From Pseudoduganella namucuonensis (GTDB lineage: Bacteria; Pseudomonadota; Gammaproteobacteria; Burkholderiales; Burkholderiaceae_D), in contig NZ_FPBO01000002.1 in the NCBI RefSeq assembly GCF_900116645.1, positions 186,001-250,000 on the forward strand: 64,000 nucleotides of DNA. The letters run 5' to 3'. This document shows positions 1 to 64,000 of this stretch, one piece after another (within the stretch, counting starts at the first letter, position 1; each line of letters begins with the position of its first letter). The position numbers and the translations under genes are program-made. A model generated the notes under the pieces. It saw only the letters and a list, made by a program, of their open reading frames with translations, made no database searches and had not been told where the DNA came from.

Positions 1-624
1 TTCTTCGAGGAGGAGGCCTTCGGTCCCGACGGCCAACTGCGGCAGGACAAGGCGTTGTCGATCAACAAGATCGGCCACGCCATGCACGACCTGGACCCGG
101 TGTTCCGCGCCTTCTCCACCGACGCGCGCCTGGCCGCCGTGGCGCTGGACCTGGGCCTGGAGCGGCCGCAGGTGTGGCAATCGATGTACATCTTCAAGCA
201 GCCCGGCATCGGCGGCGAGGTGCGCTGGCACCAGGACGCCACCTATTTCGAGACCCACCCGATCAGCGTGACCACCTTCTGGTTCGCGCTGGAGGACGCG
301 ACCCTGGAGAACGGCTGCATGTGGGCCGAGCCGGGCGGCCACCGCACGCCGCTGCGCGAGCGCTTCGTGCGCTGCGGCGACGACATCCGCGTCGAGAAGC
401 TGGACGACACGCCCTGGCCGGACGACTCCACCGCCGTGCCGCTGGAATGCAAGGCGGGCAGCCTGGTGTGCTTCCACGGCCTGCTGCCGCACTACAGCGC
501 GCCCAACCGCTCGGCCGTCTCGCGCCACGCCTACACGCTGCACGCGACCGACGCGCGCACCGAGTACTCGCCGCGCAACTGGATACAGCGCGACGCCGCC
601 TTCCCGGTGCGGGGCTTCATCTGA
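1..624 (+). CDS. PhyH-type (phytanoyl-CoA dioxygenase family) Fe(II)/2OG oxygenase, 5' end missing
   Basis: The frame is open from the first base of the window, so the true start lies upstream; 207 residues are visible. The fold signature is an HxD iron motif (VRWHQDATYF) followed about 80 residues later by a distal His in CFHGLLPHYSAPN and an Arg-containing end (NRSAVSRHAYTLH), as in the PhyH family of non-heme Fe(II)/2-oxoglutarate oxygenases. The TGA stop overlaps the ATG of the next gene (TGATG), which indicates translational coupling. The substrate cannot be told from sequence; members hydroxylate fatty acyl-CoAs, amino acids or small metabolites. Family sure, role unknown. Confidence 0.85.
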   Translation, partial: FFEEEAFGPDGQLRQDKALSINKIGHAMHDLDPVFRAFSTDARLAAVALDLGLERPQVWQSMYIFKQPGIGGEVRWHQDATYFETHPISVTTFWFALEDATLENGCMWAEPGGHRTPLRERFVRCGDDIRVEKLDDTPWPDDSTAVPLECKAGSLVCFHGLLPHYSAPNRSAVSRHAYTLHATDARTEYSPRNWIQRDAAFPVRGFI

Positions 625-1442
625 TGCGGGTGCTGATCTTCGCCCCGCACTGGGGCAGCAACCACCTGGCGCCTCAGGCCTTCATCGACAAGGCGGCGGC
701 GGCCGGCTTCGACGGCGTCGAGCTGTCGCTGCCGCTGAACGCGGCCGAGCGCGACGACTGGACCCGGCGCGTCGCCGGCGCCGGCCTGGGGCTGATCGCG
801 CAGCAGTGGGAGACCGTGTTCCATCCCGGCTTCGACGCGCACAAGGCGGCCCTGGCCGAATTGCTGAACAACGCCTGCGCCGCCCGTCCGCTGCTGGTCA
901 ACTCGCACACCGGCAAGGACTTCTACAGCCCCCGGCAAAACCTTGAGCTGATCGCGCTGGCGGACGCCATCGCGCGCGAGCACGGCGTGCCCATCGTGCA
1001 CGAGATCCACCGCAGCCGCTTCAGCGGCCATCCGATGCTGTTGCTGCCCTACTTGGCGCGACTGCCCGACCTGGCGCTGACGGCGGACCTGTCGCACTGG
1101 TGCTGCGCCTGCGAGTCGCTGCTGGAGGACCAGCCGGAGACGCTGGCGGCGACGCTGCCGCGCGTGCGCCACTTGCACGCGCGGGTGGGGCACGCGCAGG
1201 GACCGCAGGTGGCGGACTTCCGCGCGCCCGAGGCGGCCGGCGCGCTGGCGGCGCACCTGGCTTGGTGGGACCGGGTGGTGGAACTGCGCCGCGCGGCCGG
1301 CGCGGCGACGCTGACCATGACGCCGGAGTTCGGGCCCGCGCCGTATACGCAGACGCTGCCCTACACGGGCCAGCCGGTCACGGACGCGTGGGAACAGAAC
1401 GTGGCGATGGCGGCGCTGCTGCGCGAGCGCTACAACCGTTAG
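624..1442 (+). CDS. sugar phosphate isomerase/epimerase-like TIM-barrel protein
   Basis: A 272-aa protein starting on the ATG that overlaps the stop of the preceding oxygenase gene. It has the xylose-isomerase-like TIM-barrel pattern of putative metal ligands: Glu in VHEIHRSRF, Asp in TADLSHW, His in HLHARVGHAQG and Glu in MTPEFGPAPY. Proteins of this family isomerise or epimerise sugars and related 2-keto compounds; the exact substrate is unknown. No signal peptide is visible, so it is probably cytoplasmic. Tight coupling to a PhyH-type oxygenase suggests that both act in one catabolic route whose other genes lie left of the window. Confidence 0.8.
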   Translation: MRVLIFAPHWGSNHLAPQAFIDKAAAAGFDGVELSLPLNAAERDDWTRRVAGAGLGLIAQQWETVFHPGFDAHKAALAELLNNACAARPLLVNSHTGKDFYSPRQNLELIALADAIAREHGVPIVHEIHRSRFSGHPMLLLPYLARLPDLALTADLSHWCCACESLLEDQPETLAATLPRVRHLHARVGHAQGPQVADFRAPEAAGALAAHLAWWDRVVELRRAAGAATLTMTPEFGPAPYTQTLPYTGQPVTDAWEQNVAMAALLRERYNR

Positions 1443-1459
1443 CACCGGCGGCGGGGACC

Positions 1460-1525
1460 GGGGACAGACCCGCGTTCACAGTCCCGTGCCTTGGGCGACG
1501 CCGTGTGGCGCGAGGGTCTGTCCCC
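1460..1525. repeat. REP-like 66-bp palindromic element, copy 1
   Basis: Arms GGGGACAGACC (1460-1470) and GGTCTGTCCCC (1515-1525) are perfect inverted repeats of 11 bp. The interior carries CGCGTTC near the left arm and CGTGTGGCGCG near the right arm. Closely similar 66-bp elements occur at 19751-19816 (same orientation) and 46012-46077 (inverted). It sits between two convergent genes. Confidence 0.85.
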
Positions 1526-1547
1526 TGGCTCGCGCCGCCGTTTTTTG

Positions 1548-3563
1548 TCAGCGCGCCGCGCCGGGCAGCGCGGCCGCTTCCTCCTCCCGCTCCACGTCCT
1601 TGATCGGCACCACCCGCGGCAGCACCAGCGTGACGCTGGTGCCCTCGCCGGGCTCGGACTGGATCGCGATCGTCCCGCGCAGCACGCCGGTGACGATGTT
1701 GTAGACGATGTTCATCCCCAGCCCCGAGCCGCCCTGCCCCATCTTGGTGGTGAAGAAGGGGTCGAAGATCTGGTGCAGCGTGCGCGGCGACATGCCGAGG
1801 CCGTCGTCGCGGAACTCCAGCAGCACGTGGCTGTCGTCCACCGCCTCCGCGCGCACGCGGATGATGCCGTGGCGCCGGCCGTCGAAGGCGTGCAGCATTG
1901 CGTTGCTGGTCAGGTTGCTCAGCACCTGGCTCACGCTGCCGGGGAAGGAGTCGAACTCCAGGTCGTCCGGCACCTCGACGCGCACCTCGCAGTTGGCGCG
2001 GCGCAGCTGCGCGGTGTAGGTGGCCAGCGTGTCGCGCACCACCCCGGCCAGGTCGAAGCGGCGCCGCAGGCCGCTGGTCTGGTCCACCGCCACCTGCTTG
2101 AACGAGTTGATCAGCTCGGCCGCCCGCCCCAGCGAGCCGGCGATGATGCCGCAGGCGGTGCGCGTGTCGTGCAGGTGGGTGTCCAGCGTGGAGCGCTTGA
2201 TGCCGCCGTCCTCCAGCTTCTTCGTGAACTGCCCCACCATGTCCGACAGCGCGGTCGCCGTCAGCAGGCTGTTGCCGATCGGCGTGTTCAGCTCGTGCGC
2301 GATGCCGGCCACCAGCGCCCCCAGCGACGCCATCTTCTCCGACGTGATCAGGTTGGCCTGCGCCTGCTTCAAGGTGGCCAGCACCAGGGTCAGGTCGCGG
2401 TGCGCCAGCTCGGCGTTGGCCTTTTGCGCCGCCAGCTCGTCCAGGCTGCGCTCCAGCCCGTGCTGGGTCTCCACCAGCGCCGCCTCGGCCTGCTCGCGCA
2501 CCTTGATGTCCTTGCGCAGCTGCTCGGCCAGTTCGCGGCGCCGCTGCGCCGTCACCAGCAGCAGGCCGATCAGCGCGCTGATCACGGTGCCGGCGGCGGC
2601 GATCAGCGCGATGCGCGCGCGGCCGCTGCCATAGCGCGCCCCGGCCAGGCCCTCGAACGCCATCACCCAGCGCCGCTCGCCCACCGCCAGTGCGGCCTGC
2701 GCCGTCAGGCCGTGCAGCGCCGGCTGGCGTTCGCCGCCGCCGATCTTGCCGGCGCTGTCGTACATCAGGTTGTCCAGCGACGGCGGCGTGGCGCCGCCCT
2801 CCTGCTGGTAGCCGGCGTCGTTGATGCGGATGTTCATGTGCGCCAGCAGCGGGGTGTCGACCACCTCGCGCATCAGGTTGTTCACGCGGAACACGATGGC
2901 CACGAAGCCCGCCAGCGCCGCGCGCCGCTGCTCCACCGTGTCCAGCGGCATGCGCGGCCGGTACACCGGCGCGCGCGCGACGAAGCCGGGCTGGCCGCTG
3001 CTGTCCTGCACCAGGGTGATGCGCTCGGTGGCGACGATCTGCCCGCTGTCGCGTCCCAGTTCCAGCGCGCGCCGGTGCGGCGGCAGCGCGCCCAGGTCGA
3101 GCCCGAACGCGTTCTCGTTGCCGGCCATGGGCTCGTTGTATTCGATGATGTAATGCAGCTCGCGCGCGGCGGCCGGGTGGATCGAGAACTTGGGATAACC
3201 GCCCGGCACCAGGCTGGCGTCGGCGCGCACGCCGGCGGCGAAGTCGTCCAGCCCGGAGGCCGGCACCTGGCGCACGAACTGGATGGCCTGGAAGCCGGGA
3301 TAGCGCTCGCTCAGCTTGAGTTCCTGCACGTAGCGGCTGAACTTGGCGCGGCTGACCTGCTCGTCCACCGAGTACAGGCCCTTGATGCTGAGCAGCATGT
3401 CGAAATAGGTCTGCAGCCGCACCGCCGTGTCGCGGGCGATCTTGTCGGTGTCGCGCTGGAAGTTGCTGCGCAGGTTGTGCTCCTGCGCCTCGGACACGAA
3501 CAGGCAGACCCACACGGTGATGCATATGCCCACCGCGAACGCCAGGAAACCGTGTATCCGCAT
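1548..3563 (-). CDS. membrane CHASE-domain sensor histidine kinase
   Basis: 671 aa. A first membrane segment (about residues 5-25) and a second (about 316-338) frame a periplasmic CHASE-type sensor domain (roughly 75-230, with the typical YPGFQAIQFVRQV segment). A coiled coil (about 340-410) leads to the dimerisation/phosphoacceptor helix with His423 in GIAHELNTPIG. A HATPase domain follows, with an N box (LSNLTSNAMLHAF), a G1 box (FRDDGLGMS) and a G2 stretch (GGSGLGMNIVYN). It probably autophosphorylates in response to a small extracellular ligand. The ATG is preceded by GGAGC at a good distance. No cognate classical response regulator is adjacent; the nearest partner candidate is the HD-GYP protein encoded just upstream on the same strand. 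Confidence 0.88.
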   Translation of the reverse strand: MRIHGFLAFAVGICITVWVCLFVSEAQEHNLRSNFQRDTDKIARDTAVRLQTYFDMLLSIKGLYSVDEQVSRAKFSRYVQELKLSERYPGFQAIQFVRQVPASGLDDFAAGVRADASLVPGGYPKFSIHPAAARELHYIIEYNEPMAGNENAFGLDLGALPPHRRALELGRDSGQIVATERITLVQDSSGQPGFVARAPVYRPRMPLDTVEQRRAALAGFVAIVFRVNNLMREVVDTPLLAHMNIRINDAGYQQEGGATPPSLDNLMYDSAGKIGGGERQPALHGLTAQAALAVGERRWVMAFEGLAGARYGSGRARIALIAAAGTVISALIGLLLVTAQRRRELAEQLRKDIKVREQAEAALVETQHGLERSLDELAAQKANAELAHRDLTLVLATLKQAQANLITSEKMASLGALVAGIAHELNTPIGNSLLTATALSDMVGQFTKKLEDGGIKRSTLDTHLHDTRTACGIIAGSLGRAAELINSFKQVAVDQTSGLRRRFDLAGVVRDTLATYTAQLRRANCEVRVEVPDDLEFDSFPGSVSQVLSNLTSNAMLHAFDGRRHGIIRVRAEAVDDSHVLLEFRDDGLGMSPRTLHQIFDPFFTTKMGQGGSGLGMNIVYNIVTGVLRGTIAIQSEPGEGTSVTLVLPRVVPIKDVEREEEAAALPGAAR

Positions 3564-3615
3564 AAGCCGCGCTCCGGACCGGGGCGGCGGCCGCGCCGGC
3601 CGCCTGTATGCATCG

Positions 3616-3645
3616 ACTATAGTGCAGATTGATGTATGAAAGCAA
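3616..3645 (-). promoter_or_regulatory. putative sigma-70 promoter of the CHASE kinase gene
   Basis: On the minus strand TTGCTT (3640-3645) and TATAGT (3616-3621) are separated by 18 bp, about 50 bp upstream of the kinase ATG at 3563. Both hexamers match the consensus well. This is a pattern match only. Confidence 0.45.
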
Positions 3646-3685
3646 CTACCCGGGCGTAAATGCCACGCGGCCCCGGCTGCTCCGG

Positions 3686-4810
3686 TTATTCCTGCGCGGC
3701 GTCCTGGAACTCGGCCGCGATGGCCATGAACTCCTCCTCCACCATCAGCATGGCGTCCACAACGTCCGGGTCGAAGTGCTCGCCGCTGCCTTGGCGTATC
3801 AGCTCGATGGCGGTCTCGTGGGTGAAGGCGGGCTTGTAGACCCGCCTGGAGATGAGCGCGTCGTACACGTCGGCCACCGCCATCAGCCGCGCCGAGACCG
3901 GGATCGCCTCGCCCTCCAGCCCCTGCGGGTAGCCGGAGCCGTCGAACTTCTCCTGGTGCGAATAGGCGATCTCGCGCGCGAAGCGCAGGAAGTTGTTGGA
4001 AAAGCCCAGGTGCTGCTCGACGTCGGCGATGGCGTCGCGGCCGTACACCGTGTGCAGCTTCATCTGCTCGAACTCCTCCGCCGTCAGGCGTCCCGGCTTC
4101 AGCAGGATGGCGTCCGGGATGCCGACCTTGCCGATGTCGTGCAGCGGCGCGGCCTGGTACAGGAAGCCGATGTTGCGGTTGCTGAGCTCGTGCTTGAAGC
4201 GGGGGTGGCCCTGCAGCTGGCGCGCCAGGGTGGACACGTAGTGCTGCACGCGGCGGATGTGGTTGGCGGTCTCGTAGTCGCGCGTCTCGGCCAGCGAGGC
4301 CATGGCCCAGATCACCGCGTCCACCATCTGCGTCAGCTCGTGCGTGGTTTCGCTGACCAGCTCCTCCAGGTGCAGGCGCTGGTGGCGCAGCAGTTCGTGG
4401 GCGCGGGTCAGCCCCAGATGGGTGGCCACCCGCGCCAGCACCGCCTCCGGCACCAGCGGCGTGTTGATGACCTCGGAGGCGCCCTCGCGGAAGCAGCGCT
4501 GCTCCTGCTCGGCCTGGCCCTCGCCCACCATCAGGATCACGGGCATGGCGGCCGTGTCGGGATTGCGCCGCAACTGCTGGCAGACCGACACGCCGTCCAG
4601 CTCGGGCAGCGCGGCGTCCAGCAACAGCAGGTCCGGGCGCGGCACCTGCTGGGCGATGCGCAGCACGGCGCGGCCGTCGCCGGCCAGCTTGACCTCGTAT
4701 TGATCCTGCAGCAAGCCGTTCAGCCAGAGCAGCTTGTCCGGCGCGGCGTCGGCGATCAGGATGATCGCCTTCGTGTGGTCCACCCTGTGCCCATCCTTGT
4801 GCTCATTCAT
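3686..4810 (-). CDS. degenerate receiver plus HD-GYP cyclic-di-GMP phosphodiesterase
   Basis: 374 aa from the ATG at 4810, which has GGGGA upstream. An alternative GTG at 4846 would add 12 Thr/Ala-rich residues encoded by a short TGTCGC-type repeat and is less likely. The receiver domain (about 15-130) keeps Asp65 in LLLLDAALPELDG, but it lacks the usual paired acids and has Thr (INTPL) in place of the conserved Lys, so normal phosphorylation switching is doubtful. The HD-GYP domain (about 165-340) has HDIGKVGIP (His224-Asp225) and HQEKFDGSGYP, where the usual second His is Gln. The family hydrolyses c-di-GMP. Encoded upstream of, and on the same strand as, the CHASE kinase, which suggests a signalling pair controlling surface lifestyle. 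Confidence 0.87.
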   Translation of the reverse strand: MNEHKDGHRVDHTKAIILIADAAPDKLLWLNGLLQDQYEVKLAGDGRAVLRIAQQVPRPDLLLLDAALPELDGVSVCQQLRRNPDTAAMPVILMVGEGQAEQEQRCFREGASEVINTPLVPEAVLARVATHLGLTRAHELLRHQRLHLEELVSETTHELTQMVDAVIWAMASLAETRDYETANHIRRVQHYVSTLARQLQGHPRFKHELSNRNIGFLYQAAPLHDIGKVGIPDAILLKPGRLTAEEFEQMKLHTVYGRDAIADVEQHLGFSNNFLRFAREIAYSHQEKFDGSGYPQGLEGEAIPVSARLMAVADVYDALISRRVYKPAFTHETAIELIRQGSGEHFDPDVVDAMLMVEEEFMAIAAEFQDAAQE

Positions 4811-4878
4811 CTGCGCGGTCCCCGTCACTGTCGCTGTCGCTGTCACTTACCAGACAGCATGATAGCAGGGGCCGGCCC

Positions 4879-5160
4879 TCATTCGCACAGCGCCGGCGTG
4901 CCGTCTTCGAGCAGGGCGCCGAAGCAGCGCGTGCAGTGGTAGCAGAACAGGTGGGCCACGCGCACATTGTCCTGGCGCAGCACCAGCTGCAGCTGGCCCT
5001 GGCGGCAGGCCGGGCAGAATTCGCGCATGCTGCCGCAGGCTTCGACATTGTCCGCCAGGTAGGTGTCGTCGAGGCGTTCGCCGTCGACCACCGCCAGCGG
5101 ATCGAGTTCAACCAGCATCAGCGTCGGCGCTTCGCTCCGGTGCTCGGGTGTCCATTTCAT
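4879..5160 (-). CDS. small zinc-ribbon-like protein of unknown function
   Basis: 93 aa from the ATG at 5160, chosen because a strong GGGGGA ribosome site precedes it; a longer frame from 5244 has no such site. Two Cys pairs, CPAC and CYHC (with a further Cys two residues on), are spaced about 25 residues apart and would form a zinc ribbon. The sequence is otherwise hydrophilic and has no signal peptide. It is divergent from the OhrR-type regulator gene with about 125 bp between the starts, so it may share that control region. I do not recognise a named family. Confidence 0.65.
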   Translation of the reverse strand: MKWTPEHRSEAPTLMLVELDPLAVVDGERLDDTYLADNVEACGSMREFCPACRQGQLQLVLRQDNVRVAHLFCYHCTRCFGALLEDGTPALCE

Positions 5161-5251
5161 CGCGATATCCCCCGCCGCTTTGTGGGTCAGCGGCATCAAT
5201 AACGATAAGACATGTGTCCCGCGCTGACAAGCGAAACTTTGCACGCCGAGC

Positions 5252-5280
5252 TTGCAATTTAATAGTGCACTATCTATACT
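5252..5280 (+). promoter_or_regulatory. sigma-70 promoter of the OhrR-type regulator gene
   Basis: TTGCAA (5252-5257) and TATACT (5275-5280) are separated by exactly 17 bp. Transcription would start about 7 bp downstream of the -10 box, at or next to the ATG at 5288, so the message may be leaderless. The palindromic operator lies within the spacer. Confidence 0.6.
5262..5273. promoter_or_regulatory. palindromic operator ATAGTGCACTAT
   Basis: A perfect 12-bp palindrome between the -35 and -10 boxes of the regulator gene, where a bound repressor would block RNA polymerase. Its AT-rich arms around a GTGCAC centre resemble OhrR/MarR-type operators known to me; autoregulation is inferred. Confidence 0.55.
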
Positions 5281-5287
5281 GCGGCGG

Positions 5288-5758
<471 letters not shown>

Positions 5759-5823
5759 GCGCAAGCGCCGGTTGCCCGCTTTTTAAGCGTATTATTGCTC
5801 CATCCACACGTTTGGAGCACGCC

Positions 5824-6087
5824 ATGAACACCCCCGCCCCACCCGAACCAGCGGACGACGCCACGGCGCCTTCCTTCGCGCCTTCTTTCGTCGCGCTGCA
5901 CGCCGAATCGGTGTGGCAGGTGCTGCGCGAGCATCCGCGCGCGCTGCGCCAGGCGCGCCAGATCGTGCCCGCCGGCCCGCACCTGGAGATGCGGGTGGAG
6001 GCCGACGCGCGCACCATCTTCGAGCTCAACCTCGCCCTGGAGGCGGTGGACCCCGGCTGCGGCATCGTGTTCGCCGAGGCTAAATAA
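5824..6087 (+). CDS. hypothetical protein, 87 aa
   Basis: An ATG with a good GGAG site six bases upstream opens an 87-residue frame. The first 20 residues are Pro/Ala-rich and probably disordered; the rest is a compact alpha/beta-like stretch (ESVWQVLREHPRALRQARQ, then HLEMRVEADARTIFELNLAL). One Cys lies near the end. No signal peptide or membrane segment and no family recognised. It follows the OhrR-type gene by 65 bp, and its last 8 bases overlap the end of the convergent methyltransferase gene. Confidence 0.6.
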   Translation: MNTPAPPEPADDATAPSFAPSFVALHAESVWQVLREHPRALRQARQIVPAGPHLEMRVEADARTIFELNLALEAVDPGCGIVFAEAK

Positions 6088-7627
6088 TCCCCAGCTGGCG
6101 CCACAGCGGCAATTGCCGCGTCAGCGCGCGGCGCACGGTGGGCGCCAGCGCCGCCAGGTTGTCGGCGTCCGACTGCAGCACCACCCCGTCCTTCTGCAGA
6201 TAGCGCCCCTGCTCGCGCATCGCCTGCCACACGCGCCGGCCCACGCCGTCGCTGTCGTCCGGGTCCAGCCCCTCGCTCAAGGCCAGGTAGACCAGCCGCT
6301 CGATGTGGCTGGCCTGCAGTCCGCCGCCCAGCGCCGGCGAGCACAGTATCTTGTGGTCGTCGCCGTAGCGCGCCAGCCTGGCCAGCGCGCGGTTCAGCGC
6401 GAGGGCTGCTTGTGTGTCCCCCGCGGCGTCCCCGGCGGCGCCCCAGCCGATGGCGGTCTGGCCCGAGGCTGTCAGCAACACGGCGATCTGCGTCACGTTG
6501 GCGTGCGACTGGCCGGCCAGCGCCGGCAGCGCGCGCAGTTCGGCGATGCTGTGCGGCCGCTGGGCCAGCGCGTCCAGCACCGGCTCGTACAGGCCGGGCA
6601 CGCCCTCGAGCTCGCCGAACGTCAGCTTCAGCTTGAGCGTCGTCTCGCCGCGCGGACGCGTCAGGTGGAGCGTCGCCGCGCCCAGGCACTCGGCCTGGCG
6701 CAGCGACGTCATGCGGCGCGCGCCACGCACGAACACGTCCTTGCGGAAGCCGGTGTTGAGCAGGTAGTCCTTCATGGTCTCGCGCATCACCGGCGTCTTC
6801 ATGCCGCCGATCAGGCCCAGCCGCTCGGCGTCGAACACCAGGTCCGGGTAGCGCAGCGACAGGTCGCTGGAGCCGGCGAAGTCGAGCTTGGCCGCCGCCA
6901 GGTCGCGCACCACGTCGGCGTGGTACAGCGGCTGCCACTGGCGGTGCATATACTCGTGCACCAGGTAGTGGCGGTCGCCCTGCTCGATCGCGGCCAGGCG
7001 CTGCTTCGCGCCGGGATTGCCGGTGAAATAGCCGGCCTGCAGCGCGTCCATGCGCTGCAGCAGCCGGGTGCCGGCCTGGAACTGCGCGTCGCCGCGGTCC
7101 GGATGGGTGTCGGCGAACTCCACCAGCAGGCGCTGCAGCGGCAGCGCGGCGGTCCAGCCCGGCATGGCGTTGTAGCTGACGTAGACCACGCCGCCCGGCT
7201 TCAGGTAACGGTCGATGAAGCGCACGATGTGGGCCTGGTTGGCCGGCGTGACCCAGGTGTAGATGCCGTGCAGGGTGATGAAGTCGAAGCCGGGCAGCTC
7301 GTGGCCGCCGTCGGCCAGCGTCTCGAAGCTGGCCTCCAGCAAGGTCAGATTGTCCAGCCCCGCGGCGCGCGCCAGTTCGCGCGCGCCGGACACGTGGGCC
7401 GGATTGAAATCGGCGGCGTAGAAGCGGCCGCGCGGATGGGCGGCGGCCAGCGCGGTGACCGTCAGGCCGCGCCCGAAGCCCAGTTCGCAATAGGTGAAGC
7501 CGTCCCCGAGCGGCACCGGCTCCACGCCGTGCGCGGCGCACACCAGGTTCAGCTGCGCGGGACTTTGCTCGGGGTAGTAGCCGCAGGTGTATTCCACTTC
7601 GGAATTGTAGCCCTCGGTCCAATCCAT
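6080..7627 (-). CDS. class I SAM methyltransferase with methyltransferase regulatory domain
   Basis: 515 aa from an ATG with GGAG six bases upstream (a second in-frame ATG 12 bases earlier is possible). Residues about 40-190 form a Rossmann methyltransferase: YCELGFGRGLTVTALAA is the SAM-binding glycine motif and FDFITLHGIYTWVTP the motif-4 region, followed by LKPGGVVYVSYN. The middle part (about 215-300) resembles the predicted methyltransferase regulatory domain (PF10119 type), and a winged-helix-like C-terminal region follows. Such proteins are large for methyltransferases and their substrates are unknown. It is divergent from a 2OG dioxygenase gene (138 bp apart) and convergently overlaps the 87-aa gene by 8 bp. 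Confidence 0.82.
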   Translation of the reverse strand: MDWTEGYNSEVEYTCGYYPEQSPAQLNLVCAAHGVEPVPLGDGFTYCELGFGRGLTVTALAAAHPRGRFYAADFNPAHVSGARELARAAGLDNLTLLEASFETLADGGHELPGFDFITLHGIYTWVTPANQAHIVRFIDRYLKPGGVVYVSYNAMPGWTAALPLQRLLVEFADTHPDRGDAQFQAGTRLLQRMDALQAGYFTGNPGAKQRLAAIEQGDRHYLVHEYMHRQWQPLYHADVVRDLAAAKLDFAGSSDLSLRYPDLVFDAERLGLIGGMKTPVMRETMKDYLLNTGFRKDVFVRGARRMTSLRQAECLGAATLHLTRPRGETTLKLKLTFGELEGVPGLYEPVLDALAQRPHSIAELRALPALAGQSHANVTQIAVLLTASGQTAIGWGAAGDAAGDTQAALALNRALARLARYGDDHKILCSPALGGGLQASHIERLVYLALSEGLDPDDSDGVGRRVWQAMREQGRYLQKDGVVLQSDADNLAALAPTVRRALTRQLPLWRQLGII

Positions 7628-7765
7628 AGACGACTCCATTATGACGTTGACAAGTGGCGCTACTCTATATGGGCATATGGCAAATGTATACATGGCCACC
7701 AAGCAAGAGGGCGCTTCCCGTCGTAAAATACGTGACGATCCGCCATTGCCACCACCGCCCGCCCC

Positions 7766-8497
7766 ATGACTTCCCACGCCCCCATCCACACCTCCCCCGA
7801 CCGTCTCGCCGAGGCCCTGCGCGGCGACGGCTACGCGCTGCTGCGGCCGGCCGACGTCGCCGCGCTGGCCGGCTGCCGGCTCGACGAGCTGGACGCGCTG
7901 CTGCCCAGCTGGGACACGCTGGCCCTGGACGGCTACCTGAAGGACGGCGGCCGCTACCGCCGCCGCCGCCACTCGTGCTTCGTGCAGCGGGACGGCGAGC
8001 TGGTCCAGACCCCGCACCGCGCGCACTGGCAGCCGCTGGAATACAACGCGCTGCACGGCGGCATGCGCCGCCTGTTCGAGCCGGTGCTGCCGGAGACGGC
8101 CGCCAACCCGGCCTGGCGCAAGCTGCTGGCCGCCGTCGGCGACGCCTGCTCCGCCGCGCGCGGCGCCCGCCCCTGGTACGTGGAGGCGCACCAGTTCCGC
8201 ATCGACACCACCGACGGCATCGGCCGTCCCACGCCGGAGGGCGCGCACCGCGACGGCGTCGATTTCGTGGCCGTGCTGCTGATCAGCCGGCACGGCATCA
8301 AGGGCGGCGAGACGCGCGTGTTCGAGGCCGACGGGCCGAACGGCAAACGCTTCACGATGACCGAGCCGTGGACCATGCTGCTGCTCGACGACGCCACCGT
8401 GATCCACGAATCGACCCCCATCCAGCCGCTGGGGGAACACGGCCACCGCGACACGCTGGTGCTCACCTACCGCGCCGGCGATTTCCAGGGCGGCTAG
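7766..8497 (+). CDS. 2OG-Fe(II) dioxygenase (PF10014 type, amino-acid hydroxylase-like)
   Basis: 243 aa. The central segment TPEGAHRDGVDFVAVLLISRHGIKGGETRVF contains the HxD iron motif, and the distal His is in LLLDDATVIHESTPI, with RDTLVLTYR after it for 2-oxoglutarate binding. This layout matches the 2OG-Fe dioxygenase family that includes L-isoleucine 4-hydroxylase; here the substrate, free amino acid or other, is not known. The N-terminal half (RYRRRRHSCFVQRDG) is typical for the family. It is encoded divergently from the methyltransferase and could modify the same metabolite, which is speculation. Confidence 0.85.
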   Translation: MTSHAPIHTSPDRLAEALRGDGYALLRPADVAALAGCRLDELDALLPSWDTLALDGYLKDGGRYRRRRHSCFVQRDGELVQTPHRAHWQPLEYNALHGGMRRLFEPVLPETAANPAWRKLLAAVGDACSAARGARPWYVEAHQFRIDTTDGIGRPTPEGAHRDGVDFVAVLLISRHGIKGGETRVFEADGPNGKRFTMTEPWTMLLLDDATVIHESTPIQPLGEHGHRDTLVLTYRAGDFQGG

Positions 8498-8578
8498 CCG
8501 CGCACGCATGCCCGAAAGTTCACTATTGCATGTAAATTCCTATATAGTCATAGCGAGAAAAATACTCGGAGGCGGTCT

Positions 8579-9931
<1,353 letters not shown>

Positions 9932-9959
9932 ACCGGCGCACCCACGGCGAAGGAGCGGT

Positions 9960-10775
9960 ATGGCGGCACGCGTGCTGATAATCGAGGACAACCAGGCCAA
10001 TATGGACCTGATGTCCTATCTGCTGGACGCGTTCGGGCACCAGCCCCTGTGCGCCTACGACGGCGTGCACGGGCTGGAGATGGCGCGCGGCGAACTGCCG
10101 GACCTGGTCATCTGCGACATCCACCTGCCCCGCCTGGACGGCTACGGCGTGGTGCGCGCGCTGAAGGCCGATCCGGCCACGCGGGCCATCCCGGTGCTGG
10201 CCGCCAGCGCGCTGCCGGTCGACGACGGCGGCGCCGCGCTGCGCGCGGCCGGCTTCGACGGCCACCTGCCCAAATCCCTGGAACCGGACACGCTGATGCC
10301 GTCCGTGGAAGCCTTCCTGCCCGCCGCGCTGCGCGCCACGCATCAGCCCAGCGCCCACAACGAGGCGGGCGCCGCGCCCGCGTCGGCACCGGCCCGGGCC
10401 CGCGTGCTGCTGCTGGACGGGGCGCCGGCCAACTGCGGCCTGGTGGCCAGCATCGCCGCCCACCTGGGCTACGCGCCGACGGTGGTGGCGGACGCCGCCC
10501 AGGCCGACGCCTGCGCCGGCCAGCCCTTCGACCTGCTGCTGTGCGACCTGGACACCACGCGCGGCGCCGCCGACCCCGCGTTCGCCGCCCTGCTGGCCGA
10601 CGTGCTGCGGCGCCGGCCCGCGCTGCCGGTGGTGCTGATACGCTCGGCCGCCGACGACCAGGTGGCGCTCGCGCTGCCGGACAGCCCGGGCGGCCGTCCG
10701 CCGCTGCCGCTGGCCCATCCGCTGGAGCCGCGCGAGCTGGCGGACGCGCTGGCGCGCTGCCTGGCGCGGACCTGA
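9960..10775 (+). CDS. double-receiver response regulator without output domain
   Basis: 271 aa. Receiver 1 (1-120) is complete: acids in VLIIEDNQAN, Asp53 in LVICDIHLPRLDG and Lys in GHLPKSLEP. After an Ala/Pro linker (about 122-138) a second receiver fold follows: VLLLDGAPAN, FDLLLCDLDTT, VLIRSAADD. It has only one acid in the first motif and His (LAHPLEP) instead of the conserved Lys, so it is degenerate. There is no DNA-binding or enzymatic output, so it may relay phosphate or signal through protein contacts with the upstream kinase. Confidence 0.82.
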   Translation: MAARVLIIEDNQANMDLMSYLLDAFGHQPLCAYDGVHGLEMARGELPDLVICDIHLPRLDGYGVVRALKADPATRAIPVLAASALPVDDGGAALRAAGFDGHLPKSLEPDTLMPSVEAFLPAALRATHQPSAHNEAGAAPASAPARARVLLLDGAPANCGLVASIAAHLGYAPTVVADAAQADACAGQPFDLLLCDLDTTRGAADPAFAALLADVLRRRPALPVVLIRSAADDQVALALPDSPGGRPPLPLAHPLEPRELADALARCLART

Positions 10776-11025
10776 CCCACCACGCATCCGCGCCGCGCGC
10801 CCCTCCCCTAAGGAATAGGCGGCACCTAGTAGTTTTACGGTATTGCGGCGCAGCATGGATCGGCCTATATTGGAACTGTCTCCTCCAACCGTTCCTCGAA
10901 CAATTGGATTCAGCCCGCACCCGATGCGGGCTTTTTTTCGCCCGTCGTCAGAAAAGCTTACATGTTTCCGAAGTAAAAACATTATCATAAAGCTACTCGG
11001 TTGATTCTTAACCCTTCTCAAGCAT
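10776..11025 (+). other. intergenic region, possible small RNA locus
   Basis: About 250 bp without a supportable protein gene. The left part ends in a canonical terminator at 10912-10938 that lies 136 bp after the preceding stop, leaving room for either a long 3' UTR or an independent small transcript (about 10830-10938). The part after 10940 is AT-rich leader DNA of the PEP-CTERM gene. Confidence 0.3.
10912..10938 (+). terminator. Rho-independent terminator
   Basis: Stem AGCCCGCA/TGCGGGCT with a CCCGA loop, followed directly by seven T residues. It ends the kinase/double-receiver transcript or a small RNA upstream of the PEP-CTERM gene. Confidence 0.85.
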
Positions 11026-11041
11026 GGGAACGGAGCTTGCT
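11026..11041 (+). promoter_or_regulatory. sigma-54 (RpoN) promoter of PEP-CTERM gene
   Basis: GGGAACGGAGCTTGCT has the defining GG-N10-GC spacing (GG 11027-11028, GC 11039-11040) and the TTGCT -12 element. The expected start lies near 11052, leaving a 20-base leader that contains the CGGAGGA ribosome site before the ATG at 11073. PEP-CTERM genes in related bacteria are known to depend on RpoN with PrsK/PrsR. Confidence 0.6.
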
Positions 11042-11072
11042 TGATCCCGTGTAGACCACCTTCGGAGGATAT

Positions 11073-11690
11073 ATGCTCAAACTATTGGCAACCCTGCTGT
11101 TGTCCCTGGCCGCCTGCGCGGCCGGCGCGGCGCCCATCGTGACTGGCGGATCGAGCTACTCGGTGTTTCTGGCCGGTTCCGCCAGCGGCGACGCGACCTT
11201 CATGACCAACACCTTCGACGGCTTGACGGAGGTGTTCGCGCGCGCCGGCCACGATGTCGGCGTCAACGACGGCGAGACGGCGCTGGGCCTCGGCCAGCAC
11301 CGCATCCTCCTGCAGGGCTCCGCCACCGGCGACATGTTCCCGTCCCCGGGGGAGACCGCCCTGATCGGCGTGGGCATAGACGGCAACGGCCTGGACTTCT
11401 CGATGGCCGTCTACCTGCGGGACGCGCGCATCCGCTACTACAGCGACGGCGTGGAGGTGTTCGAGACCGGCAACCTGGCCGACGACTACCGGGCCTACTT
11501 CCCCTACGCCTGGAGCGGCGAGTTCGCCGCCGCCGGCGTGGTGTTCGGCGTCGGCAACATGGGCGGCATCAACGCCGATAGTTTCGAACTGGACTTCCTG
11601 GTGGCGGAACTGCCCGAGCCGGGCACGCCCGCCCTGATGGCGCTGGCGCTGCTGGCGATGGCCTGCGCGTCGCGCCGGCGCCGCGGCTGA
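11073..11690 (+). CDS. PEP-CTERM sorting domain secreted protein
   Basis: 205 aa. An N-terminal signal peptide (about 1-20, MLKLLATLLLSLAACAAGAA) and a C-terminal PEP-CTERM signal are clear: PEP in AELPEPGTPALM, a hydrophobic helix (ALALLAMACA) and a basic tail SRRRRG. The protein would be exported, cut by an exosortase (EpsH/XrtA type) and placed in the exopolysaccharide matrix. The mature domain is Gly/Ala/Asp-rich beta-type sequence without a recognised enzyme. It is monocistronic, between a sigma-54 promoter and a terminator-like hairpin. Confidence 0.88.
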   Translation: MLKLLATLLLSLAACAAGAAPIVTGGSSYSVFLAGSASGDATFMTNTFDGLTEVFARAGHDVGVNDGETALGLGQHRILLQGSATGDMFPSPGETALIGVGIDGNGLDFSMAVYLRDARIRYYSDGVEVFETGNLADDYRAYFPYAWSGEFAAAGVVFGVGNMGGINADSFELDFLVAELPEPGTPALMALALLAMACASRRRRG

Positions 11691-11744
11691 CCACAGGCGC
11701 CCGCCCCCTCCCCTCCCCTCGCCGTCCCCCCGCCAAACCCGGAT

Positions 11745-11773
11745 ATGAGAGCCATCCCGCGCGATGCTCTCAT
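11745..11773 (+). terminator. terminator-like hairpin after PEP-CTERM gene
   Basis: ATGAGAGC (11745-11752) pairs with GCTCTCAT (11766-11773), followed by GTTTGT. The stem is good but the T tract is weak. Confidence 0.5.
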
Positions 11774-11833
11774 GTTTGTCCCCAGCGATGTCGTAATACC
11801 ATTGCTCTTTCGCCTACTCCCGCTTGCTGAAAA

Positions 11834-11859
11834 AACTTAATCAAACGATCGATTAAGTT
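11834..11859. promoter_or_regulatory. TetR-type operator, 26-bp palindrome
   Basis: Perfect 9-bp arms AACTTAATC and GATTAAGTT flank an 8-bp centre (AAACGATC), ending 35 bp before the start of the TetR gene. The position and symmetry fit autorepression of the efflux operon. Confidence 0.7.
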
Positions 11860-11894
11860 ATATCAATCGCTTGAATTTGTGGTTAAATAGCAAG

Positions 11895-12566
11895 ATGAAC
11901 GAAAAACAGAAGCCCAAAAAACAGCGCTCCGACGGCGAGCAATCGCGCGAACGGCTGCTGGCGGCCGCCATGCGCCTGTTCGCCGAACAGGGCTACGCGC
12001 GCGCCTCCACGCGCGAGATCGCGCTGGCGGCGGGCGCCAACGTGGCCGCCATCAGCTATTACTTCGGCGACAAGGCCGGCCTGTACCGCGCCACCTTCCG
12101 CGACTTCACGCCCTCGCCCGAGGAGAACATCGCCCGCTACGAACAGCCGCACTTCACGCTGCGCCAGTCGCTCGAGGGCTTCTTCGGCCAGATGCTGGAG
12201 CCCTTCCTGCAGGGGGAGAAGGCCGAGCTGTGCAGCCGCCTGTGGTTCCGCGAGATGCTCGAGCCCACCGGCGTGTGGGAGAGCGAGATCGAAAACGGCA
12301 TCCGGCCCGAGCACCAGGCGCTGTCGCGGGTGCTGGCGCGCCACCTGGGGCTGGCGCGGCCGGACGACGAGACCCACCGCCTGGCCTTGAGCGTCGGCTC
12401 GTTGGCCCTGCTGCTGATGATGTCCAGCGACGTGGTGGCCAAGCTCCAGCCGCAACTGCTGGAGGGGGCGGACGCGATCCCGCAATGGATACGCCGCTTG
12501 AGTGACTACGCCGAGGCCATGGTGGCATCGGAAAAAACAAGAATAGAAGGATGCGCACATGAATAA
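11895..12566 (+). CDS. TetR-family repressor (CerR/YbiH-like, DUF1956 C-terminus) of the efflux operon
   Basis: 223 aa from the ATG at 11895 (a longer frame from 11871 runs into the promoter region). The N-terminal helix-turn-helix is typical: RERLLAAAMRLFAEQGYARASTREIALAAGANVAAISYYFGDKAGLYRA. The C-terminal ligand domain, with a SLEGFFGQMLEPFL helix and a LCSRLWFREMLEPT motif, resembles the DUF1956/TetR_C family of YbiH/CecR, which senses toxic compounds. Its last 8 bases overlap the start of the outer-membrane factor gene, so repressor and pump are one transcription unit, probably controlled at the palindrome just upstream. Confidence 0.87.
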   Translation: MNEKQKPKKQRSDGEQSRERLLAAAMRLFAEQGYARASTREIALAAGANVAAISYYFGDKAGLYRATFRDFTPSPEENIARYEQPHFTLRQSLEGFFGQMLEPFLQGEKAELCSRLWFREMLEPTGVWESEIENGIRPEHQALSRVLARHLGLARPDDETHRLALSVGSLALLLMMSSDVVAKLQPQLLEGADAIPQWIRRLSDYAEAMVASEKTRIEGCAHE

Positions 12567-13992
12567 ACTTACCCACGGCGGCGCGCCCCTGGCGCTGGCC
12601 ATGGCCCTGGCGCTGTCCGGCTGCGCGCTGACCGCGCCGCCGGCCAAGGTGGAGGCGGCCGCGCCCGCGCAATGGCAGGCGCCGCTGCCGCACAACGGCA
12701 GCCTGACCGACCTGTCGGGCTGGTGGCGCGGCCAGGGCGACGCGCTGCTGGCGCAGCTGGTCGACGCGGCGCAGGCGGCCAGCCCCACGCTGGGCCAGGC
12801 GCGCGCCCGCGTCGCCCAGTCTCGCGCCGAGCGCGTGGCCGCCGGCGCGGCGCTGGTCCCCGGCGTGGACTTCGGCGCCAGCGTGCAGCGCATGAGCCAG
12901 CAGTCCGCCATTCCCACCGGCACCACCATCCAGGGCGCGCTGCAGGCCTCGTGGGAGATCGACGTGTTCGGCGGCGGCCGCGCCGCGCGCGACGCGGCCC
13001 AGGCGCGGCTGGACGGCGCCAACGCCGGCTGGCACGAGGCGCGCGTGTCGGTGGCGGCGGAGACGGCCAACCAGTACTACGCCCTGCGCGCCTGCGAGCA
13101 GCTGCAGCTGGTGGCCGCGCAGGACGCCGGCTCGCGCGCCCACACCGCGCGCCTGGTCGAATTGAGCAGCAAGGCCGGCTTCACGGCGCCGGCCGACGCC
13201 GCGCTGGCGCGCGCCAGCGCGGCCGACGGCCGCAACCGCGCCAACGCGCAACGCGCCGCCTGCGACAACGCCGTCAAGGCGCTGGTGGCGCTGACCGCCA
13301 TCGCGGAACCGGAGCTGCGCCAAAAACTGGCCGCCAGCCCGGCGGTGCCTGCGCCCGCCGTGGCCATCGCCGCGCTGCCGGCCCAGGTGCTGGCGCAACG
13401 GCCGGACGTGTACAGCGCCGAACGGGACGTGGCGGCCGCCAGCTTCGACGTGGGCGGCGCCCAGGCGCAGCGCTGGCCGCGCGTCAGCCTGGCCGGCTCG
13501 ATCGGCGCGGCCAACTTCCGCACCGGCGGCGAGAACACCCAGCTCGACACCTGGACCGTCGGCCCGCTGGCGGTGCAGATCCCCGTCTTCGACGCCGGCC
13601 GCCGCCGCGCCAACGTGGACGCCGCGCGCGCCCGCTACGACGCGGCCGTGCTGCAGTACCAGGGCAGCGTGCGCAACGCGGTGCGCGAGGTGGAGCAGGC
13701 CATCGTCACGCTCAACAGCACCAGCGAGCGCGCCAACGACGCGCAGGCGGCGCTGCAGGGCTACCGCGCCGCTTTCGCGGCCGCCGAGGACCGCCAGAAG
13801 AACGGCCTGGCCAGCCTGCTGGACCTGGAGGATGCGCGCCGCCTGCGCCTGGCCGCCGAGAACACCGTGGTGAGCCTGCAGCAGGAGCGCAGCGCCGCCT
13901 GGATCGCGCTGTACCGCGCCGCCGGCGGCGGCTGGAACGCCGCCGCAGCAGCCCCCCCTTCGTCCGCGCCCGCCCCCACGAACACTCAATGA
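12559..13992 (+). CDS. outer-membrane efflux lipoprotein (NodT/OprM family)
   Basis: 477 aa. A lipoprotein signal with lipobox LSGC (Cys at about residue 22) precedes two duplicated outer-membrane-efflux (TolC-like) domains. Typical landmarks are LSGWWRGQGDALLAQLVDAAQ, ASWEIDVFGGGRAARDAAQARL and PDVYSAERDVAAASFDVGGAQAQRWPRVSLAGSIG. It forms the trimeric exit duct of the tripartite pump encoded by the next two genes. It overlaps the TetR gene at its start and the adaptor gene at its end (ATGA). Confidence 0.92.
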   Translation: MNKLTHGGAPLALAMALALSGCALTAPPAKVEAAAPAQWQAPLPHNGSLTDLSGWWRGQGDALLAQLVDAAQAASPTLGQARARVAQSRAERVAAGAALVPGVDFGASVQRMSQQSAIPTGTTIQGALQASWEIDVFGGGRAARDAAQARLDGANAGWHEARVSVAAETANQYYALRACEQLQLVAAQDAGSRAHTARLVELSSKAGFTAPADAALARASAADGRNRANAQRAACDNAVKALVALTAIAEPELRQKLAASPAVPAPAVAIAALPAQVLAQRPDVYSAERDVAAASFDVGGAQAQRWPRVSLAGSIGAANFRTGGENTQLDTWTVGPLAVQIPVFDAGRRRANVDAARARYDAAVLQYQGSVRNAVREVEQAIVTLNSTSERANDAQAALQGYRAAFAAAEDRQKNGLASLLDLEDARRLRLAAENTVVSLQQERSAAWIALYRAAGGGWNAAAAAPPSSAPAPTNTQ

Positions 13993-15170
13993 ACGACACG
14001 ACCATGAAAACCATCAAACCACTGGTGCTGGCGCTGGCCGCCGCCTTTTGCCTGCAAGCGGGCCACGCCTTCGCGGCCGACGAGAAGAAGGACGCGCCCA
14101 AGGCCGCGCTGACCGTCACCACCGCCAAGCCCTCGACCTCGCGCCTGCCCATCACGCTCACCGCCAACGGCAACATCAGCGCTTGGCAGGAGGCCAGCAT
14201 CGGCAGCGAATCGAACGGCCTGCGCCTGACCGAGGTGCGCGTCAACGTCGGCGACGTGGTCGAGAAGGGCGAGCTGCTGGCCTCCTTCTCGGCCGACACC
14301 GTCAACGCCGACCTGGCCCAGGCCCGCGCCGCACTGATGGAGGCCGAGGCCAACGCCGCCGAGGCCAGCGCCAACGCCGCGCGCGCCCGCTCGCTGGACG
14401 CCAGCGGCGCCCTGAGCGCGCAGCAGATCAGCCAATACCTGACCGCCGAGCAGACCGCCAAGGCCCGCATCGCGTCGGCCAAGGCCGCGCTGGCGACCCA
14501 ACAGCTGCGCCTGAAGTACACCCGGGTGGTGGCGCCGGACAGCGGCGTGATCTCGGCCCGCGGCGCCACCGTCGGCGCCGTGGTGGGCGCCGGCACGGAG
14601 CTGTTCCGCATGATCCGCCAGGGCCGCCTGGAGTGGCGCGCCGAGGTGACGGCCGCCGACCTGTCCAGGATCCGTCCCGGCGCCGGCGCCGTCGTCAAGG
14701 CCGCCAGCGGCGAGGAACTGAGCGGCAAGGTGCGCGTGGTGGCGCCGACGGTCGACCCGCAGAACCGCTACGCGCTGGTGTACGTGGACCTGCCGGCCCC
14801 CAAGGGCCGCGACGCGGCCGCCTTCAAGGCCGGCATGTTCGCCAGCGGCCGGTTCAACCTGGGCGCCTCCGAGGCCATGACGCTGCCGCAGCAGGCGGTG
14901 GTGGTGCGCGACGGCTTCAACTACGTGTTCCGCCTGAACCCGGACAAGCGCGTCAGCCGCGTCAAGGTGCAGACCGGCCGCCGGCTGGCCGACAGCGTGG
15001 AGATCACCGGCGGCATCGACGCCGCCACGCAGGTGGTGGTCAGCGGCGCCGGCTTCCTGAACGACGGCGACCTGGTGAACAACGTCACCGCCGCGCCCAT
15101 CAAGCCCGCGGCGGCGCCCGGCGCAACCGGCGGTGCCGGCGGCGCCGCCAAAACCGCCAAGTTGCGCTAA
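13989..15170 (+). CDS. RND efflux periplasmic adaptor (membrane fusion protein)
   Basis: 393 aa from the ATG in the ATGA overlap with the previous gene; a second ATG at 14004 gives a more standard signal peptide (MKTIKPLVLALAAAFCLQAGHAFA). It has a lipoyl-like half (VRVNVGDVVEKGELLASF), an alpha-helical hairpin (about 100-175, Ala-rich) and beta-barrel regions (LKYTRVVAPDSGVISARGATVGAVV). It links the inner-membrane pump to the outer-membrane duct. The Ala/Gly-rich tail is probably disordered. Confidence 0.92.
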   Translation: MNDTTMKTIKPLVLALAAAFCLQAGHAFAADEKKDAPKAALTVTTAKPSTSRLPITLTANGNISAWQEASIGSESNGLRLTEVRVNVGDVVEKGELLASFSADTVNADLAQARAALMEAEANAAEASANAARARSLDASGALSAQQISQYLTAEQTAKARIASAKAALATQQLRLKYTRVVAPDSGVISARGATVGAVVGAGTELFRMIRQGRLEWRAEVTAADLSRIRPGAGAVVKAASGEELSGKVRVVAPTVDPQNRYALVYVDLPAPKGRDAAAFKAGMFASGRFNLGASEAMTLPQQAVVVRDGFNYVFRLNPDKRVSRVKVQTGRRLADSVEITGGIDAATQVVVSGAGFLNDGDLVNNVTAAPIKPAAAPGATGGAGGAAKTAKLR

Positions 15171-15179
15171 GGAGCGGAC

Positions 15180-18100
15180 GTGAATTTCTCCTCCCTATCG
15201 ATCAAGCACCCGATCCCGGCGATCATGCTGTTCGCGCTGCTGTCCCTGGCGGGCGTGCTGGCGTACAAGCTCAATCCGGTGCAGGACTTCCCCGACATCC
15301 AGCTGCCCGTCGTCATCGTCAACGCCAACCTGCCGGGCGCCGCCCCGGCCCAGCTGGAAACCGAGGTGGCGCGCAAGATCGAGGACGCCATCGCGCCGCT
15401 GCAGGGCATCAAGAACATCCACACCACGGTGCTGGACGGCGCCGCCACGCTGACGGTGGAGTTCAACCTCGAGAAGAACATCTCCGACGCCGTCAACGAG
15501 GTGCGCGACGCCGTGGCCCAGGTGCGGGCCGACATGCCGGGCGAGCTGCGCGACCCGGTCGTCAACAAGGTGTCGACCGCCGGCCGTCCGGTGCTGACCT
15601 ACACGGCGGCGGCCAAGGCCGACGCCGCGGCGGGCGCCAGCAAGGCGGCCGACATCCAGGACGTCAGCTGGTTCGTCGACAACGACGTCACCAAGCGCCT
15701 GCTGGCGGTCAAGGGCGTGGGCGCCGTCAAGCGCGTCGGCGGCGCGCAGCGCGAGATCCGCGTGGAGCTGGACGACGCGCGCATGGCCGGCCTGCGGGTG
15801 TCCGCGCTGGATGTGTCGCGCCAGCTGCGCCAGGTGCAGCGCGAGGCGCCCGGCGGGCGCGGCGACGTGGGCGGCGCCGAGCAGTCGGTGCGCACCATCG
15901 GCACCGTGCAAAGCGCGGCCGAGCTGGGCGCCATGGACATCCCGCTGCCGGACGGCCGCCACGTGCGGCTGGACCAGGTGGCCACCATCTCCGACACCGT
16001 CTCCGAAACGCGCGCCGTGGCCGAGCAGGATGGCAAGCGCGTGGTCGGCTTCGAGGTGTTCCGCACCAAGGGCGCCAGCGAAACCCAGGTCTCGGAGGAC
16101 GTCAAGGCCGCGATCGAGGAATTGCGCCTGAAATACCCGGGCTACGGCCTGGCGCTGTCGATCGACAACGCCTTCCCCATCGAGGAGAACTTCGACGGCT
16201 CGATGGAACTGCTGTACGAGGGCGCGCTGCTGGCCGTGCTGGTGGTGTGGTGGTTCCTGCGCGACTGGCGCGCCACCCTGGTGGCCGCCGCCGCGCTGCC
16301 GCTGTCGGTACTGCCGGCTTTCCTCGGCATCTACTGGTTCGGCTACACGCTCAACACCGTGACCTTGCTGTCGATGGCGCTGGTGGTGGGCGTGCTGGTG
16401 GACGACGCCATCGTCGAGATCGAGAACATCGAGCGCCATCTGCGCATGGGCAAGACGCCGTTCGAGGCGGCCATGGAGGCGGCCGACGAGATCGGCATGG
16501 CGGTGATCGCCACCACCTTCGCGCTGGTGGCCGTGTTCCTGCCCACCGCCTTCATGGGCGGCATACCCGGCCTGTTCTTCAAGCAGTTCGGCTGGACCGC
16601 CGTGCTGGCCGTGCTGGCCTCGCTGGTGGTGGCCCGCCTGCTGACGCCGATGATGGCGGCCTACCTGCTCAAGCCCAAGGTCCACGCCGAGGAAAAGGAC
16701 GGCTGGATCATGCGGCGCTACATCCGCCTGATGCGCTGGTGCCTGACGCACCGCCTGGTCACGGCGCTGGCCTCGGGCGCCTTCTTCATCGGCTCCATCA
16801 TGCTGGTGCCGCTGCTGCCGACCGGCTTCGTGCCGCCGTCCGACCGCGGCCAGACCCAGGTCACGGTGGAACTGCCGCCCGGCTCCACGCTGTCGGAGAC
16901 GCGCGCGGTGGCCGAACAGGCGCGCCTGGCCGCGATGGAGGTGAAGGGCGTGAAAGGCGTGTTCAGCTCCATCGGCGGCGGCTCCAGCGGCGATGCCTTC
17001 GCCCCGGGCGCCGCGGCCGAGGCGCGCCGCGCCGTGCTGACCCTGACCACCGTGCACCGCGACGACCGCAAGGAATCGATGCAGGCGCTGGAGGACGGCA
17101 TCCGCGCACGCCTGGACAACATCCCCGGCGCCCGCTTCACCGTCGGCCCGCAGGACACCGGCGTGAAGATGCAGCTGGTGCTGCAAAGCGAGGACCCGGT
17201 GGCGCTGATCGCCTCGGCCCAGAAGGTGGAACGCGAACTGCGCACGCTCAAGGGCATCGGCAACGTCAACTCCAGCGCCTCGCTGGTGCGGCCCGAGATC
17301 ATCGTGCGGCCCGACTTCGCGCGCGCCGCCGACCTGGGCGTGACCGCCGGCGCCATCGGCGAAACGGTGCGCGTGGCCACCGCCGGCGACTACGACTTCG
17401 ACCTCACCAAGATGAACCTGCCGGAACGCCAGGTGCCGATCCGCGTCAAGCTGCCCGACGCCGTGCGCGCCGACCTGGCCGCCATCGGCCGCCTCACGGT
17501 GCCGGGCAAGAACGGCCCGGTGATGCTGTCCACGGTGGCCGACATCACCATGGAAAGCGGCCCGGCGCAGATCAACCGCCTGAACCGCAGCCGCAACGTG
17601 ACGCTGGAGGTGGAACTGGGCGGCCGCTCGCTGGGCGAGCTGAACGAGGAGGCCCGCGCGCTGCCGTCGATGAAGGCGCTGCCGCCGTCGGTGCGCATCG
17701 CCGAGCTGGGCGACGCGCAGGAGATGGTGGCGCTGTTCGCCAGTTTCGGCCTGGCCATGCTGATCGGCGTGATCTGCATCTACTGCGTGCTGGTGCTGCT
17801 GTTCCAGGACTTCCTGCAGCCGGTGACCATCCTGGCCGCGCTGCCGCTGTCGATCGGCGGCGCCTTCGTGGCGCTCTTGGTGACCAACAGCGCGCTGTCG
17901 ATGCCGTCGATGATAGGCCTGATCATGCTGATGGGGATCGTGACCAAGAACTCCATCCTGCTGGTGGACTACGCCATCATCGCGCGGCGCGAGGGCATGA
18001 ACCGCTTCGACGCGCTGGTGGACGCCTGCCACAAGCGCAGCCGGCCGATCCTGATGACCACCATCGCGATGGGCGCGGGCATGATGCCGCTGGCCCTGGG

Positions 18101-18323
18101 CTGGGGCGCCGACCCGAGCTTCCGCGCGCCGATGGCGCGCGCCGTGATCGGCGGCCTGATCACCTCCACCCTGCTGAGCCTGCTGGTGGTGCCCGCCGTG
18201 TTCACCTACGTCGACGACGCCGAGCACCTGATGAAGCGCCTGATGGGCAAGCTGCGCCGCCACAAGCATCCGCCGGCCGCCGCCAGGACCGGGCCGGTGG
18301 AGGAGACCGCCCCCGCCAAGTAA
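15180..18323 (+). CDS. RND family efflux pump permease
   Basis: 1047 aa, GTG start with AAGGAG upstream. Full-length RND transporter: first transmembrane helix at about 12-30, large periplasmic porter loop, membrane bundle containing LVVGVLVDDAIVEIENIERHL (the conserved Asp-Asp of the proton relay), second loop and second bundle with LIMLMGIVTKNSILLVDY. It is closer in style to the MdtB/MdtC/heavy HAE-like group than to AcrB. It drives export of toxic small molecules using the proton gradient and completes the TetR-OMF-MFP-RND operon. Confidence 0.94.
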   Translation: MNFSSLSIKHPIPAIMLFALLSLAGVLAYKLNPVQDFPDIQLPVVIVNANLPGAAPAQLETEVARKIEDAIAPLQGIKNIHTTVLDGAATLTVEFNLEKNISDAVNEVRDAVAQVRADMPGELRDPVVNKVSTAGRPVLTYTAAAKADAAAGASKAADIQDVSWFVDNDVTKRLLAVKGVGAVKRVGGAQREIRVELDDARMAGLRVSALDVSRQLRQVQREAPGGRGDVGGAEQSVRTIGTVQSAAELGAMDIPLPDGRHVRLDQVATISDTVSETRAVAEQDGKRVVGFEVFRTKGASETQVSEDVKAAIEELRLKYPGYGLALSIDNAFPIEENFDGSMELLYEGALLAVLVVWWFLRDWRATLVAAAALPLSVLPAFLGIYWFGYTLNTVTLLSMALVVGVLVDDAIVEIENIERHLRMGKTPFEAAMEAADEIGMAVIATTFALVAVFLPTAFMGGIPGLFFKQFGWTAVLAVLASLVVARLLTPMMAAYLLKPKVHAEEKDGWIMRRYIRLMRWCLTHRLVTALASGAFFIGSIMLVPLLPTGFVPPSDRGQTQVTVELPPGSTLSETRAVAEQARLAAMEVKGVKGVFSSIGGGSSGDAFAPGAAAEARRAVLTLTTVHRDDRKESMQALEDGIRARLDNIPGARFTVGPQDTGVKMQLVLQSEDPVALIASAQKVERELRTLKGIGNVNSSASLVRPEIIVRPDFARAADLGVTAGAIGETVRVATAGDYDFDLTKMNLPERQVPIRVKLPDAVRADLAAIGRLTVPGKNGPVMLSTVADITMESGPAQINRLNRSRNVTLEVELGGRSLGELNEEARALPSMKALPPSVRIAELGDAQEMVALFASFGLAMLIGVICIYCVLVLLFQDFLQPVTILAALPLSIGGAFVALLVTNSALSMPSMIGLIMLMGIVTKNSILLVDYAIIARREGMNRFDALVDACHKRSRPILMTTIAMGAGMMPLALGWGADPSFRAPMARAVIGGLITSTLLSLLVVPAVFTYVDDAEHLMKRLMGKLRRHKHPPAAARTGPVEETAPAK

Positions 18324-18328
18324 GCCCG

Positions 18329-18360
18329 AGCGAGCCGAGCCCCATTTGGCTCAGCTCGCT
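18329..18360. terminator. hairpin between convergent efflux operons
   Basis: AGCGAGCCGAGCC (18329-18341) pairs with GGCTCAGCTCGCT (18348-18360) with a single mismatch and a 6-base loop. It lies just after the RND stop and touches the stop codon of the opposite-strand gene, so it may end transcription from both sides. No long T run. Confidence 0.55.
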
Positions 18361-19735
18361 ACTGGCCGCCCCAGCCTCCCCCCAACGCGCGATACAGGTC
18401 GACCGATGCGACCAGTACGCGCGTTTTCAATTGCAGGCGCTGCACGTCCGCGTTGTACAGCGTGCGCTGCGCGTCCAGCTCCTCCAGGTAGGACGCGTAG
18501 CCGTTGCGGTAGCGGTTGCGCGCGATGCGCAGCGTCTCGGCCGCCGTCTCGCGGCGCGCGTCGTTGCGCTCCGCCTGCTCGCGCAGGCGCAGGATCGCCC
18601 CCAGGCCGTTGTCGGTTTCCGCCAGCGCGGCGCGCACGCTGTTCTCGTAGGCGTGGAAGGCCTGGTCGCGCAGCGCCGCCGCCGAATCGGTCTGCGCCTG
18701 CGTCCGGCCGCCGTCGAACAGCGGCGCGGCCACCACGCCGGCCAACCGCCACAAGCGCGCGGGGTCGCTCAGCAGCTCGTGGAACACGGTGGACTGCACA
18801 CCGCCCTGCGCCGTCAAGCGGAACGAGGGCAACAGCTGGTCGTGCGTGGCCGCCAGCGTGGCGCCGGCGGCGGCCAGGGCGCGCCCGGCGCGGGCGATGT
18901 CCGGCCTGCGCAACAGCAGGTCGGAGGGCAGCCCGGCCGGCACCGGGGGCGGCGACAGCTCCGACAGCGCCCTGCCCCGCGCGATCGCGCCGGGATTGCC
19001 GCCGCACAGGATGGACAACGCGTTCTCCTGTTCGAAGATCTGCCTTTGCAACTGCGGGACCTGTTCGGCGGCGGCCTCGTACTCGGCCTGCGCCTGCAGC
19101 CATTCCAGCCGCGAGCTGTAGCCCACCTCGAACTGCCTGCGCGCCAGCTCGCGCGATTGCCCGCGCAGCTTGAGCGTGGCCTGCGTCAGCTCCAGTTGCG
19201 CGTCCAGGCCGCGCAGGTTCAGGTAGCCCGAGGCCACGCTGGCCGCCACCGACAGCGCCGCCGCGTCCGCGCTGGCCTGTTCGGCGGCGTAGGCCGCCCG
19301 CGCGGCGCCGGTGAGACTGGCCAGCCGGCCCCACACGTCGATCTCATAGCTGGCCTGGAATTCGGCCTGGAACAGGTTCGTCACGTGGGGCGCGCCGTTG
19401 TAGGCCAGCGCGCGGGTGCGGACGGGTGCCGCGTCCACGTTCACGGCGGGCTGTTGACCGGCGCGCGCGAGGTCGGTGCGGGCGCGGTAGTCGGCCACGC
19501 GGGCGCGGGCGACAAGCAGGTCGCCGTTGCGTTCCAGCGCGCTTTCCACCAGCGCCGTCAGCGCGGGATCGCCGAAGGCCCGCCACCACAGCCGCTCCAT
19601 CGGCCGCGCGGCGTCCCCGGGGCCGATGGCGGCGCGCCATTCGGCGGGCATCGTCAACGACGCTTGCGGCGCGGGGCCGACCTTGGCCGCGCAGCCGGCC
19701 ACCAGCATGATCAGCGCCAGTGCAAAAATGCGCAC
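18359..19735 (-). CDS. outer-membrane efflux lipoprotein of the EmrAB-like pump
   Basis: 458 aa from the GTG at 19735, chosen because it starts directly before a lipoprotein signal (VRIFALALIMLVAGCAAK, lipobox LVAGC). An ATG at 19840, overlapping the stop of the adaptor gene, is in frame but would add about 35 residues encoded by a REP-like element in front of the signal peptide. Two TolC-type repeats follow, with FQASYEIDVWGRLASL and LLRRPDIARAGRALAAAGATLAATHDQLLPSFRLTAQGG. It is the third gene of an MFS-adaptor-OMF operon. Confidence 0.88.
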   Translation of the reverse strand: MRIFALALIMLVAGCAAKVGPAPQASLTMPAEWRAAIGPGDAARPMERLWWRAFGDPALTALVESALERNGDLLVARARVADYRARTDLARAGQQPAVNVDAAPVRTRALAYNGAPHVTNLFQAEFQASYEIDVWGRLASLTGAARAAYAAEQASADAAALSVAASVASGYLNLRGLDAQLELTQATLKLRGQSRELARRQFEVGYSSRLEWLQAQAEYEAAAEQVPQLQRQIFEQENALSILCGGNPGAIARGRALSELSPPPVPAGLPSDLLLRRPDIARAGRALAAAGATLAATHDQLLPSFRLTAQGGVQSTVFHELLSDPARLWRLAGVVAAPLFDGGRTQAQTDSAAALRDQAFHAYENSVRAALAETDNGLGAILRLREQAERNDARRETAAETLRIARNRYRNGYASYLEELDAQRTLYNADVQRLQLKTRVLVASVDLYRALGGGWGGQ

Positions 19736-19750
19736 CGGCCGGCCCGAACC

Positions 19751-19816
19751 GGGGACAGACTCGCGTTCATTGCCCCATGCCTCCGCGACCGCGTGTGGCG
19801 CGGCGTGTCCGTCCCC
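19751..19816. repeat. REP-like 66-bp palindromic element, copy 2
   Basis: Left arm GGGGACAGACT and right arm TGTCCGTCCCC are imperfect inverted repeats with the same 66-bp length, CGCGTTCA and CGTGTGGCGCG interior blocks and orientation as the copy at 1460. It lies exactly between the adaptor gene and the signal sequence of the outer-membrane lipoprotein gene. Confidence 0.82.
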
Positions 19817-19836
19817 TGGCTTGCGGCCGGCGGATG

Positions 19837-21009
19837 TCATGGCTTGCCGCCTTTGCCGCCCGCCGGCGCGCTTTGCTCGCGCACCGACGAGGTGTCTATG
19901 CTGACCACCACCGACATGCCGGGCCGCAACCGGTGCACGTCCGGCTGGCCGGGGTCTATCTTTATCCGCACCGGAATGCGCTGCGCGATCTTCACGTAGT
20001 TGCCGGTCGCGTTGTCCGCCGGGAGCACGCTGAACTCCGATCCCGTTGCCGGCGAAATGCGCTCCACCTGCCCGGTCATGGTGGTGCCGTCCAGCGCGTC
20101 CACCTTGAAGGTCGCGCTCTGTCCCACCAGCACGCTGTTCATCTGCGTCTCCTTCAGGTTGGCGATCACCCACATGTGCCGCGGCACGAGTCCCATCAGC
20201 TGCGCGCCGCTGTTCACATAGGCGCCCTGCCGCACCGCCACCTGGCCCAACTGGCCATCGGCCGGCGCGGTGATGCGCGTGTTGTCCAAGTCCACCCTGG
20301 CGGCCTTCAGCGCCGCCTCCGCGTTCGCCACGGCCGCCTCCAGCGACAGCTTGTTGACCGTCACCGTCTGCGCCGCCTGCTTCGCGATCTCCAGGCTGGC
20401 GCGGGCCTGCGCCACGGCGGCCGCCGTCTGCGCCTTGCCGGCCTTTTGCGCGTCCTGCTCGCGCACGGACAGGGAGCCGTCCGCCACCAGCGCGTCCACC
20501 CGCGCCAGGTCCGCCACCGAGCGCAGCGACTGCGCCTCCGCGTTGGCCAGCGTGGCCCGGTTCAGCGCGATGGTCGCCTCCGCGCTGTGCCGGGACTGCT
20601 CCCAGTTCGCCAGCGCCGCCTTCTGCGCGGCCAGCTGGGCCTGCGCCTGCTCGTAGCGCTGCTGGTAGACGCGGTCGTCGATCCGCACCAGCAGGTCACC
20701 CTCGCGCACGGGCTGGAAGTCCTGCACCTTCACCTCCACCACGTAGCCCGACAGCTGCGTGCCGATCACCGTCACCTGCCCGCGCACCAGCGCGTTCTCG
20801 GTGGTGACGATGGGGGTGCTGAACGGCGGCAGGCGCCAGGCGTACAGCACCACCAGCACGCCGATCAGCGCCACCAGCAGGAAGCCGGCCCCCGCCAGCC
20901 ACTGCTGCCGGCTTTCGGGCTGCTGCGCGGCAGCCGGGGCCGGGGCCGTTGCCCCCTGTTGCGGCGGCGGTGCGGAAGGCGCCGCGTCGGGTGGAGTGGT
21001 TTTACTCAT
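19837..21009 (-). CDS. EmrA-like membrane fusion protein (HlyD family)
   Basis: 390 aa. A cytoplasmic Pro/Ala/Gln-rich N-terminus (1-35) is followed by one transmembrane helix (about 39-60, WLAGAGFLLVALIGVLVVLYAW). Then come the split lipoyl domain (VTVIGTQLSGYVVEVKVQDFQPVREGDLLVRID), a long alpha-helical coiled coil (about 110-230) and the beta domain with ITAPADGQLGQVAVRQGAYV. This is the EmrA/FarA arrangement that pairs with 14-helix MFS pumps. It overlaps the MFS gene by 4 bp (ATGA), so the two are translationally coupled. Confidence 0.92.
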   Translation of the reverse strand: MSKTTPPDAAPSAPPPQQGATAPAPAAAQQPESRQQWLAGAGFLLVALIGVLVVLYAWRLPPFSTPIVTTENALVRGQVTVIGTQLSGYVVEVKVQDFQPVREGDLLVRIDDRVYQQRYEQAQAQLAAQKAALANWEQSRHSAEATIALNRATLANAEAQSLRSVADLARVDALVADGSLSVREQDAQKAGKAQTAAAVAQARASLEIAKQAAQTVTVNKLSLEAAVANAEAALKAARVDLDNTRITAPADGQLGQVAVRQGAYVNSGAQLMGLVPRHMWVIANLKETQMNSVLVGQSATFKVDALDGTTMTGQVERISPATGSEFSVLPADNATGNYVKIAQRIPVRIKIDPGQPDVHRLRPGMSVVVSIDTSSVREQSAPAGGKGGKP

Positions 21010-22682
21010 GTCGATCCCGAATTGTCGAGGGAAACGCCGGCCATGCCGGTCTGCGCGTTTTGCGCCGTGACGGCGGGCTTGTAGGCGGTGCAGATGTTCC
21101 ACAGATGATGCACCAGCATCCAGGCGATGGTGGCCACCGCCACCACGCCTATCACCAGGAACACGTCGTTGTACGCCAGGATGTTGGCCTCCCGCGTGGC
21201 CGCCGCGCCCAGCGCCGCCACGCCCTGCGCGTTGCGTGCCGCCGGATCGCCCAGCGTGCCGGCCAGCGCCGCGCCGGCGGCCTGCACGCGCGCCGCCACC
21301 TGCGGATCGAGCAACGTCAGGTGCTCGACCAGCACGCTCGAATGATACTTCTCGCGCAAGACCTGGAAGGTGCCCACCAGCGCGGAACCGAGCAGCCCGC
21401 CCAGGTTCTGCGAAATGGTGAACATCAGCGAGAAGCTGATCAGGTTGCGCGGCGCGGCGATCACCGCGCCAAAGCCGGAAACGAAGGTGGGCCCGAGGAA
21501 GAAGGTGCCGCCGAAGGCCAGCAGGAACTGGCTGAAATACATCTGCGCCGGGCGCGTGAGGCTGGTGGCGCGGCTGTCCATGAAGGCGCCCGCCGCCATC
21601 ATCGCCAGCGCGATCATCAGCGAGGGCTGGATGCGCGCGGGCGTGATCGTCAGCGCGCTGACCACCACGCCCGCGACGCTGCCGGCCAGCGTGACCAGCC
21701 ACAGCGTCTGCATCTGGTCGTTGTTCAGCCCCAGCGCCTGCAGGAAGCCCACCGTGCCGCCGGCCTCGGACTGCACGATCCGTATCAGCAGCACGGACGC
21801 CGCCAGCCGCAGCATGTTGCCCGTGCTGAGCCAGCGCGTGTTGAGCAGCGGCGAAGCGCGGTTGTGCTCCACCAGCAGCGCCGCGGCGATCAGCACGATG
21901 GCGCCGGCCAGGCTGTAGCCCAGCCACGGCGCCTCCAGCCACCACACCACGCGGCCCAGCGCCAGCACGGCGCACAGCAGCGCCACGCCCGGCGCGAACA
22001 GCGCGAAGGTGAGGAAGTCCAGCTTCTCGAAGGCCTTCACGCGGTCGCCCGGCGGCAGCTTGAGCATCAGCACGCAGCCCAGCGCCACCAGCGCCATGCC
22101 CAGCTCGAAGAAATACAGGCCGCGCCACTCGCCTATCTCCAGCAGGTCCGACGAGAACAGGCGCGCCAGCGGCAACGCCAGCTGCGCGAAGCCCACGCCC
22201 ACCACCACGCCCTTCAGGCGGTGCCGCGCCGGGAAGGCCTGCAGCACGTAGTACAGGCCCAGCACCGTCAGCGCGGCGCCGCTCATGCCGTGCGCCGCCC
22301 GCACCGCGATGGCCGACGCCAGGCCGTGCACGAACAGGTGGGCCAGCGTGGCCACCGCGTACAGCAGCAGGAACAGCTCGGTGAACAGGCGCAGGCCGAA
22401 CTGCTGGCGGAACTTCACCAGCAGCAGGTTCATGGAGACGTTGGCCATCACGTAGGCGGCGGGCAGCCACGCGATCTCGGACGCGTACACGCCCAGCGAG
22501 CCTTGCAGGTAAGGGAGGTTGACCGTGACCAGCGCGTTGCCCAGCGCGCCGGTGATGGCGACGATGAAGCCGACGATCAGGTAGGCGAGACGGCGCCAGT
22601 CCGAGTGCAGCGGCGTGGACGGGGAGCCCGGCAGCAGCGGGCGTTCATGCGGCAGCCATGCTTGCGGTGCGTATTTGTCCAT
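21006..22682 (-). CDS. EmrB-like MFS multidrug transporter (DHA2 type)
   Basis: 558 aa with about 14 hydrophobic helices. The N-terminal half has the DHA2-type NLPYLQGSLGVYASEIAWLPAAYVMANV segment and RAAHGMSGAALTVLGLYYV in the motif-C region; ISFSLMFTISQNLGGLLGSALVGTFQ is typical of EmrB relatives. It exports hydrophobic drugs or signals by proton antiport together with the adaptor and outer-membrane factor encoded downstream. A GGAAGG ribosome site precedes the ATG. No regulator gene is attached to this operon. Confidence 0.92.
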   Translation of the reverse strand: MDKYAPQAWLPHERPLLPGSPSTPLHSDWRRLAYLIVGFIVAITGALGNALVTVNLPYLQGSLGVYASEIAWLPAAYVMANVSMNLLLVKFRQQFGLRLFTELFLLLYAVATLAHLFVHGLASAIAVRAAHGMSGAALTVLGLYYVLQAFPARHRLKGVVVGVGFAQLALPLARLFSSDLLEIGEWRGLYFFELGMALVALGCVLMLKLPPGDRVKAFEKLDFLTFALFAPGVALLCAVLALGRVVWWLEAPWLGYSLAGAIVLIAAALLVEHNRASPLLNTRWLSTGNMLRLAASVLLIRIVQSEAGGTVGFLQALGLNNDQMQTLWLVTLAGSVAGVVVSALTITPARIQPSLMIALAMMAAGAFMDSRATSLTRPAQMYFSQFLLAFGGTFFLGPTFVSGFGAVIAAPRNLISFSLMFTISQNLGGLLGSALVGTFQVLREKYHSSVLVEHLTLLDPQVAARVQAAGAALAGTLGDPAARNAQGVAALGAAATREANILAYNDVFLVIGVVAVATIAWMLVHHLWNICTAYKPAVTAQNAQTGMAGVSLDNSGST

Positions 22683-22731
22683 GCCTTCCGATCGCCGTGA
22701 GGGTCATGGCGCCAGCATAGCACTGAAGGAC

Positions 22732-22764
22732 GCCGCCGTCCCCCTTCCCAGGGGGAACGGCGGC
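22732..22764 (-). terminator. strong hairpin downstream of the catalase gene
   Basis: GCCGCCGTCCCCCT pairs with AGGGGGAACGGCGGC (one bulge) across a 4-base loop, 17 bp after the catalase stop. It has no U tract, so termination is likely but not certain; it separates the catalase transcript from the MFS operon on the same strand. Confidence 0.45.
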
Positions 22765-22781
22765 CGTCGATGCCGTCCGGC

Positions 22782-25085
22782 TTACACCGCAGGCGGGTCC
22801 GTCTCGCGGCGCCATTCGCGGTGGTTGGCGATGGCCTGTTTGAAAGCCACCAGCGCGTCCGCCAGGTCGGCGGGCTCGGTGCCCACCAGCGCCGGGTCGG
22901 GCGAGCCGTCGGGCAGCGTGGCGGGCACACCGGCCTTGGCCAGCAGCGCCGTGCCCTGGCCGACCACGAGGATGGCCTTGCAGTGGCGGTACTGCAGCCG
23001 CACGAAGTCCAGCGCGTGCGCGTCCCCGCCAAGCGCGCGGGCGGCCTGTTCGCCGTCCGGCACGGCCACGGCGTCGAACAGCACCGGCGGCGCGTTCTCC
23101 AGCGTGCGCTCCACCGGGATCGCCTCGCCCGCCGCGCCCTGCACCGCGCCCAGCGTGCCGCCGATGATGTGCGGCACGGCGCCGTCGGCCAGCAGCGAGG
23201 CCTGGATGGCGCGCACGCTGTCGCCGTCCACGCCGTTGGCCACCAGGATGGCGACCTGGCGCGTCTTGATGCCCTGCTCGCCCGGCCGCGCCATCAGCGA
23301 CAGCGGCGGCGAGGGCGGATACGCCGGCAACGGCAGCGAGGTGGCCAGCGGCTGCGGCGCCGGCACCGGCAGGCCCAGGCCCGAGGCCACCGCGTTGACC
23401 AGCGTCGCGTCCACGTTCGCCAGCATGGACAGCATGCGCTCGCGGATCGGCGGCACCATCACCTTGCTCAACTCGAAGCGGAAGCCGCCCACGATGTGGG
23501 CCTGCTCGGTCGGCGTCTGGCTTTGCCAGAACAGGCGCGCCTGCGAGTAGTGGTCGGCGAACAGTTCCGGCTTGCCGCGCACCTTGTCCTCGGTGACCTG
23601 CTGCTGGCGCACGCTGGTGAAGCCGGCCATGCCGGCCTGGAACGGGCAGCCCCCGCCCAGCGAATTAGGCTCGTACGACACCCGGCCGCGGTTCACGGCC
23701 TGGCGGTGCATGCCGTCGCGCTGGTTGTTGTGCACCGGGCAGACCGGCGAATTGATCGGGATCTCGTGGAAGTTCGGGCCGCCCAGGCGGCTGATCTGCG
23801 TGTCCACATAGGAGTGGATGCGCCCCTGCAGCAGCGGGTCGTTGGTGAAGTCGATGCCCGGCACGATGTGCGCGGTGCAGAACGCCACCTGCTCGGTCTC
23901 GGCGAAGAAGTTGTCCGGGTTGCGGTTCAGGACCATGCGGCCCACCTTGCGCAGGGGCACCAGTTCCTCCGGCACGATCTTGGTCGCGTCCAGCACGTCG
24001 AAGGGGAACTGGTTGGCCTGGTCCTCGGTGAAGATCTGCAGCGCCAGCTCGTACTCGGGGTAGTTGCCGGACTCGATGGCCTCCCACAGGTCGCGGCGGT
24101 GGAAGTCCGGGTCCGCGCCGATGATCTTCTGCGCCTCGTCCCACACCAGCGAATGGGTGCCCAGCAGCGGCAGCCAGTGGAACTTGCAGAACACCGACAC
24201 GCCCTCCGCGTTCACCAGGCGGAAGGTGTGCACGCCGAAGCCCTGCATGGTGCGGTAGCTGCGCGGGATGGCGCGGTCGGACATGGCCCACATCAGCATG
24301 TGCATGGTTTCCGGCATCAGCGAGGCGAAGTCCCAGAAGGTGTCGTGCGCGCTGGCCGCCTGCGGCATGGCGTTGTGGGGCTCGGGCTTCACGGCGTGCA
24401 CCAGGTCCGGGAACTTCATCGCGTCCTGGATGAAGAACACCGGGATGTTGTTGCCCACCAGGTCCCAGTTGCCCTCGTCCGTGTAGAACTTCACGGCGAA
24501 GCCGCGCACGTCGCGCACGGTGTCGGCCGAGCCGCGCTCGCCGGCCACGGTGGAGAAGCGCACGAACACCGGCGTGCGCTTGCCCGCCTGCGCGAACGGC
24601 GCGGCGCGCGTGACGTCGCTCAGGTCCTGGTAGGACTCGAAGTAGCCGTGCGCGGCCGAGCCGCGCGCGTGCACGATGCGCTCGGGGATGCGCTCATGGT
24701 CGAAGTGCGTGATTTTCTCGCGCAGGATGAAGTCTTCCATCAGCGTCGGGCCGCGCAGGCTGGACTTCAGCGAGTTCTGGTTGTCCCCCACCGGGACGCC
24801 CTGGTTGGTGGTCAGGCGCTGGCCGCCGGCGTCGGCGCGCACGCGGTCCAGCGAACCGTCGTTGGCGTTGACGCCCAGCGGCGGCGCGCCCGCGCCCACC
24901 TTGGGCGAGGCGTTGGTCTCGGCGGCGCTGCTGGCGGTGGCCTCGGGCGCCACGTTGCCGGCGTGCTGGCCCTCCCGAGGCGTGCGGGCGGCCTCGCCGT
25001 GTTCGCCCTCCTTGTTGGCGTTGTAGGGGAATTGCGCAGCCAGGTCGATGGCGCTGGCTGGCGCGTCTTGCTTGGTCTTGGTCAT
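22782..25085 (-). CDS. katE: large-subunit (clade 2) catalase HPII
   Basis: 767 aa, the length of HPII-type catalases. Catalytic His139 lies in [15 protein letters not shown], the Asn in [12 protein letters not shown] (about 212) and the heme-ligand Tyr426 in [19 protein letters not shown]. The N-terminal extension (1-110) is hydrophilic, and residues about 605-750 form the flavodoxin/DJ-1-like C-terminal domain ([17 protein letters not shown]) that marks the large subunit class. It dismutates hydrogen peroxide in the cytoplasm, typically in stationary phase. Genes upstream on the same strand encode small stress-type membrane proteins. Confidence 0.96.
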
Positions 25086-25112
25086 GTGTTCAGCTCCGGA
25101 GTGTTGCTTGAA

Positions 25113-25184
25113 TTAGCGAATCAGGGCAATCAGAATGATGATGGGCAGCGGCACACCGAGCATCCATAAGAGGATAGAGCGCAT
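25113..25184 (-). CDS. 23-aa hydrophobic membrane peptide
   Basis: A 24-codon frame starts at an ATG with a near-perfect AAGGAG site 7 bases upstream and ends in TAA. The peptide (MRSILLWMLGVPLPIIILIA, then LIR) is one hydrophobic helix with a Pro-containing middle and an Arg at each end, as in small stress membrane peptides. It sits 27 bp after the membrane protein gene and 27 bp before catalase, suggesting an operon of three. Function unknown; the strong ribosome site is the main reason to call it real. Confidence 0.65.
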   Translation of the reverse strand: MRSILLWMLGVPLPIIILIALIR

Positions 25185-25211
25185 GGCGGGTCTCCTTGAC
25201 GGTTGATGGAA

Positions 25212-26186
25212 TCAACGGCGCGGCGGCACGCCGTAGTCGCGCTGCTTGCCGCCGAAGGTGGCCGCCAGCGCGGCGATGAAGGCGCCCAGCAGCAGCGCGA
25301 AGAACATCCACAGCGCGGACAGCGCGCCGGCCTTGCGCGCCTTGTCGGCGGCGGCCTTGGCCGCCACCTCGGCGTCGTTGCGGGCCTTCACCAGGCTGGC
25401 GTACACGTCGTCGACGCGGCGTTCGGCGTCCGACGGTTCCAGGCCGGCGCGCTTGGAGACCAGGCGCGCCAGGTACTGGCGCTCGTCGGCCGGCAGGGCC
25501 GTGCCGGTGGCGGCGTTGTCCAGTATGCGCACCAGTTCCGAGCGCAGCGAGGCGCTGGCGGCGTCGGGCACGGGCATCGCGTCCGAGCGCAGCAGCATGT
25601 CGGCGTAATAGTCGCTGCCGGGGGCGCCCTTCAGCACGCCGGCCGCCGGGGCCTTGGGCGCCAGCGCGGCGGCCGCCTCCTGCGGCGCGGTGCCGGCCTG
25701 GCTCTTGCCGTCGCCGTTCGCCGCCGCCGTGGCGGTGGCCGCGCCGGCGCCGGCGTCGATGGCGCCGCTCAGCACGGCCCGCACGGCGCCCGCCATCAGC
25801 GCGGCCGTCAACAGGGTCGCGACCGCCCAGGCCAGCAGGCCGTGCGCGGTGTCGCGGAAATAGACCTCGTCGGCGTGCACGCCGGACCAGCGCGTGCGCA
25901 GCCGGCCGGCCATGTAGCCGCCCACGCCGGCCGACGCCAGCTCCATGAAGGAGATCCACAGAATGGTGGACTTGCCGATCGGCGCGTCGCTGTAGGACCA
26001 AGGCGACACGGCCGACAGGCCCAGGCCCACGCCCAGCACCAGCAAGATGAACGACAGCGCGGCCGCGGCGGCGGCGCCAGCAATGACAGCACTCCACGAC
26101 ACGCCCGAGTGGCTGGCGTCGGCGGCCGGGATGGCGGCGGCGGACGGCTGACCATACACGGCGGCGTGCGGACCTGGTGTATTCAT
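25212..26186 (-). CDS. multi-pass membrane protein of unknown function
   Basis: 324 aa. Hydrophobic helices are seen at about 32-58, 73-93, 115-137 and 290-312, with a long Ala-rich, charged loop (about 140-285) that contains a probable coiled coil (VYASLVKARNDAEVAAKAAADKARKAG). The first segments (SWSAVIAGAAAAAALSFILLVLGVGLGL) are common in uncharacterised proteobacterial membrane proteins. No catalytic motif. The start has GGGGAGAT upstream. It is encoded with the 23-aa peptide and catalase, which suggests an envelope-stress role; this is inference from position only. Confidence 0.75.
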   Translation of the reverse strand: MNTPGPHAAVYGQPSAAAIPAADASHSGVSWSAVIAGAAAAAALSFILLVLGVGLGLSAVSPWSYSDAPIGKSTILWISFMELASAGVGGYMAGRLRTRWSGVHADEVYFRDTAHGLLAWAVATLLTAALMAGAVRAVLSGAIDAGAGAATATAAANGDGKSQAGTAPQEAAAALAPKAPAAGVLKGAPGSDYYADMLLRSDAMPVPDAASASLRSELVRILDNAATGTALPADERQYLARLVSKRAGLEPSDAERRVDDVYASLVKARNDAEVAAKAAADKARKAGALSALWMFFALLLGAFIAALAATFGGKQRDYGVPPRR

Positions 26187-26277
26187 GAGATATCTCCCCT
26201 GTTATAGGTATGGGCGTAACGGCGCCGCCGCGATCTCCAAGGGGCGGCGCGGGCGGCACGGGTGGCGCGAATGGCGC

Positions 26278-26310
26278 GGGCGGCGCGGCAACGACTTCCC
26301 GCGCCCGCCC
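26278..26310 (-). terminator. GC-rich hairpin after the DUF883-like gene
   Basis: GGGCGGCGCGG pairs with CCGCGCCCGCCC (one bulge), 12 bp after the stop of the DUF883-like gene on the minus strand. No T run, so this is a weak terminator call. Confidence 0.3.
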
Positions 26311-26322
26311 GGGCTTATCTGC

Positions 26323-26742
26323 TTATGACTTGCGGGAGCCCAGCAGCTTGGACAGGCCATAGCCGGCGGCGACGGCGACCAGCACCGACGTCATCGGGCT
26401 GCCGCGCACATAGCCGCGGCCACTCTCGGTGAGGCGCTTGGCGGCCTCGGTCATCTGCTTGCTGCGCACGTCGAACTCCGCGCCCAGCTTGCCGGCGGTC
26501 TCGGCCACCTTGTCGGTGGCGCTGTGGGCGGCGGACGCCAGGCGGTCGGCGGTCGGCTGCACTTTCTCGGCCACCTTGTCCACCGCGGCGTGGGCCGAAG
26601 TGGCCAGGCGGTCGGCGGTCGGCTGCACCTTGTCCTTGGTGCTCTCGATGGCGCCGTGCAAATCGGCGCGGGTCTCGCGGCCGATCGAGGTGATGGTGTC
26701 GGGCTTGCCGGCGGTGCCGGTGGTGTTGGTGGTGTTTTCCAT
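26323..26742 (-). CDS. DUF883/ElaB-like stress protein with internal repeat
   Basis: 139 aa from the ATG at 26742 with GAGGA upstream. The middle part holds two copies of a 23-residue unit, VQPTADRLATSAHAAVDKVA (39-58) and VQPTADRLASAAHSATDKVA (61-80), that should form amphipathic helices. The tail YVRGSPMTSVLVAVAAGYGLSKLLGSRKS is a membrane anchor followed by basic residues, as in ElaB/YqjD (DUF883) ribosome-associated inner-membrane proteins. Membership is by overall layout and not certain. Confidence 0.7.
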   Translation of the reverse strand: MENTTNTTGTAGKPDTITSIGRETRADLHGAIESTKDKVQPTADRLATSAHAAVDKVAEKVQPTADRLASAAHSATDKVAETAGKLGAEFDVRSKQMTEAAKRLTESGRGYVRGSPMTSVLVAVAAGYGLSKLLGSRKS

Positions 26743-26871
26743 GATCGGATTCCTCAGTGAATTAATCGGGCTGCATTGCCTGAGTAAAGATAGGCCGATC
26801 ACCCGGCATGTACCGTGCGGCACCTAACAAACACGGGGAATCGTGGATGCGATATACACCTTATGCCTGAA

Positions 26872-27792
26872 TCACCAGGCGGGCCCGGACCGGGCGCCGC
26901 GCGTTGGTCCCTGGAAACTCGCGGCCAGGAACTCGGTGAACACCTTCACCCTCGGCGACATGCGGTGCTTCTCGTGATAGACCGCGTAGATGTCCGCCGG
27001 CGGCGACGCGTAATCCTCCAGCACGATTTGCAGCCGTCCCGAGCGCAGGTACTTGGCGATGTCCCATTCCGCGCGCAGCATCAGGCCGTGGCCGTCCAGC
27101 GCCCAGTTCAGCGCCACCTCGCCGTCGTTGCTGCTGAGCGTACCGCGCACCTTCACGGTCTGCGAACCGCGCCCCTTGGTGAAGCGCCAGGTGCCGTAGG
27201 CGGCGTCGTTCTGGCGCAGCACGATGCAGTTGAAGCGGGCCAGGTCGTTCGGCACCTTGGGCACGCCGAACTTCCTCAGGTACGACGGCGCCGCGCACAC
27301 CAGGCGCCGGTTGGCCGCGATCATGGTGGCGACCACGCGCGCGTCGGGCACGTCGCCGAAGCGGATGCCGATGTCGAACGCGTCGTCCGCCAGGCTGAGG
27401 GGATGGTCGGTGAGCTGCAGCTGCACCTCCACGTCCGGGTAGCGCTTGATGAAGTTGGACACCACGGGCGTGATGTAGGTGCGCCCGAAACCCAGCGGCG
27501 CGTTCAGCCGCAACAACCCCTTCGGCGCCGCGCGGTCCTGCGACAGCAGCCGCTCCAGTTCCTCCAGCTCGCCCAGTATCTTCAGGGCGTGGGCGTAATA
27601 CAGCTCGCCCTCGTCGGTGACGCTGAGGCGGCGCGTGGTGCGGCTCAGCAGCGGCACGCCGAGGTCCTCCTCCAGCCGGGTCAAGCGCTTGCTGACCGAG
27701 GCCGGGGTGACACCCAGCTCCCGCGCGGCGGCCGACAGGCTGCCCTCCTTGACGATCCGCACGAAAAACGACAATTCAGACGGCTGTATCAT
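26872..27792 (-). CDS. LysR-family regulator, DmlR-like, next to malate/tartrate genes
   Basis: 306 aa. The N-terminal winged helix (LSFFVRIVKEGSLSAAARELGVTPASVSKRLTRLEEDLGVPLLSR) and the LysR substrate domain (from about 90, GLLRLNAPLGFGRTYITPVVSNF) are complete. GGAG precedes the ATG. It is divergent from the dehydrogenase gene with 115 bp between starts, the standard arrangement of a LysR activator and its target, as DmlR/dmlA in E. coli. The likely inducer is D-malate or tartrate, by inference from the neighbours. Confidence 0.87.
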   Translation of the reverse strand: MIQPSELSFFVRIVKEGSLSAAARELGVTPASVSKRLTRLEEDLGVPLLSRTTRRLSVTDEGELYYAHALKILGELEELERLLSQDRAAPKGLLRLNAPLGFGRTYITPVVSNFIKRYPDVEVQLQLTDHPLSLADDAFDIGIRFGDVPDARVVATMIAANRRLVCAAPSYLRKFGVPKVPNDLARFNCIVLRQNDAAYGTWRFTKGRGSQTVKVRGTLSSNDGEVALNWALDGHGLMLRAEWDIAKYLRSGRLQIVLEDYASPPADIYAVYHEKHRMSPRVKVFTEFLAASFQGPTRGARSGPAW

Positions 27793-27907
27793 TTGTAACT
27801 CCAGGGAACAAGTAGAGTGACTTTACACGCATTCCACGCCGACCGCGCGCACCTACACTGGGCTCCCAGGTACACCAACCAGTACCCCCACACCCAAAGG
27901 AGATGTC

Positions 27908-28975
27908 ATGCGCGTTCATAAAATTGCAGCTATTCCCGCCGATGGTATCGGCCCCGAAGTCATCGCCGCAGGCCTCGAAGTGCTGGAGGCGCTGGCCTCC
28001 CATGACGGCGGCTTCAAGCTGGAAGTGGAGAACTTCCCGTGGAGTTCCGAGTACTACCTGGAGCACGGCCACTACATCCCCGAGGGGGGCCTGGAAAAGC
28101 TCAAGACCTTCGACGCCATCTTCTTCGGCGCCGTCGGCAGCCAGCAGGTGCCGGACCACGTGTCGCTGTGGGGCCTGCGCCTGCCGATCGCCCAGGGCTT
28201 CGACCAGTACGCCAACATCCGTCCGGCGCGCGTGCTGCCCGGCGTGAACAGCCCGCTGAAAGGCGGCGAGGACATCGACTGGGTCATCGTGCGCGAGAAC
28301 TCGGAAGGCGAATACGCCGGCCATGGCGGCCGCGCGCACAAGGGCCTGCCGATCGAGGTCGGCACCGAGACCGCCGTGTTCACCCGCGCCGGCGTCGAAC
28401 GCATCCACCGTTTCGCCTTCGAGCTGGCGCAAAAGCGTCCCGCCAAGCACCTCACGCTGGTGACCAAGTCCAACGCCCAGCGCTTCGGCATGGTGATGTG
28501 GGACGAGATCTTCTACGAGGTGGCCGCCGACTATCCCGACGTGAAGGTGGACCGCGAACTGGTGGACGCCGTCACCACCCGCATGGTGCTCAAGCCGAAA
28601 ACGCTGGACGTGGTGGTGGCCACCAACCTGCACGCCGACATCCTGTCCGACCTGGCAGCCGCGCTGTCCGGCAGCCTGGGTATCGGCCCCACCGCCAACC
28701 TGAACCCGGACCGCCGCTTCCCGTCGATGTTCGAGCCCATCCACGGCTCCGCCTTCGACATCACCGGCAAGGGCGTGGCCAACCCGGTCGCCACCTTCTG
28801 GACCGCCGCCATGATGCTGGAACACCTGGGCGAGGACGCCGCCGCCAGGCGCCTGATGCAGGCCGTGGAGGCGGTCACCGCCGACAAGATCCACACGCCG
28901 GACCTGGGCGGCAAGGCCACCACGGCCGACGTGACCAGGGCGGTCTGCGATTTCATCCGCGCCTCCACCAAGTAA
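27908..28975 (+). CDS. dmlA: D-malate/tartrate dehydrogenase (decarboxylating)
   Basis: 355 aa, ATG preceded by AAAGGAGATG. It belongs to the isocitrate/isopropylmalate dehydrogenase superfamily: [12 protein letters not shown] at the N-terminus, [43 protein letters not shown] and the cofactor loop [19 protein letters not shown]. Pattern and length fit tartrate dehydrogenase/D-malate dehydrogenase (TtuC/DmlA), which oxidises D-malate to pyruvate and CO2 with NAD. The following C4-dicarboxylate carrier gene and the LysR regulator agree with this. Isopropylmalate dehydrogenase is less likely because there is no leucine operon here. Confidence 0.88.
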
Positions 28976-29061
28976 AGCGGCACCGTTGGGCCCGAAGCAA
29001 CCGTCAAGAGTTGCGGATCATCCTTAGCGCCACGCGCCATCACGCCATCGGAGACCACATC

Positions 29062-30432
29062 ATGTCTAAAAGTAGAAAGTTTTTCGGCACCCTGTACATA
29101 CAGGTCATCATCGCGGTCCTGGCCGGCGTCCTGCTCGGCGTGCTGGACCCCGAACTGGGCACCAGGCTCAAACCCCTGGGCGACGCCTTCATCAAGTTGA
29201 TCAAGATGGTGTTCGCCCCCGTCATCTTCGCCACCGTGGTGCTGGGCATCGCCAAGATGGAAAGCATGAAGGACCTGGGGCGCGTGGGCGGACGCGCCCT
29301 GATCTATTTCGAAGTCATGTCCACCTTCGCGCTGGGCCTGGGTCTGATCGTGGTGAACATGGTGGGACCGGGCGTCGGCATGAACATCGACCCGCACACA
29401 CTGGACACCAAGAGCATCTCCACCTACACGGCGGCGGTGAAACCGAGCACCTTCATGGACTTCGTGCTCAACATCATTCCCGGCAGCGTGGTCGACGCCT
29501 TCGCCAGGAACGAGATCCTGCAGATCATCCTGTTCTCCATCATGTTCGGCGTGGCGCTGGCGCACATGGGCAACCGCGCCAAGCCGGTGGTCGGCTTCCT
29601 CGACTCCTTCTCGCAAGCCATGTTCTACATCGTCGGCCTGGTGATGCGCGTCGCGCCCATCGCCGCCTTCGGCGCCATCGCCTTCACTGTCGGCAAATAC
29701 GGCTTCGCCTCCATCGCCTCGCTGGCCAAGCTGATGGGCACCATGTACATCACCTGCGCGCTGTTCGTCTTCGTGGTGCTGGGATTGGTGGCGCGCATGT
29801 CCGGCTTCAGCCTGTGGAAGTTCCTCAAGTACATCAAGGAGGAGATCTTCACGGTGCTGGGCACCAGTTCCTCGGAATCGGTGGTGCCGCAATTGATCCG
29901 CAAGCTGGAGAACATCGGCTGCTCCAAGCCGGTGGTCGGCCTGGTGGTGCCGTCCGGCCTCACCTTCAATCCGGACGGCCAGTGCATCTACTACACCATG
30001 GCGGCCATCTTCATCGCCCAGGCCACCAACACCCAGTTGACGCTGATGGACCAGCTGGTGGTGCTGGGCGTGCTGATGCTCACCTCGAAAGGCTCGGCGG
30101 GCGTGACCGGCTCCGGCTTCATCACGCTGGCGGCCACGCTGGCCTCGATGGGCAAGATCCCGGTCGAGGGCATGGTGCTGCTGCTGGGCGTGGACCGCTT
30201 CATGTCCGAGGCGCGCGCCATCACCAACACCATCGGCAACGCGGTCGGCACCATGGCCATCGCGCGCTGGGTCGGCGCGCTGGACATGCCGCGCGCCACC
30301 GGCATCCTGAACGGCACCATCGACGCCAACGACGCCATGGAGCTGTACGGCGCCGGCGCGGAGCCGCACGGCGTCAAGGATGAACGCCCGGCGACGCTGG
30401 TGATGGCCGAGGGAGCGGTGCGCCACGGCTAA
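29062..30432 (+). CDS. dctA: C4-dicarboxylate/cation symporter DctA
   Basis: 456 aa from the ATG at 29062 (GGAG about 10 bases upstream). It is a full-length DAACS transporter: SLYIQVI-like first helix ([18 protein letters not shown]), [27 protein letters not shown], the serine-rich reentrant loop [38 protein letters not shown] and the [22 protein letters not shown] motif that binds substrate and cation. It imports malate, succinate and fumarate. It is 86 bp downstream of the malate/tartrate dehydrogenase gene and probably co-transcribed. Confidence 0.95.
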
Positions 30433-30447
30433 GCGGCAAGAGGGAAG

Positions 30448-30474
30448 CGCGCCGCCGCGGGACGCGGCGGCGCG
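30448..30474. terminator. bidirectional hairpin between dctA and the LacI gene
   Basis: CGCGCCGCCGCG and CGCGGCGGCGCG form a perfect 12-bp stem with a 3-base loop, midway between two convergent stop codons 52 bp apart. The stem is very stable but there is no T tract. Confidence 0.55.
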
Positions 30475-30484
30475 TGAAAGCGGC

Positions 30485-31612
30485 TTACTTCTTGTGAAGC
30501 GAGGACGGACGGTGGCGCGGCGCCGCGTCCGACTGGCGGCGTATCAGCTCGAAGTCCATCGCCACGTGCTCCGGATCCTCGGGCGCGCCCTCGCGCAGCG
30601 CGCGGATCTGCCGCACCAGGTACTGCACCGCCGCCTCCGCCATCACGGTGATGGGCTGGCGCACCGTGGTCAGCTCGGGCCAGATGGTGGTCGCCAGCGC
30701 GGTATCGTCGAAGCCGGCCACCGTCAGGTCGCCCGGCACGTCCAGGCCCATGCGATGGGCGATGGCGACCGTGGCCGCCGCCATGTCGTCGTTGCTGGCG
30801 AAGACGGCGGACGGGCGCTGTTCCAGCGACAGCAGCATCTCCGCCGCGTCCAGGCCGGAGCGGTAGGTGAACATGCCCTGCACGATCAGCTCGGGCGCGG
30901 CCTGCACGCCCTTGGCCTTGATGGCGGCCTTGAAGCCGGCCAGGCGGCGCGCGCTGGCGCTCTGGTTCGGGTGCCCGATGATGAAGCCGATGCGCTGGTG
31001 TCCCAGCGCGATCAGGTGGCTGGTCATGTCGTAGGCGGCCTGGAAGTCGTCGATGCTGACGGCGCACACGCGCGGGTCGGGCGCGCCGCAGGCCACCGTC
31101 ACGGCGGGCATGGCGGCCGCCGCGATCAGGTCGATCAGGGCCGGCGTGTCGCACAGCGGCGGCGGCAGGATGATGCCGTCCACGCCGTTCTCGATCAGGC
31201 GCTGCGTCTGTTCCTTCCAGTGCTCGCCCGCCTCGCACTTCTCCACCACCAGCTGCACGTTGTTCAAGCTGGCCTGGTTCAGCAGGCCGACCAGGAACTC
31301 GCTCAGGTAGCCGGCGCTGGGATTACTGTACAGGAAGCCGACACGGATCGGACGCGAGCCGGCCAGGCGGCGCGCAGCCTGGTTGGGAACGTAATTGAGC
31401 GCGGCGACCGCCTCGTCCACCTTGCGGCGCGTGCTCTGGCGCACCTTGGTGTCGCCGTTCATCACGCGCGACACGGTCATGGGCGAGACGCCGGCGAGTT
31501 TCGCGACGTCGGACATCGTGGGCACGCCCGGCTTGCTGTCCGGGGTCCGCTCCGCGCTGCGCGGCGGCTTGCGCTCGCCCTCCGCATCCGATTTCACCTT
31601 GATTCTTGCCAT
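30485..31612 (-). CDS. LacI-family regulator of the xylan island
   Basis: 375 aa. After a basic N-terminal tail (1-30), the helix-turn-helix is at about 34-53 (MSDVAKLAGVSPMTVSRVMNGD), followed by the hinge helix (YVPNQAARRLAG) and a periplasmic-binding-like sensor domain (about 88-355) with VDGIILPP, HLIALGHQRIGFI, VFASNDDMAAATV and DVPGDLTVAGFDDT. It is encoded 55 bp downstream of the GH67 gene on the same strand. Related LacI-type operators are found in the GH67/GH10 and esterase/gudD divergent regions, so it probably represses the xylan genes until a xylo- or aldobiouronic sugar is present. Confidence 0.88.
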   Translation of the reverse strand: MARIKVKSDAEGERKPPRSAERTPDSKPGVPTMSDVAKLAGVSPMTVSRVMNGDTKVRQSTRRKVDEAVAALNYVPNQAARRLAGSRPIRVGFLYSNPSAGYLSEFLVGLLNQASLNNVQLVVEKCEAGEHWKEQTQRLIENGVDGIILPPPLCDTPALIDLIAAAAMPAVTVACGAPDPRVCAVSIDDFQAAYDMTSHLIALGHQRIGFIIGHPNQSASARRLAGFKAAIKAKGVQAAPELIVQGMFTYRSGLDAAEMLLSLEQRPSAVFASNDDMAAATVAIAHRMGLDVPGDLTVAGFDDTALATTIWPELTTVRQPITVMAEAAVQYLVRQIRALREGAPEDPEHVAMDFELIRRQSDAAPRHRPSSLHKK

Positions 31613-31667
31613 CTGTTCTGCTTACCTTCGTATATGTAATCAAGCCTTCAACTTTACCACAGGCGGC

Positions 31668-33848
31668 TCAGCCGTTGCCCGGGGCGTAGGGGAAGCGCAA
31701 GGATTTGTAATGGTCCAGCGAGCGCTCCGGCGCGGGCGCGCCCGCCGGCAGCGGCAGTCCGGACACGGACTGGAAATAGGCGACGCAGGCGTCGCGCCAC
31801 CAGCGCGCCTCCAGCAGCTGCTTGTCCAGCGCCATCAGCACCTCCGCGTGGCGGCGCGCGTCGATCGCCGGCTTCAAACGCAGCCAGCGGCCGCGCATGT
31901 CTTCGGCCTGCGCCACGCCCAGGTCGTAGCGGGCCACCAGCTCGGTCCACAGCGTGCGGCCGGAAGCCATCCTGTAATCCCACGGCAGGTGGTGGAACCA
32001 CAGCAGCAGCGGCTCGGGCGTGGCGCGCGGATCGGCGTAGCGGCGCGCCAGCTCGGGCGCGTACTGCGCCACCGCGTCGCTGCCGGTGGCGGTGCGGTCG
32101 AAGCCGACGCCGTCCCTGCCCGCGCGGTGGTAGTAGACGGGGTTCCAGTCCGGCCGTCCCAGGTCGTCCACCCACGGCGCGGGGCCGTGGTGGTGGCCGG
32201 TGCCCATCAGGTGGTGCAGGCCGAGCGGCGTCATGTAATTCACCACCGCCTCGCGCGACATCATCAGCAAGTCCACCACGGGCGCGGTCACGCGCGGGTC
32301 CGGCGAGAAGGTCTGCGCCACCCACTCGCGCGCGATCTCGCGGGCGCCGGCTCGCGGATCCCAGGCCAGGCGGCCGTAGGCGTACCAGTTGGCCTGGTCG
32401 AAGTGCGAACCGCTCCAGGTGCGGTCGCTGCCGATGTTGGCCACGCCGGCCATGCCGGTCAGGCTCCGCGGCTGGTCCTTGGGCCCGGCGCCCCGCTCCA
32501 GGATGCGCGCCACGGTGCCGTTGCCATTGCCCATGTCGGTGGCCAGCGTCTCCTCGTACATCGTGCCCAGATAGGCCGTGTGCGTGGCGAAGCCCAGGTA
32601 CTCCTTGGTGATCTGGAACTCCATCATCAGCGGCGTGTTGGGCATGGCGCCGAACAGCGGATGCGCCGGTTCGCGCGGCTGGAAATCGATGGCGCCGTTC
32701 TTCACCTGCACCAGCACATTGGGCGCGAAGGTCCCGTCCAGCGGCTTGAACTCGTCATAGGCCTGCTTGGCGCGGTCGTCCGGCTTCTCGTGCGCGTAGA
32801 CAAAGGCGCGCCACATCACCACGCCCTGGTGCGGGGCCAGCGCCGCCGCCAGCATGTTGGCGCCGTCGGCGTGGCTGCGCTTGTAATCCTGCGGTCCCGG
32901 CTGGCCCTCGGAGTTCGCCTTCACCAGGAAGCCGCCGAAGTCGGGGATGGACTTGTAGATCTCGTCCGCCTTGGCGCGCCACCACGCGGCGACGGCCGGA
33001 TCGAGCGGATCGGCGGTCTTGGTCGCGCCCAGCTCCAGCGGCGTGGAGAAGCGCGCCGACAGGTAGACCTTGATGCCGTAGGGGCGCAGCGTGTCCGCCA
33101 CCGCCGCCGCCTTCGCGATCCACGGCGCGGTCAGGATGTCCGGCTTGGAATTCACGTTGTTGAGCACCGTGCCGTTGATGCCCAGCGAGGCGTTGGCGCG
33201 GCCGTAGTCCACGTGGCGGCGGTCGCGGATCTCCGGCAGCGCCCACCAGTTCCAGATCGACTCGCCCGCGTAGCCGCGCTCCACGGTGCGGTTCAGATTG
33301 TCCCAATGATTCAGCACGCGCAGTTGCAGCCTGGGCGCCGAGCGCAGTTCCCGCGCGAAGTCCACGCCGGCGCCGGTGGACGCGGCGCGCAGCCAGGCGA
33401 AGGCGCCGTACAGCAGGCCGATGTCGCTGTTCGCCGCGATCAGCGTCACGCGGTGGCCGCGCAGGCGCATGGAGCGCACCAGATAACCCTCCTTGCCCAG
33501 CGGCGCCAGGTCCAGCGCCGCCGCCTCCGGCAGCGTGGCGGGGGTCCCCAGCACGATGGCGCCGTCCTTCACGCTCGCGCCCAAGGCCGGCGCGGCCCCC
33601 AGCATGCCCTCCAGGCCGCGCCGCAGTTCCGCCACCGCCGCCTCGCCGGTGGCGCCGATGGCGCCGCGCCCGCCCGCGTACACCAGCGCCGTGGCGCGGG
33701 CGCGCAACTGCGCCTGCGCCGTCTTCTCCAGCGGCCGGTAGCGCAGCCACAAGTCGTAACCGTCCTCCTCCACCGCCCAGGCCGGGCGCAGCAACATCAA
33801 TAGCAACAACGGCAACATCGGGGCCAGGGCCCTCGGCAACCACTTCAT
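31668..33848 (-). CDS. aguA: GH67 alpha-glucuronidase
   Basis: 726 aa from the ATG at 33848, which has GGAG five bases upstream and opens a clean signal peptide (MKWLPRALAPMLPLLLLMLLRPAWA). The three GH67 domains are present: N-terminal beta domain, catalytic TIM barrel and C-terminal helical domain. The catalytic acid is in KANSEGQPGPQDY, and the acid pair (Asp and Glu) is in KNGAIDFQPREPAHP. It removes 4-O-methylglucuronate from the non-reducing end of short xylo-oligosaccharides. Many GH67 enzymes are cytoplasmic, so the signal peptide suggests periplasmic action here. Confidence 0.94.
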   Translation of the reverse strand: MKWLPRALAPMLPLLLLMLLRPAWAVEEDGYDLWLRYRPLEKTAQAQLRARATALVYAGGRGAIGATGEAAVAELRRGLEGMLGAAPALGASVKDGAIVLGTPATLPEAAALDLAPLGKEGYLVRSMRLRGHRVTLIAANSDIGLLYGAFAWLRAASTGAGVDFARELRSAPRLQLRVLNHWDNLNRTVERGYAGESIWNWWALPEIRDRRHVDYGRANASLGINGTVLNNVNSKPDILTAPWIAKAAAVADTLRPYGIKVYLSARFSTPLELGATKTADPLDPAVAAWWRAKADEIYKSIPDFGGFLVKANSEGQPGPQDYKRSHADGANMLAAALAPHQGVVMWRAFVYAHEKPDDRAKQAYDEFKPLDGTFAPNVLVQVKNGAIDFQPREPAHPLFGAMPNTPLMMEFQITKEYLGFATHTAYLGTMYEETLATDMGNGNGTVARILERGAGPKDQPRSLTGMAGVANIGSDRTWSGSHFDQANWYAYGRLAWDPRAGAREIAREWVAQTFSPDPRVTAPVVDLLMMSREAVVNYMTPLGLHHLMGTGHHHGPAPWVDDLGRPDWNPVYYHRAGRDGVGFDRTATGSDAVAQYAPELARRYADPRATPEPLLLWFHHLPWDYRMASGRTLWTELVARYDLGVAQAEDMRGRWLRLKPAIDARRHAEVLMALDKQLLEARWWRDACVAYFQSVSGLPLPAGAPAPERSLDHYKSLRFPYAPGNG

Positions 33849-33873
33849 ATCGTCTCCGGTTTGTCTCTTTTTT

Positions 33874-33915
33874 GGTAACGTAACAATTTGCATCCCAATA
33901 AATGTTAGCGTAACC
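33874..33915. promoter_or_regulatory. paired LacI-type operators in the GH67/GH10 divergent region
   Basis: GGTAACGTAACA (33874-33885) and TGTTAGCGTAACC (33903-33915) are mutually inverted near-palindromes, each close to TGTTAnCGnTAACA. They lie between two divergent xylanolytic genes. A related core TGTTAGCGCTA occurs at 39865. The binding protein is inferred to be the island's LacI regulator. Confidence 0.55.
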
Positions 33916-33960
33916 TTTTATTGCATGCAGCGCCACCCATAAAAACACCGGAGACCAAAA

Positions 33961-35091
33961 ATGACGATGACACGCCGCCGCGCCCTCGCGATGCTGGCCG
34001 GAGCGGCCGGCGCCGGGCTGCTGCCGCTGCACACGGCCTACAGCGAACCCGCGCCCGAGGCGCTGCGCGCCATCGCCCAGCGCAAGGGGCTGCGCTTCGG
34101 CAACGCCATCGGCGCCACGCGCTTCCAGGACCCCGCCTACCGCGCCCTGATGGCGCGCGAATGCAATGTGATGGTGGCAGAGAACGAAACCAAATGGCAG
34201 GCGGTGCAAGCGCGGCCCGGCAAATTCACGTTCGCGCCCGCCGACCGCATGTTCTCCTGGGCCAGGTCGCAAGGCATGGCGGTGCGCGGCCACACGCTGG
34301 TGTGGCAGCCGGCCAAATGGCTGCCGCGCTGGGTCAACGAACACGATTTCGGCGCCCAGCCGGTGCGCGAGGCCGAGCGCCTGCTGCGCGAGCACATCGC
34401 CACGGTGTGCCGCCACTTCGGCAAGGACATCTACAGCTACGACGTGGTGAACGAGGCGATCGAACCGGCGACGGGGGGACTGCGGCGCAACGTCTTCACC
34501 GAGCGGCTGGGCGCGGTGGAACAGATCGACCTCGCGTTCCGCATCGCGCGCGAGCACGCGCCGCACGCGCAACTGGTCTACAACGACTACATGCGTTGGG
34601 ACGCCGGCAGCGCCAAGCACCGCGCGGGCGTGCTCGAACTGCTGCGCGCGTTGAAGGCGCGCGGCACGCCGGTGCACGCGCTGGGGCTGCAGAGCCACAT
34701 CGGCTCATGGGACGAATCCGCGCCGGCGGGCGCCGACGCGATGACCGAATGGCGCCGCTTCCTCGACGAGGCCACGGGCATGGGCCTGGACCTGCTGATC
34801 ACCGAATTCGACGTCAACGACCGCAAGCTCCCCGCCGACGCCGCCTTGCGAGACGCCGGCGTGGCCGCGCTGGCGCGCGACTACCTCGATGTCACGCTCA
34901 GCTACCCGCGCACGCGCGACCTCGTGCTATGGGGGATGGCCGACCACGCCAGCTGGCTACAGAGCTGGGACGAGGCGCCGCGGCTGGACGGCCTGCCGAT
35001 GCGTCCCACGCCCTACAGCGCCCAGCTGCAAGCCAAGCCCCTGCGCGCCGCCATCGCCGACGCCCTGCGCGCCATGCCCCCGCGCGCCTAA
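33961..35091 (+). CDS. GH10 endo-1,4-beta-xylanase
   Basis: 376 aa, nearly all catalytic domain. The N-terminus MTRRRALAMLAGAAGAG looks like a Tat signal (Arg cluster, then hydrophobic stretch), so export in folded form is likely. GH10 landmarks: NETKWQAVQ, VRGHTLVWQ, acid/base Glu165 in YDVVNEAIEP and nucleophile Glu282 in LLITEFDVND. The family cleaves the xylan backbone internally and tolerates glucuronate branches, giving substrates for the GH67 and GH115 enzymes. There is no carbohydrate-binding module. The C-terminus stops 16 bp before a large palindromic repeat. Confidence 0.94.
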   Translation: MTMTRRRALAMLAGAAGAGLLPLHTAYSEPAPEALRAIAQRKGLRFGNAIGATRFQDPAYRALMARECNVMVAENETKWQAVQARPGKFTFAPADRMFSWARSQGMAVRGHTLVWQPAKWLPRWVNEHDFGAQPVREAERLLREHIATVCRHFGKDIYSYDVVNEAIEPATGGLRRNVFTERLGAVEQIDLAFRIAREHAPHAQLVYNDYMRWDAGSAKHRAGVLELLRALKARGTPVHALGLQSHIGSWDESAPAGADAMTEWRRFLDEATGMGLDLLITEFDVNDRKLPADAALRDAGVAALARDYLDVTLSYPRTRDLVLWGMADHASWLQSWDEAPRLDGLPMRPTPYSAQLQAKPLRAAIADALRAMPPRA

Positions 35092-35106
35092 AAAGTTTCC
35101 CGCTTA

Positions 35107-35220
35107 ACATCGGTGTCAGGCGCGACATTCGGACACGAGCTCGGCCGTAGGCCGGCGGCCGGATGCCGGGACGCCGGGACGGATGAGGCCGTGTCCGAAT
35201 GTCGCGCCTGACACCGATGT
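35107..35220. repeat. 114-bp palindromic element with perfect 31-bp arms
   Basis: The left arm (35107-35137, beginning ACATCGGTGTCAGG) and the right arm (35190-35220) are perfect inverted repeats of 31 bp around a 52-bp GC-rich centre with GGCCGG and CCGGGACG motifs. It lies between convergent genes, 16 bp after one stop and 13 bp before the other, and could also terminate transcription. Such structures resemble REPIN/MITE elements. Confidence 0.9.
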
Positions 35221-35232
35221 AGCGGGGGCAAC

Positions 35233-38200
35233 TTATGGGGCTTTGGGGCTTTCGGTGGGGCCGAGGTAGCTGGGGCGCAGGCCGCCGGCGTCGACGACGA
35301 TCTTTTGCAGCACCAGGCCGGGGTCGATCGCCCAGTATTTCACCGTGTGGGTGCCGGGCCGCGCGATCAGGTGCTCGGTTTTGTGCACCACCGCGCCGTC
35401 CGACACGGCCTTCTCCCACGCGGCCATCGATGCGTCGGCGTGCACGTCGACGATCCGCGGGACTTCGTCGTCGATCGATATCGCGTACCGGAAGCCGGGG
35501 CCGGGATGGAATTTCAGCGTCGGCGCCAGCGTGGCGTGCACCGCGACCTTGCCGGCGGCATACAGGTGCACCTGGTATTCCAGCCGCATGGCTTGCGCGC
35601 TGGACGCCAGCGTGGCCGCCAGGCTGGGCGCCGGCGCGGGCACCTGCACCACGGCGGCCGCCGGCACGGGCGCCGCTCCGGCCTGGTCCTCTATCCGGAC
35701 ATCTGCCTGGACGGCGGGCGGCGGCGCGGGCTGGCCCGCCACCGGCGAAGCCGGCGGCACGGACGCCAGCGGATCCGGGTGCGCCGGCTCGGCCTCCACC
35801 TGCAATTCCCGCACCTCCCGCGCCAACCTCTGCGCGGCTTCCTCGGCCGCCTCGCGGGCCGCCTGTTCCGCGGCCTGTTCCGCCGCCTGCCGCGCGGCCT
35901 CCGCCGCGGCCTGCGCCGCTGCCTGCATCGCGGCCTTGTGCTGCGCGACCGCCGCGACGGGCTCCGTCACCGGCGTCGCCGTCATGCCCGACAGCGTGCG
36001 GCCGTGATCGGGTATCCTCAGCCACTGCCGCCCTTGCGGCGCCACCGCCTTGGTGTAGTGTTCCGCCTCGATGGCCACCACGCCGCCGGATTCGACATAA
36101 CTGCCGGCCTCCACCTTCGGCCCGGCGCCCGGCGCGCGCACCGGCACGCGGATCGCGACCTTGCCGCCGTCCGGCCCCAGCACCACCACCACCGCGTGGT
36201 CCGCGTTGGCCGGCACCTCGTCCCAGCGCACGTCCACCATCACCCTTTGCGAGCGCCCCACCGATCCGCCGCTGGCGCTCAGCGTGATCCACGGCGCGCT
36301 GGCAGCGATCTTGAACCTGAACGAGGCCTGGCCGCGGTTGAATATCTCCACATAGCGCGGCTTCCTGCTGTTGGCGTCCATCAGCGGCATCGCCAGCTTG
36401 TCGCCGCCCGGCCCAGGCCAGGCCTGCTCGCTGCCTTCCACCGTCACGCCCATGTCGCCGGCCCTGGACACCTGGATCTCGCTCACCGGCGGCATCACGT
36501 TGCGCGGCGGCTGGTTCCAGTAGGTGTAGCCCAGGTGCGTTTGCGACATCATGTGGTTCCACTTGCCGTTGCTGACGTCCTCGTGGTACTGGCGCGCCAG
36601 TTCGGCGTCCTGCTGGAACAGCGCCCGCACCCGCCCCGCCAGGTCGTTGGCGGACGTGCGGCCCTGCTGCGCGTGCAGGCGGTTCAGCGCCGCCGCCGCG
36701 TACATCTCGTTGACCACCGCGCCGGCCTGCACCGGATACAGCACCAGCTGGAAGAAGGCGTCGCGCAGCGCCGACGGCAGCGATCCGTCGATCTTCTCCG
36801 CGCGCCCCGCCAGCGCCTTGTACTCGTCCACGATGCGCGCGGACTCGTTGTAGTTGGCCAGGCTGTAGGTGCCCGGCTCCAGCATCTCCGGCTTGCGGCG
36901 CCCGTTGTACTTGGTGTACTTGGCCACGATGTCGGCGATGTCGTCCGCGTATTGCGCGCCGAATTCGCGCGTGGCCCACAGCTTCAGGTACTCGGGCAGG
37001 CGCTCGGCGGGCCAGGCCGCCGGGTTCCAGGCATAGGTGAGGAAGAATTCGGTGGGCACCTCCATCGGCTTCAGGTCGCCCACGTTCACGATCCACATGC
37101 GGTCCGCCTCGTGCTGCCAGGCCAGGTGCATCTGTTCCCATATCTTGGGGATGGGCGTGACGTTCAGCCATTTGTACGAGCGCGGACCGCCCACGTAGTC
37201 GAAGTGGTAGTAGACGCCGGCGCCGCCGCTGCGCTTGCGCTCCTCGGGCGTCGGCAGGCGGCGGATGTTGCCCCAGTTGTCGTCGCACCACAGCAGCAGC
37301 ACGTCGTCCGGCACCCGCATGCCCTTCTCGTAGTATTCCTGCACTTCCTTGTACAGCGCCCACACCTGGGGCGTCTTCGCCATGTCCGGATTGAGCTCCT
37401 TGGCGATCATGTCGCGCTGGTCCTTGACAATGCGTTCCAGCAGCGCCACGTTGGAGTCCTCGGACATCGGCTCGTCGCCGTCGCCCCGCATGCCCAGCGT
37501 GATGACCTTGTCCGTGTTGCGCGAGTTGCGCAGGCCGCCGCGCCAGAAGTCCTTCAGCACGCTGGCGTTCTTGGTGTAGTCCCAGGGCCCCTTGCCCTGG
37601 CGGTGCCATTCCTTCTGCGCCCGCATCATCGGCTCGTGGTGGGAGGTGCCCATGACGACGCCGTATTCCTCGGCGCGTTGTCCATTCAGCTTGTCGTCGT
37701 CGAAGAAGGCCGCGTCCCACATCGCGGGCCACAGGTAGTTGCCGCGCATGCGCAGGATGAGTTCAAACACCTTTTCGTAGAACTTGTGGTTGTAGCCGCC
37801 GTAGGTCTGCTTGACCCAGTTGGTCAGCGCGGGCGCCTCGTCGTTCAGGAAAATGCCGCGGTACTGCACCACCGGCGCGTCGCTGACCCGAGTGTCCGCG
37901 TTGACGAACAGGTTCTTGTGCCGCTGCGGCGGCACGTCCGCCCACCAGTACCAGGGCGAGACGCCGATCTGCTCGGAGATCTCGTAGATGCCGTATATGG
38001 TGCCGCGCTTGTCCGCGCCGGCGATCACCAGCGCGCGCTCCACGCCCGGCATGGGGCGGGTCAGCGTCTGGATGTGGAAGCCCTCCCACTTGCCCTTGAT
38101 GCCGGAGACGTCCAGCGCGCCGGACTTCACCAGCCGGTCTATCATCGCGCTCTTGCCGATGGTGCCGACGATGACCACGTCCTCCCCGGCCGGCGCGCCC

Positions 38201-38475
38201 TTGCCCTGGGCGGGGCGGGAACCGGTCACTCGGTCGATATCCTCGCGCAGGTCGGCCGCCGCGCGCACCACGCCGGCGTGGTCGGAGGCGTCCACATACA
38301 GCGTCGCGGCGCGGCCGCCCTGCACCAGCGCCATGGCGCCCGCCTGCGGCTCGAACACCACGATGCGCTTCTGGCCCAGCGCGTGCGCCGGCAAGGCGCA
38401 GAGGGACGCCGATGTCAGCGTCAACAGGCAAAGCAGCTTGCGCGCGGCGCGCGCAAGTCCGGATATCGAATTCAT
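35233..38475 (-). CDS. GH115 xylan alpha-1,2-glucuronidase with low-complexity insertion
   Basis: 1080 aa from the ATG at 38475; signal peptide about 1-33 (ending LPAHALG). GH115 landmarks are clear: GTIGKSAMIDRL, YGIYEISEQIGVSPWYWWADVP, RGIFLNDEAPALTNW, RMRGNYLWPAMWDAAFFDDD, GTSHHEPMMRAQKEW, GMRGDGDEPMS and LLLWCDDNWGNIRRLPTPEE. The family removes (4-O-methyl)glucuronate from internal as well as terminal xylose units. A C-terminal beta domain begins at about 790. Residues about 838-962 are an unusual insertion: an Ala/Glu/Arg helix (840-895), then a Pro/Ala linker, splitting this domain before it resumes at MRLEYQVHLYAAGKV. Confidence 0.92.
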   Translation of the reverse strand: MNSISGLARAARKLLCLLTLTSASLCALPAHALGQKRIVVFEPQAGAMALVQGGRAATLYVDASDHAGVVRAAADLREDIDRVTGSRPAQGKGAPAGEDVVIVGTIGKSAMIDRLVKSGALDVSGIKGKWEGFHIQTLTRPMPGVERALVIAGADKRGTIYGIYEISEQIGVSPWYWWADVPPQRHKNLFVNADTRVSDAPVVQYRGIFLNDEAPALTNWVKQTYGGYNHKFYEKVFELILRMRGNYLWPAMWDAAFFDDDKLNGQRAEEYGVVMGTSHHEPMMRAQKEWHRQGKGPWDYTKNASVLKDFWRGGLRNSRNTDKVITLGMRGDGDEPMSEDSNVALLERIVKDQRDMIAKELNPDMAKTPQVWALYKEVQEYYEKGMRVPDDVLLLWCDDNWGNIRRLPTPEERKRSGGAGVYYHFDYVGGPRSYKWLNVTPIPKIWEQMHLAWQHEADRMWIVNVGDLKPMEVPTEFFLTYAWNPAAWPAERLPEYLKLWATREFGAQYADDIADIVAKYTKYNGRRKPEMLEPGTYSLANYNESARIVDEYKALAGRAEKIDGSLPSALRDAFFQLVLYPVQAGAVVNEMYAAAALNRLHAQQGRTSANDLAGRVRALFQQDAELARQYHEDVSNGKWNHMMSQTHLGYTYWNQPPRNVMPPVSEIQVSRAGDMGVTVEGSEQAWPGPGGDKLAMPLMDANSRKPRYVEIFNRGQASFRFKIAASAPWITLSASGGSVGRSQRVMVDVRWDEVPANADHAVVVVLGPDGGKVAIRVPVRAPGAGPKVEAGSYVESGGVVAIEAEHYTKAVAPQGRQWLRIPDHGRTLSGMTATPVTEPVAAVAQHKAAMQAAAQAAAEAARQAAEQAAEQAAREAAEEAAQRLAREVRELQVEAEPAHPDPLASVPPASPVAGQPAPPPAVQADVRIEDQAGAAPVPAAAVVQVPAPAPSLAATLASSAQAMRLEYQVHLYAAGKVAVHATLAPTLKFHPGPGFRYAISIDDEVPRIVDVHADASMAAWEKAVSDGAVVHKTEHLIARPGTHTVKYWAIDPGLVLQKIVVDAGGLRPSYLGPTESPKAP

Positions 38476-38493
38476 CTGGTTTTGTCTCCAAGC

Positions 38494-38509
38494 GGTTCCG
38501 AATGGAACC
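38494..38509. promoter_or_regulatory. inverted repeat upstream of the GH115 gene
   Basis: GGTTCC-GAAT-GGAACC is a perfect 6-bp palindrome 18 bp upstream of the GH115 ATG and close to its expected promoter. It differs from the TGTTAGCG-type sites of the island, so it may bind another regulator or be an mRNA leader hairpin. Confidence 0.35.
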
Positions 38510-38571
38510 ATGACTAAGCCCAACGCGGCGCCGGGGATGGCCGTTGACCTACGGTCGGAAATAAAGGCGCT

Positions 38572-39843
38572 TCATTTCGCCACGGCGCACTGCCGCAACG
38601 CCGCCAGCGGCACCGCCTCGGCCATGGCGCGGAAGCCCGCCAGCGAGGGATGCAGGCCATCGCCCGTGTCCCGCTCTGGCAGCATGCGCTCCGGCCGCGC
38701 GGGGTCGCGCACCGCGGCGTCGAAGTCCGCCACGGCGTCGAACACGCCGGCGTTGCGTATCCAGTGGTTGATGGCCTGGCGGTCCGCCTCGTTGTCGGCG
38801 TCCGGCTTGTAGTAGCCGGAGCCCATGTACGGCGTCATGGTGCCGCCGATGACGCAGACGCCCTTGGCGTGCGCGCGCTCCACCAGTTGGCGGTGGGCGG
38901 TCAGCAGGTCGTCGATCATTTTCTTGCGCGTCTCCGGCGTGTCGGCGCCGTTGCGGTGCTGGCCGCCCACGTCGTTCACGCCGATCAGCACGATGGCGTG
39001 GGTGACGCCGCCGCGCGACAGCACGTCGCGCTCGAAGCGCGCCACCATGTTGGGGCCCAGTCCGTCGCGCAGCATGCGGCCGCCGCCTATGCCCGCGTTC
39101 ACCACACCCATCTCCAGTTTTCCTTCCTTCGCCAGCCGGGCCGCCAGCATGTCGGTCCAGCGGTCGTTGCCGTCCGTGGTGGCGCCGTAGCCGTCGGTGA
39201 TCGAGTCGCCTATCGCCACCACCGCGCCCACGCCGCGCGGCGCCTGCACTTCGATGTCGGCCAGCGCGTACCAGCGCTGCACCTTCGCCGGATCGGTCCA
39301 CCCCGCGTCCATAAGGCGGTTGCCCTTGACGACGAAGCTGGTGGCGCGCGAGCCGGGATGGCCGGTCTGGCGGCCGGGTTCGCCCTTGAAATACATGGAC
39401 ACGGCCAGGTCCGCGCCCGCCTTGTGCTCCAGTGCCACGGGATCGCTGTAATACTCGGCGCCCGCCGGGATCATGACCGCGGCGCGGCCCGAGAAGGTCA
39501 GCGGCTTGACGCTGGCCGGGTCGATATCGGCCTTGCCCGGGCCGGCCGCCCGCGCCAGGCTGGCGCCCTCCAGCGCCAGCGGCGCGGTGCCGAAGGCGTT
39601 GCTGACGCGCACCCGCACCTGGCTGCCGCCCAGCGACACGCGGACCACCTGGCGCAGCGTGGCGTCGCGCCACTGCTCCGCCGGCAGTTCGTTCTGCCCC
39701 TCCGGGATCATGTTCGCGGTGCCCCACGACGCAACCCAGTGCCGCCGGGTTCCCGCATCCTTCGCGGCGGCGCCGGCGGCCGAAACGGAGGCCACCGCCG
39801 CGAACAACAGCCCTGCAATCAACTGGTGTTGACTTGATCTCAT
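38572..39843 (-). CDS. secreted SGNH/GDSL-family esterase
   Basis: 423 aa with a signal peptide (about 1-27). The N-terminal beta domain (about 35-200, RRHWVASWGTANMIPEG) is followed by an SGNH hydrolase domain: block I Ser214 in VVAIGDSITDGYG, Gly in NAGIGGGRML, Asn in IVLIGVNDVGG, and the Asp395/His398 dyad in GDGLHPS. Such two-domain enzymes deacylate carbohydrates or lipids. Its place among xylan genes suggests removal of acetyl or other ester groups, which is an inference. It is divergent from gudD with only 51 bp between the starts. Confidence 0.85.
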   Translation of the reverse strand: MRSSQHQLIAGLLFAAVASVSAAGAAAKDAGTRRHWVASWGTANMIPEGQNELPAEQWRDATLRQVVRVSLGGSQVRVRVSNAFGTAPLALEGASLARAAGPGKADIDPASVKPLTFSGRAAVMIPAGAEYYSDPVALEHKAGADLAVSMYFKGEPGRQTGHPGSRATSFVVKGNRLMDAGWTDPAKVQRWYALADIEVQAPRGVGAVVAIGDSITDGYGATTDGNDRWTDMLAARLAKEGKLEMGVVNAGIGGGRMLRDGLGPNMVARFERDVLSRGGVTHAIVLIGVNDVGGQHRNGADTPETRKKMIDDLLTAHRQLVERAHAKGVCVIGGTMTPYMGSGYYKPDADNEADRQAINHWIRNAGVFDAVADFDAAVRDPARPERMLPERDTGDGLHPSLAGFRAMAEAVPLAALRQCAVAK

Positions 39844-39864
39844 AAATCCCTCACACTTGAGTTA

Positions 39865-39875
39865 TGTTAGCGCTA
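39865..39875. promoter_or_regulatory. LacI-type operator in the esterase/gudD divergent region
   Basis: TGTTAGCGCTA contains the perfect palindrome TAGCGCTA at the centre of a 51-bp region between two divergent start codons. It matches the left half of the site at 33903 (TGTTAGCG). One bound repressor could control both directions. Confidence 0.5.
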
Positions 39876-39894
39876 TTCATTTTAGGACAATTAA

Positions 39895-41301
39895 ATGGTA
39901 CAGGCAACAAATCATAGTCATGCAGGCAGTCCGGTGGTCACGGAAATGCGGGTCGTGCCGGTTGCCGGCCATGACAGCATGCTGCTCAACCTGTGCGGCG
40001 CCCACGCCCCCCACTTCACGCGCAACCTGGTGTTGCTGAAGGATAGCGCCGGGCGCACCGGCATGGGCGAGGTGCCGGGCGGCGCCGGCATCCTGAAGGC
40101 GCTGGAAAACGCCGTGCCGCGCGTGGTGGGCACCGAGATCGGCCGCTACAACCGCACGCTGAACGCGCTGCGCCTGGCCATCGCCGCGCCGGACGGCACC
40201 CACCAGCACCAGGTGACGTCGGCCGCCGAGGCCGAGGTGCTGAAGCAGCCGCACGAGATCAACCTGCGCCTGGAAAACGTGGTGACCGCCGTGGAGGCGG
40301 CCCTGCTCGACCTGCTGGGCCAGCACCTGGGCGTGCCCGTCTGCGAACTGCTGGGCGCCGGCCAGCAGCGCGACAGCGTTCCCATGCTGGCCTATCTGTT
40401 CTACATCGGCGACCGCCGGCGCACCGACCTGCCCTACCTGGCCAGCACCGGCGAAGGCTGGCACCACCTGCGCCACCAGGAGGCGCTGACGCCGGAGGCC
40501 ATCGCCGACCTGGCCGCCGCCACAGTGGAGCGCTACGGTTTCCGCGACTTCAAGCTGAAGGGCGGCGTGATGCGCGGCGCCGAGGAGATGGAGGCCGTGG
40601 CCGCGATCAAGGCGCGCTTCCCGGACTCGCGCGTGACGCTGGACCCGAACGGCGCCTGGTCGCTGGCCGAATCCATCGCCGTGTGCAAGGGCAAGGGCCA
40701 CCTGTTGGCCTACGCGGAGGATCCCTGCGGCCCGGAGAACGGCTATTCCGGCCGCGAGATCATGGCCGAATTCAAGCGCGCCACCGGCATCCCCACCGCC
40801 ACCAACATGGTGGCCACCGACTGGCGCCAGATGGCCCACTCGCACCTGCTGGGCGCGGTGGACATTCCGCTGGCCGACCCGCACTTCTGGACCATGCAGG
40901 GTTCCGTGCGGCTGGCCCAGCTGTGCCACGAATGGGGCCTGACCTGGGGCTCGCACTCCAACAACCACTTCGACGTGTCGCTGGCGATGTTCACCCACGC
41001 CGCCGCCGCCGCGCCGGGCCGCATCACCGCCATCGACACACACTGGATCTGGCAGGAAGGCCAGGAACGCCTGACCCGCGAGCCGCTGCGCATCGTGGGC
41101 GGAGAGGTCGCGGTGCCACAAGCGCCGGGCCTGGGCATAGAGCCGGACATGGACCGCATCGAGGCCGCCCACGAGCTGTATAAAAAAATATCGACCAGCG
41201 CGCGCGACGACGCCATGGCGATGCGCCAACTCATCCCCGGCTGGACCTATTCTCCCAAGATGCCCAGCATGGGCAGGAACCAACAAGGAAAAACACCATG
41301 A
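39895..41301 (+). CDS. gudD: glucarate dehydratase (enolase superfamily)
   Basis: 468 aa. The residues I recall for E. coli glucarate dehydratase are all present at a constant offset of 15: Lys220 and Lys222 in [10 protein letters not shown], metal ligands Asp250 (TLDPNGAWS), Glu281 ([12 protein letters not shown]) and Asn304 ([13 protein letters not shown]), and the catalytic His354 in [10 protein letters not shown]. It converts D-glucarate to 5-dehydro-4-deoxyglucarate. In this island it could process glucuronate released from xylan after oxidation to glucarate, or act on a related aldarate. It is first gene of a tightly coupled operon and overlaps xylX by 4 bp. Confidence 0.9.
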
Positions 41302-42506
41302 ATTTTGCCCCCCTCCCCACCGCATTGCCGGCGGACCTGGCCGACGCGCTGATGGTCGGCCGCGTCTGGCGCGACGCCGACGGCAACGGCGGCCATGAAG
41401 GCCCCTGCGTCGTCGTCGTGCGCAATGGCGAAGTGTTCGACATCACCGCCCAGGCGCCCACCGTGTCGGACCTGTTCGAGCGCGCCGACCTGCTGGACTT
41501 CGTCCGCGGCGCGCAAGGCGAATCGCTGGGCCCCGCGCAGGGCCTGATCGACGGCGCGCTGGCGGCCGGACCCCGGGCGGCCAAACTACTGGCGCCCTGC
41601 GACCTGCAGGCCATCAAGGCCTGCGGCGTGACCTTCGCGGTCAGCCTGCTGGAACGCGTGATCGAGGAACAGGCCGGCGGCGACAAGTCGCGCGCCGACG
41701 CGCTGCGCGCCTCGCTGCTGGAATCGATCGGTTCCGACCTGTCCAGCATCAAGCCCGGCTCGCCGGAGGCGGAGAAGCTGAAACAGGAATTCCAGAGCCG
41801 CGGCGCCTGGTCGCAGTACATGGAGGTGGGCATCGGCCCCTACGCCGAGGTGTTCTCGAAATCGCAACCCATGTCCGCCGTCGGCTTCGGCGCGGACGTC
41901 GGCCTGCACCCGGCCTCCAAGTGGAACAACCCGGAACCGGAGATCGTGCTGGCCGTGAACAGCCGGCGCGAAGTGGTCGGCGCCACGCTGGGCAACGACG
42001 TGAACCTGCGCGACATCGAGGGCCGCAGCGCCCTGTTGCTGGGCAAGGCCAAGGACAACAACGGCTCCTGCTCGATCGGCCCCTTCATCCGCCTGTTCGA
42101 CGGCCAATTCACGCTGGACACCGTGCGCAACGCCGAGGTGCGCCTGGCCATCGAGGGCGCGGACGACGACTTCCGCCTGGACGGCGTGAGCATGATGCGC
42201 CAGATCAGCCGCGACCCGCTGGACCTGGTGTCGCAAACCAGCGGCGCCCACCACCAGTACCCGGACGGCTTCATGCTCTTCCTCGGCACCATGTTCTCGC
42301 CGATCAAGGACCGCGGCGCGGCCGGCGCCGGCTTCACCCACCACATGGGCGACCGCGTCACCATCGCCAGCCCGGCGCTGGGCGCGCTGGTCAACCACGT
42401 CCACCTGAGCGACCAGATCGCGCCGTGGACCTTCGGCGTACGCGCCCTTTACAACAACCTGGCCGGCCGCGGGCTGCTGGGCACCAACACGAATGGAGCA
42501 AACTGA
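41298..42506 (+). CDS. xylX: 2-keto-3-deoxy-D-xylonate dehydratase (FAH family)
   Basis: 402 aa, fumarylacetoacetate hydrolase-type fold. It shows the acidic metal site region ([54 protein letters not shown]) and [27 protein letters not shown]. Length and context match Caulobacter XylX, which dehydrates 2-keto-3-deoxyxylonate to 2-ketoglutarate semialdehyde in the Weimberg pathway. It starts in an ATGA overlap with gudD. A 2-keto-3-deoxy-L-arabonate or 5-keto-4-deoxyglucarate substrate is possible, since these dehydratases are related. Confidence 0.82.
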
Positions 42507-42507
42507 C

Positions 42508-43311
42508 ATGGCGGAAGCACGCAAACCCCTGGTGTACGCCACCTACCACGACCTCGCGGGCAAGCGCGTGGTCATCACCGGCGGCGGCACCGGCATCGGC
42601 GCCGGGCTGGTGGACGCGTTCGCGAAACAGGGCGCGCAAGTCGTGTTCCTGGACATCGCCGAGGAGGCCTCGCGCGCCCTGGCCGCCAGCCTGGCCGGCC
42701 AGGTCGGCCAGGCCGGCATCCGGCACGCGCCCAAATTCATCGCCTGCGACCTGACCAACCTGGACGCGCTGGGCAAGGCCTTCGACGAGATCCTGAAGGA
42801 CGGGCCGGTCGACGTGCTGCTCAACAACGCCGCCAACGACCACCGCCACAACGTCGGCGAAGTCACCGGCAAATACTGGGACGACAGCCTGGCCGTCAAC
42901 CTGCGGCACCAGTTCTTCTGCGCGCAGGCCGTGGCGCCCGGCATGAAGGCCAAGGGCGGCGGCGTGATCCTGAACTTCGGCTCCATCTCCTGGTACCTGG
43001 CGCTGCCGCAGCTGGCGCTGTACATGACGGCCAAGGCCGCCATCGAGGGCCTGACGCGCGGCCTGGCGCGCGACCTGGGCAAGGACGGCATCCGCGTCAA
43101 CTGCGTGATCCCCGGCTCCGTGAAAACGCCGCGCCAGATGGCGCTGTGGCATTCGCCGGAAGAGGAGGCGGCCATCCTGGCGGCGCAATGCCTGCACGAG
43201 CGCATCGAGCCGGAGGACGTGGCCGCGCTGACGCTGTTCCTGGCGTCCGACAACGCGGGCCGCTGCACCGGCCGCGACTACTTCGTGGACGCGGGCTGGT
43301 ACGGCGCATGA
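42508..43311 (+). CDS. xylB: SDR sugar dehydrogenase, probable D-xylose 1-dehydrogenase
   Basis: 267 aa from the ATG at 42508, just after the xylX stop. Classical short-chain dehydrogenase: cofactor motif ITGGGTGIGAGL, LLNNAANDHRHN, catalytic Ser in LNFGSISWYL and YxxxK in YMTAKAAIEG, with VNCVIPGSVKTPRQ after it. The NADxxHR segment and overall form are like Caulobacter XylB, which oxidises xylose to xylonolactone with NAD. It overlaps xylC by 4 bp. Other pentoses could be substrates. Confidence 0.85.
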   Translation: MAEARKPLVYATYHDLAGKRVVITGGGTGIGAGLVDAFAKQGAQVVFLDIAEEASRALAASLAGQVGQAGIRHAPKFIACDLTNLDALGKAFDEILKDGPVDVLLNNAANDHRHNVGEVTGKYWDDSLAVNLRHQFFCAQAVAPGMKAKGGGVILNFGSISWYLALPQLALYMTAKAAIEGLTRGLARDLGKDGIRVNCVIPGSVKTPRQMALWHSPEEEAAILAAQCLHERIEPEDVAALTLFLASDNAGRCTGRDYFVDAGWYGA

Positions 43312-44219
43312 GCACGCGGAACAATCCCGCCGCCATGGCCGCCGCCATCGAGCCCGCCTGCATCTGGTCGCTGGGCGCCAAGCTGGGCGAGGGCCCGGTG
43401 TGGCACGCCGGCGAGGGCGCGCTGTACCTGGTGGACATCAAGGGCGCCAAGCTGCACCGCTGCAAGGAGGACGGCTCCGGCCGCCGCAGCTGGGACCTGC
43501 CCGGCGAGACCGGCTTCGCCCTGCCGATGGCGGACGGCGATTTCGTCTGCGGCCTGCCCGGCAAGCTGATGCGCCTGTCGCTGGACAGCAGCAAGCTCTC
43601 GACGCTGCTGGAACTGGAGGCCGACCAGCCGGGCAACCGCCTGAACGACGGCTACGTGGACAGCCAGGGCAGGCTGTGGTTCGGCTCCATGGACAACGCC
43701 GAGAGCGCGCCCACCGGCTCGCTGTACCGCGTGGACGCCGCCGGCGCGCCGCTGCGCATGGACGGCGGCATCGTCATCACCAACGGCCCCTGCGCCAGCC
43801 CGGACGGCCGCACCTTCTACCACACCGACACGCTGGGCAAGGTGATCCACGCCTACGACCTGGCGCCGGACGGCGCGCTGTCGAACAAGCGCGTGTTCAC
43901 CGAATTCACGGGCGCCGGCCATCCGGACGGCTCCACCGTGGACGCCGAGGGCCATGTGTGGGTCGCCCTGTTCGGCGGCGCCCGCGTGGAGCGCTACTCG
44001 CCCCGGGGCGAACTGGTGCAAACCGTGCGCTTCCCCTGCTCCAACATCACCAAAATCGCCTTCGGCGGCGCCGACCTGCGCACCGTCTTCGTCTCCAGCG
44101 CGTGGAAAGGCCTGAGCCTCGAACAACGGAGCGCGCAACCGCTCGCCGGCGGTGTATTCTCGTTCCGCAGCGAAGTACCCGGCCTGGCACAACACCATTA
44201 CAACAGGAAGCCATCATGA
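43308..44219 (+). CDS. xylC: SMP-30 family lactonase, probable xylonolactonase
   Basis: 303 aa beta-propeller of the SMP-30/gluconolactonase family. Expected metal-site segments are present: LGEGPVWHAGEGALYLVDI (Glu), NRLNDGYVDSQGRLWFGSM (Asn/Asp), VITNGPCASPDGRTFYHTDT (Asn) and HPDGSTVDAEGHVWVALFGG (Asp). It opens the lactone formed by XylB to xylonate. It starts in an ATGA overlap with xylB and ends in an ATGA overlap with xylD, so all four genes xylX-xylD are one coupled unit. Confidence 0.88.
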   Translation: MSTRNNPAAMAAAIEPACIWSLGAKLGEGPVWHAGEGALYLVDIKGAKLHRCKEDGSGRRSWDLPGETGFALPMADGDFVCGLPGKLMRLSLDSSKLSTLLELEADQPGNRLNDGYVDSQGRLWFGSMDNAESAPTGSLYRVDAAGAPLRMDGGIVITNGPCASPDGRTFYHTDTLGKVIHAYDLAPDGALSNKRVFTEFTGAGHPDGSTVDAEGHVWVALFGGARVERYSPRGELVQTVRFPCSNITKIAFGGADLRTVFVSSAWKGLSLEQRSAQPLAGGVFSFRSEVPGLAQHHYNRKPS

Positions 44220-45985
44220 GCACCCGCCGTTTCCGTTCGCAGGACTGGTTCGACAATCCGGACCACATCGACATGACCGCGCTCTATCTCGAGCGCTTCA
44301 TGAACTATGGCATCACCCCCGAGGAGCTGCGCAGCGGCCGTCCCATCATCGGCATCGCGCAGTCGGGCAGCGACATCAGCCCCTGCAACCGCATCCACCT
44401 GGAGCTGGCCAAGCGCGTGCGCGACGGCATCCGCGACGCGGGCGGCATCGCCATGGAATTCCCGCTGCACCCCATCTTCGAGAACTGCCGCCGCCCCACC
44501 GCCGCCATCGACCGCAACCTGGCCTATATGGGCCTGGTCGAGATCCTGCACGGCTACCCGATCGACGCGGTGGTGCTGACCACCGGTTGCGACAAGACCA
44601 CGCCCTCGCAGCTGATGGCCGCCGCCACCGTCGACATCCCCGCCATCGTGCTGTCCGGCGGCCCGATGCTGGACGGCTGGCTGGACGGCGAACTGGTGGG
44701 CTCCGGCTCGGCCATCTGGAAGGCGCGCCGCCGGCTGGCGGCGGGCGAGATCGACAACGAGAAGTTCCTGCAGATCGGCGCCGCCTCGGCGCCGTCGGCG
44801 GGCCACTGCAACACCATGGGCACGGCGTCCACCATGAACGCCATGGCCGAGGCGCTGGGCATGTCGCTGACCGGCTGCTCCGCCATCCCCGCGCCCTACC
44901 GCGAGCGCGGCCAGATGGCCTATGAAACCGGGCGCCGCATCGTCGAGATGGCGCACCAGGACATCCGCCCGTCCAGCATCCTCAATCGCGACGCCTTCCT
45001 GGACGCGATCGTCGTCAACGCCGCCATCGGCGGCTCCACCAACGCGCAGCAGCACATCATGGCCATGGCCCGCCACGCCGGCGTGGAACTGCATTCGGAC
45101 GACTGGATGGCCTACGGCCACGACGTGCCGCTGCTGCTGAACATGCAGCCCTCCGGCAAATACCTGGGCGAGCGCTTCCACCGCGCCGGCGGCGTGCCGG
45201 CCATCATGTGGGAACTGGAACAGGCCGGCAAGCTGCGCTCCAACCGCCTCACGGTGTCGGGCAAGACCATGGCCCAGAACCTGGAGGGCCGCGAGTCCAA
45301 CGACCGCGAGATGATCACGCCGTTCGACCAGCCGCTGAAGGAAAAGGCCGGCTTCATGGTCTTGCGCGGCAACCTGTTCGACTTCGCCATCATGAAGACC
45401 TCGGTGATCTCGCCGGAGTTCCGCGCCCGCTACCTGAGCCGCGCCGGCGAGGAAGGCGTGTTCGAATGCCGCGCCATCGTGTTCGACGGCTCCACCGACT
45501 ACCACGCCCGCATCAACGATCCCGCGCTGAACATCGACGAGGACTGCATCCTCGTGATCCGCGGCGCCGGTCCGGTGGGCTGGCCCGGTTCGGCCGAGGT
45601 GGTGAACATGCAACCGCCGGACGCGCTGATCAAGCGCGGCGTGCTGAACCTGCCGACGCTGGGCGACGGCCGCCAGTCCGGTACCTCGGACAGCCCGTCG
45701 ATCCTGAACGCCTCCCCGGAGAGCGCGGTGGGCGGCGGCCTGGCCTACGTGCGCACCGGCGACCGCATCCGCATCGACCTGAACACCGGCAGCTGCGACA
45801 TGCTGGTGGACGAGGAAACGCTGGCGGCGCGCAAGGCCGAAGGCATACCGGCGGTGCCGGCCAGCCAGACGCCGTGGCAGGAACTGTACCGTTCCACCGT
45901 GGGCCAGATGGAGCAAGGGGCCTGCATGGAGCTGGCCGTGAAGTACCGTGGCATCGCCGAAACGCTGCCGCGCCATAACCACTAA
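44216..45985 (+). CDS. xylD: D-xylonate dehydratase (IlvD/Edd family)
   Basis: 589 aa. IlvD/Edd dehydratase with the iron-sulfur cysteines in SPCNRIHLELA, TTGCDKTTPSQL and GHCNTMGTASTMNAM, plus NAAIGGSTNAQQH and the C-terminal SDSPSILNASPESAVGGGLA loop. The sugar-acid branch (XylD, AraC-type arabonate dehydratase) has this length and the GPMLDGWLDGE motif. It converts xylonate to 2-keto-3-deoxyxylonate, the substrate of XylX. L-arabonate is an alternative substrate. The gene is last of the coupled gudD-xylXBCD run; a REP-like element follows its stop. Confidence 0.9.
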   Translation: MSTRRFRSQDWFDNPDHIDMTALYLERFMNYGITPEELRSGRPIIGIAQSGSDISPCNRIHLELAKRVRDGIRDAGGIAMEFPLHPIFENCRRPTAAIDRNLAYMGLVEILHGYPIDAVVLTTGCDKTTPSQLMAAATVDIPAIVLSGGPMLDGWLDGELVGSGSAIWKARRRLAAGEIDNEKFLQIGAASAPSAGHCNTMGTASTMNAMAEALGMSLTGCSAIPAPYRERGQMAYETGRRIVEMAHQDIRPSSILNRDAFLDAIVVNAAIGGSTNAQQHIMAMARHAGVELHSDDWMAYGHDVPLLLNMQPSGKYLGERFHRAGGVPAIMWELEQAGKLRSNRLTVSGKTMAQNLEGRESNDREMITPFDQPLKEKAGFMVLRGNLFDFAIMKTSVISPEFRARYLSRAGEEGVFECRAIVFDGSTDYHARINDPALNIDEDCILVIRGAGPVGWPGSAEVVNMQPPDALIKRGVLNLPTLGDGRQSGTSDSPSILNASPESAVGGGLAYVRTGDRIRIDLNTGSCDMLVDEETLAARKAEGIPAVPASQTPWQELYRSTVGQMEQGACMELAVKYRGIAETLPRHNH

Positions 45986-46011
45986 AAGACCGAAAACCAA
46001 CGGCAAAACCT

Positions 46012-46077
46012 GGGGACAGACCCTCCGCGCCACACGCCAACGCATAGGCCTGCGGCGCGGAACGCGGGTCTGTCCCC
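46012..46077. repeat. REP-like 66-bp palindromic element, copy 3 (inverted)
   Basis: GGGGACAGACCC (46012-46023) and GGGTCTGTCCCC (46066-46077) are perfect 12-bp inverted repeats. Read on the minus strand the interior matches the copies at 1460 and 19751 (CGCGTTC near one arm, CGTGTGGCGCG near the other), so this copy is in opposite orientation. It lies between xylD and xylF. Confidence 0.85.
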
Positions 46078-46131
46078 GGTGGACGCGACCGTGGCGAATC
46101 GGCACCCTCATCGCAATTCTCAGGAGATGGA

Positions 46132-47139
46132 ATGATGAACAAGAAACTGAAAGCGGCAGTCCTCGGCGCGGTGCTGGCCATGAGCACCACCCTGGCCTTC
46201 GCCGACGCGAAGAACCCCAAGATCGGCTTCTCGATCGACGACATGCGCATCGAGCGCTGGGTGCGCGACCGCGACTACTTCAACGCGGAGGCGGAAAAGC
46301 TGGGCGCCAAAGTGTTCGTGCAGTCGGCCGACGCCAGCGAGCAGCGCCAGATCGCGCAGATCGAGAACCTGATCTCGCGCGGCGTGGACGTGCTGGTGAT
46401 CGTTCCCTTCAACGCCACGGTGCTGAACAACGCCGTGCGCGAGGCGAAGAAGGCCAAGATCAAGGTGGTGTCCTACGACCGCCTGATCCTGAACGCCGAC
46501 ATCGACGCCTACATCTCCTTCGACAACACCAAGGTCGGCGAACTGCAGGCGCAGGCGCTGACGGCGCTCAAGCCGAAGGGCAACTACTACCTGCTGGGCG
46601 GCTCGCCCACCGACAACAACGCCAAGATGCTGCGCGAGGGCCAGCTGAAGGTGCTGCAGCCGCTGGTGGACAAGGGCGACATCAAGGTGGTCGGCAAGCA
46701 GTGGGTGAAGGACTGGAGCGCGGCCGAGGCCATGTCCATCGTCGAGAACGCGCTGACGGCCAACGGCAACAAGATCGACGCCATCGTGGCCTCCAACGAC
46801 GGCACGGCGGGCGGCGCGATCCAGGCGCTGACGTCGCAGAAGCTGGCCGGCAAGGTGCCGGTGTCCGGGCAGGACGCCGACCTGGCGGCGGTGAAGCGCG
46901 TCATCGGCGGCACCCAGGCCATGACGGTCTACAAGCCGCTGAAGCTGATCGCCGCCGAGGCGGCCAGGCTGTCGGTGCAACTGGTGCGCAACGAGAAGCC
47001 CGCCTTCAACGCCAGCTACGACAACGGCTTCAAGAAGGTGGACACGCTGCTGCTCAAGCCCATTCCGCTGACCAAGGCCAACGTCAACCTGCTGGTCGAC
47101 GACGGCTTCTACACCAAGGCCCAACTGACCGCCAACTGA
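46132..47139 (+). CDS. xylF: D-xylose ABC transporter, periplasmic binding protein
   Basis: 335 aa (two adjacent ATGs; the second at 46135 has the better distance from AGGAG). Signal peptide about 1-25 (ending TLAFADA). The mature part is a sugar-binding protein of the XylF/RbsB class: [88 protein letters not shown] and [26 protein letters not shown]. These are diagnostic for XylF. It delivers xylose to XylH/XylG encoded just downstream. Confidence 0.95.
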
Positions 47140-47149
47140 GAAGAACGGC

Positions 47150-48673
47150 ATGACTGAATATCTTCTCGAGATGAGGGGCATCGTCAAGCAGTTCGGCGGT
47201 GTGCGCGCCTTGAACGGCATCGACATCAAGATCAAGGCCGGCGAATGCGTGGGCCTGTGCGGCGAGAACGGCGCCGGCAAGTCCACCCTGATGAAGGTGC
47301 TGTCCGGGGTCTACCCGCACGGCACCTGGGACGGCGAGATCCTGTGGCGCGGGCAGCCGCTGAGGGCGCAGTCGATACGCGACACCGAGGCGGCCGGCAT
47401 CGTCATCATCCACCAGGAGCTGATGCTGGTGCCGGAACTGACGGTGGCCGAGAACATCTTCCTCGGCAACGAGATCACGCTGCCGGGCGGCCGCCTGGAC
47501 TACGCGGCCATGAACCGCCGCGCCGAGGAGCTGCTGGCCGAGCTCAATATCCGCGACGTGAACGTGGTGCTGCCGGTGAAGAACTACGGCGGCGGCCACC
47601 AGCAGCTGATCGAGATCGCCAAGGCGCTGAACAAGCAGGCCAAGCTGCTGATCCTGGACGAGCCGTCTTCTTCGCTGACGGCGTCCGAGATCGAGGTGCT
47701 GCTCAACATCATCCACGCGCTCAAGGCCAAGGGCGTGACCTGCGTGTACATCTCGCACAAGCTGGACGAGGTGGCGGCCATCTGCGACACCATCGTCGTG
47801 ATCCGCGACGGCCAGCACATCGCCACCACGGCGATGAGCGAGATGAACATCGACCGCATCATCGCGCAGATGGTGGGGCGCGAGATGAACCAGCTGTATC
47901 CGCAACGCCGGCACGCGCCGGGCGAGGTGGTGTTCGAGGCGCGCAACATCACCTGCTACGACGCCGACAATCCGCAGCGCAAGCGGGTCGACAACATCTC
48001 CTTCTCGCTGCGCCAGGGCGAGATCCTGGGCATCGCGGGGCTGGTGGGGGCGGGCCGCACCGAGCTGGTCTCGGCCATCTTCGGCGCCTACCAGGGCGCC
48101 TTCGAGGGCGAGGTGCTGCTGCGCGGCGAGAGGCTGGACACGTCCACGCCGCGCAAGGCCATCGAATGCGGGCTGGCGATGGTGCCGGAGGACCGCAAGC
48201 AGCACGGCATCATCCCCGACATGAGCGTGGGGCAGAACATCACGATGTCGGTGCTGCACGAGTTCTCGCGCGGCACGCGGATCGACCAGGAGGCGGAGCT
48301 GAAGACGATACGCGGCGAGATCGCCAGCGTGCGGCTGAAGACGGCGAGCCCCTTCCTGCCGATCACCGGGCTGTCCGGCGGCAACCAGCAGAAGGCGGTG
48401 CTGTCGAAGATGCTGCTGACGAAACCGAAGATCCTGATCCTGGACGAGCCCACGCGCGGCGTGGACGTGGGCGCCAAGTTCGAGATCTACCAGTTGATGT
48501 TCGACCTGGCCAGCCAGGGCATGTCCATCATCATGGTGTCGTCGGAGCTGGCCGAGGTGCTGGGCATCTCCGACCGCGTGCTGGTGATCGGCGAAGGCAA
48601 GTTGCGGGGCGATTTCGTCAACGACAATCTGAGCCAGGAAACCGTCCTCACCGCCGCCCTCGACCAGACATAG
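47150..48673 (+). CDS. xylG: D-xylose ABC transporter, ATPase with two cassettes
   Basis: 507 aa. Two ABC domains: first with Walker [15 protein letters not shown], signature region [15 protein letters not shown] and Walker [13 protein letters not shown]; second with the degenerate Walker [13 protein letters not shown], signature [15 protein letters not shown] and Walker [15 protein letters not shown]. This sugar-importer layout, with [19 protein letters not shown], fits XylG. It energises xylose uptake. Ten bases separate it from xylF. Confidence 0.95.
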
Positions 48674-48700
48674 CCCGCCTTCAAGCGGCGTCAGCCGCCG

Positions 48701-48787
48701 TTTGGGGTCAGACCCCAAAGCGGCGTCAGCGGCAGGCGCCGGCCGGAAAAAGCGGCGTCAACAGCGGCTCGGGGTCTGACCCCAAAG
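48701..48787. repeat. pair of GGGGTC-type REP palindromes between xylG and xylH
   Basis: TTTGGGGTCAGACCCCAAA (48701-48719) is itself palindromic apart from its centre, and GGGGTCTGACCCCAAAG starts at 48771. Each is flanked by GCGGCG. The two units are in inverted orientation with 67 bp between their starts, the structure of a REPIN. The 159-bp xylG-xylH gap holds little else besides short GCGGCGTCA repeats. Confidence 0.8.
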
Positions 48788-48832
48788 CGGCGTAGACAGT
48801 GGCGATATCCATTCATTCAATCAAGAGTTCTC

Positions 48833-49966
48833 ATGAACATTAAAAAGCTGTTCACCCAGTACAAGATGCTGGCCCTGCTGATCGCCATCGCGCTGATCTG
48901 GGGTTTCTTCAGCATGAAGACCGACGGCGGCTTCATCTCGCCGCGCAACCTCTCCAACCTGATGCGCCAAATGGCCATCACCGGCATCGTTGCCTGCGGC
49001 ATGTCGCTGGTGATCATCGCCGGCGAGATCGACCTCTCGGTCGGCTCTCTGCTGGGCCTGCTGGGCGGCGTCGCCGCCGTCATGGACGTCACCCACCACC
49101 TGCCCCTGCCCCTCAACCTGCTGGTGGTGCTGGGCCTGGGCCTGGTGATCGGCCTGTTCAACGGCTACCTCACCGCCTACCTCAACATCCCCTCCTTCAT
49201 CGTCGGCCTGGGCGGGATGCTGGCCTACCGCGGCATCGTGCTGGGCGTGACCGGCGGCATGACCGTCGCCCCCGTCTCGGACGACATGGTCTACCTGGGC
49301 CAGGGCTACCTGTCCTCGCAACTGGGCGCGCTGCTGGGCCTCGCGCTGTTCGGCGTGGCGGTGGCGCTCACCTGGCAGCAGCGCCGCAACCGCGCGCAGC
49401 ACGGCCTGGACCTGGCGCCGCTGTGGCGCGACGCCCTGAAGGTGCTGGCCGTGGGCGCGGCGGTGACGGCCTTCGTCGTCACGCTCAACTCCTACGAGGG
49501 CATCCCGCTGCCGGTGCTGCTGCTGCTCGCGCTGCTGGGCATTTTCACCTACGTCACCACCCAGACCGTGTTCGGCCGCCGCGTCTACGCGGTGGGCAGC
49601 AACATGGAGGCGACCCGCCTGTCCGGCATCAACGTGCAGGCGGTGAAGCTGTGGATCTTCGGCATCATGGGCCTGATGTGCGCCCTGGCCGGCGTGATCA
49701 ACACGGCGCGCCTGGCGGCCGGCTCCCCCTCGGCCGGCACCTCCGGCGAACTGGACGCGATCGCGGCCTGCTTCATCGGCGGCACCTCCATGCGCGGCGG
49801 CTCCGGCACCGTGTACGGCGCGCTGATCGGCGCGCTGGTCATGGCCAGCCTGGACAACGGCATGTCCATGCTGGACGTGGACACCTACTGGCAGATGATC
49901 GTCAAGGGCCTGATCCTCACGCTGGCCGTGTGGGTCGACGTCAGCACGCGCTCGGCCAGGCGCTAA
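48833..49966 (+). CDS. xylH: D-xylose ABC transporter permease
   Basis: 377 aa, about ten transmembrane helices. The BPD_transp_2 signature is present: GMSLVIIAGEIDLSVGSLLGLLGG, NIPSFIVGLGGMLAYRGIVLGVTGG, FGRRVYAVGSNMEATRLSGINV and IAACFIGGTSMRGGSGTVYGALIGAL. The XylH type has a long loop in the middle (about 185-210, Arg-rich). It forms the membrane channel for xylose. AAGAG precedes the ATG. It is separated from xylG by the REP pair, which may alter mRNA stability. Confidence 0.94.
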   Translation: MNIKKLFTQYKMLALLIAIALIWGFFSMKTDGGFISPRNLSNLMRQMAITGIVACGMSLVIIAGEIDLSVGSLLGLLGGVAAVMDVTHHLPLPLNLLVVLGLGLVIGLFNGYLTAYLNIPSFIVGLGGMLAYRGIVLGVTGGMTVAPVSDDMVYLGQGYLSSQLGALLGLALFGVAVALTWQQRRNRAQHGLDLAPLWRDALKVLAVGAAVTAFVVTLNSYEGIPLPVLLLLALLGIFTYVTTQTVFGRRVYAVGSNMEATRLSGINVQAVKLWIFGIMGLMCALAGVINTARLAAGSPSAGTSGELDAIAACFIGGTSMRGGSGTVYGALIGALVMASLDNGMSMLDVDTYWQMIVKGLILTLAVWVDVSTRSARR

Positions 49967-50004
49967 CAAGACCGCATAAAAACAAACAGTTGGAGACAGC
50001 ATCG

Positions 50005-52392
50005 ATGAGCAGCAAGCGCAGGCAGTTCCTTTCCTCCGTGTCCGGCCTGGCCGGGCTGGCCGTGTTGCCGGCGCCGATGGCGCTGGCCGCGGCGGCGCCG
50101 GTGTACAAAACCCCGTCCGCGCCGGTCGCCGCGCGCGTGAAGGACCTGCTGGCGCGCATGACGCTGGAGGAGAAGATCGCGCAGATGCAGTGCATCTGGG
50201 GCCAGAAGGGCAAGATCGAGGACGTCGACGGCAACTTCGTTCCCGCCAAGGCGACCCAGGCCTATCCGCACGGGATGGGCATGCTGGCGCGGCCCTCCGA
50301 CCGCCAGGGCAAGGCCGAGGGCAGCGTGGCGGGCGACACCGGCGAACGCCCCAACCGCGGCGCCGCCGCCACCGCCACCTATGTGAACGCGGTGCAGAAA
50401 TGGGCGCTGGAGCAGACCCGCCTGGGCATCCCGCTGTTCATGCACGAGGAGGCGCTGCACGGCTACGCGGCGCGCGACGCCACCAGCTTCCCGCAGGCGA
50501 TCGCGCTGGCGTCGACCTTCGACCCGGCCCTGGTGCGACGCGTCTTCGGCGTGGCGGCGCGCGAGATGCGCGCGCGCGGCGCCAACTTCGCGCTGGCGCC
50601 GGTGGTGGACGTGGCGCGCGATCCGCGCTGGGGTCGCATCGAGGAGACCTACGGCGAGGACCCGCACGTCTGCGCCGAGATCGGCAAGGCCGCCGTGCTG
50701 GGCTTCGCCGGCGAGGACAAGCGGCTGGCCAGGGACAAGGTCTACGTCACGCTCAAGCACATGACGGGCCACGGCCAGCCGGAGAGCGGCACCAACATCG
50801 GCCCCGCCGAGGTCAGCGAGCGCACGCTGCGCGAGGAGTTCTTCCCGCCGTTCGAAAGGCTGGTGAGGGAGACCAACGTGGGCGCGATCATGCCGTCGTA
50901 TAACGAGATCGGCGGCGTGCCCTCGCACGCCAGCCACTGGCTGCTGACCAAGGTGGCGCGCGGCGAATGGGGCTTCAAGGGCCTGATGGTGTCCGACTAC
51001 TTCGGCGTCAAGGAACTGGTCACGCGCCACAAGCTGGTGGACAGCGACAAGGAGGCCGGCTACCGCGCCGTCAAGGCCGGCGTGGACATCGAGACCCCCG
51101 ACCCGGGCGGCTACACCACGCTGGGCGAACTGGTGAAGGAGAAGCGCGTCTCCGTGGCGGAGATCGACGCGGTGGTGGCCCGCGTGCTGGAACTGAAGTT
51201 CCAGGCCGGCCTGTTCGAGAACCCCTACGCCGACGTGGCCAGCGCCGACAAGTTGACCGCCGCGCCGGACGCGGTGGCGCTGGCGCGCGAGGCGGCGCAA
51301 CGCGCGGTGGTGCTGCTGAAGAACGACAAGGGATTGCTGCCGCTGAACCCGAAAAAGGTGGGCAAGCTGCTGCTGCTCGGCACCCACGCCAAGGACACGC
51401 CCATCGGCGGCTACTCGGACGTGCCGCGCCACGTGGTGTCCGTCTACGAGGGCCTGAAGGCCGAGAGCGAGGCGCAGGGCTTCGAACTGGCGTACGCCGA
51501 GGGCGTGCGCCTCACCGCCAGCCGCAGCTGGGGCGCGGACAAGATCGAGTTCACGCCGCCCGAGGTGAACGCGAAGCTGATCGCCGAGGCGGTGGAGGCG
51601 GCCAAATCGGCCGACACCATCGTCATGGTGCTGGGTGATAACGAACAGACCAGCCGCGAGGCCTGGGCCGACCAGCACCTGGGCGACCGCGTGGGCCTGG
51701 ACATGCTGGGCCAGCAGAACGACCTGGCCAAGGCCATCTTCGACCTGGGCAAGCCCACCGTCGTGTTCCTGCTGAACGGCCGCCCCCTGTCGGTGAACCT
51801 GCTGGCCGAGCGCGCGCACGCGCTGGTGGAGGGCTGGTACCTGGGCCAGGAGACCGGCCACGCGGCGGCAGACATCCTGTTCGGCCGCGCCAACCCGGGC
51901 GGCAAGCTGCCGGTCTCCATCGCGCGCCACGTGGGCCAGTTGCCGATCTTCTACAACCACAAGCCGTCGGCGCGGCGCGGTTATATCGACGGCTCGACCA
52001 AGCCGCTCTACCCCTTCGGCTTTGGGCTCAGCTATACAAGCTTCGCGATCTCCGCGCCGCGGCTGGCCAGGGCCAGTATCCGCGCCGGCGAATCGACCAG
52101 GGTGGAAGTGGACGTGAGCAACACCGGCGCGCTGGCCGGCGACGAGGTGGTGCAGATCTACATCCGCGACGACGTCAGTTCCGTGACGCGGCCCGTGCTC
52201 GAGCTCAAGGCCTTCCGGCGCGTGACGCTGGCGCCGGGCGAGAAGCGCACGCTCGGCTTCGACATCAAGCCTTCCGACCTGTGGTTCTTCAACACCGACA
52301 TGAAGCGCGTGGTGGAGCCGGGCTCGTTCACCATCCACGCCGGCCCGGACAGCGTAAACCTGAAATCGGCGAAGCTGATGGTGACGGCCTAA
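50005..52392 (+). CDS. GH3 beta-xylosidase/beta-glucosidase, Tat-exported
   Basis: 795 aa from an ATG with GGAG upstream. The N-terminus MSSKRRQFLSSVSGLAGLAV is a twin-arginine signal. Domains: GH3 N-terminal TIM barrel (about 50-370) with KHMTGHGQPE and the nucleophile Asp331 in LMVSDYFGV, GH3 C-terminal alpha/beta domain (about 410-630) with GDNEQTSREAWADQHLGDR, and a fibronectin-III-like domain (from about 690). Acting after the xylanase and alpha-glucuronidases, it most probably releases xylose from xylo-oligosaccharides; beta-glucosidase activity cannot be excluded. It begins 38 bp after xylH, so it is likely in the same operon. Confidence 0.92.
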   Translation: MSSKRRQFLSSVSGLAGLAVLPAPMALAAAAPVYKTPSAPVAARVKDLLARMTLEEKIAQMQCIWGQKGKIEDVDGNFVPAKATQAYPHGMGMLARPSDRQGKAEGSVAGDTGERPNRGAAATATYVNAVQKWALEQTRLGIPLFMHEEALHGYAARDATSFPQAIALASTFDPALVRRVFGVAAREMRARGANFALAPVVDVARDPRWGRIEETYGEDPHVCAEIGKAAVLGFAGEDKRLARDKVYVTLKHMTGHGQPESGTNIGPAEVSERTLREEFFPPFERLVRETNVGAIMPSYNEIGGVPSHASHWLLTKVARGEWGFKGLMVSDYFGVKELVTRHKLVDSDKEAGYRAVKAGVDIETPDPGGYTTLGELVKEKRVSVAEIDAVVARVLELKFQAGLFENPYADVASADKLTAAPDAVALAREAAQRAVVLLKNDKGLLPLNPKKVGKLLLLGTHAKDTPIGGYSDVPRHVVSVYEGLKAESEAQGFELAYAEGVRLTASRSWGADKIEFTPPEVNAKLIAEAVEAAKSADTIVMVLGDNEQTSREAWADQHLGDRVGLDMLGQQNDLAKAIFDLGKPTVVFLLNGRPLSVNLLAERAHALVEGWYLGQETGHAAADILFGRANPGGKLPVSIARHVGQLPIFYNHKPSARRGYIDGSTKPLYPFGFGLSYTSFAISAPRLARASIRAGESTRVEVDVSNTGALAGDEVVQIYIRDDVSSVTRPVLELKAFRRVTLAPGEKRTLGFDIKPSDLWFFNTDMKRVVEPGSFTIHAGPDSVNLKSAKLMVTA

Positions 52393-52399
52393 TCCCGAC

Positions 52400-52423
52400 G
52401 CCGCCCCGGTCACGCGGGGCGGC
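52400..52423. terminator. GC hairpin after the GH3 gene
   Basis: GCCGCCCC (52400-52407) pairs with GGGGCGGC (52416-52423), 7 bp after the GH3 stop. No T run follows. Confidence 0.35.
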
Positions 52424-52542
52424 CCCGCCGGATGCGCGCGGGCCCCCGCCGTGCGCCGGCATCCATTGTGTTGGCCAGCCCACAGACAGGTCCGCCGCGA
52501 CGGCGCATCCTGAGCGGATACTTCCGCTGCAAGGTGAACATC

Positions 52543-55302
52543 ATGTTGCCCGTCACAAACTCAACCAGTGCGGCGAGCGCATCCGCCGTCCAGCCCGTCA
52601 ATTCCACGACGGACACGGCGGCGCCCGCCGCCACCGCGGCGGCCGGCACGGCCGCCGCCTCCAAGGTCGACTTTTCCGACCTGGCGCAATTCCTGTCGTC
52701 GGTCGCGCTGAGCCGCCGGCAACTGCTGGAACTGCAGGGTTCCCTCTCCACCACACAGCCCACCGCCGCCGAGCTGGCCCTGCTGACCGAGGCGGCCGAC
52801 AATCTGGCGCTGTCGTTCAACCAGTTGCCCGCCGCGTCGGTGGACCTGATCCCGCCGCTGGCGGACCAGGACGGCGGCGGCACCCTGGCCGAGCGGCTGG
52901 CCGAGGCGCTGCGCCGCGACGGCGCCGACACCACGCCGGGCGGACCGGTGTCCTCGACCACGCTGGCCGGCCTGGGCCTGACCCTGGGCGCGCTGGCGCC
53001 CGCCTCCGGCACCGATATCCTGAACGTCGACGCCAACGTGCTGCGCGCCGCCTTCGAGCTGGACCGCGACGGCACGCTGACCCTGCTGACGCGCACCACC
53101 GACGCCTTCAACACCCTGGGCAACGCCGCCGCCCGCCAGACCAGCGCCGCCGCCGCGCTGGCCGGCGACACGCCCACACCCGCCGACCTGCTACCGGAGA
53201 CCCCGGCCTCGCAAACCCTGCTGGCCGACCTGGCGCTGCGCGACGCGCTGTCCGAATCGGCCACCACGCCCGCCGAGCTGCTGCGCCAGCAGCAACTGGC
53301 GGTCGCCCGGCAGGCCGCCGCCGAGCAGGCCGACGCCCGGCAGGAAACGCAGGCCGACCGCCTCGCCGCGGACCAGGCCGCGCGCGACCGCCAGCTCAAC
53401 ACCACGCGCGAGGAGGACCTGGCCGCGACCGCGCTGGCCGAGCGCATGGCGGCCGAGCGCCAGGCCGCCGCCGCCGGGCGGGAGGACGCCGCGCAGGACC
53501 GCGCCACGCTGGCCCAGCGCACCGAGACGCTGCGCCAGGAGCTGGACCGCGCCGCGCGCGGCGAATTGATCGAACAGGAACTCCAGTCGCGCCAGGAGGC
53601 GGCGCGGATCGCCACGGCGCAGGAATCCACGGCCACGCAAGCCGAGCTGCAGGCGCGCGCAAGGCTGCAAGCCGGCCAACAGCTCACCGCACTGGAAGAC
53701 CGGCAAACGGCGGACCGCGCCACCACCGAAACACAGCAGGCCAATCGCGCCACGGCGGACCGCGTGAACGCCGCGGCGCGCGAGGCCGTTGGCGCCGAGG
53801 CCCAGCGCACGGAAACGCAAACCGTGCAGGACCGTATCACCGCCCAGCGCCTGGAGACCGAGGCCGCCAACGCCGGACGCCGGGAGGACACGCGATTGCA
53901 AGCAACGGCCACCGCCGAGGCGCGGGACGAGGCGACGACCGCCGCGCGCACCGAAGCGCAGCGCGTGGGCGACCAGCGCCTCGACACGCAGCGGCAAACC
54001 GCAGCAACGCAAGCGAACGCCCGCGCCGACACCGACGCGCAGGCGGAACGGGTGGAAGCCGAACGCGCCGCCACCGCGCAGCGCACCGCCACGCGGGCCG
54101 GCGCCCGCGCCACCGAGGACGCCCAGGCCGACCGCCTCGCAACCGAACGCCAGGGCGCCGCCACGCAAACCGCCGCGCGCGCGGCCACCGACGCGCAATC
54201 GGATCGCGCCATGGCCGATCGCCTGGCCACCGAACGTCAAACCGCCACGGCACAAGCCAGCACGCGCGTGGCGGCCGACGCGCAGGCGGATCGGGCCGAG
54301 GCCGACCGTCTCGCGGCCGAGCGCCAGAGCGCCGCCACGCAAACCACCGCGCGCGTGGCAGGCGACGCCCAGGCAGAGCGCGTCGCCGCGGACCGCACGG
54401 CGACCGATCGTGCGGCGACCGACCGGCTGACCGCCGAGCGCCAGGCCAACGCGCCCCAGGCCGCGCGCGCCGGCGAGGCCACCCTCGCCGACGACCGGCT
54501 GGCCGCCGAGCGGCTCAACGACACGCGCCGCGACGCGGCGGCGCAAGCCGGCACCCGCACGCAGGCGGAGATCGCCGATGACCGCCGGGCCGCCGAGACG
54601 CAAGCCAGCCGCGCAGCCACCGAGCGCCTGGCCGCTGCGCGCCGGTTGAACGCCGGCCAGGTCGACAACCAGGCGGCCGCCACGCTGGCCGAGCGCCAGG
54701 CGGCCGCCACCCAGGCGCAGGACCGGTTGCAAACCACCGCCCGCACCACCGCCCAGACCGAGGCGGCGCGCGCGGACCGGCAAGCTGCCTCGCTGGCGGC
54801 GGCCAACCGCGGCGCGGCGGACCGCGCCGCCGCCGAGCGCCAGCGACTGGCCACGCCGCCCGAGACCCAGGACGCCGCCGCGACGGCTGCGGCCCAGCGC
54901 GCGGCCGACGCGCGCATCGCGGCCGAGCAGCAGGCCGCGCGCGGCCTGACGGGCCTGGAACAGAACACCGCGCGCCAGGCCGACCTGGACCGGCAGGCGC
55001 GGCTGAACGCGGACACCGCCGCCGAGGCGCAGGCCGAGGCCAATGCCAGAGCGGCCGTGCAGGCGGCGGAAACGCAACGGGCCGCGCTGGCCAGCGCGGC
55101 CAACAATCCACAGGCGCCGACGGCGGCCAATCCCGCCGTGGCGGCCGCCATCGCCGCCTACAACACGGCCAACATCGCGGCCGCCAGCGGCCGTGCGCCG
55201 GCGCCCGCGCCGCGCGCGGACCGCGTGCCACCGGCGCCGCCGGTCACGCCGGTGCAGCCGGTCGATATCGCGGGCGGCGAGACCGGCCGCACGAAGCGCT
55301 AG
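52543..55302 (+). CDS. 919-aa Ala/Arg/Gln-rich coiled-coil repeat protein, unknown
   Basis: Start at the ATG preceded by GCAAGGTGAA. Residues 1-40 are Ala/Ser/Thr-rich and disordered; 41-240 is a mixed region (KVDFSDLAQFLSSVALSRRQ); about 245-850 is a nearly unbroken helix of Ala, Arg, Gln, Glu, Asp and Thr without Lys, Cys, Trp, Phe, Tyr or His and with only three prolines. A repeat of 24-29 residues starting DAQADR or DAQAER is seen at 498, 526, 550, 579 and 608, each with an LATERQ- or LAAERQ-like block. Only two Lys occur in the whole protein (41 and 918). The end (855-919) is Pro/Ala-rich. No signal peptide. I recognise no family; a filament or surface-associated scaffold is one possibility. 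Confidence 0.75.
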   Translation: MLPVTNSTSAASASAVQPVNSTTDTAAPAATAAAGTAAASKVDFSDLAQFLSSVALSRRQLLELQGSLSTTQPTAAELALLTEAADNLALSFNQLPAASVDLIPPLADQDGGGTLAERLAEALRRDGADTTPGGPVSSTTLAGLGLTLGALAPASGTDILNVDANVLRAAFELDRDGTLTLLTRTTDAFNTLGNAAARQTSAAAALAGDTPTPADLLPETPASQTLLADLALRDALSESATTPAELLRQQQLAVARQAAAEQADARQETQADRLAADQAARDRQLNTTREEDLAATALAERMAAERQAAAAGREDAAQDRATLAQRTETLRQELDRAARGELIEQELQSRQEAARIATAQESTATQAELQARARLQAGQQLTALEDRQTADRATTETQQANRATADRVNAAAREAVGAEAQRTETQTVQDRITAQRLETEAANAGRREDTRLQATATAEARDEATTAARTEAQRVGDQRLDTQRQTAATQANARADTDAQAERVEAERAATAQRTATRAGARATEDAQADRLATERQGAATQTAARAATDAQSDRAMADRLATERQTATAQASTRVAADAQADRAEADRLAAERQSAATQTTARVAGDAQAERVAADRTATDRAATDRLTAERQANAPQAARAGEATLADDRLAAERLNDTRRDAAAQAGTRTQAEIADDRRAAETQASRAATERLAAARRLNAGQVDNQAAATLAERQAAATQAQDRLQTTARTTAQTEAARADRQAASLAAANRGAADRAAAERQRLATPPETQDAAATAAAQRAADARIAAEQQAARGLTGLEQNTARQADLDRQARLNADTAAEAQAEANARAAVQAAETQRAALASAANNPQAPTAANPAVAAAIAAYNTANIAAASGRAPAPAPRADRVPPAPPVTPVQPVDIAGGETGRTKR

Positions 55303-55492
55303 GGGCCCCAGTCCGCCCGCCCGGGTCCACCCAGGCCCGTTCCGGCCATCCCGGGCCGCGCGGGCCGAGGCTTTGCAACACAACCACGCCGGCAGAGGCG
55401 CGCGCGCAACGCCGAGGTCGCCTCCGGCGGGAGAAACAGCCCGCCGGGGCCGTTTTCTGCAATAATTCCCCGTCGATTCCTACAGGCCACGC

Positions 55493-56287
55493 ATGTCTTC
55501 AGCTGGCGATCTTGCCAAAAAACGCGCTTTCCTCCTGGGCTGCGCACTGCTCTGCGCCACCGCGCTGCCCCCGGCGCGCGCCCAAACTGCGCCGCGCACC
55601 ATCCCTCTGCTATTGGGCGACGCGCTGGACGCGAAGGGCAAGCAAAAGCCGATGCTGGCCTGGCGCCGCAAGCTGTTCGACCAACTGGAACAAGAGCTTG
55701 GCGTCACCTTCGACATCAAGGTCTACCCGTGGCCGCGCGCCGAGCGCAACGCGCGCGAGGGCGCGGGCCTGATCTTCGGCCTACCCAAGACGCCCGAGCG
55801 CGAGCGCGCGCTGCGTTATTCGGACGCCGCCGCCAGCAACACGCTGTGGCTGGTCACGCGCAGCGACGCCACCTTCCCCTTCCAGAGGCTGTACGACCTG
55901 CGCGGCAAGACGGTGGGCGCGGTGCGCGGTTACAGCTACGGCGACGAGTTCGAACGCCAGCGCAACCGCCTGTTCCGCGTGGACGAGGACATCGCCTCGC
56001 GCGCGTCCCGGCTGCAGCGCCTGTTGCTGAAGCGGGTGGACGCGGTGCTGCTGTACCAGCCCAGCTGGGAGACGGCGCCGGAGATCGAGGCCAACATCCG
56101 CGGCTTCATCGCGCCCTATGCGCGGGAACTGGGCATCCCGCCGGCCGTCAGCCTGTCGGTGCTGCCGCATCCCGTGCAGGTTGAAAACGGCCAGCACTTC
56201 GCCATCGCGCCCGGCCAGGACGACGGCTTGATAGAACGTATCAACGCGGCGCTGGCGCGCCTGCGCAAGACGGTGGCGACCCGCTAA
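55493..56287 (+). CDS. periplasmic substrate-binding-domain protein (SBP_bac_3 type)
   Basis: 264 aa with a signal peptide (about 1-30, ending PPARAQ). The mature part has the two-lobed fold of family 3 solute-binding proteins: VTFDIKVYPWPRAERNAREG, LIFGLPKTPERERALRYSD, LWLVTRSDATFPFQRLYDLRGKTVGAVRGYSYGDEF and VDAVLLYQPSW. No ABC permease or ATPase genes are adjacent, so it may be an orphan receptor or sensor. Ligand unknown; amino acid-like compounds are usual. The 190 bp before it, after the 919-aa gene, show only GC-rich DNA. Confidence 0.8.
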   Translation: MSSAGDLAKKRAFLLGCALLCATALPPARAQTAPRTIPLLLGDALDAKGKQKPMLAWRRKLFDQLEQELGVTFDIKVYPWPRAERNAREGAGLIFGLPKTPERERALRYSDAAASNTLWLVTRSDATFPFQRLYDLRGKTVGAVRGYSYGDEFERQRNRLFRVDEDIASRASRLQRLLLKRVDAVLLYQPSWETAPEIEANIRGFIAPYARELGIPPAVSLSVLPHPVQVENGQHFAIAPGQDDGLIERINAALARLRKTVATR

Positions 56288-56402
56288 AACCGAAGGAAAT
56301 GCGGAAAACGCGGTCCGGGAGAGTTTCGGCTTGCCCTGTCCCGCCGCGCGTGGGGATAATGCTCGCGCATATCGACGGCATATCGACCACAAGGAGATCA
56401 GA

Positions 56403-57533
56403 TTGAATTTGAAAGTCACCAAGGGCGCACTGGCCCTGCTGGGCGCCATCAGCGCCATCCACGGCGCGGCGGCACAGGACGTCGTCAAGATCGGCCACAG
56501 CGGCCCGCTGTCCGGCCCGCAGGCCTTCTCCGGCAAGGACAATGAAAACGGCGCGCGCCTGGCGATCGAGGAATTGAACGCCAAGCCCATCACGGTGGGC
56601 GGCAAGAAGATCAAATTCGAACTGTTGTCCGAGGACGACCAGGGCGACCCGAAGGCGGGCGTGCAGGTGGCGCAGAAGTTCATCGACGGCGGCGTGAAAT
56701 ACGTGGCCGGCCCCTACAACTCGGGCGTGGCCATCCCCGCCTCGCGCGCCTACAACGACGCCGGCGTGCTGATCGCCACCGTCGCCACCAATCCCAAGAT
56801 CACCCAGCAGGGCTACAAGGGCCTGTTCCGCGTGAACGCCAGCGACACCCAGCTCGGCTCGAAGATGGCGCTGTACGCGGCGCAGGAACTCAAGTTCAAG
56901 ACCGTGGCCGTGATCGACGACCGCACCGCCTTCGGCCAGGGCGTGGCCGAGGAGTTCAAGAAGCAGGCCAAGGCCTCCGGCATGGCGGTGGCGGGCCACG
57001 AGTTCACCAACGACAAGGCCTTCGACTTCACCGCCATCCTCACCAAGCTGAAGGCGAAGAAGGTGGAGGCCATCTTCTTCGGCGGCTACGCGCCGCAGGG
57101 CGCGCCGATGGCGCGCCAGATGAAGCAGCTGGGCATCAACGCCAAGCTGCTGGGCGGCGACACCATCTGCACCGCCGAAATGGGCAAGCTGGGCGGCGAC
57201 GCGGTGGGCGACAACGTGCTGTGCTCGCAGGGCGGCGCCATCCTGGACAAGGCCGCCGCCGGCCCGCGGTTCAAGGCCGCGTTCAAGAAGCGCTACAACC
57301 GCGACGCCGACGTCTACGCCGCCTCCTATTACGACGCGACGATGATGTACGCGCAGGCCATGCAGAAGGCCAATTCGACCGATCCGGCCAAGGTCGGCCC
57401 GGTCATCGCCGCCGGTTCCCACAAGGGCGTGGCGGGCACCTACGCCTTCGACGCCAAGGGCGACATGAAGGAGTCGCCGGTCACCATCTTCACCTTCAAG
57501 AACGGCGCGCCCGCGCCATTGACCAGCTACTGA
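56403..57533 (+). CDS. branched-chain amino acid ABC transporter binding protein (LivJ type)
   Basis: 376 aa from a TTG codon with AAGGAG five bases upstream, the best start by ribosome site; it opens a signal peptide (about 1-25, ending HGAAAQ). The mature protein is a family-1 periplasmic binding protein: VVKIGHSGPLSGPQAFSGKDNENGARLAIEELN, LLSEDDQGDPKAGVQVAQKF, VKYVAGPYNSGVAIPAS, TVAVIDDRTAFGQGVAEEFKKQ and DVYAASYYDATMMYAQAM. It would bind Leu/Ile/Val or related compounds. The permease and ATPase genes are not nearby. Confidence 0.9.
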   Translation: MNLKVTKGALALLGAISAIHGAAAQDVVKIGHSGPLSGPQAFSGKDNENGARLAIEELNAKPITVGGKKIKFELLSEDDQGDPKAGVQVAQKFIDGGVKYVAGPYNSGVAIPASRAYNDAGVLIATVATNPKITQQGYKGLFRVNASDTQLGSKMALYAAQELKFKTVAVIDDRTAFGQGVAEEFKKQAKASGMAVAGHEFTNDKAFDFTAILTKLKAKKVEAIFFGGYAPQGAPMARQMKQLGINAKLLGGDTICTAEMGKLGGDAVGDNVLCSQGGAILDKAAAGPRFKAAFKKRYNRDADVYAASYYDATMMYAQAMQKANSTDPAKVGPVIAAGSHKGVAGTYAFDAKGDMKESPVTIFTFKNGAPAPLTSY

Positions 57534-57540
57534 AAAACGG

Positions 57541-57579
57541 AGGGCGGACCGGCGCGCCGCGTTGCGCGTGGTCCGCCCT
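57541..57579 (+). terminator. hairpin after the LivJ-type gene
   Basis: AGGGCGGACC (57541-57550) and GGTCCGCCCT (57570-57579) form a perfect 10-bp stem 7 bp after the stop. Only a short TGGTT follows, so termination is likely but not certain. Confidence 0.5.
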
Positions 57580-57626
57580 GGTTGATGCCGCCGGTAAAGC
57601 CGCCTGGGCGGCGGCTTACCTACCGA

Positions 57627-57923
57627 TCAGCGGCTCTTGTCCGTGCCCTGATCATCGCGCCGGGTCTGGGTGCCGTCGCTGCCCGACAGGCCGCTGTCCG
57701 AATCGCGATTGGCTTGGTTGCCCTGCTGGTTGCCCCGCTGTTGCTTGTCCTGCCGCTGGCTGCCCTGCTTGTCGCTTTGCTGGCTGCCCTGGTCGCTACC
57801 CTGGCGGCTGCCCTGGTTGCCGGTCTGCTGGTCCTGCTGCTTGTCCTGTTTATCCTGCTTGCCGGCCTGGTTGGCGGATTGCTGGTTCATCGACTGGTTG
57901 CGGTCTTGGTCATTGGTGGCCAT
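57627..57923 (-). CDS. 98-aa hydrophilic, disordered Gln/Asp/Ser-rich protein
   Basis: Start at the ATG at 57923 with GGAG seven bases upstream. The sequence is almost only Gln, Asp, Asn, Gly, Ser, Lys and Arg, with runs such as QAGKQDKQDKQQDQQTGNQG and no hydrophobic core; it should be fully disordered and very soluble, like hydrophilins. No Cys or aromatic residues. Convergent to the LivJ-type gene. Function unknown; a desiccation or stress role is a guess from composition. Confidence 0.6.
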   Translation of the reverse strand: MATNDQDRNQSMNQQSANQAGKQDKQDKQQDQQTGNQGSRQGSDQGSQQSDKQGSQRQDKQQRGNQQGNQANRDSDSGLSGSDGTQTRRDDQGTDKSR

Positions 57924-58109
57924 GATGTATCTCCATTGTTGTGGTGGCCCCGCCGGCGGCGCGCCGGGTGTTGATTCCGGCGTCATCGCGCAACAGGGTG
58001 AAGCCATGGTAGACCCCGCGTGCCGGGGCGGGACATCGGCGCGCGACGCCCCGCGGTGTAAGACTTGTCCGGCAGCGCCTGCCAGGATGGATGACAGCGG
58101 GAAAGCGCG

Positions 58110-58337
58110 TCAAAAGTCCGCGTTGCGCGGCGCCGCGCGCCGGTCGCCCTGGACCAGCATCATGGGCGTGAATTCACGGACGCAGCCCACGGGCCGCGCC
58201 AGCACCTCCTCGATCAGTCCGGTCGGCAACCCCGCCAGCTCGGCGTAGGTCACCGCCGGGCCGGCGCCGAACGCCGCTCGGGTAAGCAAGGCCACCGAGA
58301 CCTTTTCCGCCGTCATTTCATCTACACGCCGATTCAT
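58110..58337 (-). CDS. hypothetical protein, 75 aa
   Basis: An ATG at 58337 (or Met at 58316) opens a short frame with a plausible folded sequence, MTAEKVSVALLTRAAFGAGP, followed by AVTYAELAGLPTGLIEEVLARPVG. No strong ribosome site. It may be a small helix-turn-helix-like domain, but no family is recognised. It lies 186 bp upstream of the 98-aa gene on the same strand and divergent from the PEP-CTERM gene. Confidence 0.45.
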   Translation of the reverse strand: MNRRVDEMTAEKVSVALLTRAAFGAGPAVTYAELAGLPTGLIEEVLARPVGCVREFTPMMLVQGDRRAAPRNADF

Positions 58338-58478
58338 GCGTAAAAGTCTAAAACAGCGGCTTCGACACTGGCGCAAGATACACCTGGGCAAGGAAAGTTT
58401 TGTCGAAAAATCTTACACCCGGCGGCGCCAAGGGACCCGATCGGCGCTAAATCATTGAATCTAGGTAAGTTATTTTTC

Positions 58479-58494
58479 TGGCATGCAACTTGCT
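58479..58494 (+). promoter_or_regulatory. sigma-54 (RpoN) promoter of the second PEP-CTERM gene
   Basis: TGGCATGCAACTTGCT matches the RpoN consensus TGGCAnnnnnnTTGCT with GG-N10-GC spacing. The start would be near 58505, leaving a 25-base leader before the ATG at 58530. The first PEP-CTERM gene in the window has the same arrangement. Confidence 0.72.
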
Positions 58495-58529
58495 TGCATC
58501 ATGGCATACACTTCGACCATGGAATCATC

Positions 58530-59177
58530 ATGCGCATCCCGCCACTCAAAGCCATCGCCGCCGCCCTGTTCACCTGCTGCGCCGCCACCGCCGGCGCCGC
58601 CCCCATCACGTTCGACGGCCTGGCCGGCAGCGACATGGCCAACCAGGACTTCCAGTACACCGGCGCTTTCAGCGGGTTCAACGGCGGCGGCGTCGCCACG
58701 GTGCAGGACTATACGTTCACGGCCGCGGACACCATGTATTTCATTGGCCCCGGCTACACCGGCCACTACCAGGACGCGGGCAATCCATACAACGGCACCG
58801 ACTATCTGATGGGCACGGCCTTCACCTTGCGCAGCGCGAGCTCGGCCCCCTTCTCGCTGAACGGCCTGGACCTTGGCGTATGGAGTGACTTCTCCAGCGC
58901 CAGCCTGACGCTCACCGGCACCTACGCCGGCGGCGGCACCTTCAGCAGCACCCTCGACCTGAGCAGCATGAACAGCCTCACCTTCGACGACGGCGACTTC
59001 ACGCACTTCGCGCCGTCGCAGTTTAGCAACCTGGCGTCGCTGCAGTTCAGTTCCAACGCCATGTTCACGCTCGACAACCTCGACGTCGGCCCGAGCGCCG
59101 TGCCCGAGCCCGCCACCCTGGCGCTGATGGGCCTGGGCTTGGCCGGCATCGCGGCGGCCCGCCGCCGCCGCAAGTAA
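58530..59177 (+). CDS. PEP-CTERM sorting domain secreted protein
   Basis: 215 aa from the ATG at 58530 (an earlier frame from 58455 would include the promoter). Signal peptide about 1-23 (MRIPPLKAIAAALFTCCAATAGA). The C-terminus is a textbook PEP-CTERM signal: SAVPEPATLALMGLGLAGIAAARRRRK. The mature domain is Gly/Ser/Thr-rich with aromatic residues (DTMYFIGPGYTGHYQDAGNPYNG), probably a beta sandwich. Exported and anchored or released by exosortase, likely in the exopolysaccharide matrix. Confidence 0.92.
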   Translation: MRIPPLKAIAAALFTCCAATAGAAPITFDGLAGSDMANQDFQYTGAFSGFNGGGVATVQDYTFTAADTMYFIGPGYTGHYQDAGNPYNGTDYLMGTAFTLRSASSAPFSLNGLDLGVWSDFSSASLTLTGTYAGGGTFSSTLDLSSMNSLTFDDGDFTHFAPSQFSNLASLQFSSNAMFTLDNLDVGPSAVPEPATLALMGLGLAGIAAARRRRK

Positions 59178-59195
59178 CAGGCGGCGCGGAACAGC

Positions 59196-59225
59196 AAAGG
59201 GCGGCCGGTGGGGGCCGCCCTTTTT
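59196..59225 (+). terminator. Rho-independent terminator after PEP-CTERM gene
   Basis: AAAGGGCGGCC (59196-59206) and GGCCGCCCTTT (59213-59223) form a perfect 11-bp stem with a GGTGGG loop and end in five T residues. It lies in the short gap before the convergent SRAP gene. Confidence 0.88.
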
Positions 59226-59229
59226 GCTT

Positions 59230-59895
59230 TCAGAACAAGCCGAGTTGCGTGCTCTCCGGCCGCGGCCTGGGCGCGGCGGACGCGGCCATCAACTCGGCGG
59301 GATACGGGGCCAGGAAGGCGCGCGCCATTTCCGGGTCGCGGCACCGCAGCCAGTCGTCATAGCTGTCCGCCGGCACGATCACCAGCGAGCGCTTCTCGTC
59401 GTCCCATTTATGGAAATGCCGCATCAGCAGGTGCTCGTCGGCGTTGATGGTGATCTGCGTGAAGGAATGGGTGAGGCGGCCGTCCGCCTCCTCCCACGCG
59501 CGCCAGATGCCGGCCACCGCGAACGGCGCGCCGTCCGCCATGCCGATGCCCCAGCGGGTGGAGCGCTTCTCCGTCTCGTACCTCGGCTCGTAGAAACGCT
59601 CCAGCGGCACCAGGCACAACTGGCTGGCGCGCCATGCGCTGGCGAAGGCGGGCTTCTCGCCCAGGGTTTCGGCGCGGGCGTTCACCGTGTTGCGCTTCTC
59701 CGCCGGGGTGCGGTAGCAGCGCTGCGGGATCATGCCGTAGGTCCCGAGCAGCGCGCGCCGGCCGCCGGAACGCGTGCCGACGATGATGGGCGCTTCATAG
59801 TCTTGCCAGGTCTCGTCCGGCCAATCGCCGCGCGGCGCCTCCACGTCGAAGAAATTCAGTCCGCGCCGCTTCACCGGCGAATAATTCACGCACAT
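59230..59895 (-). CDS. yedK: SRAP-family abasic-site DNA crosslinking protein (YedK/HMCES)
   Basis: 221 aa. The start at 59895 places Cys directly after Met (MCVNYSPV), as required because Cys2 becomes the N-terminal catalytic residue; GGAGG precedes it. The longer frame from 59916 would bury it. Other SRAP features: NTVNARAETLGEKPAF (Asn and Arg of the active site), CLVPLERFYEPR with the catalytic Glu, and FTQITINADEHLLMRHFHKWD with the active-site His. It shields abasic sites in single-stranded DNA by a covalent bond. Confidence 0.93.
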   Translation of the reverse strand: MCVNYSPVKRRGLNFFDVEAPRGDWPDETWQDYEAPIIVGTRSGGRRALLGTYGMIPQRCYRTPAEKRNTVNARAETLGEKPAFASAWRASQLCLVPLERFYEPRYETEKRSTRWGIGMADGAPFAVAGIWRAWEEADGRLTHSFTQITINADEHLLMRHFHKWDDEKRSLVIVPADSYDDWLRCRDPEMARAFLAPYPAELMAASAAPRPRPESTQLGLF

Positions 59896-59971
59896 CCCGC
59901 CCTCCGGCGCATTCACACGAGCGCGTAGTGTACCTTACCGCCCCGCTCGCCGCGGGGGGCGGCGGGGCCGC

Positions 59972-60874
59972 TCACTTGGTCGTGAACCTGGTCAGCCACT
60001 GCAGGTTGGCCTCCCTGGACCAGCTCGCCGTGCCCGTGTTCCAACCGGCGTCCAGGCTGTACTGGCTGCCGACGCAATCGCCCCAGGCCCGCATGTAGCA
60101 GTGGTCCGCCGAGCCATCGGCCATCTGGCTGTTTTTGGCGATGATCCAGCCGCTGCCATTGGCGCTCAGGCAGGCGTAGGAGCCGGCCGGGCAGGTGAGC
60201 CCGGTGACGTTCTGCAGCGACGACTGGACCGGCGCCTGCGCGCCGCCGGCGAAATTATCGCGTTCGCCGTCAACCGCCCGCAGCCGGTCGCCGGGCAGGC
60301 TGCGGTTGCCGTCGGAGACGCAGGACGACAGGTTGTAGGTGGCGTAGACATTGCCCATGCCCATGCCGTAGGCGGCCTGCACGCGCGCGTCGAAGTTCTT
60401 GGCCAGCAGCGCCAGGATGGAGCCCTGGCTGAAGCCGCCCACCACGATGCCCTTGGAACAATCCGCCTTGGCGCGCGAGCACAGCTGGGCGACCGCGCTG
60501 GTGGCGCTGTTGGGGTTGAACACGCAGCTCGACTTCGCGCTCAACACCGGGCAGGTGCCGAACTGCGAGCTGGCGTATTCCACGGTCGCGGCGACGTAAC
60601 CCTTGGCCGCCATCGCGTTCACGGCGGCCATGGCGGCCGCGTTGTTGTAGGTCTCGGAGGTGCCTACCAGGTAGATGAAGACGGGATAGGTCCCGCTGGC
60701 GGACGGTTCCACCGCCGAGATATTGAAACTGCTGGTGCAGCTTCCGCCGGCCGTGCCGGCGCCGTTGTAGGCGGCCGCGAAGGACGTGGTCTGGGCGCCG
60801 GCCGCGCCGCCTCCCAGGACCGACAATAAAAAGGCCGTGGCCGCGGCGAGCCGCCTCATGATGCTCATGGTCAT
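59972..60874 (-). CDS. secreted alpha/beta hydrolase
   Basis: 300 aa, ATG with GGAG upstream and a signal peptide (about 1-27, ending AAGAQ). The nucleophile elbow is GFSQGS with Ser149 (VVGGFSQGSILALLAKNFD); the later Asp and His are probably in the ADHCYMRAWGD region. Eight or more Cys residues (for example SCTSSF, GTCPVL, CVFN, DCSKG, LSSCVSD, LTCPAGSYACL) suggest disulfides in the secreted enzyme. It is a dienelactone hydrolase/esterase-like fold; the substrate is unknown. Confidence 0.8.
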   Translation of the reverse strand: MTMSIMRRLAAATAFLLSVLGGGAAGAQTTSFAAAYNGAGTAGGSCTSSFNISAVEPSASGTYPVFIYLVGTSETYNNAAAMAAVNAMAAKGYVAATVEYASSQFGTCPVLSAKSSCVFNPNSATSAVAQLCSRAKADCSKGIVVGGFSQGSILALLAKNFDARVQAAYGMGMGNVYATYNLSSCVSDGNRSLPGDRLRAVDGERDNFAGGAQAPVQSSLQNVTGLTCPAGSYACLSANGSGWIIAKNSQMADGSADHCYMRAWGDCVGSQYSLDAGWNTGTASWSREANLQWLTRFTTK

Positions 60875-61205
60875 CCGTGTCTCCGTAGAAGTTCGTGGGT
60901 GATGGCGCGCGGCCCGGGGCCGCGCGAAAGCCGGCCTTGTGGGCCCGGGGAGCGGGCCGCGATCAAACGCGGCCGCGGGTGGGTGGAGCGGGATACGCGC
61001 CGAAAACCATCATAGGCCAGGCGGCGCGACCGCCCGGGCCAAGCTGTTGACCCCGGGAGCCAATCTCGCGGGGACTTGGAACTACCGGTTCTGAAACCTG
61101 AATGGTTCATCCCGAAGGCCAATGTGACAGCGAGAAGCGTATAAGCGTATAAGCGTATAAGCGGCATCATCCTCAAATCCCGAGCATCTCGGCCAAATTT
61201 GATAT
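60875..61205. other. 331-bp intergenic region
   Basis: Between the divergent hydrolase and TetR genes. The left two thirds are GC-rich without clear signals. At 61136-61159 the 8-mer AGCGTATA is repeated three times in tandem. An open frame on the minus strand covers the region but has no ribosome site or protein-like composition, and I do not call it. Confidence 0.5.
61136..61159 (+). repeat. three tandem copies of AGCGTATA
   Basis: Perfect 8-bp unit repeated three times about 60 bp upstream of the TetR start. It could be a replication-slippage product or phase-variable promoter spacing element. Confidence 0.8.
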
Positions 61206-61219
61206 ATGATGATCATCAT
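61206..61219. promoter_or_regulatory. palindrome ATGATGATCATCAT overlapping the TetR start codon
   Basis: A perfect 14-bp palindrome that runs into the ATG at 61218. Its location suggests an autoregulatory operator or a translation-blocking hairpin for the TetR gene. Confidence 0.4.
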
Positions 61220-61814
61220 GAAATCGAAATCCGTCAACAAACCCGCCGTCGGCCGCAAGGAAGCCACGCGCGAGCGTATCCTGGAAGTGGCGGCTCGCGC
61301 CATCCGCCGCAGCGGCTACGGCGGCACGGGTGTAGCCGACATCATGAAGGAAGCCGGCCTTACGCACGGCGGCTTCTATGCCCACTTTGACTCGCGCGAC
61401 GCCTTGCTGGCCGAGGCCGGGGACCGCGCCGGGGCCGAGACGGTGGCGCGGGGGGCCCGCTTGGCGGCCGCCGCGCCGCCAGGGCAGGCCTTGCAGGCCA
61501 TAATGCATGCCTATTTGTCGCCCCAGCATATCGAGGCGATCGAGACTGGCTGCCCGTTTTCCGCGCTGTGTTCGGAAATGCCCCGCCAGGCGCCGGAAGT
61601 GCGGCGCGCCGCCACCATCCACATCAAGGAAATGATCGACCTGATCGCCCGCCAGTTGCCCGATTGGGGCCAGCCGCGGGCGCACGAGCAGGCAATGGCG
61701 CTGCTGTGCGCCCTGATCGGCACGACCATGGTTGCGCGCGCCGTGGACGACCCCGGGCTGTCGCAGGCTTTATGTGCAGCGACGCTGAAACATCTGGCCC
61801 CGGCAACTAGTTGA
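61218..61814 (+). CDS. TetR-family transcriptional regulator
   Basis: 198 aa from the ATG at 61218 (an ATG at 61206 adds MMII). The helix-turn-helix is clear: ATRERILEVAARAIRRSGYGGTGVADIMKEAGLTHGGFYAHFDSRDALLAEA. The C-terminal domain has LQAIMHAYLSPQHIEAIETGCPFSALCSEMPRQ, the type found in regulators of efflux or oxidoreductase genes. Its target is unknown; the divergent hydrolase and the convergent AraC-type gene are candidates. No ribosome site is evident. Confidence 0.82.
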   Translation: MKSKSVNKPAVGRKEATRERILEVAARAIRRSGYGGTGVADIMKEAGLTHGGFYAHFDSRDALLAEAGDRAGAETVARGARLAAAAPPGQALQAIMHAYLSPQHIEAIETGCPFSALCSEMPRQAPEVRRAATIHIKEMIDLIARQLPDWGQPRAHEQAMALLCALIGTTMVARAVDDPGLSQALCAATLKHLAPATS

Positions 61815-61832
61815 GGCTGCGCCGTCCACCCG

Positions 61833-62843
61833 TCAGCGATCGTTCATGTGCCGATAGGTGCCAGGCGTCGCGCCAGTCCAGGTGCGGAACGCCCGGTGGA
61901 ATGACGACACTTCGCCGAAACCCAGCTCCAGCGCAATCTCGAGCATCGAGTCGTGCGAGTTGTTCAGGAGCTCGATCGCAAGGTCGCGCCGCAAATCATC
62001 TCTCACTTTTTTGAAAGACGTCCGTTCAGCTTCCAGCTTGCGGCACAAAGTTCGCGACGACATACGCAATGCCTCCGCGATCTCTTCGATATTCATATTA
62101 CCGACGCCCGTCCTCATCAACTGTTCCCGCACCTGGTGCGTAACAAAGGAATCTTTAAAGGAGACGAATATCCAGTCTCTTGGCAGACGCGCGATGAAAG
62201 GCTTGACGTCGCGGGGAACGCGCTGGATCCGCAAGCTTAATTGGTCGCTATCGAGCACAATCTGGCTTGCGGGCTGGTTGAAAAATACCGGTCCCGGGAA
62301 AAGGTTCTGGAACTCTTGCGCATAAGGCGGACTATCGAACGCGAAATCGACCCTGAGCAACCTGACTTCACGTCCCACCAGCCATGACGCCAGCCCATGA
62401 ATCACTTTGAGCACCATCTCGATCGCCATGGTTTTGCACCGTCTGCCGCCACGGGGTTCGTCGATAACAATGCGGCTGATATCCGGGCTATGGATAAGTT
62501 CCACTTGAAAATCATGGATCGCAAGCCGTAAGAACCGCGTATACCGATAGATGGCAACGCCCATCGTCGGCGCGTTAATGATGCTCAGCACGCCGAATTT
62601 CAGCGCGCCGCCCCTCACCGGATGGGACAAGAGTCGGGGAAGCTCGTCATCGTACTTCTCGGCGATGAGACGGTACAACGCGACGAACTGGTCTTCGGTA
62701 ACGCGTCCACCCGGCTCCTTCAGAACAGCTTCCGCAATTCCAGCTTGTTGGCGAAGAAACGCGGCATCGTCGCCGGCGGCTTCGGCGGCATCGAGAAACG
62801 CATTAACGAATCCCGACGATAGTGTTAGCGCAAGCTGGCTCAT
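61833..62843 (-). CDS. AraC-family regulator (OruR/ArgR-like)
   Basis: 336 aa, GGAAGG upstream of the ATG. The N-terminal ligand domain (about 15-210, RLIAEKYDDELPRLLSHPVRGGALKFGVLSIINAPTMGVAIYRY) is the arabinose-binding-like type seen in OruR and related activators of catabolic genes, and the C-terminal double helix-turn-helix (about 240-330) has MNIEEIAEALRMSSRTLCRKLEAERTSFKKVRDDLRRDLAIELL and SMLEIALELGFGEVSSFHRAFRTWTGATPGTYR. Visibly more A/T-rich codons than its neighbours. It is probably linked to the acyl-CoA dehydrogenase gene upstream on the same strand. Confidence 0.88.
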   Translation of the reverse strand: MSQLALTLSSGFVNAFLDAAEAAGDDAAFLRQQAGIAEAVLKEPGGRVTEDQFVALYRLIAEKYDDELPRLLSHPVRGGALKFGVLSIINAPTMGVAIYRYTRFLRLAIHDFQVELIHSPDISRIVIDEPRGGRRCKTMAIEMVLKVIHGLASWLVGREVRLLRVDFAFDSPPYAQEFQNLFPGPVFFNQPASQIVLDSDQLSLRIQRVPRDVKPFIARLPRDWIFVSFKDSFVTHQVREQLMRTGVGNMNIEEIAEALRMSSRTLCRKLEAERTSFKKVRDDLRRDLAIELLNNSHDSMLEIALELGFGEVSSFHRAFRTWTGATPGTYRHMNDR

Positions 62844-62910
62844 GATGCCTTCCGTGGGGCTTCGGCTGCCATCCGCGCGAAAATCCGCACGGATAGGCGG
62901 ATTTTACGCC

Positions 62911-64000
62911 TCAGACCGCCTCTGCCGGAAGATCCAGCCAAATCCGGTCGCATTGTTCCACAGGGCGCAGCCACGCCTCGACAAGAGGAAGCTCGTGGAA
63001 AATAAAGTACCGGGCCGCCACGATCTTGGCTTCAACAAAGCCGGACGAACGCCTCTCGCTATTTCCGGCTTGAATCGCGGCACGCGCCACGTCAAGCCAG
63101 ATCCATCCCATTACCACATGGCCGAACGCCCTGAGGTAGGCTGTCGCGTTGGCTAATGCCTCCGGCGCGCTGCCGCTTGCCCATGCCAGGACAGTCGCGT
63201 GCTCAAGGCGCAGCAATGCGCCGCCCAGTTCGCTCGCCAGCGGCAGCAGCCGGTCCAGCTCCGACGCTGCCGCAACCGTTTCACGCATGCGCCGCAACAG
63301 CAAGCGGAAAGGCTCGCCATTTTCCATCACCACTTTGCGTCCAAGCAGATCCATCGCCTGGATACCGTGCGTGCCTTCGTGGATCATGTTGAGCCTGTTG
63401 TCGCGCCAATGCTGCTCGACCGGAAAATCGCGCGTATAACCGTAGCCGCCCAATACCTGGATCGCCATGCTATTGGCCTCCAGGCACCACTCGCTCGGCC
63501 AGCTTTTTGCAATCGGCGTCAGCATTTCCAGCAGGGCTTTCGCCTCCAGCGCCGCGCCGCCCGTACCGGTGTGCTCCTCGTCCACCAGGCGACTGCACAA
63601 GAGGCACAGGGCGACCGCCCCTTCGCCATAGCTTCTCTGCGCGACCAGCATGCGCCTGACATCGGGATGCCGCGCGATCAGCACCGGTTCCTGTGCCGCG
63701 TCTTTCCCCGCGCCGCGTCCAAGCTTGACTGGCCGCCCCTGCGGCCGCTGGAATGCGTAGTCCCGCGATTCCAGGTAGCCCGCCATCCCAAGCATCGCCG
63801 CCCCCAGGCCGACGTGGATGCGCGCCTCGTTCATCATGTGAAACATGTACGTCAACCCGAACCCCGCGTCGCCAACGCGGTATCCGACGGCGCCGCCGCC
63901 CTCGCCATAGTTGAGCAGGGTATTGACCGTGCCCCGGTAACCCAGCTTGTGGTTCAGCCCCGCCAGCGAGACATCGTTGCGCTCCCCGGTAAGGCGCCCA
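62911..64000 (-). CDS. acyl-CoA dehydrogenase, N-terminal part outside the window
   Basis: The frame is open to the last base of the window, so the start is to the right; about 363 residues are visible, with GRLTGERNDVSLAGLNHKLGYRG at the window edge. It has the C-terminal half of an acyl-CoA dehydrogenase: GFGLTYMFHMMNEARIHVGLGAA, ANSMAIQVLGGYGYTRDFPVEQHWRDNRL and the catalytic Glu in NMIHEGTHGIQAMDLLGRKV. The C-terminal extension after about residue 230 of the visible part is typical of the long FadE-like bacterial group. It oxidises an acyl-CoA with FAD; chain length unknown. Confidence 0.9.
   Translation of the reverse strand, partial: GRLTGERNDVSLAGLNHKLGYRGTVNTLLNYGEGGGAVGYRVGDAGFGLTYMFHMMNEARIHVGLGAAMLGMAGYLESRDYAFQRPQGRPVKLGRGAGKDAAQEPVLIARHPDVRRMLVAQRSYGEGAVALCLLCSRLVDEEHTGTGGAALEAKALLEMLTPIAKSWPSEWCLEANSMAIQVLGGYGYTRDFPVEQHWRDNRLNMIHEGTHGIQAMDLLGRKVVMENGEPFRLLLRRMRETVAAASELDRLLPLASELGGALLRLEHATVLAWASGSAPEALANATAYLRAFGHVVMGWIWLDVARAAIQAGNSERRSSGFVEAKIVAARYFIFHELPLVEAWLRPVEQCDRIWLDLPAEAV

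Follow-up and report, generated by a model that had tools for sequence, protein, structure and literature searches.

What a soil bacterium does with a large protein almost devoid of lysine is the question raised by a locus of Pseudoduganella namucuonensis. The locus lies in a 64,000-nucleotide stretch of DNA, referred to here as the window, in which an initial annotation had placed a 919-residue open reading frame at 52543-55302. This frame was borne out: its translation contains no stop, its codon scores are positive in 9 of 9 segments of 300 nt (the other two forward frames are negative and one antisense frame is weakly positive in 5 of 9), and the GC content at codon positions 1, 2 and 3 is 0.79, 0.61 and 0.90. 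Codon scores and dN/dS values (see below) thus favor this frame over the conserved reading of another one, a possibility that the initial annotation had raised. The start at 52543 is preferred to an in-frame ATG at 52432 because the sequence AAGGTG lies six bases ahead of it and because the relatives begin with M(F/L)P(I/V)(S/T), or a similar sequence, at the matching place in the alignment. The composition is also as had been described. The whole protein contains only two lysines, at positions 41 and 918, and a residue count confirms that residues 245-850 lack K, C, W, F, Y and H and have two internal proline sites, at 638 and 772-773. Repeats said to start with DAQADR or DAQAER are found at all five sites named (residues 498, 526, 550, 579 and 608), the one at 550 reading DAQSDR instead. 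The gene and its parts are as follows.

52531..52536, + strand: ribosome-binding site AAGGTG, recognized by sequence and found at the same place in the five closest relatives.
52543..55302, + strand: coding sequence, 919 aa (stop-free translation, coding scores, dN < dS among the family's close relatives).
52543..52677, + strand: residues 1-45, Ser/Thr/Ala/Pro-rich N-terminus with no modeled structure (pLDDT about 40) and the start M(F/L)P(I/V)(S/T).
52678..53163, + strand: residues 46-207, bundle resembling domain D1 of FliD, including a beta hairpin but lacking the D2-D3 head (alignment, profiles, AlphaFold2, fold match).
53275..55092, + strand: residues 245-850, predicted helical Ala/Arg/Gln/acidic spacer devoid of lysine, its charges forming a 4.8-residue ladder (composition, periodicity, AlphaFold2).
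Around residues 498-636, + strand: 24/29-residue repeats within the spacer.
55129..55299, + strand: residues 863-919, conserved C-tail consisting of a short helix, NPAVAAAIAAYN, and a Pro/Val-rich end (alignment, AlphaFold2).

Searches with the whole protein returned no usable match in Pfam, NCBIfam, PHROGs, PDB sequences or plasmids (a PHROGs tape-measure match was discounted at E 0.15), literature searches listed no paper on the 919-residue protein, and a pattern scan of the genome contigs with residues 1-245 found nothing. A search for orthologues of the N-terminal region, as the initial annotation had proposed, uncovered a family. Residues 1-245 matched 51 of 148 related genomes at E 0.01 or better, the own genome included; identity was 52-58% in five relatives and 29-39% in the remainder. 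With a profile of 47 sequences and an E threshold of 0.001, matches were obtained in 68 of 295 genomes. These carriers comprise 55 of the 74 genomes of the own genus (own genome included) and 13 more distant genomes of other Burkholderiales. All ten named loci matched by the N-domain of one member are from Duganella. The underlying alignment consists of 46 relatives' ORFs plus the window protein, with genomes G025 and G040 left out because they gave no ORF match; a full-length set of 38 rows, window included, omits nine short or contig-cut members. Weak matches in genomes G108 (cysteine-synthase-like by eye), G103 and G082, and a second ORF at locus L080, were dropped as false. Judged by sequence, therefore, the 919-residue protein is no orphan, and residues 1-245 define a family.

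Near-absence of lysine is a trait of this family. Lysine amounts to 0.11% in the 38 full-length proteins vs 3.24% over all 527 predicted neighbor proteins (median 2.86% in the 493 neighbors longer than 150 aa). Twenty-one of the 38 are lysine-free and the maximum is five lysines. F, W, Y, H and C together make up 1.3% of the same proteins and 9.6% of their neighbors.

The nature of the N-domain was approached through structure. With the 47-row alignment as input, AlphaFold2 predicted helices at residues 46-66, 75-93, 115-128, 138-143, 164-173 and 175-207 and a hairpin at 146-150/158-162 (mean pLDDT 71, with blocks of up to 95). When this model was compared with known structures by VIA-align, by which helical models can reach Z near 12 by chance, the eight best chains (Z 12.2 to 9.7) all came from flagellar-cap or filament-assembly entries; FliD appears in five of the titles, and the other three do not specify the chain's protein. 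The best match, to E. coli FliD (5h5v_C; Z 12.2, rmsd 3.2, 138 aligned residues, 22% identity), covers both halves of D1 (chain 48..411). Below these ranked SipD, a tip protein of type III secretion (Z 9.3), and a further cap complex (Z 9.2), with designed bundles at 8.9 or lower. Foldseek alone gave nothing significant, its best match being IpaD at E 0.02. FliD has been described as consisting of a D0 coiled coil formed by both termini, a four-helix-bundle D1 and a D2-D3 head (PMC7316729). In the model, the place of the D2-D3 head is taken by eight residues between helices 46-66 and 75-93. No D0 helix was recognized at the N-terminus: residues 1-45 are modeled without a helix at low confidence, and the C-terminus is occupied by the spacer and a short tail.

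Sequence profiles led to the same protein. With matches up to E 1 counted, 14 of the 47 members hit the FliD_C family (PF07195), the best value being 3.9e-8. Among ten members chosen for inspection five match and two pass the cut-off of 25.4 bits (25.9 and 29.1 bits); two distant members without a Duganella-type spacer score 23.6 and 18.8 bits. The window protein gave no FliD_C match, nor did L061 (from the window's subclade), L078 or L035, and FliD_N (PF02465) was matched neither by the window protein nor by the ten inspected members. True FliDs at loci L092, L093 and L096 do carry FliD_N by Pfam. Conversely, the family HMM matches L092 (1.1e-8) and L093 (1.2e-7), FliDs with both FliD_N and FliD_C that come from two species within a single other genus; a third match, L094 (2.1e-6), carries FliD_C and no FliD_N. 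Profile-profile alignment by hhalign against D1 of seven FliDs with D2-D3 excised, a set in which L092 and L093 had been found through the family itself and L096 is a weak match identified as FliD by Pfam, gave E 1.4e-9 over 131 columns, which begin at the first D1 helix and extend past the hairpin. Against D1 of four FliDs not found through the family the value was 1e-5; controls gave 0.062 (D2-D3), 0.19 (reversed) and 0.40-0.98 (five column shuffles), and the window's own subclade (6 rows) gave 6.4e-5 against FliD D1. With the four-FliD set, the C-part of D1 alone scored 5e-6 and the first helix alone 0.13; adding this helix before or after the C-part gave 1e-5 either way, with no gain, so that support for it comes only from the model and from colinearity. 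Comparisons with single FliDs were weaker (E. coli, 1.4e-4; the own L082 and L083, 2.7e-4 and 0.0093). Four matches of the family profile to PDB sequences (E 0.058-0.46), none of them FliD, were taken as chance.

Taken together, residues 43-207 are very probably related to domain D1 of FliD. The statement of the initial annotation that no known family is visible holds for the single sequence and fails for the family, given this profile and fold match; a named family matching residues 41-240, which it had listed as speaking against its description, has in effect been found in FliD D1. By membership the protein is nonetheless not a FliD, because head and FliD_N are missing, the FliD_C cut-off is not reached and the locus is not a flagellar one.

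In the family alignments the conserved N-domain is followed by a variable middle and a conserved C-tail. The tail motif is present in 37 of the 38 full-length proteins and clear in six of eight distant relatives, with P864, A867, I870, A871, A872 and V901 invariant in the 38 rows; AlphaFold2 predicts its helix at 864-873. A search of the own genome for a wider family with the same tail found this protein only (next match 0.17). The middle measures 162-615 residues in the full-length set, and in two natural members (L067 and L054) the N-domain is almost directly joined to the tail. Related pairs differ by in-frame blocks, of which the largest single step is 128 residues, block alignment being uncertain where repeats abound. 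In the 14 closest pairs, which overlap in that several share members, dN is lower than dS in the N, middle and C parts (ratios about 0.05-0.41). For the pair L039/L038 the dN/dS values are 0.031/0.38 (N), 0.034/0.54 (middle) and 0.017/0.20 (C), the spacer ratio being about 0.06. The window protein and its nearest relatives, too distant for a precise ratio (51-58% identity in the N-domain), differ in the spacer by dN 0.53-0.62 and dS 0.93-1.46. Thus, spacer length drifts in frame while aligned spacer residues are under purifying selection in close relatives.

The spacer of the window protein is periodic. Across residues 245-850, arginines, acidic residues and aliphatic residues share a period of 4.80 residues, with power of 25.4 for Arg, 21.4 for acids and 14.7 for LIVM; the maxima in 1000 shuffles were 12.4, 13.6 and 13.6. 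Heptad and hendecad signals are absent: none of the four classes tested exceeds a power of 4.6 between 3.4 and 3.75 residues (2.4 at most for LIVM), and neither LIVM nor LIVMA shows a period of 3.5 or 3.67. Pairs with an acid at +4 from Arg (30 vs 13.5 expected) or at -1 from it (35 vs 13.4 expected) are in excess, and pairs with Arg at +4 from an acid are depleted (6 vs 13.5). Charged residues make up only about 30% of the spacer. In a helix with 3.6 residues to the turn, a step of 4.8 corresponds to 120 degrees and therefore leaves no hydrophobic face, a pattern that suggests a single helix rather than a bundle. No pentapeptide-repeat beta helix (PF00805) was matched in Pfam searches of the whole protein. 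The full-length AlphaFold2 model, of modest confidence (mean pLDDT 68.6), places helices at 270-412, 463-625, 645-769, 772-853 and 864-873. The middle is thus predicted to be mostly helical, as the initial annotation had held, with gaps at 413-462 and 626-644 in what it called an almost unbroken helix. Of its further terms, "spacer" survives, given the helical middle and the in-frame length variation between conserved ends, and "coiled coil" is not supported by the periodicity. Only part of the family has the ladder: among the 15 Arg-rich members (window included) an Arg period of 4.6-5.05 residues is found at p 0.01 or less in 11 and a significant acidic period in five, and over all 38 members the figures are 12 and six. 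In L062 the spacer is largely a near-perfect array of 30-residue units of six pentads each. What is general to the family is its richness in Ala and its lack of lysine.

The surroundings of the gene were compared over 46 rows (45 loci plus the window), six of which end at a contig end with nothing downstream. In the window the flanking features are:

52481..52511, + strand: bipartite, promoter-like element CACAGACAGG-N-GCGCATCCT (family form CACACGGAC-N-GCATGCT).
55422..55449, + strand: terminator-like hairpin ahead of the next gene (three such hairpins found in the region vs 3.0 expected by chance).
55493..56287, + strand: SBP_bac_3-like protein, downstream neighbor in 18 of 46 rows, window included (Pfam, 25.1 bits vs a cut-off of 26.4).
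56331..57533, + strand: Peripla_BP_6 (LivK-type) binding protein, downstream neighbor in 36 of 46 rows, window included (Pfam).

Both binding-protein genes are co-directional with the family gene. Upstream and divergent lie a catalase gene (31 of 46 rows), a YtxH/apolipoprotein-like gene (19 of 46) and an efflux set composed of an MFS gene (40 of 46) and two further genes (37 of 46 each) that read by eye as HlyD- and TolC-type. In the window, homologues of this usual upstream block are found at 21.0-26.8 kb, so that a stretch of about 27-52 kb, xylan genes included, separates the block from the family gene; the block is missing from the fetched stretch in four of the five closest relatives. 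Neither flagellar nor type III secretion genes were recognized near the family. Of 45 upstream regions, 37, that of the window among them, carry the bipartite element at 60-82 bases upstream, and its pattern, drawn up after the sequences had been seen, has 49 matches, those 37 included, in 1.96 Mb of sequence read on both strands. The exact subclade form has one site in the own genome and therefore no regulon was seen. Neither the one sigma-28 pattern used nor a sigma-70 pattern matched any of the 45 upstream regions; a sigma-54 pattern matched four at scattered places and was rejected.

FliF was used as a marker of flagella. Of the 74 genomes in the genus, 73 have it, and the single FliF-less genome is also without the family; FliF is likewise found in all 55 carriers within and all 13 carriers outside the genus, some of the 13 out-of-genus profile matches being FliDs themselves. 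None of the 20 FliF-negative genomes examined is among the carriers listed. This association is weak, since FliF is present in 53 of 72 non-genus genomes examined and the carriers are mutually related. Two or three FliF-type matches occur in 69 of the 74 genomes. In 28 hand-picked genomes the best fliF on the same contig, among the matches listed, lies 235-336 kb from the family gene, so that a second fliF copy could be nearer. Eighteen FliF-positive genomes of the genus are without the family.

Comparison with known systems brings out what is borrowed and what is new. With FliD/HAP2 the family shares the D1 bundle, colinear over about 130 columns, the hairpin motif "L..iGi....G.L.lD...L..Af" and the "(V)xAFNxL" helix. 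It differs in having no D2-D3 head and no recognized D0 or FliD_N and in lying outside a flagellar locus; where FliD has its C-terminal helix, the family has a spacer, ranging from next to nothing up to about 615 residues, and a new conserved tail. A second comparison is with single alpha-helices such as TolA domain II, which are Ala-rich, long and charged. The spacer resembles them in these respects and in its R-to-acid i+4 pairs, and would work as a stiff spacer; here, however, Arg replaces Lys, the period is 4.8-5, only about 30% of residues are charged and, unlike TolA, the protein has no transmembrane anchor. The single-helix rules applied here were taken from a study of designed helices, in which Arg-rich designs are described as having aggregated (PMC5347031). 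Conserved ends flanking a spacer of drifting length also recall rulers of the FliK/YscP type, and Flg_hook (PF02120) of FliK is weakly matched by 17 of the 47 members (best 2.8e-4). However, four inspected matches lie below the cut-off (best 20.3 vs 29.8 bits) and on the D1 segment, the window protein has none, and no C-terminal switch domain was recognized in the family. IpaD and SipD have a similar bundle topology; the SipD Z value is below that of FliD, and no sequence match to these proteins was found.

The account that we tentatively favor, with a little less than even confidence, is that the protein is a headless relative of the flagellar cap, made of a D1 module, a lysine-free spacer and a conserved tail, and acting as a tether exported by the flagellar route. 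By computation, a loop of about 8 residues takes the place of the D2-D3 head of FliD, and D1 is followed by the roughly 600-residue lysine-free spacer and the conserved C-terminal helix. The spacer would for the most part form helical rods that are monomeric and stabilized by Arg(i)-acid(i+4) pairs; its 606 residues, if fully helical, would reach about 90 nm. The D1 module would dock on a D1-bearing partner of flagellar type and the C-tail would bind something else, making the protein a stiff tether of adjustable length. Exit from the cell would probably take place in the unfolded state via the flagellar type III export gate, as with FliD. The spacer probably links the flagellar-type D1 module to the binding partner of the tail. 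The non-flagellar neighbors, the distant fliF, the lack of a sigma-28-like site and of D0, and the 18 flagellated genomes of the genus without the family all speak against a flagellar account. So do the missing FliD_C match of the window protein and L061, the lack of a significant Foldseek match, Z values of a size that helical models can reach by chance and the poor score of the first D1 helix; the aggregation described for Arg-rich designed single helices tells against the proposed rods.

Much of that same evidence would fit a protein that never leaves the cell. A FliD fragment might have departed from the flagellum, with D1 as an ordinary protein-binding bundle and the rod spacing two cytoplasmic or inner-membrane partners, perhaps tied to the surrounding stress and transport genes. 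We regard such a cytosolic scaffold as possible, giving it appreciable, if minority, weight: the non-flagellar neighborhood is stable (catalase, YtxH/apolipoprotein-like gene, MFS pump, two binding proteins), D0 was not recognized, no signal peptide is seen by eye and the gene has its own upstream element. However, export signals include a disordered N-terminus and starts that are similar among members, and the N-terminus here is modeled as disordered and is alike at the start in most members; the scarcity of F, W, Y, H and C would be unusual for a cytosolic protein, and FliF is present in every carrier examined.

The remaining readings carry little weight. A long parallel coiled-coil filament, in line with the initial annotation, would accommodate the Ala- and charge-rich composition and the roughly 513 spacer residues predicted to be helical; with no 3.5 or 3.67 periodicity, and a sole strong period whose 120-degree step would provide no hydrophobic seam, it is improbable. 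We consider it quite doubtful that the protein is a tip-like or effector-like substrate of an injectisome, lysine-free to escape ubiquitin in a eukaryotic host cell. The likeness of the fold to SipD and IpaD, the lysine depletion of the whole family and the multiple FliF-type matches in most genomes of the genus would suit such a role, but both VIA-align and the sequence comparisons give FliD as the better match, type III secretion genes were not recognized nearby and arginine has been retained; to our knowledge, the carriers have no host. Finally, a middle so variable in length and composition might suggest a low-complexity relic without function, which is made very improbable by dN being lower than dS in each part of the protein among the 14 closest pairs and by the conservation of both ends across genera.

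With both ends conserved and the rod varying in length, the relatives suggest that a flagellar part has given rise to a kind of spacer not yet described. By extension, and in our estimate this is rather unlikely, headless cap proteins might form an undescribed class of flagellar-exported rods, in which D1, without head or D0, is anchored to the filament during or after its growth. The C-terminal helix would then be held tens of nanometers off by a lysine-free helix that can expand and has a salt-bridge ladder of 4.8-5 residues. This helix would serve as a tether, a ruler or the stalk of an adhesin, with repeat units gained and lost to tune its length; such a class would span Duganella and, with other spacers, several Burkholderiales families. 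If this is true, the FliD D1 bundle would be separable from the cap and fusible to a rod of freely evolving length, and the role of a flagellar part outside the flagellar operon would become a testable question. An uncharacterized Burkholderiales family gains a domain assignment, and its spacer, a long Arg-based helix of natural origin with next to no lysine and a ladder of 4.8-5 residues, may be useful for learning what stabilizes long single helices.

The spacer of the family varies between loci of other genomes (L-numbers), as the following members illustrate.

L062:7816-10506, minus strand: family member with a repeat-array spacer
L067:8747-10367: two short family members in tandem, ORFs of 271 and 246 aa
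L087:9349-10215, L088:8876-10222, L091:8416-10167 and L090:8976-10121: distant family members from other genera

The L062 spacer contains an almost perfect array of a 30-residue unit made of six pentads (TAEQR LADQQ ADEQR VTEQR TADQR LTAQR). The second ORF of the L067 pair consists of the N-domain and the C-tail, virtually without spacer. In the four distant members the N-domain is similar and the spacer is either Ser/Thr/Val-rich or missing; no flanking flagellar genes were apparent by eye at these loci. Two further proteins have FliD domains by Pfam.

L096:9715-11142: FliD with FliD_N and FliD_C
L094:9439-10452: 337-aa protein matching FliD_C only (44 bits), with no Pfam match to FliD_N

Because the genes flanking them, judged by eye, do not appear to be flagellar, both look like orphan FliD relatives.

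Upstream of the target gene lies one conserved element.

Window 52481-52511: bipartite element CACA(C)GGAC-N-GCATGCT, at the same place in 36 relatives

By pattern comparison, this element fits neither sigma-28 nor sigma-54, and its subclade form has one site in the genome. In many relatives the family gene adjoins catalase, YtxH/apolipoprotein-like and MFS genes. Homologues of these occupy window 21006-26823, 26-31 kb upstream of the target gene, and the intervening 26.8-52.4 kb includes xylose/xylan genes. The block is also absent from beside the gene in four of the five close relatives, within the stretch fetched. Separately, the protein encoded at window 58455-59177 has the C-terminal end VPEPATLALMGLGLAGIAAARRRRK, a PEP-CTERM-type sorting tail.

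Two or three FliF-type matches per genome were found in 69 of the 74 genomes of the genus, suggesting that those 69 carry a second flagellar or injectisome set.
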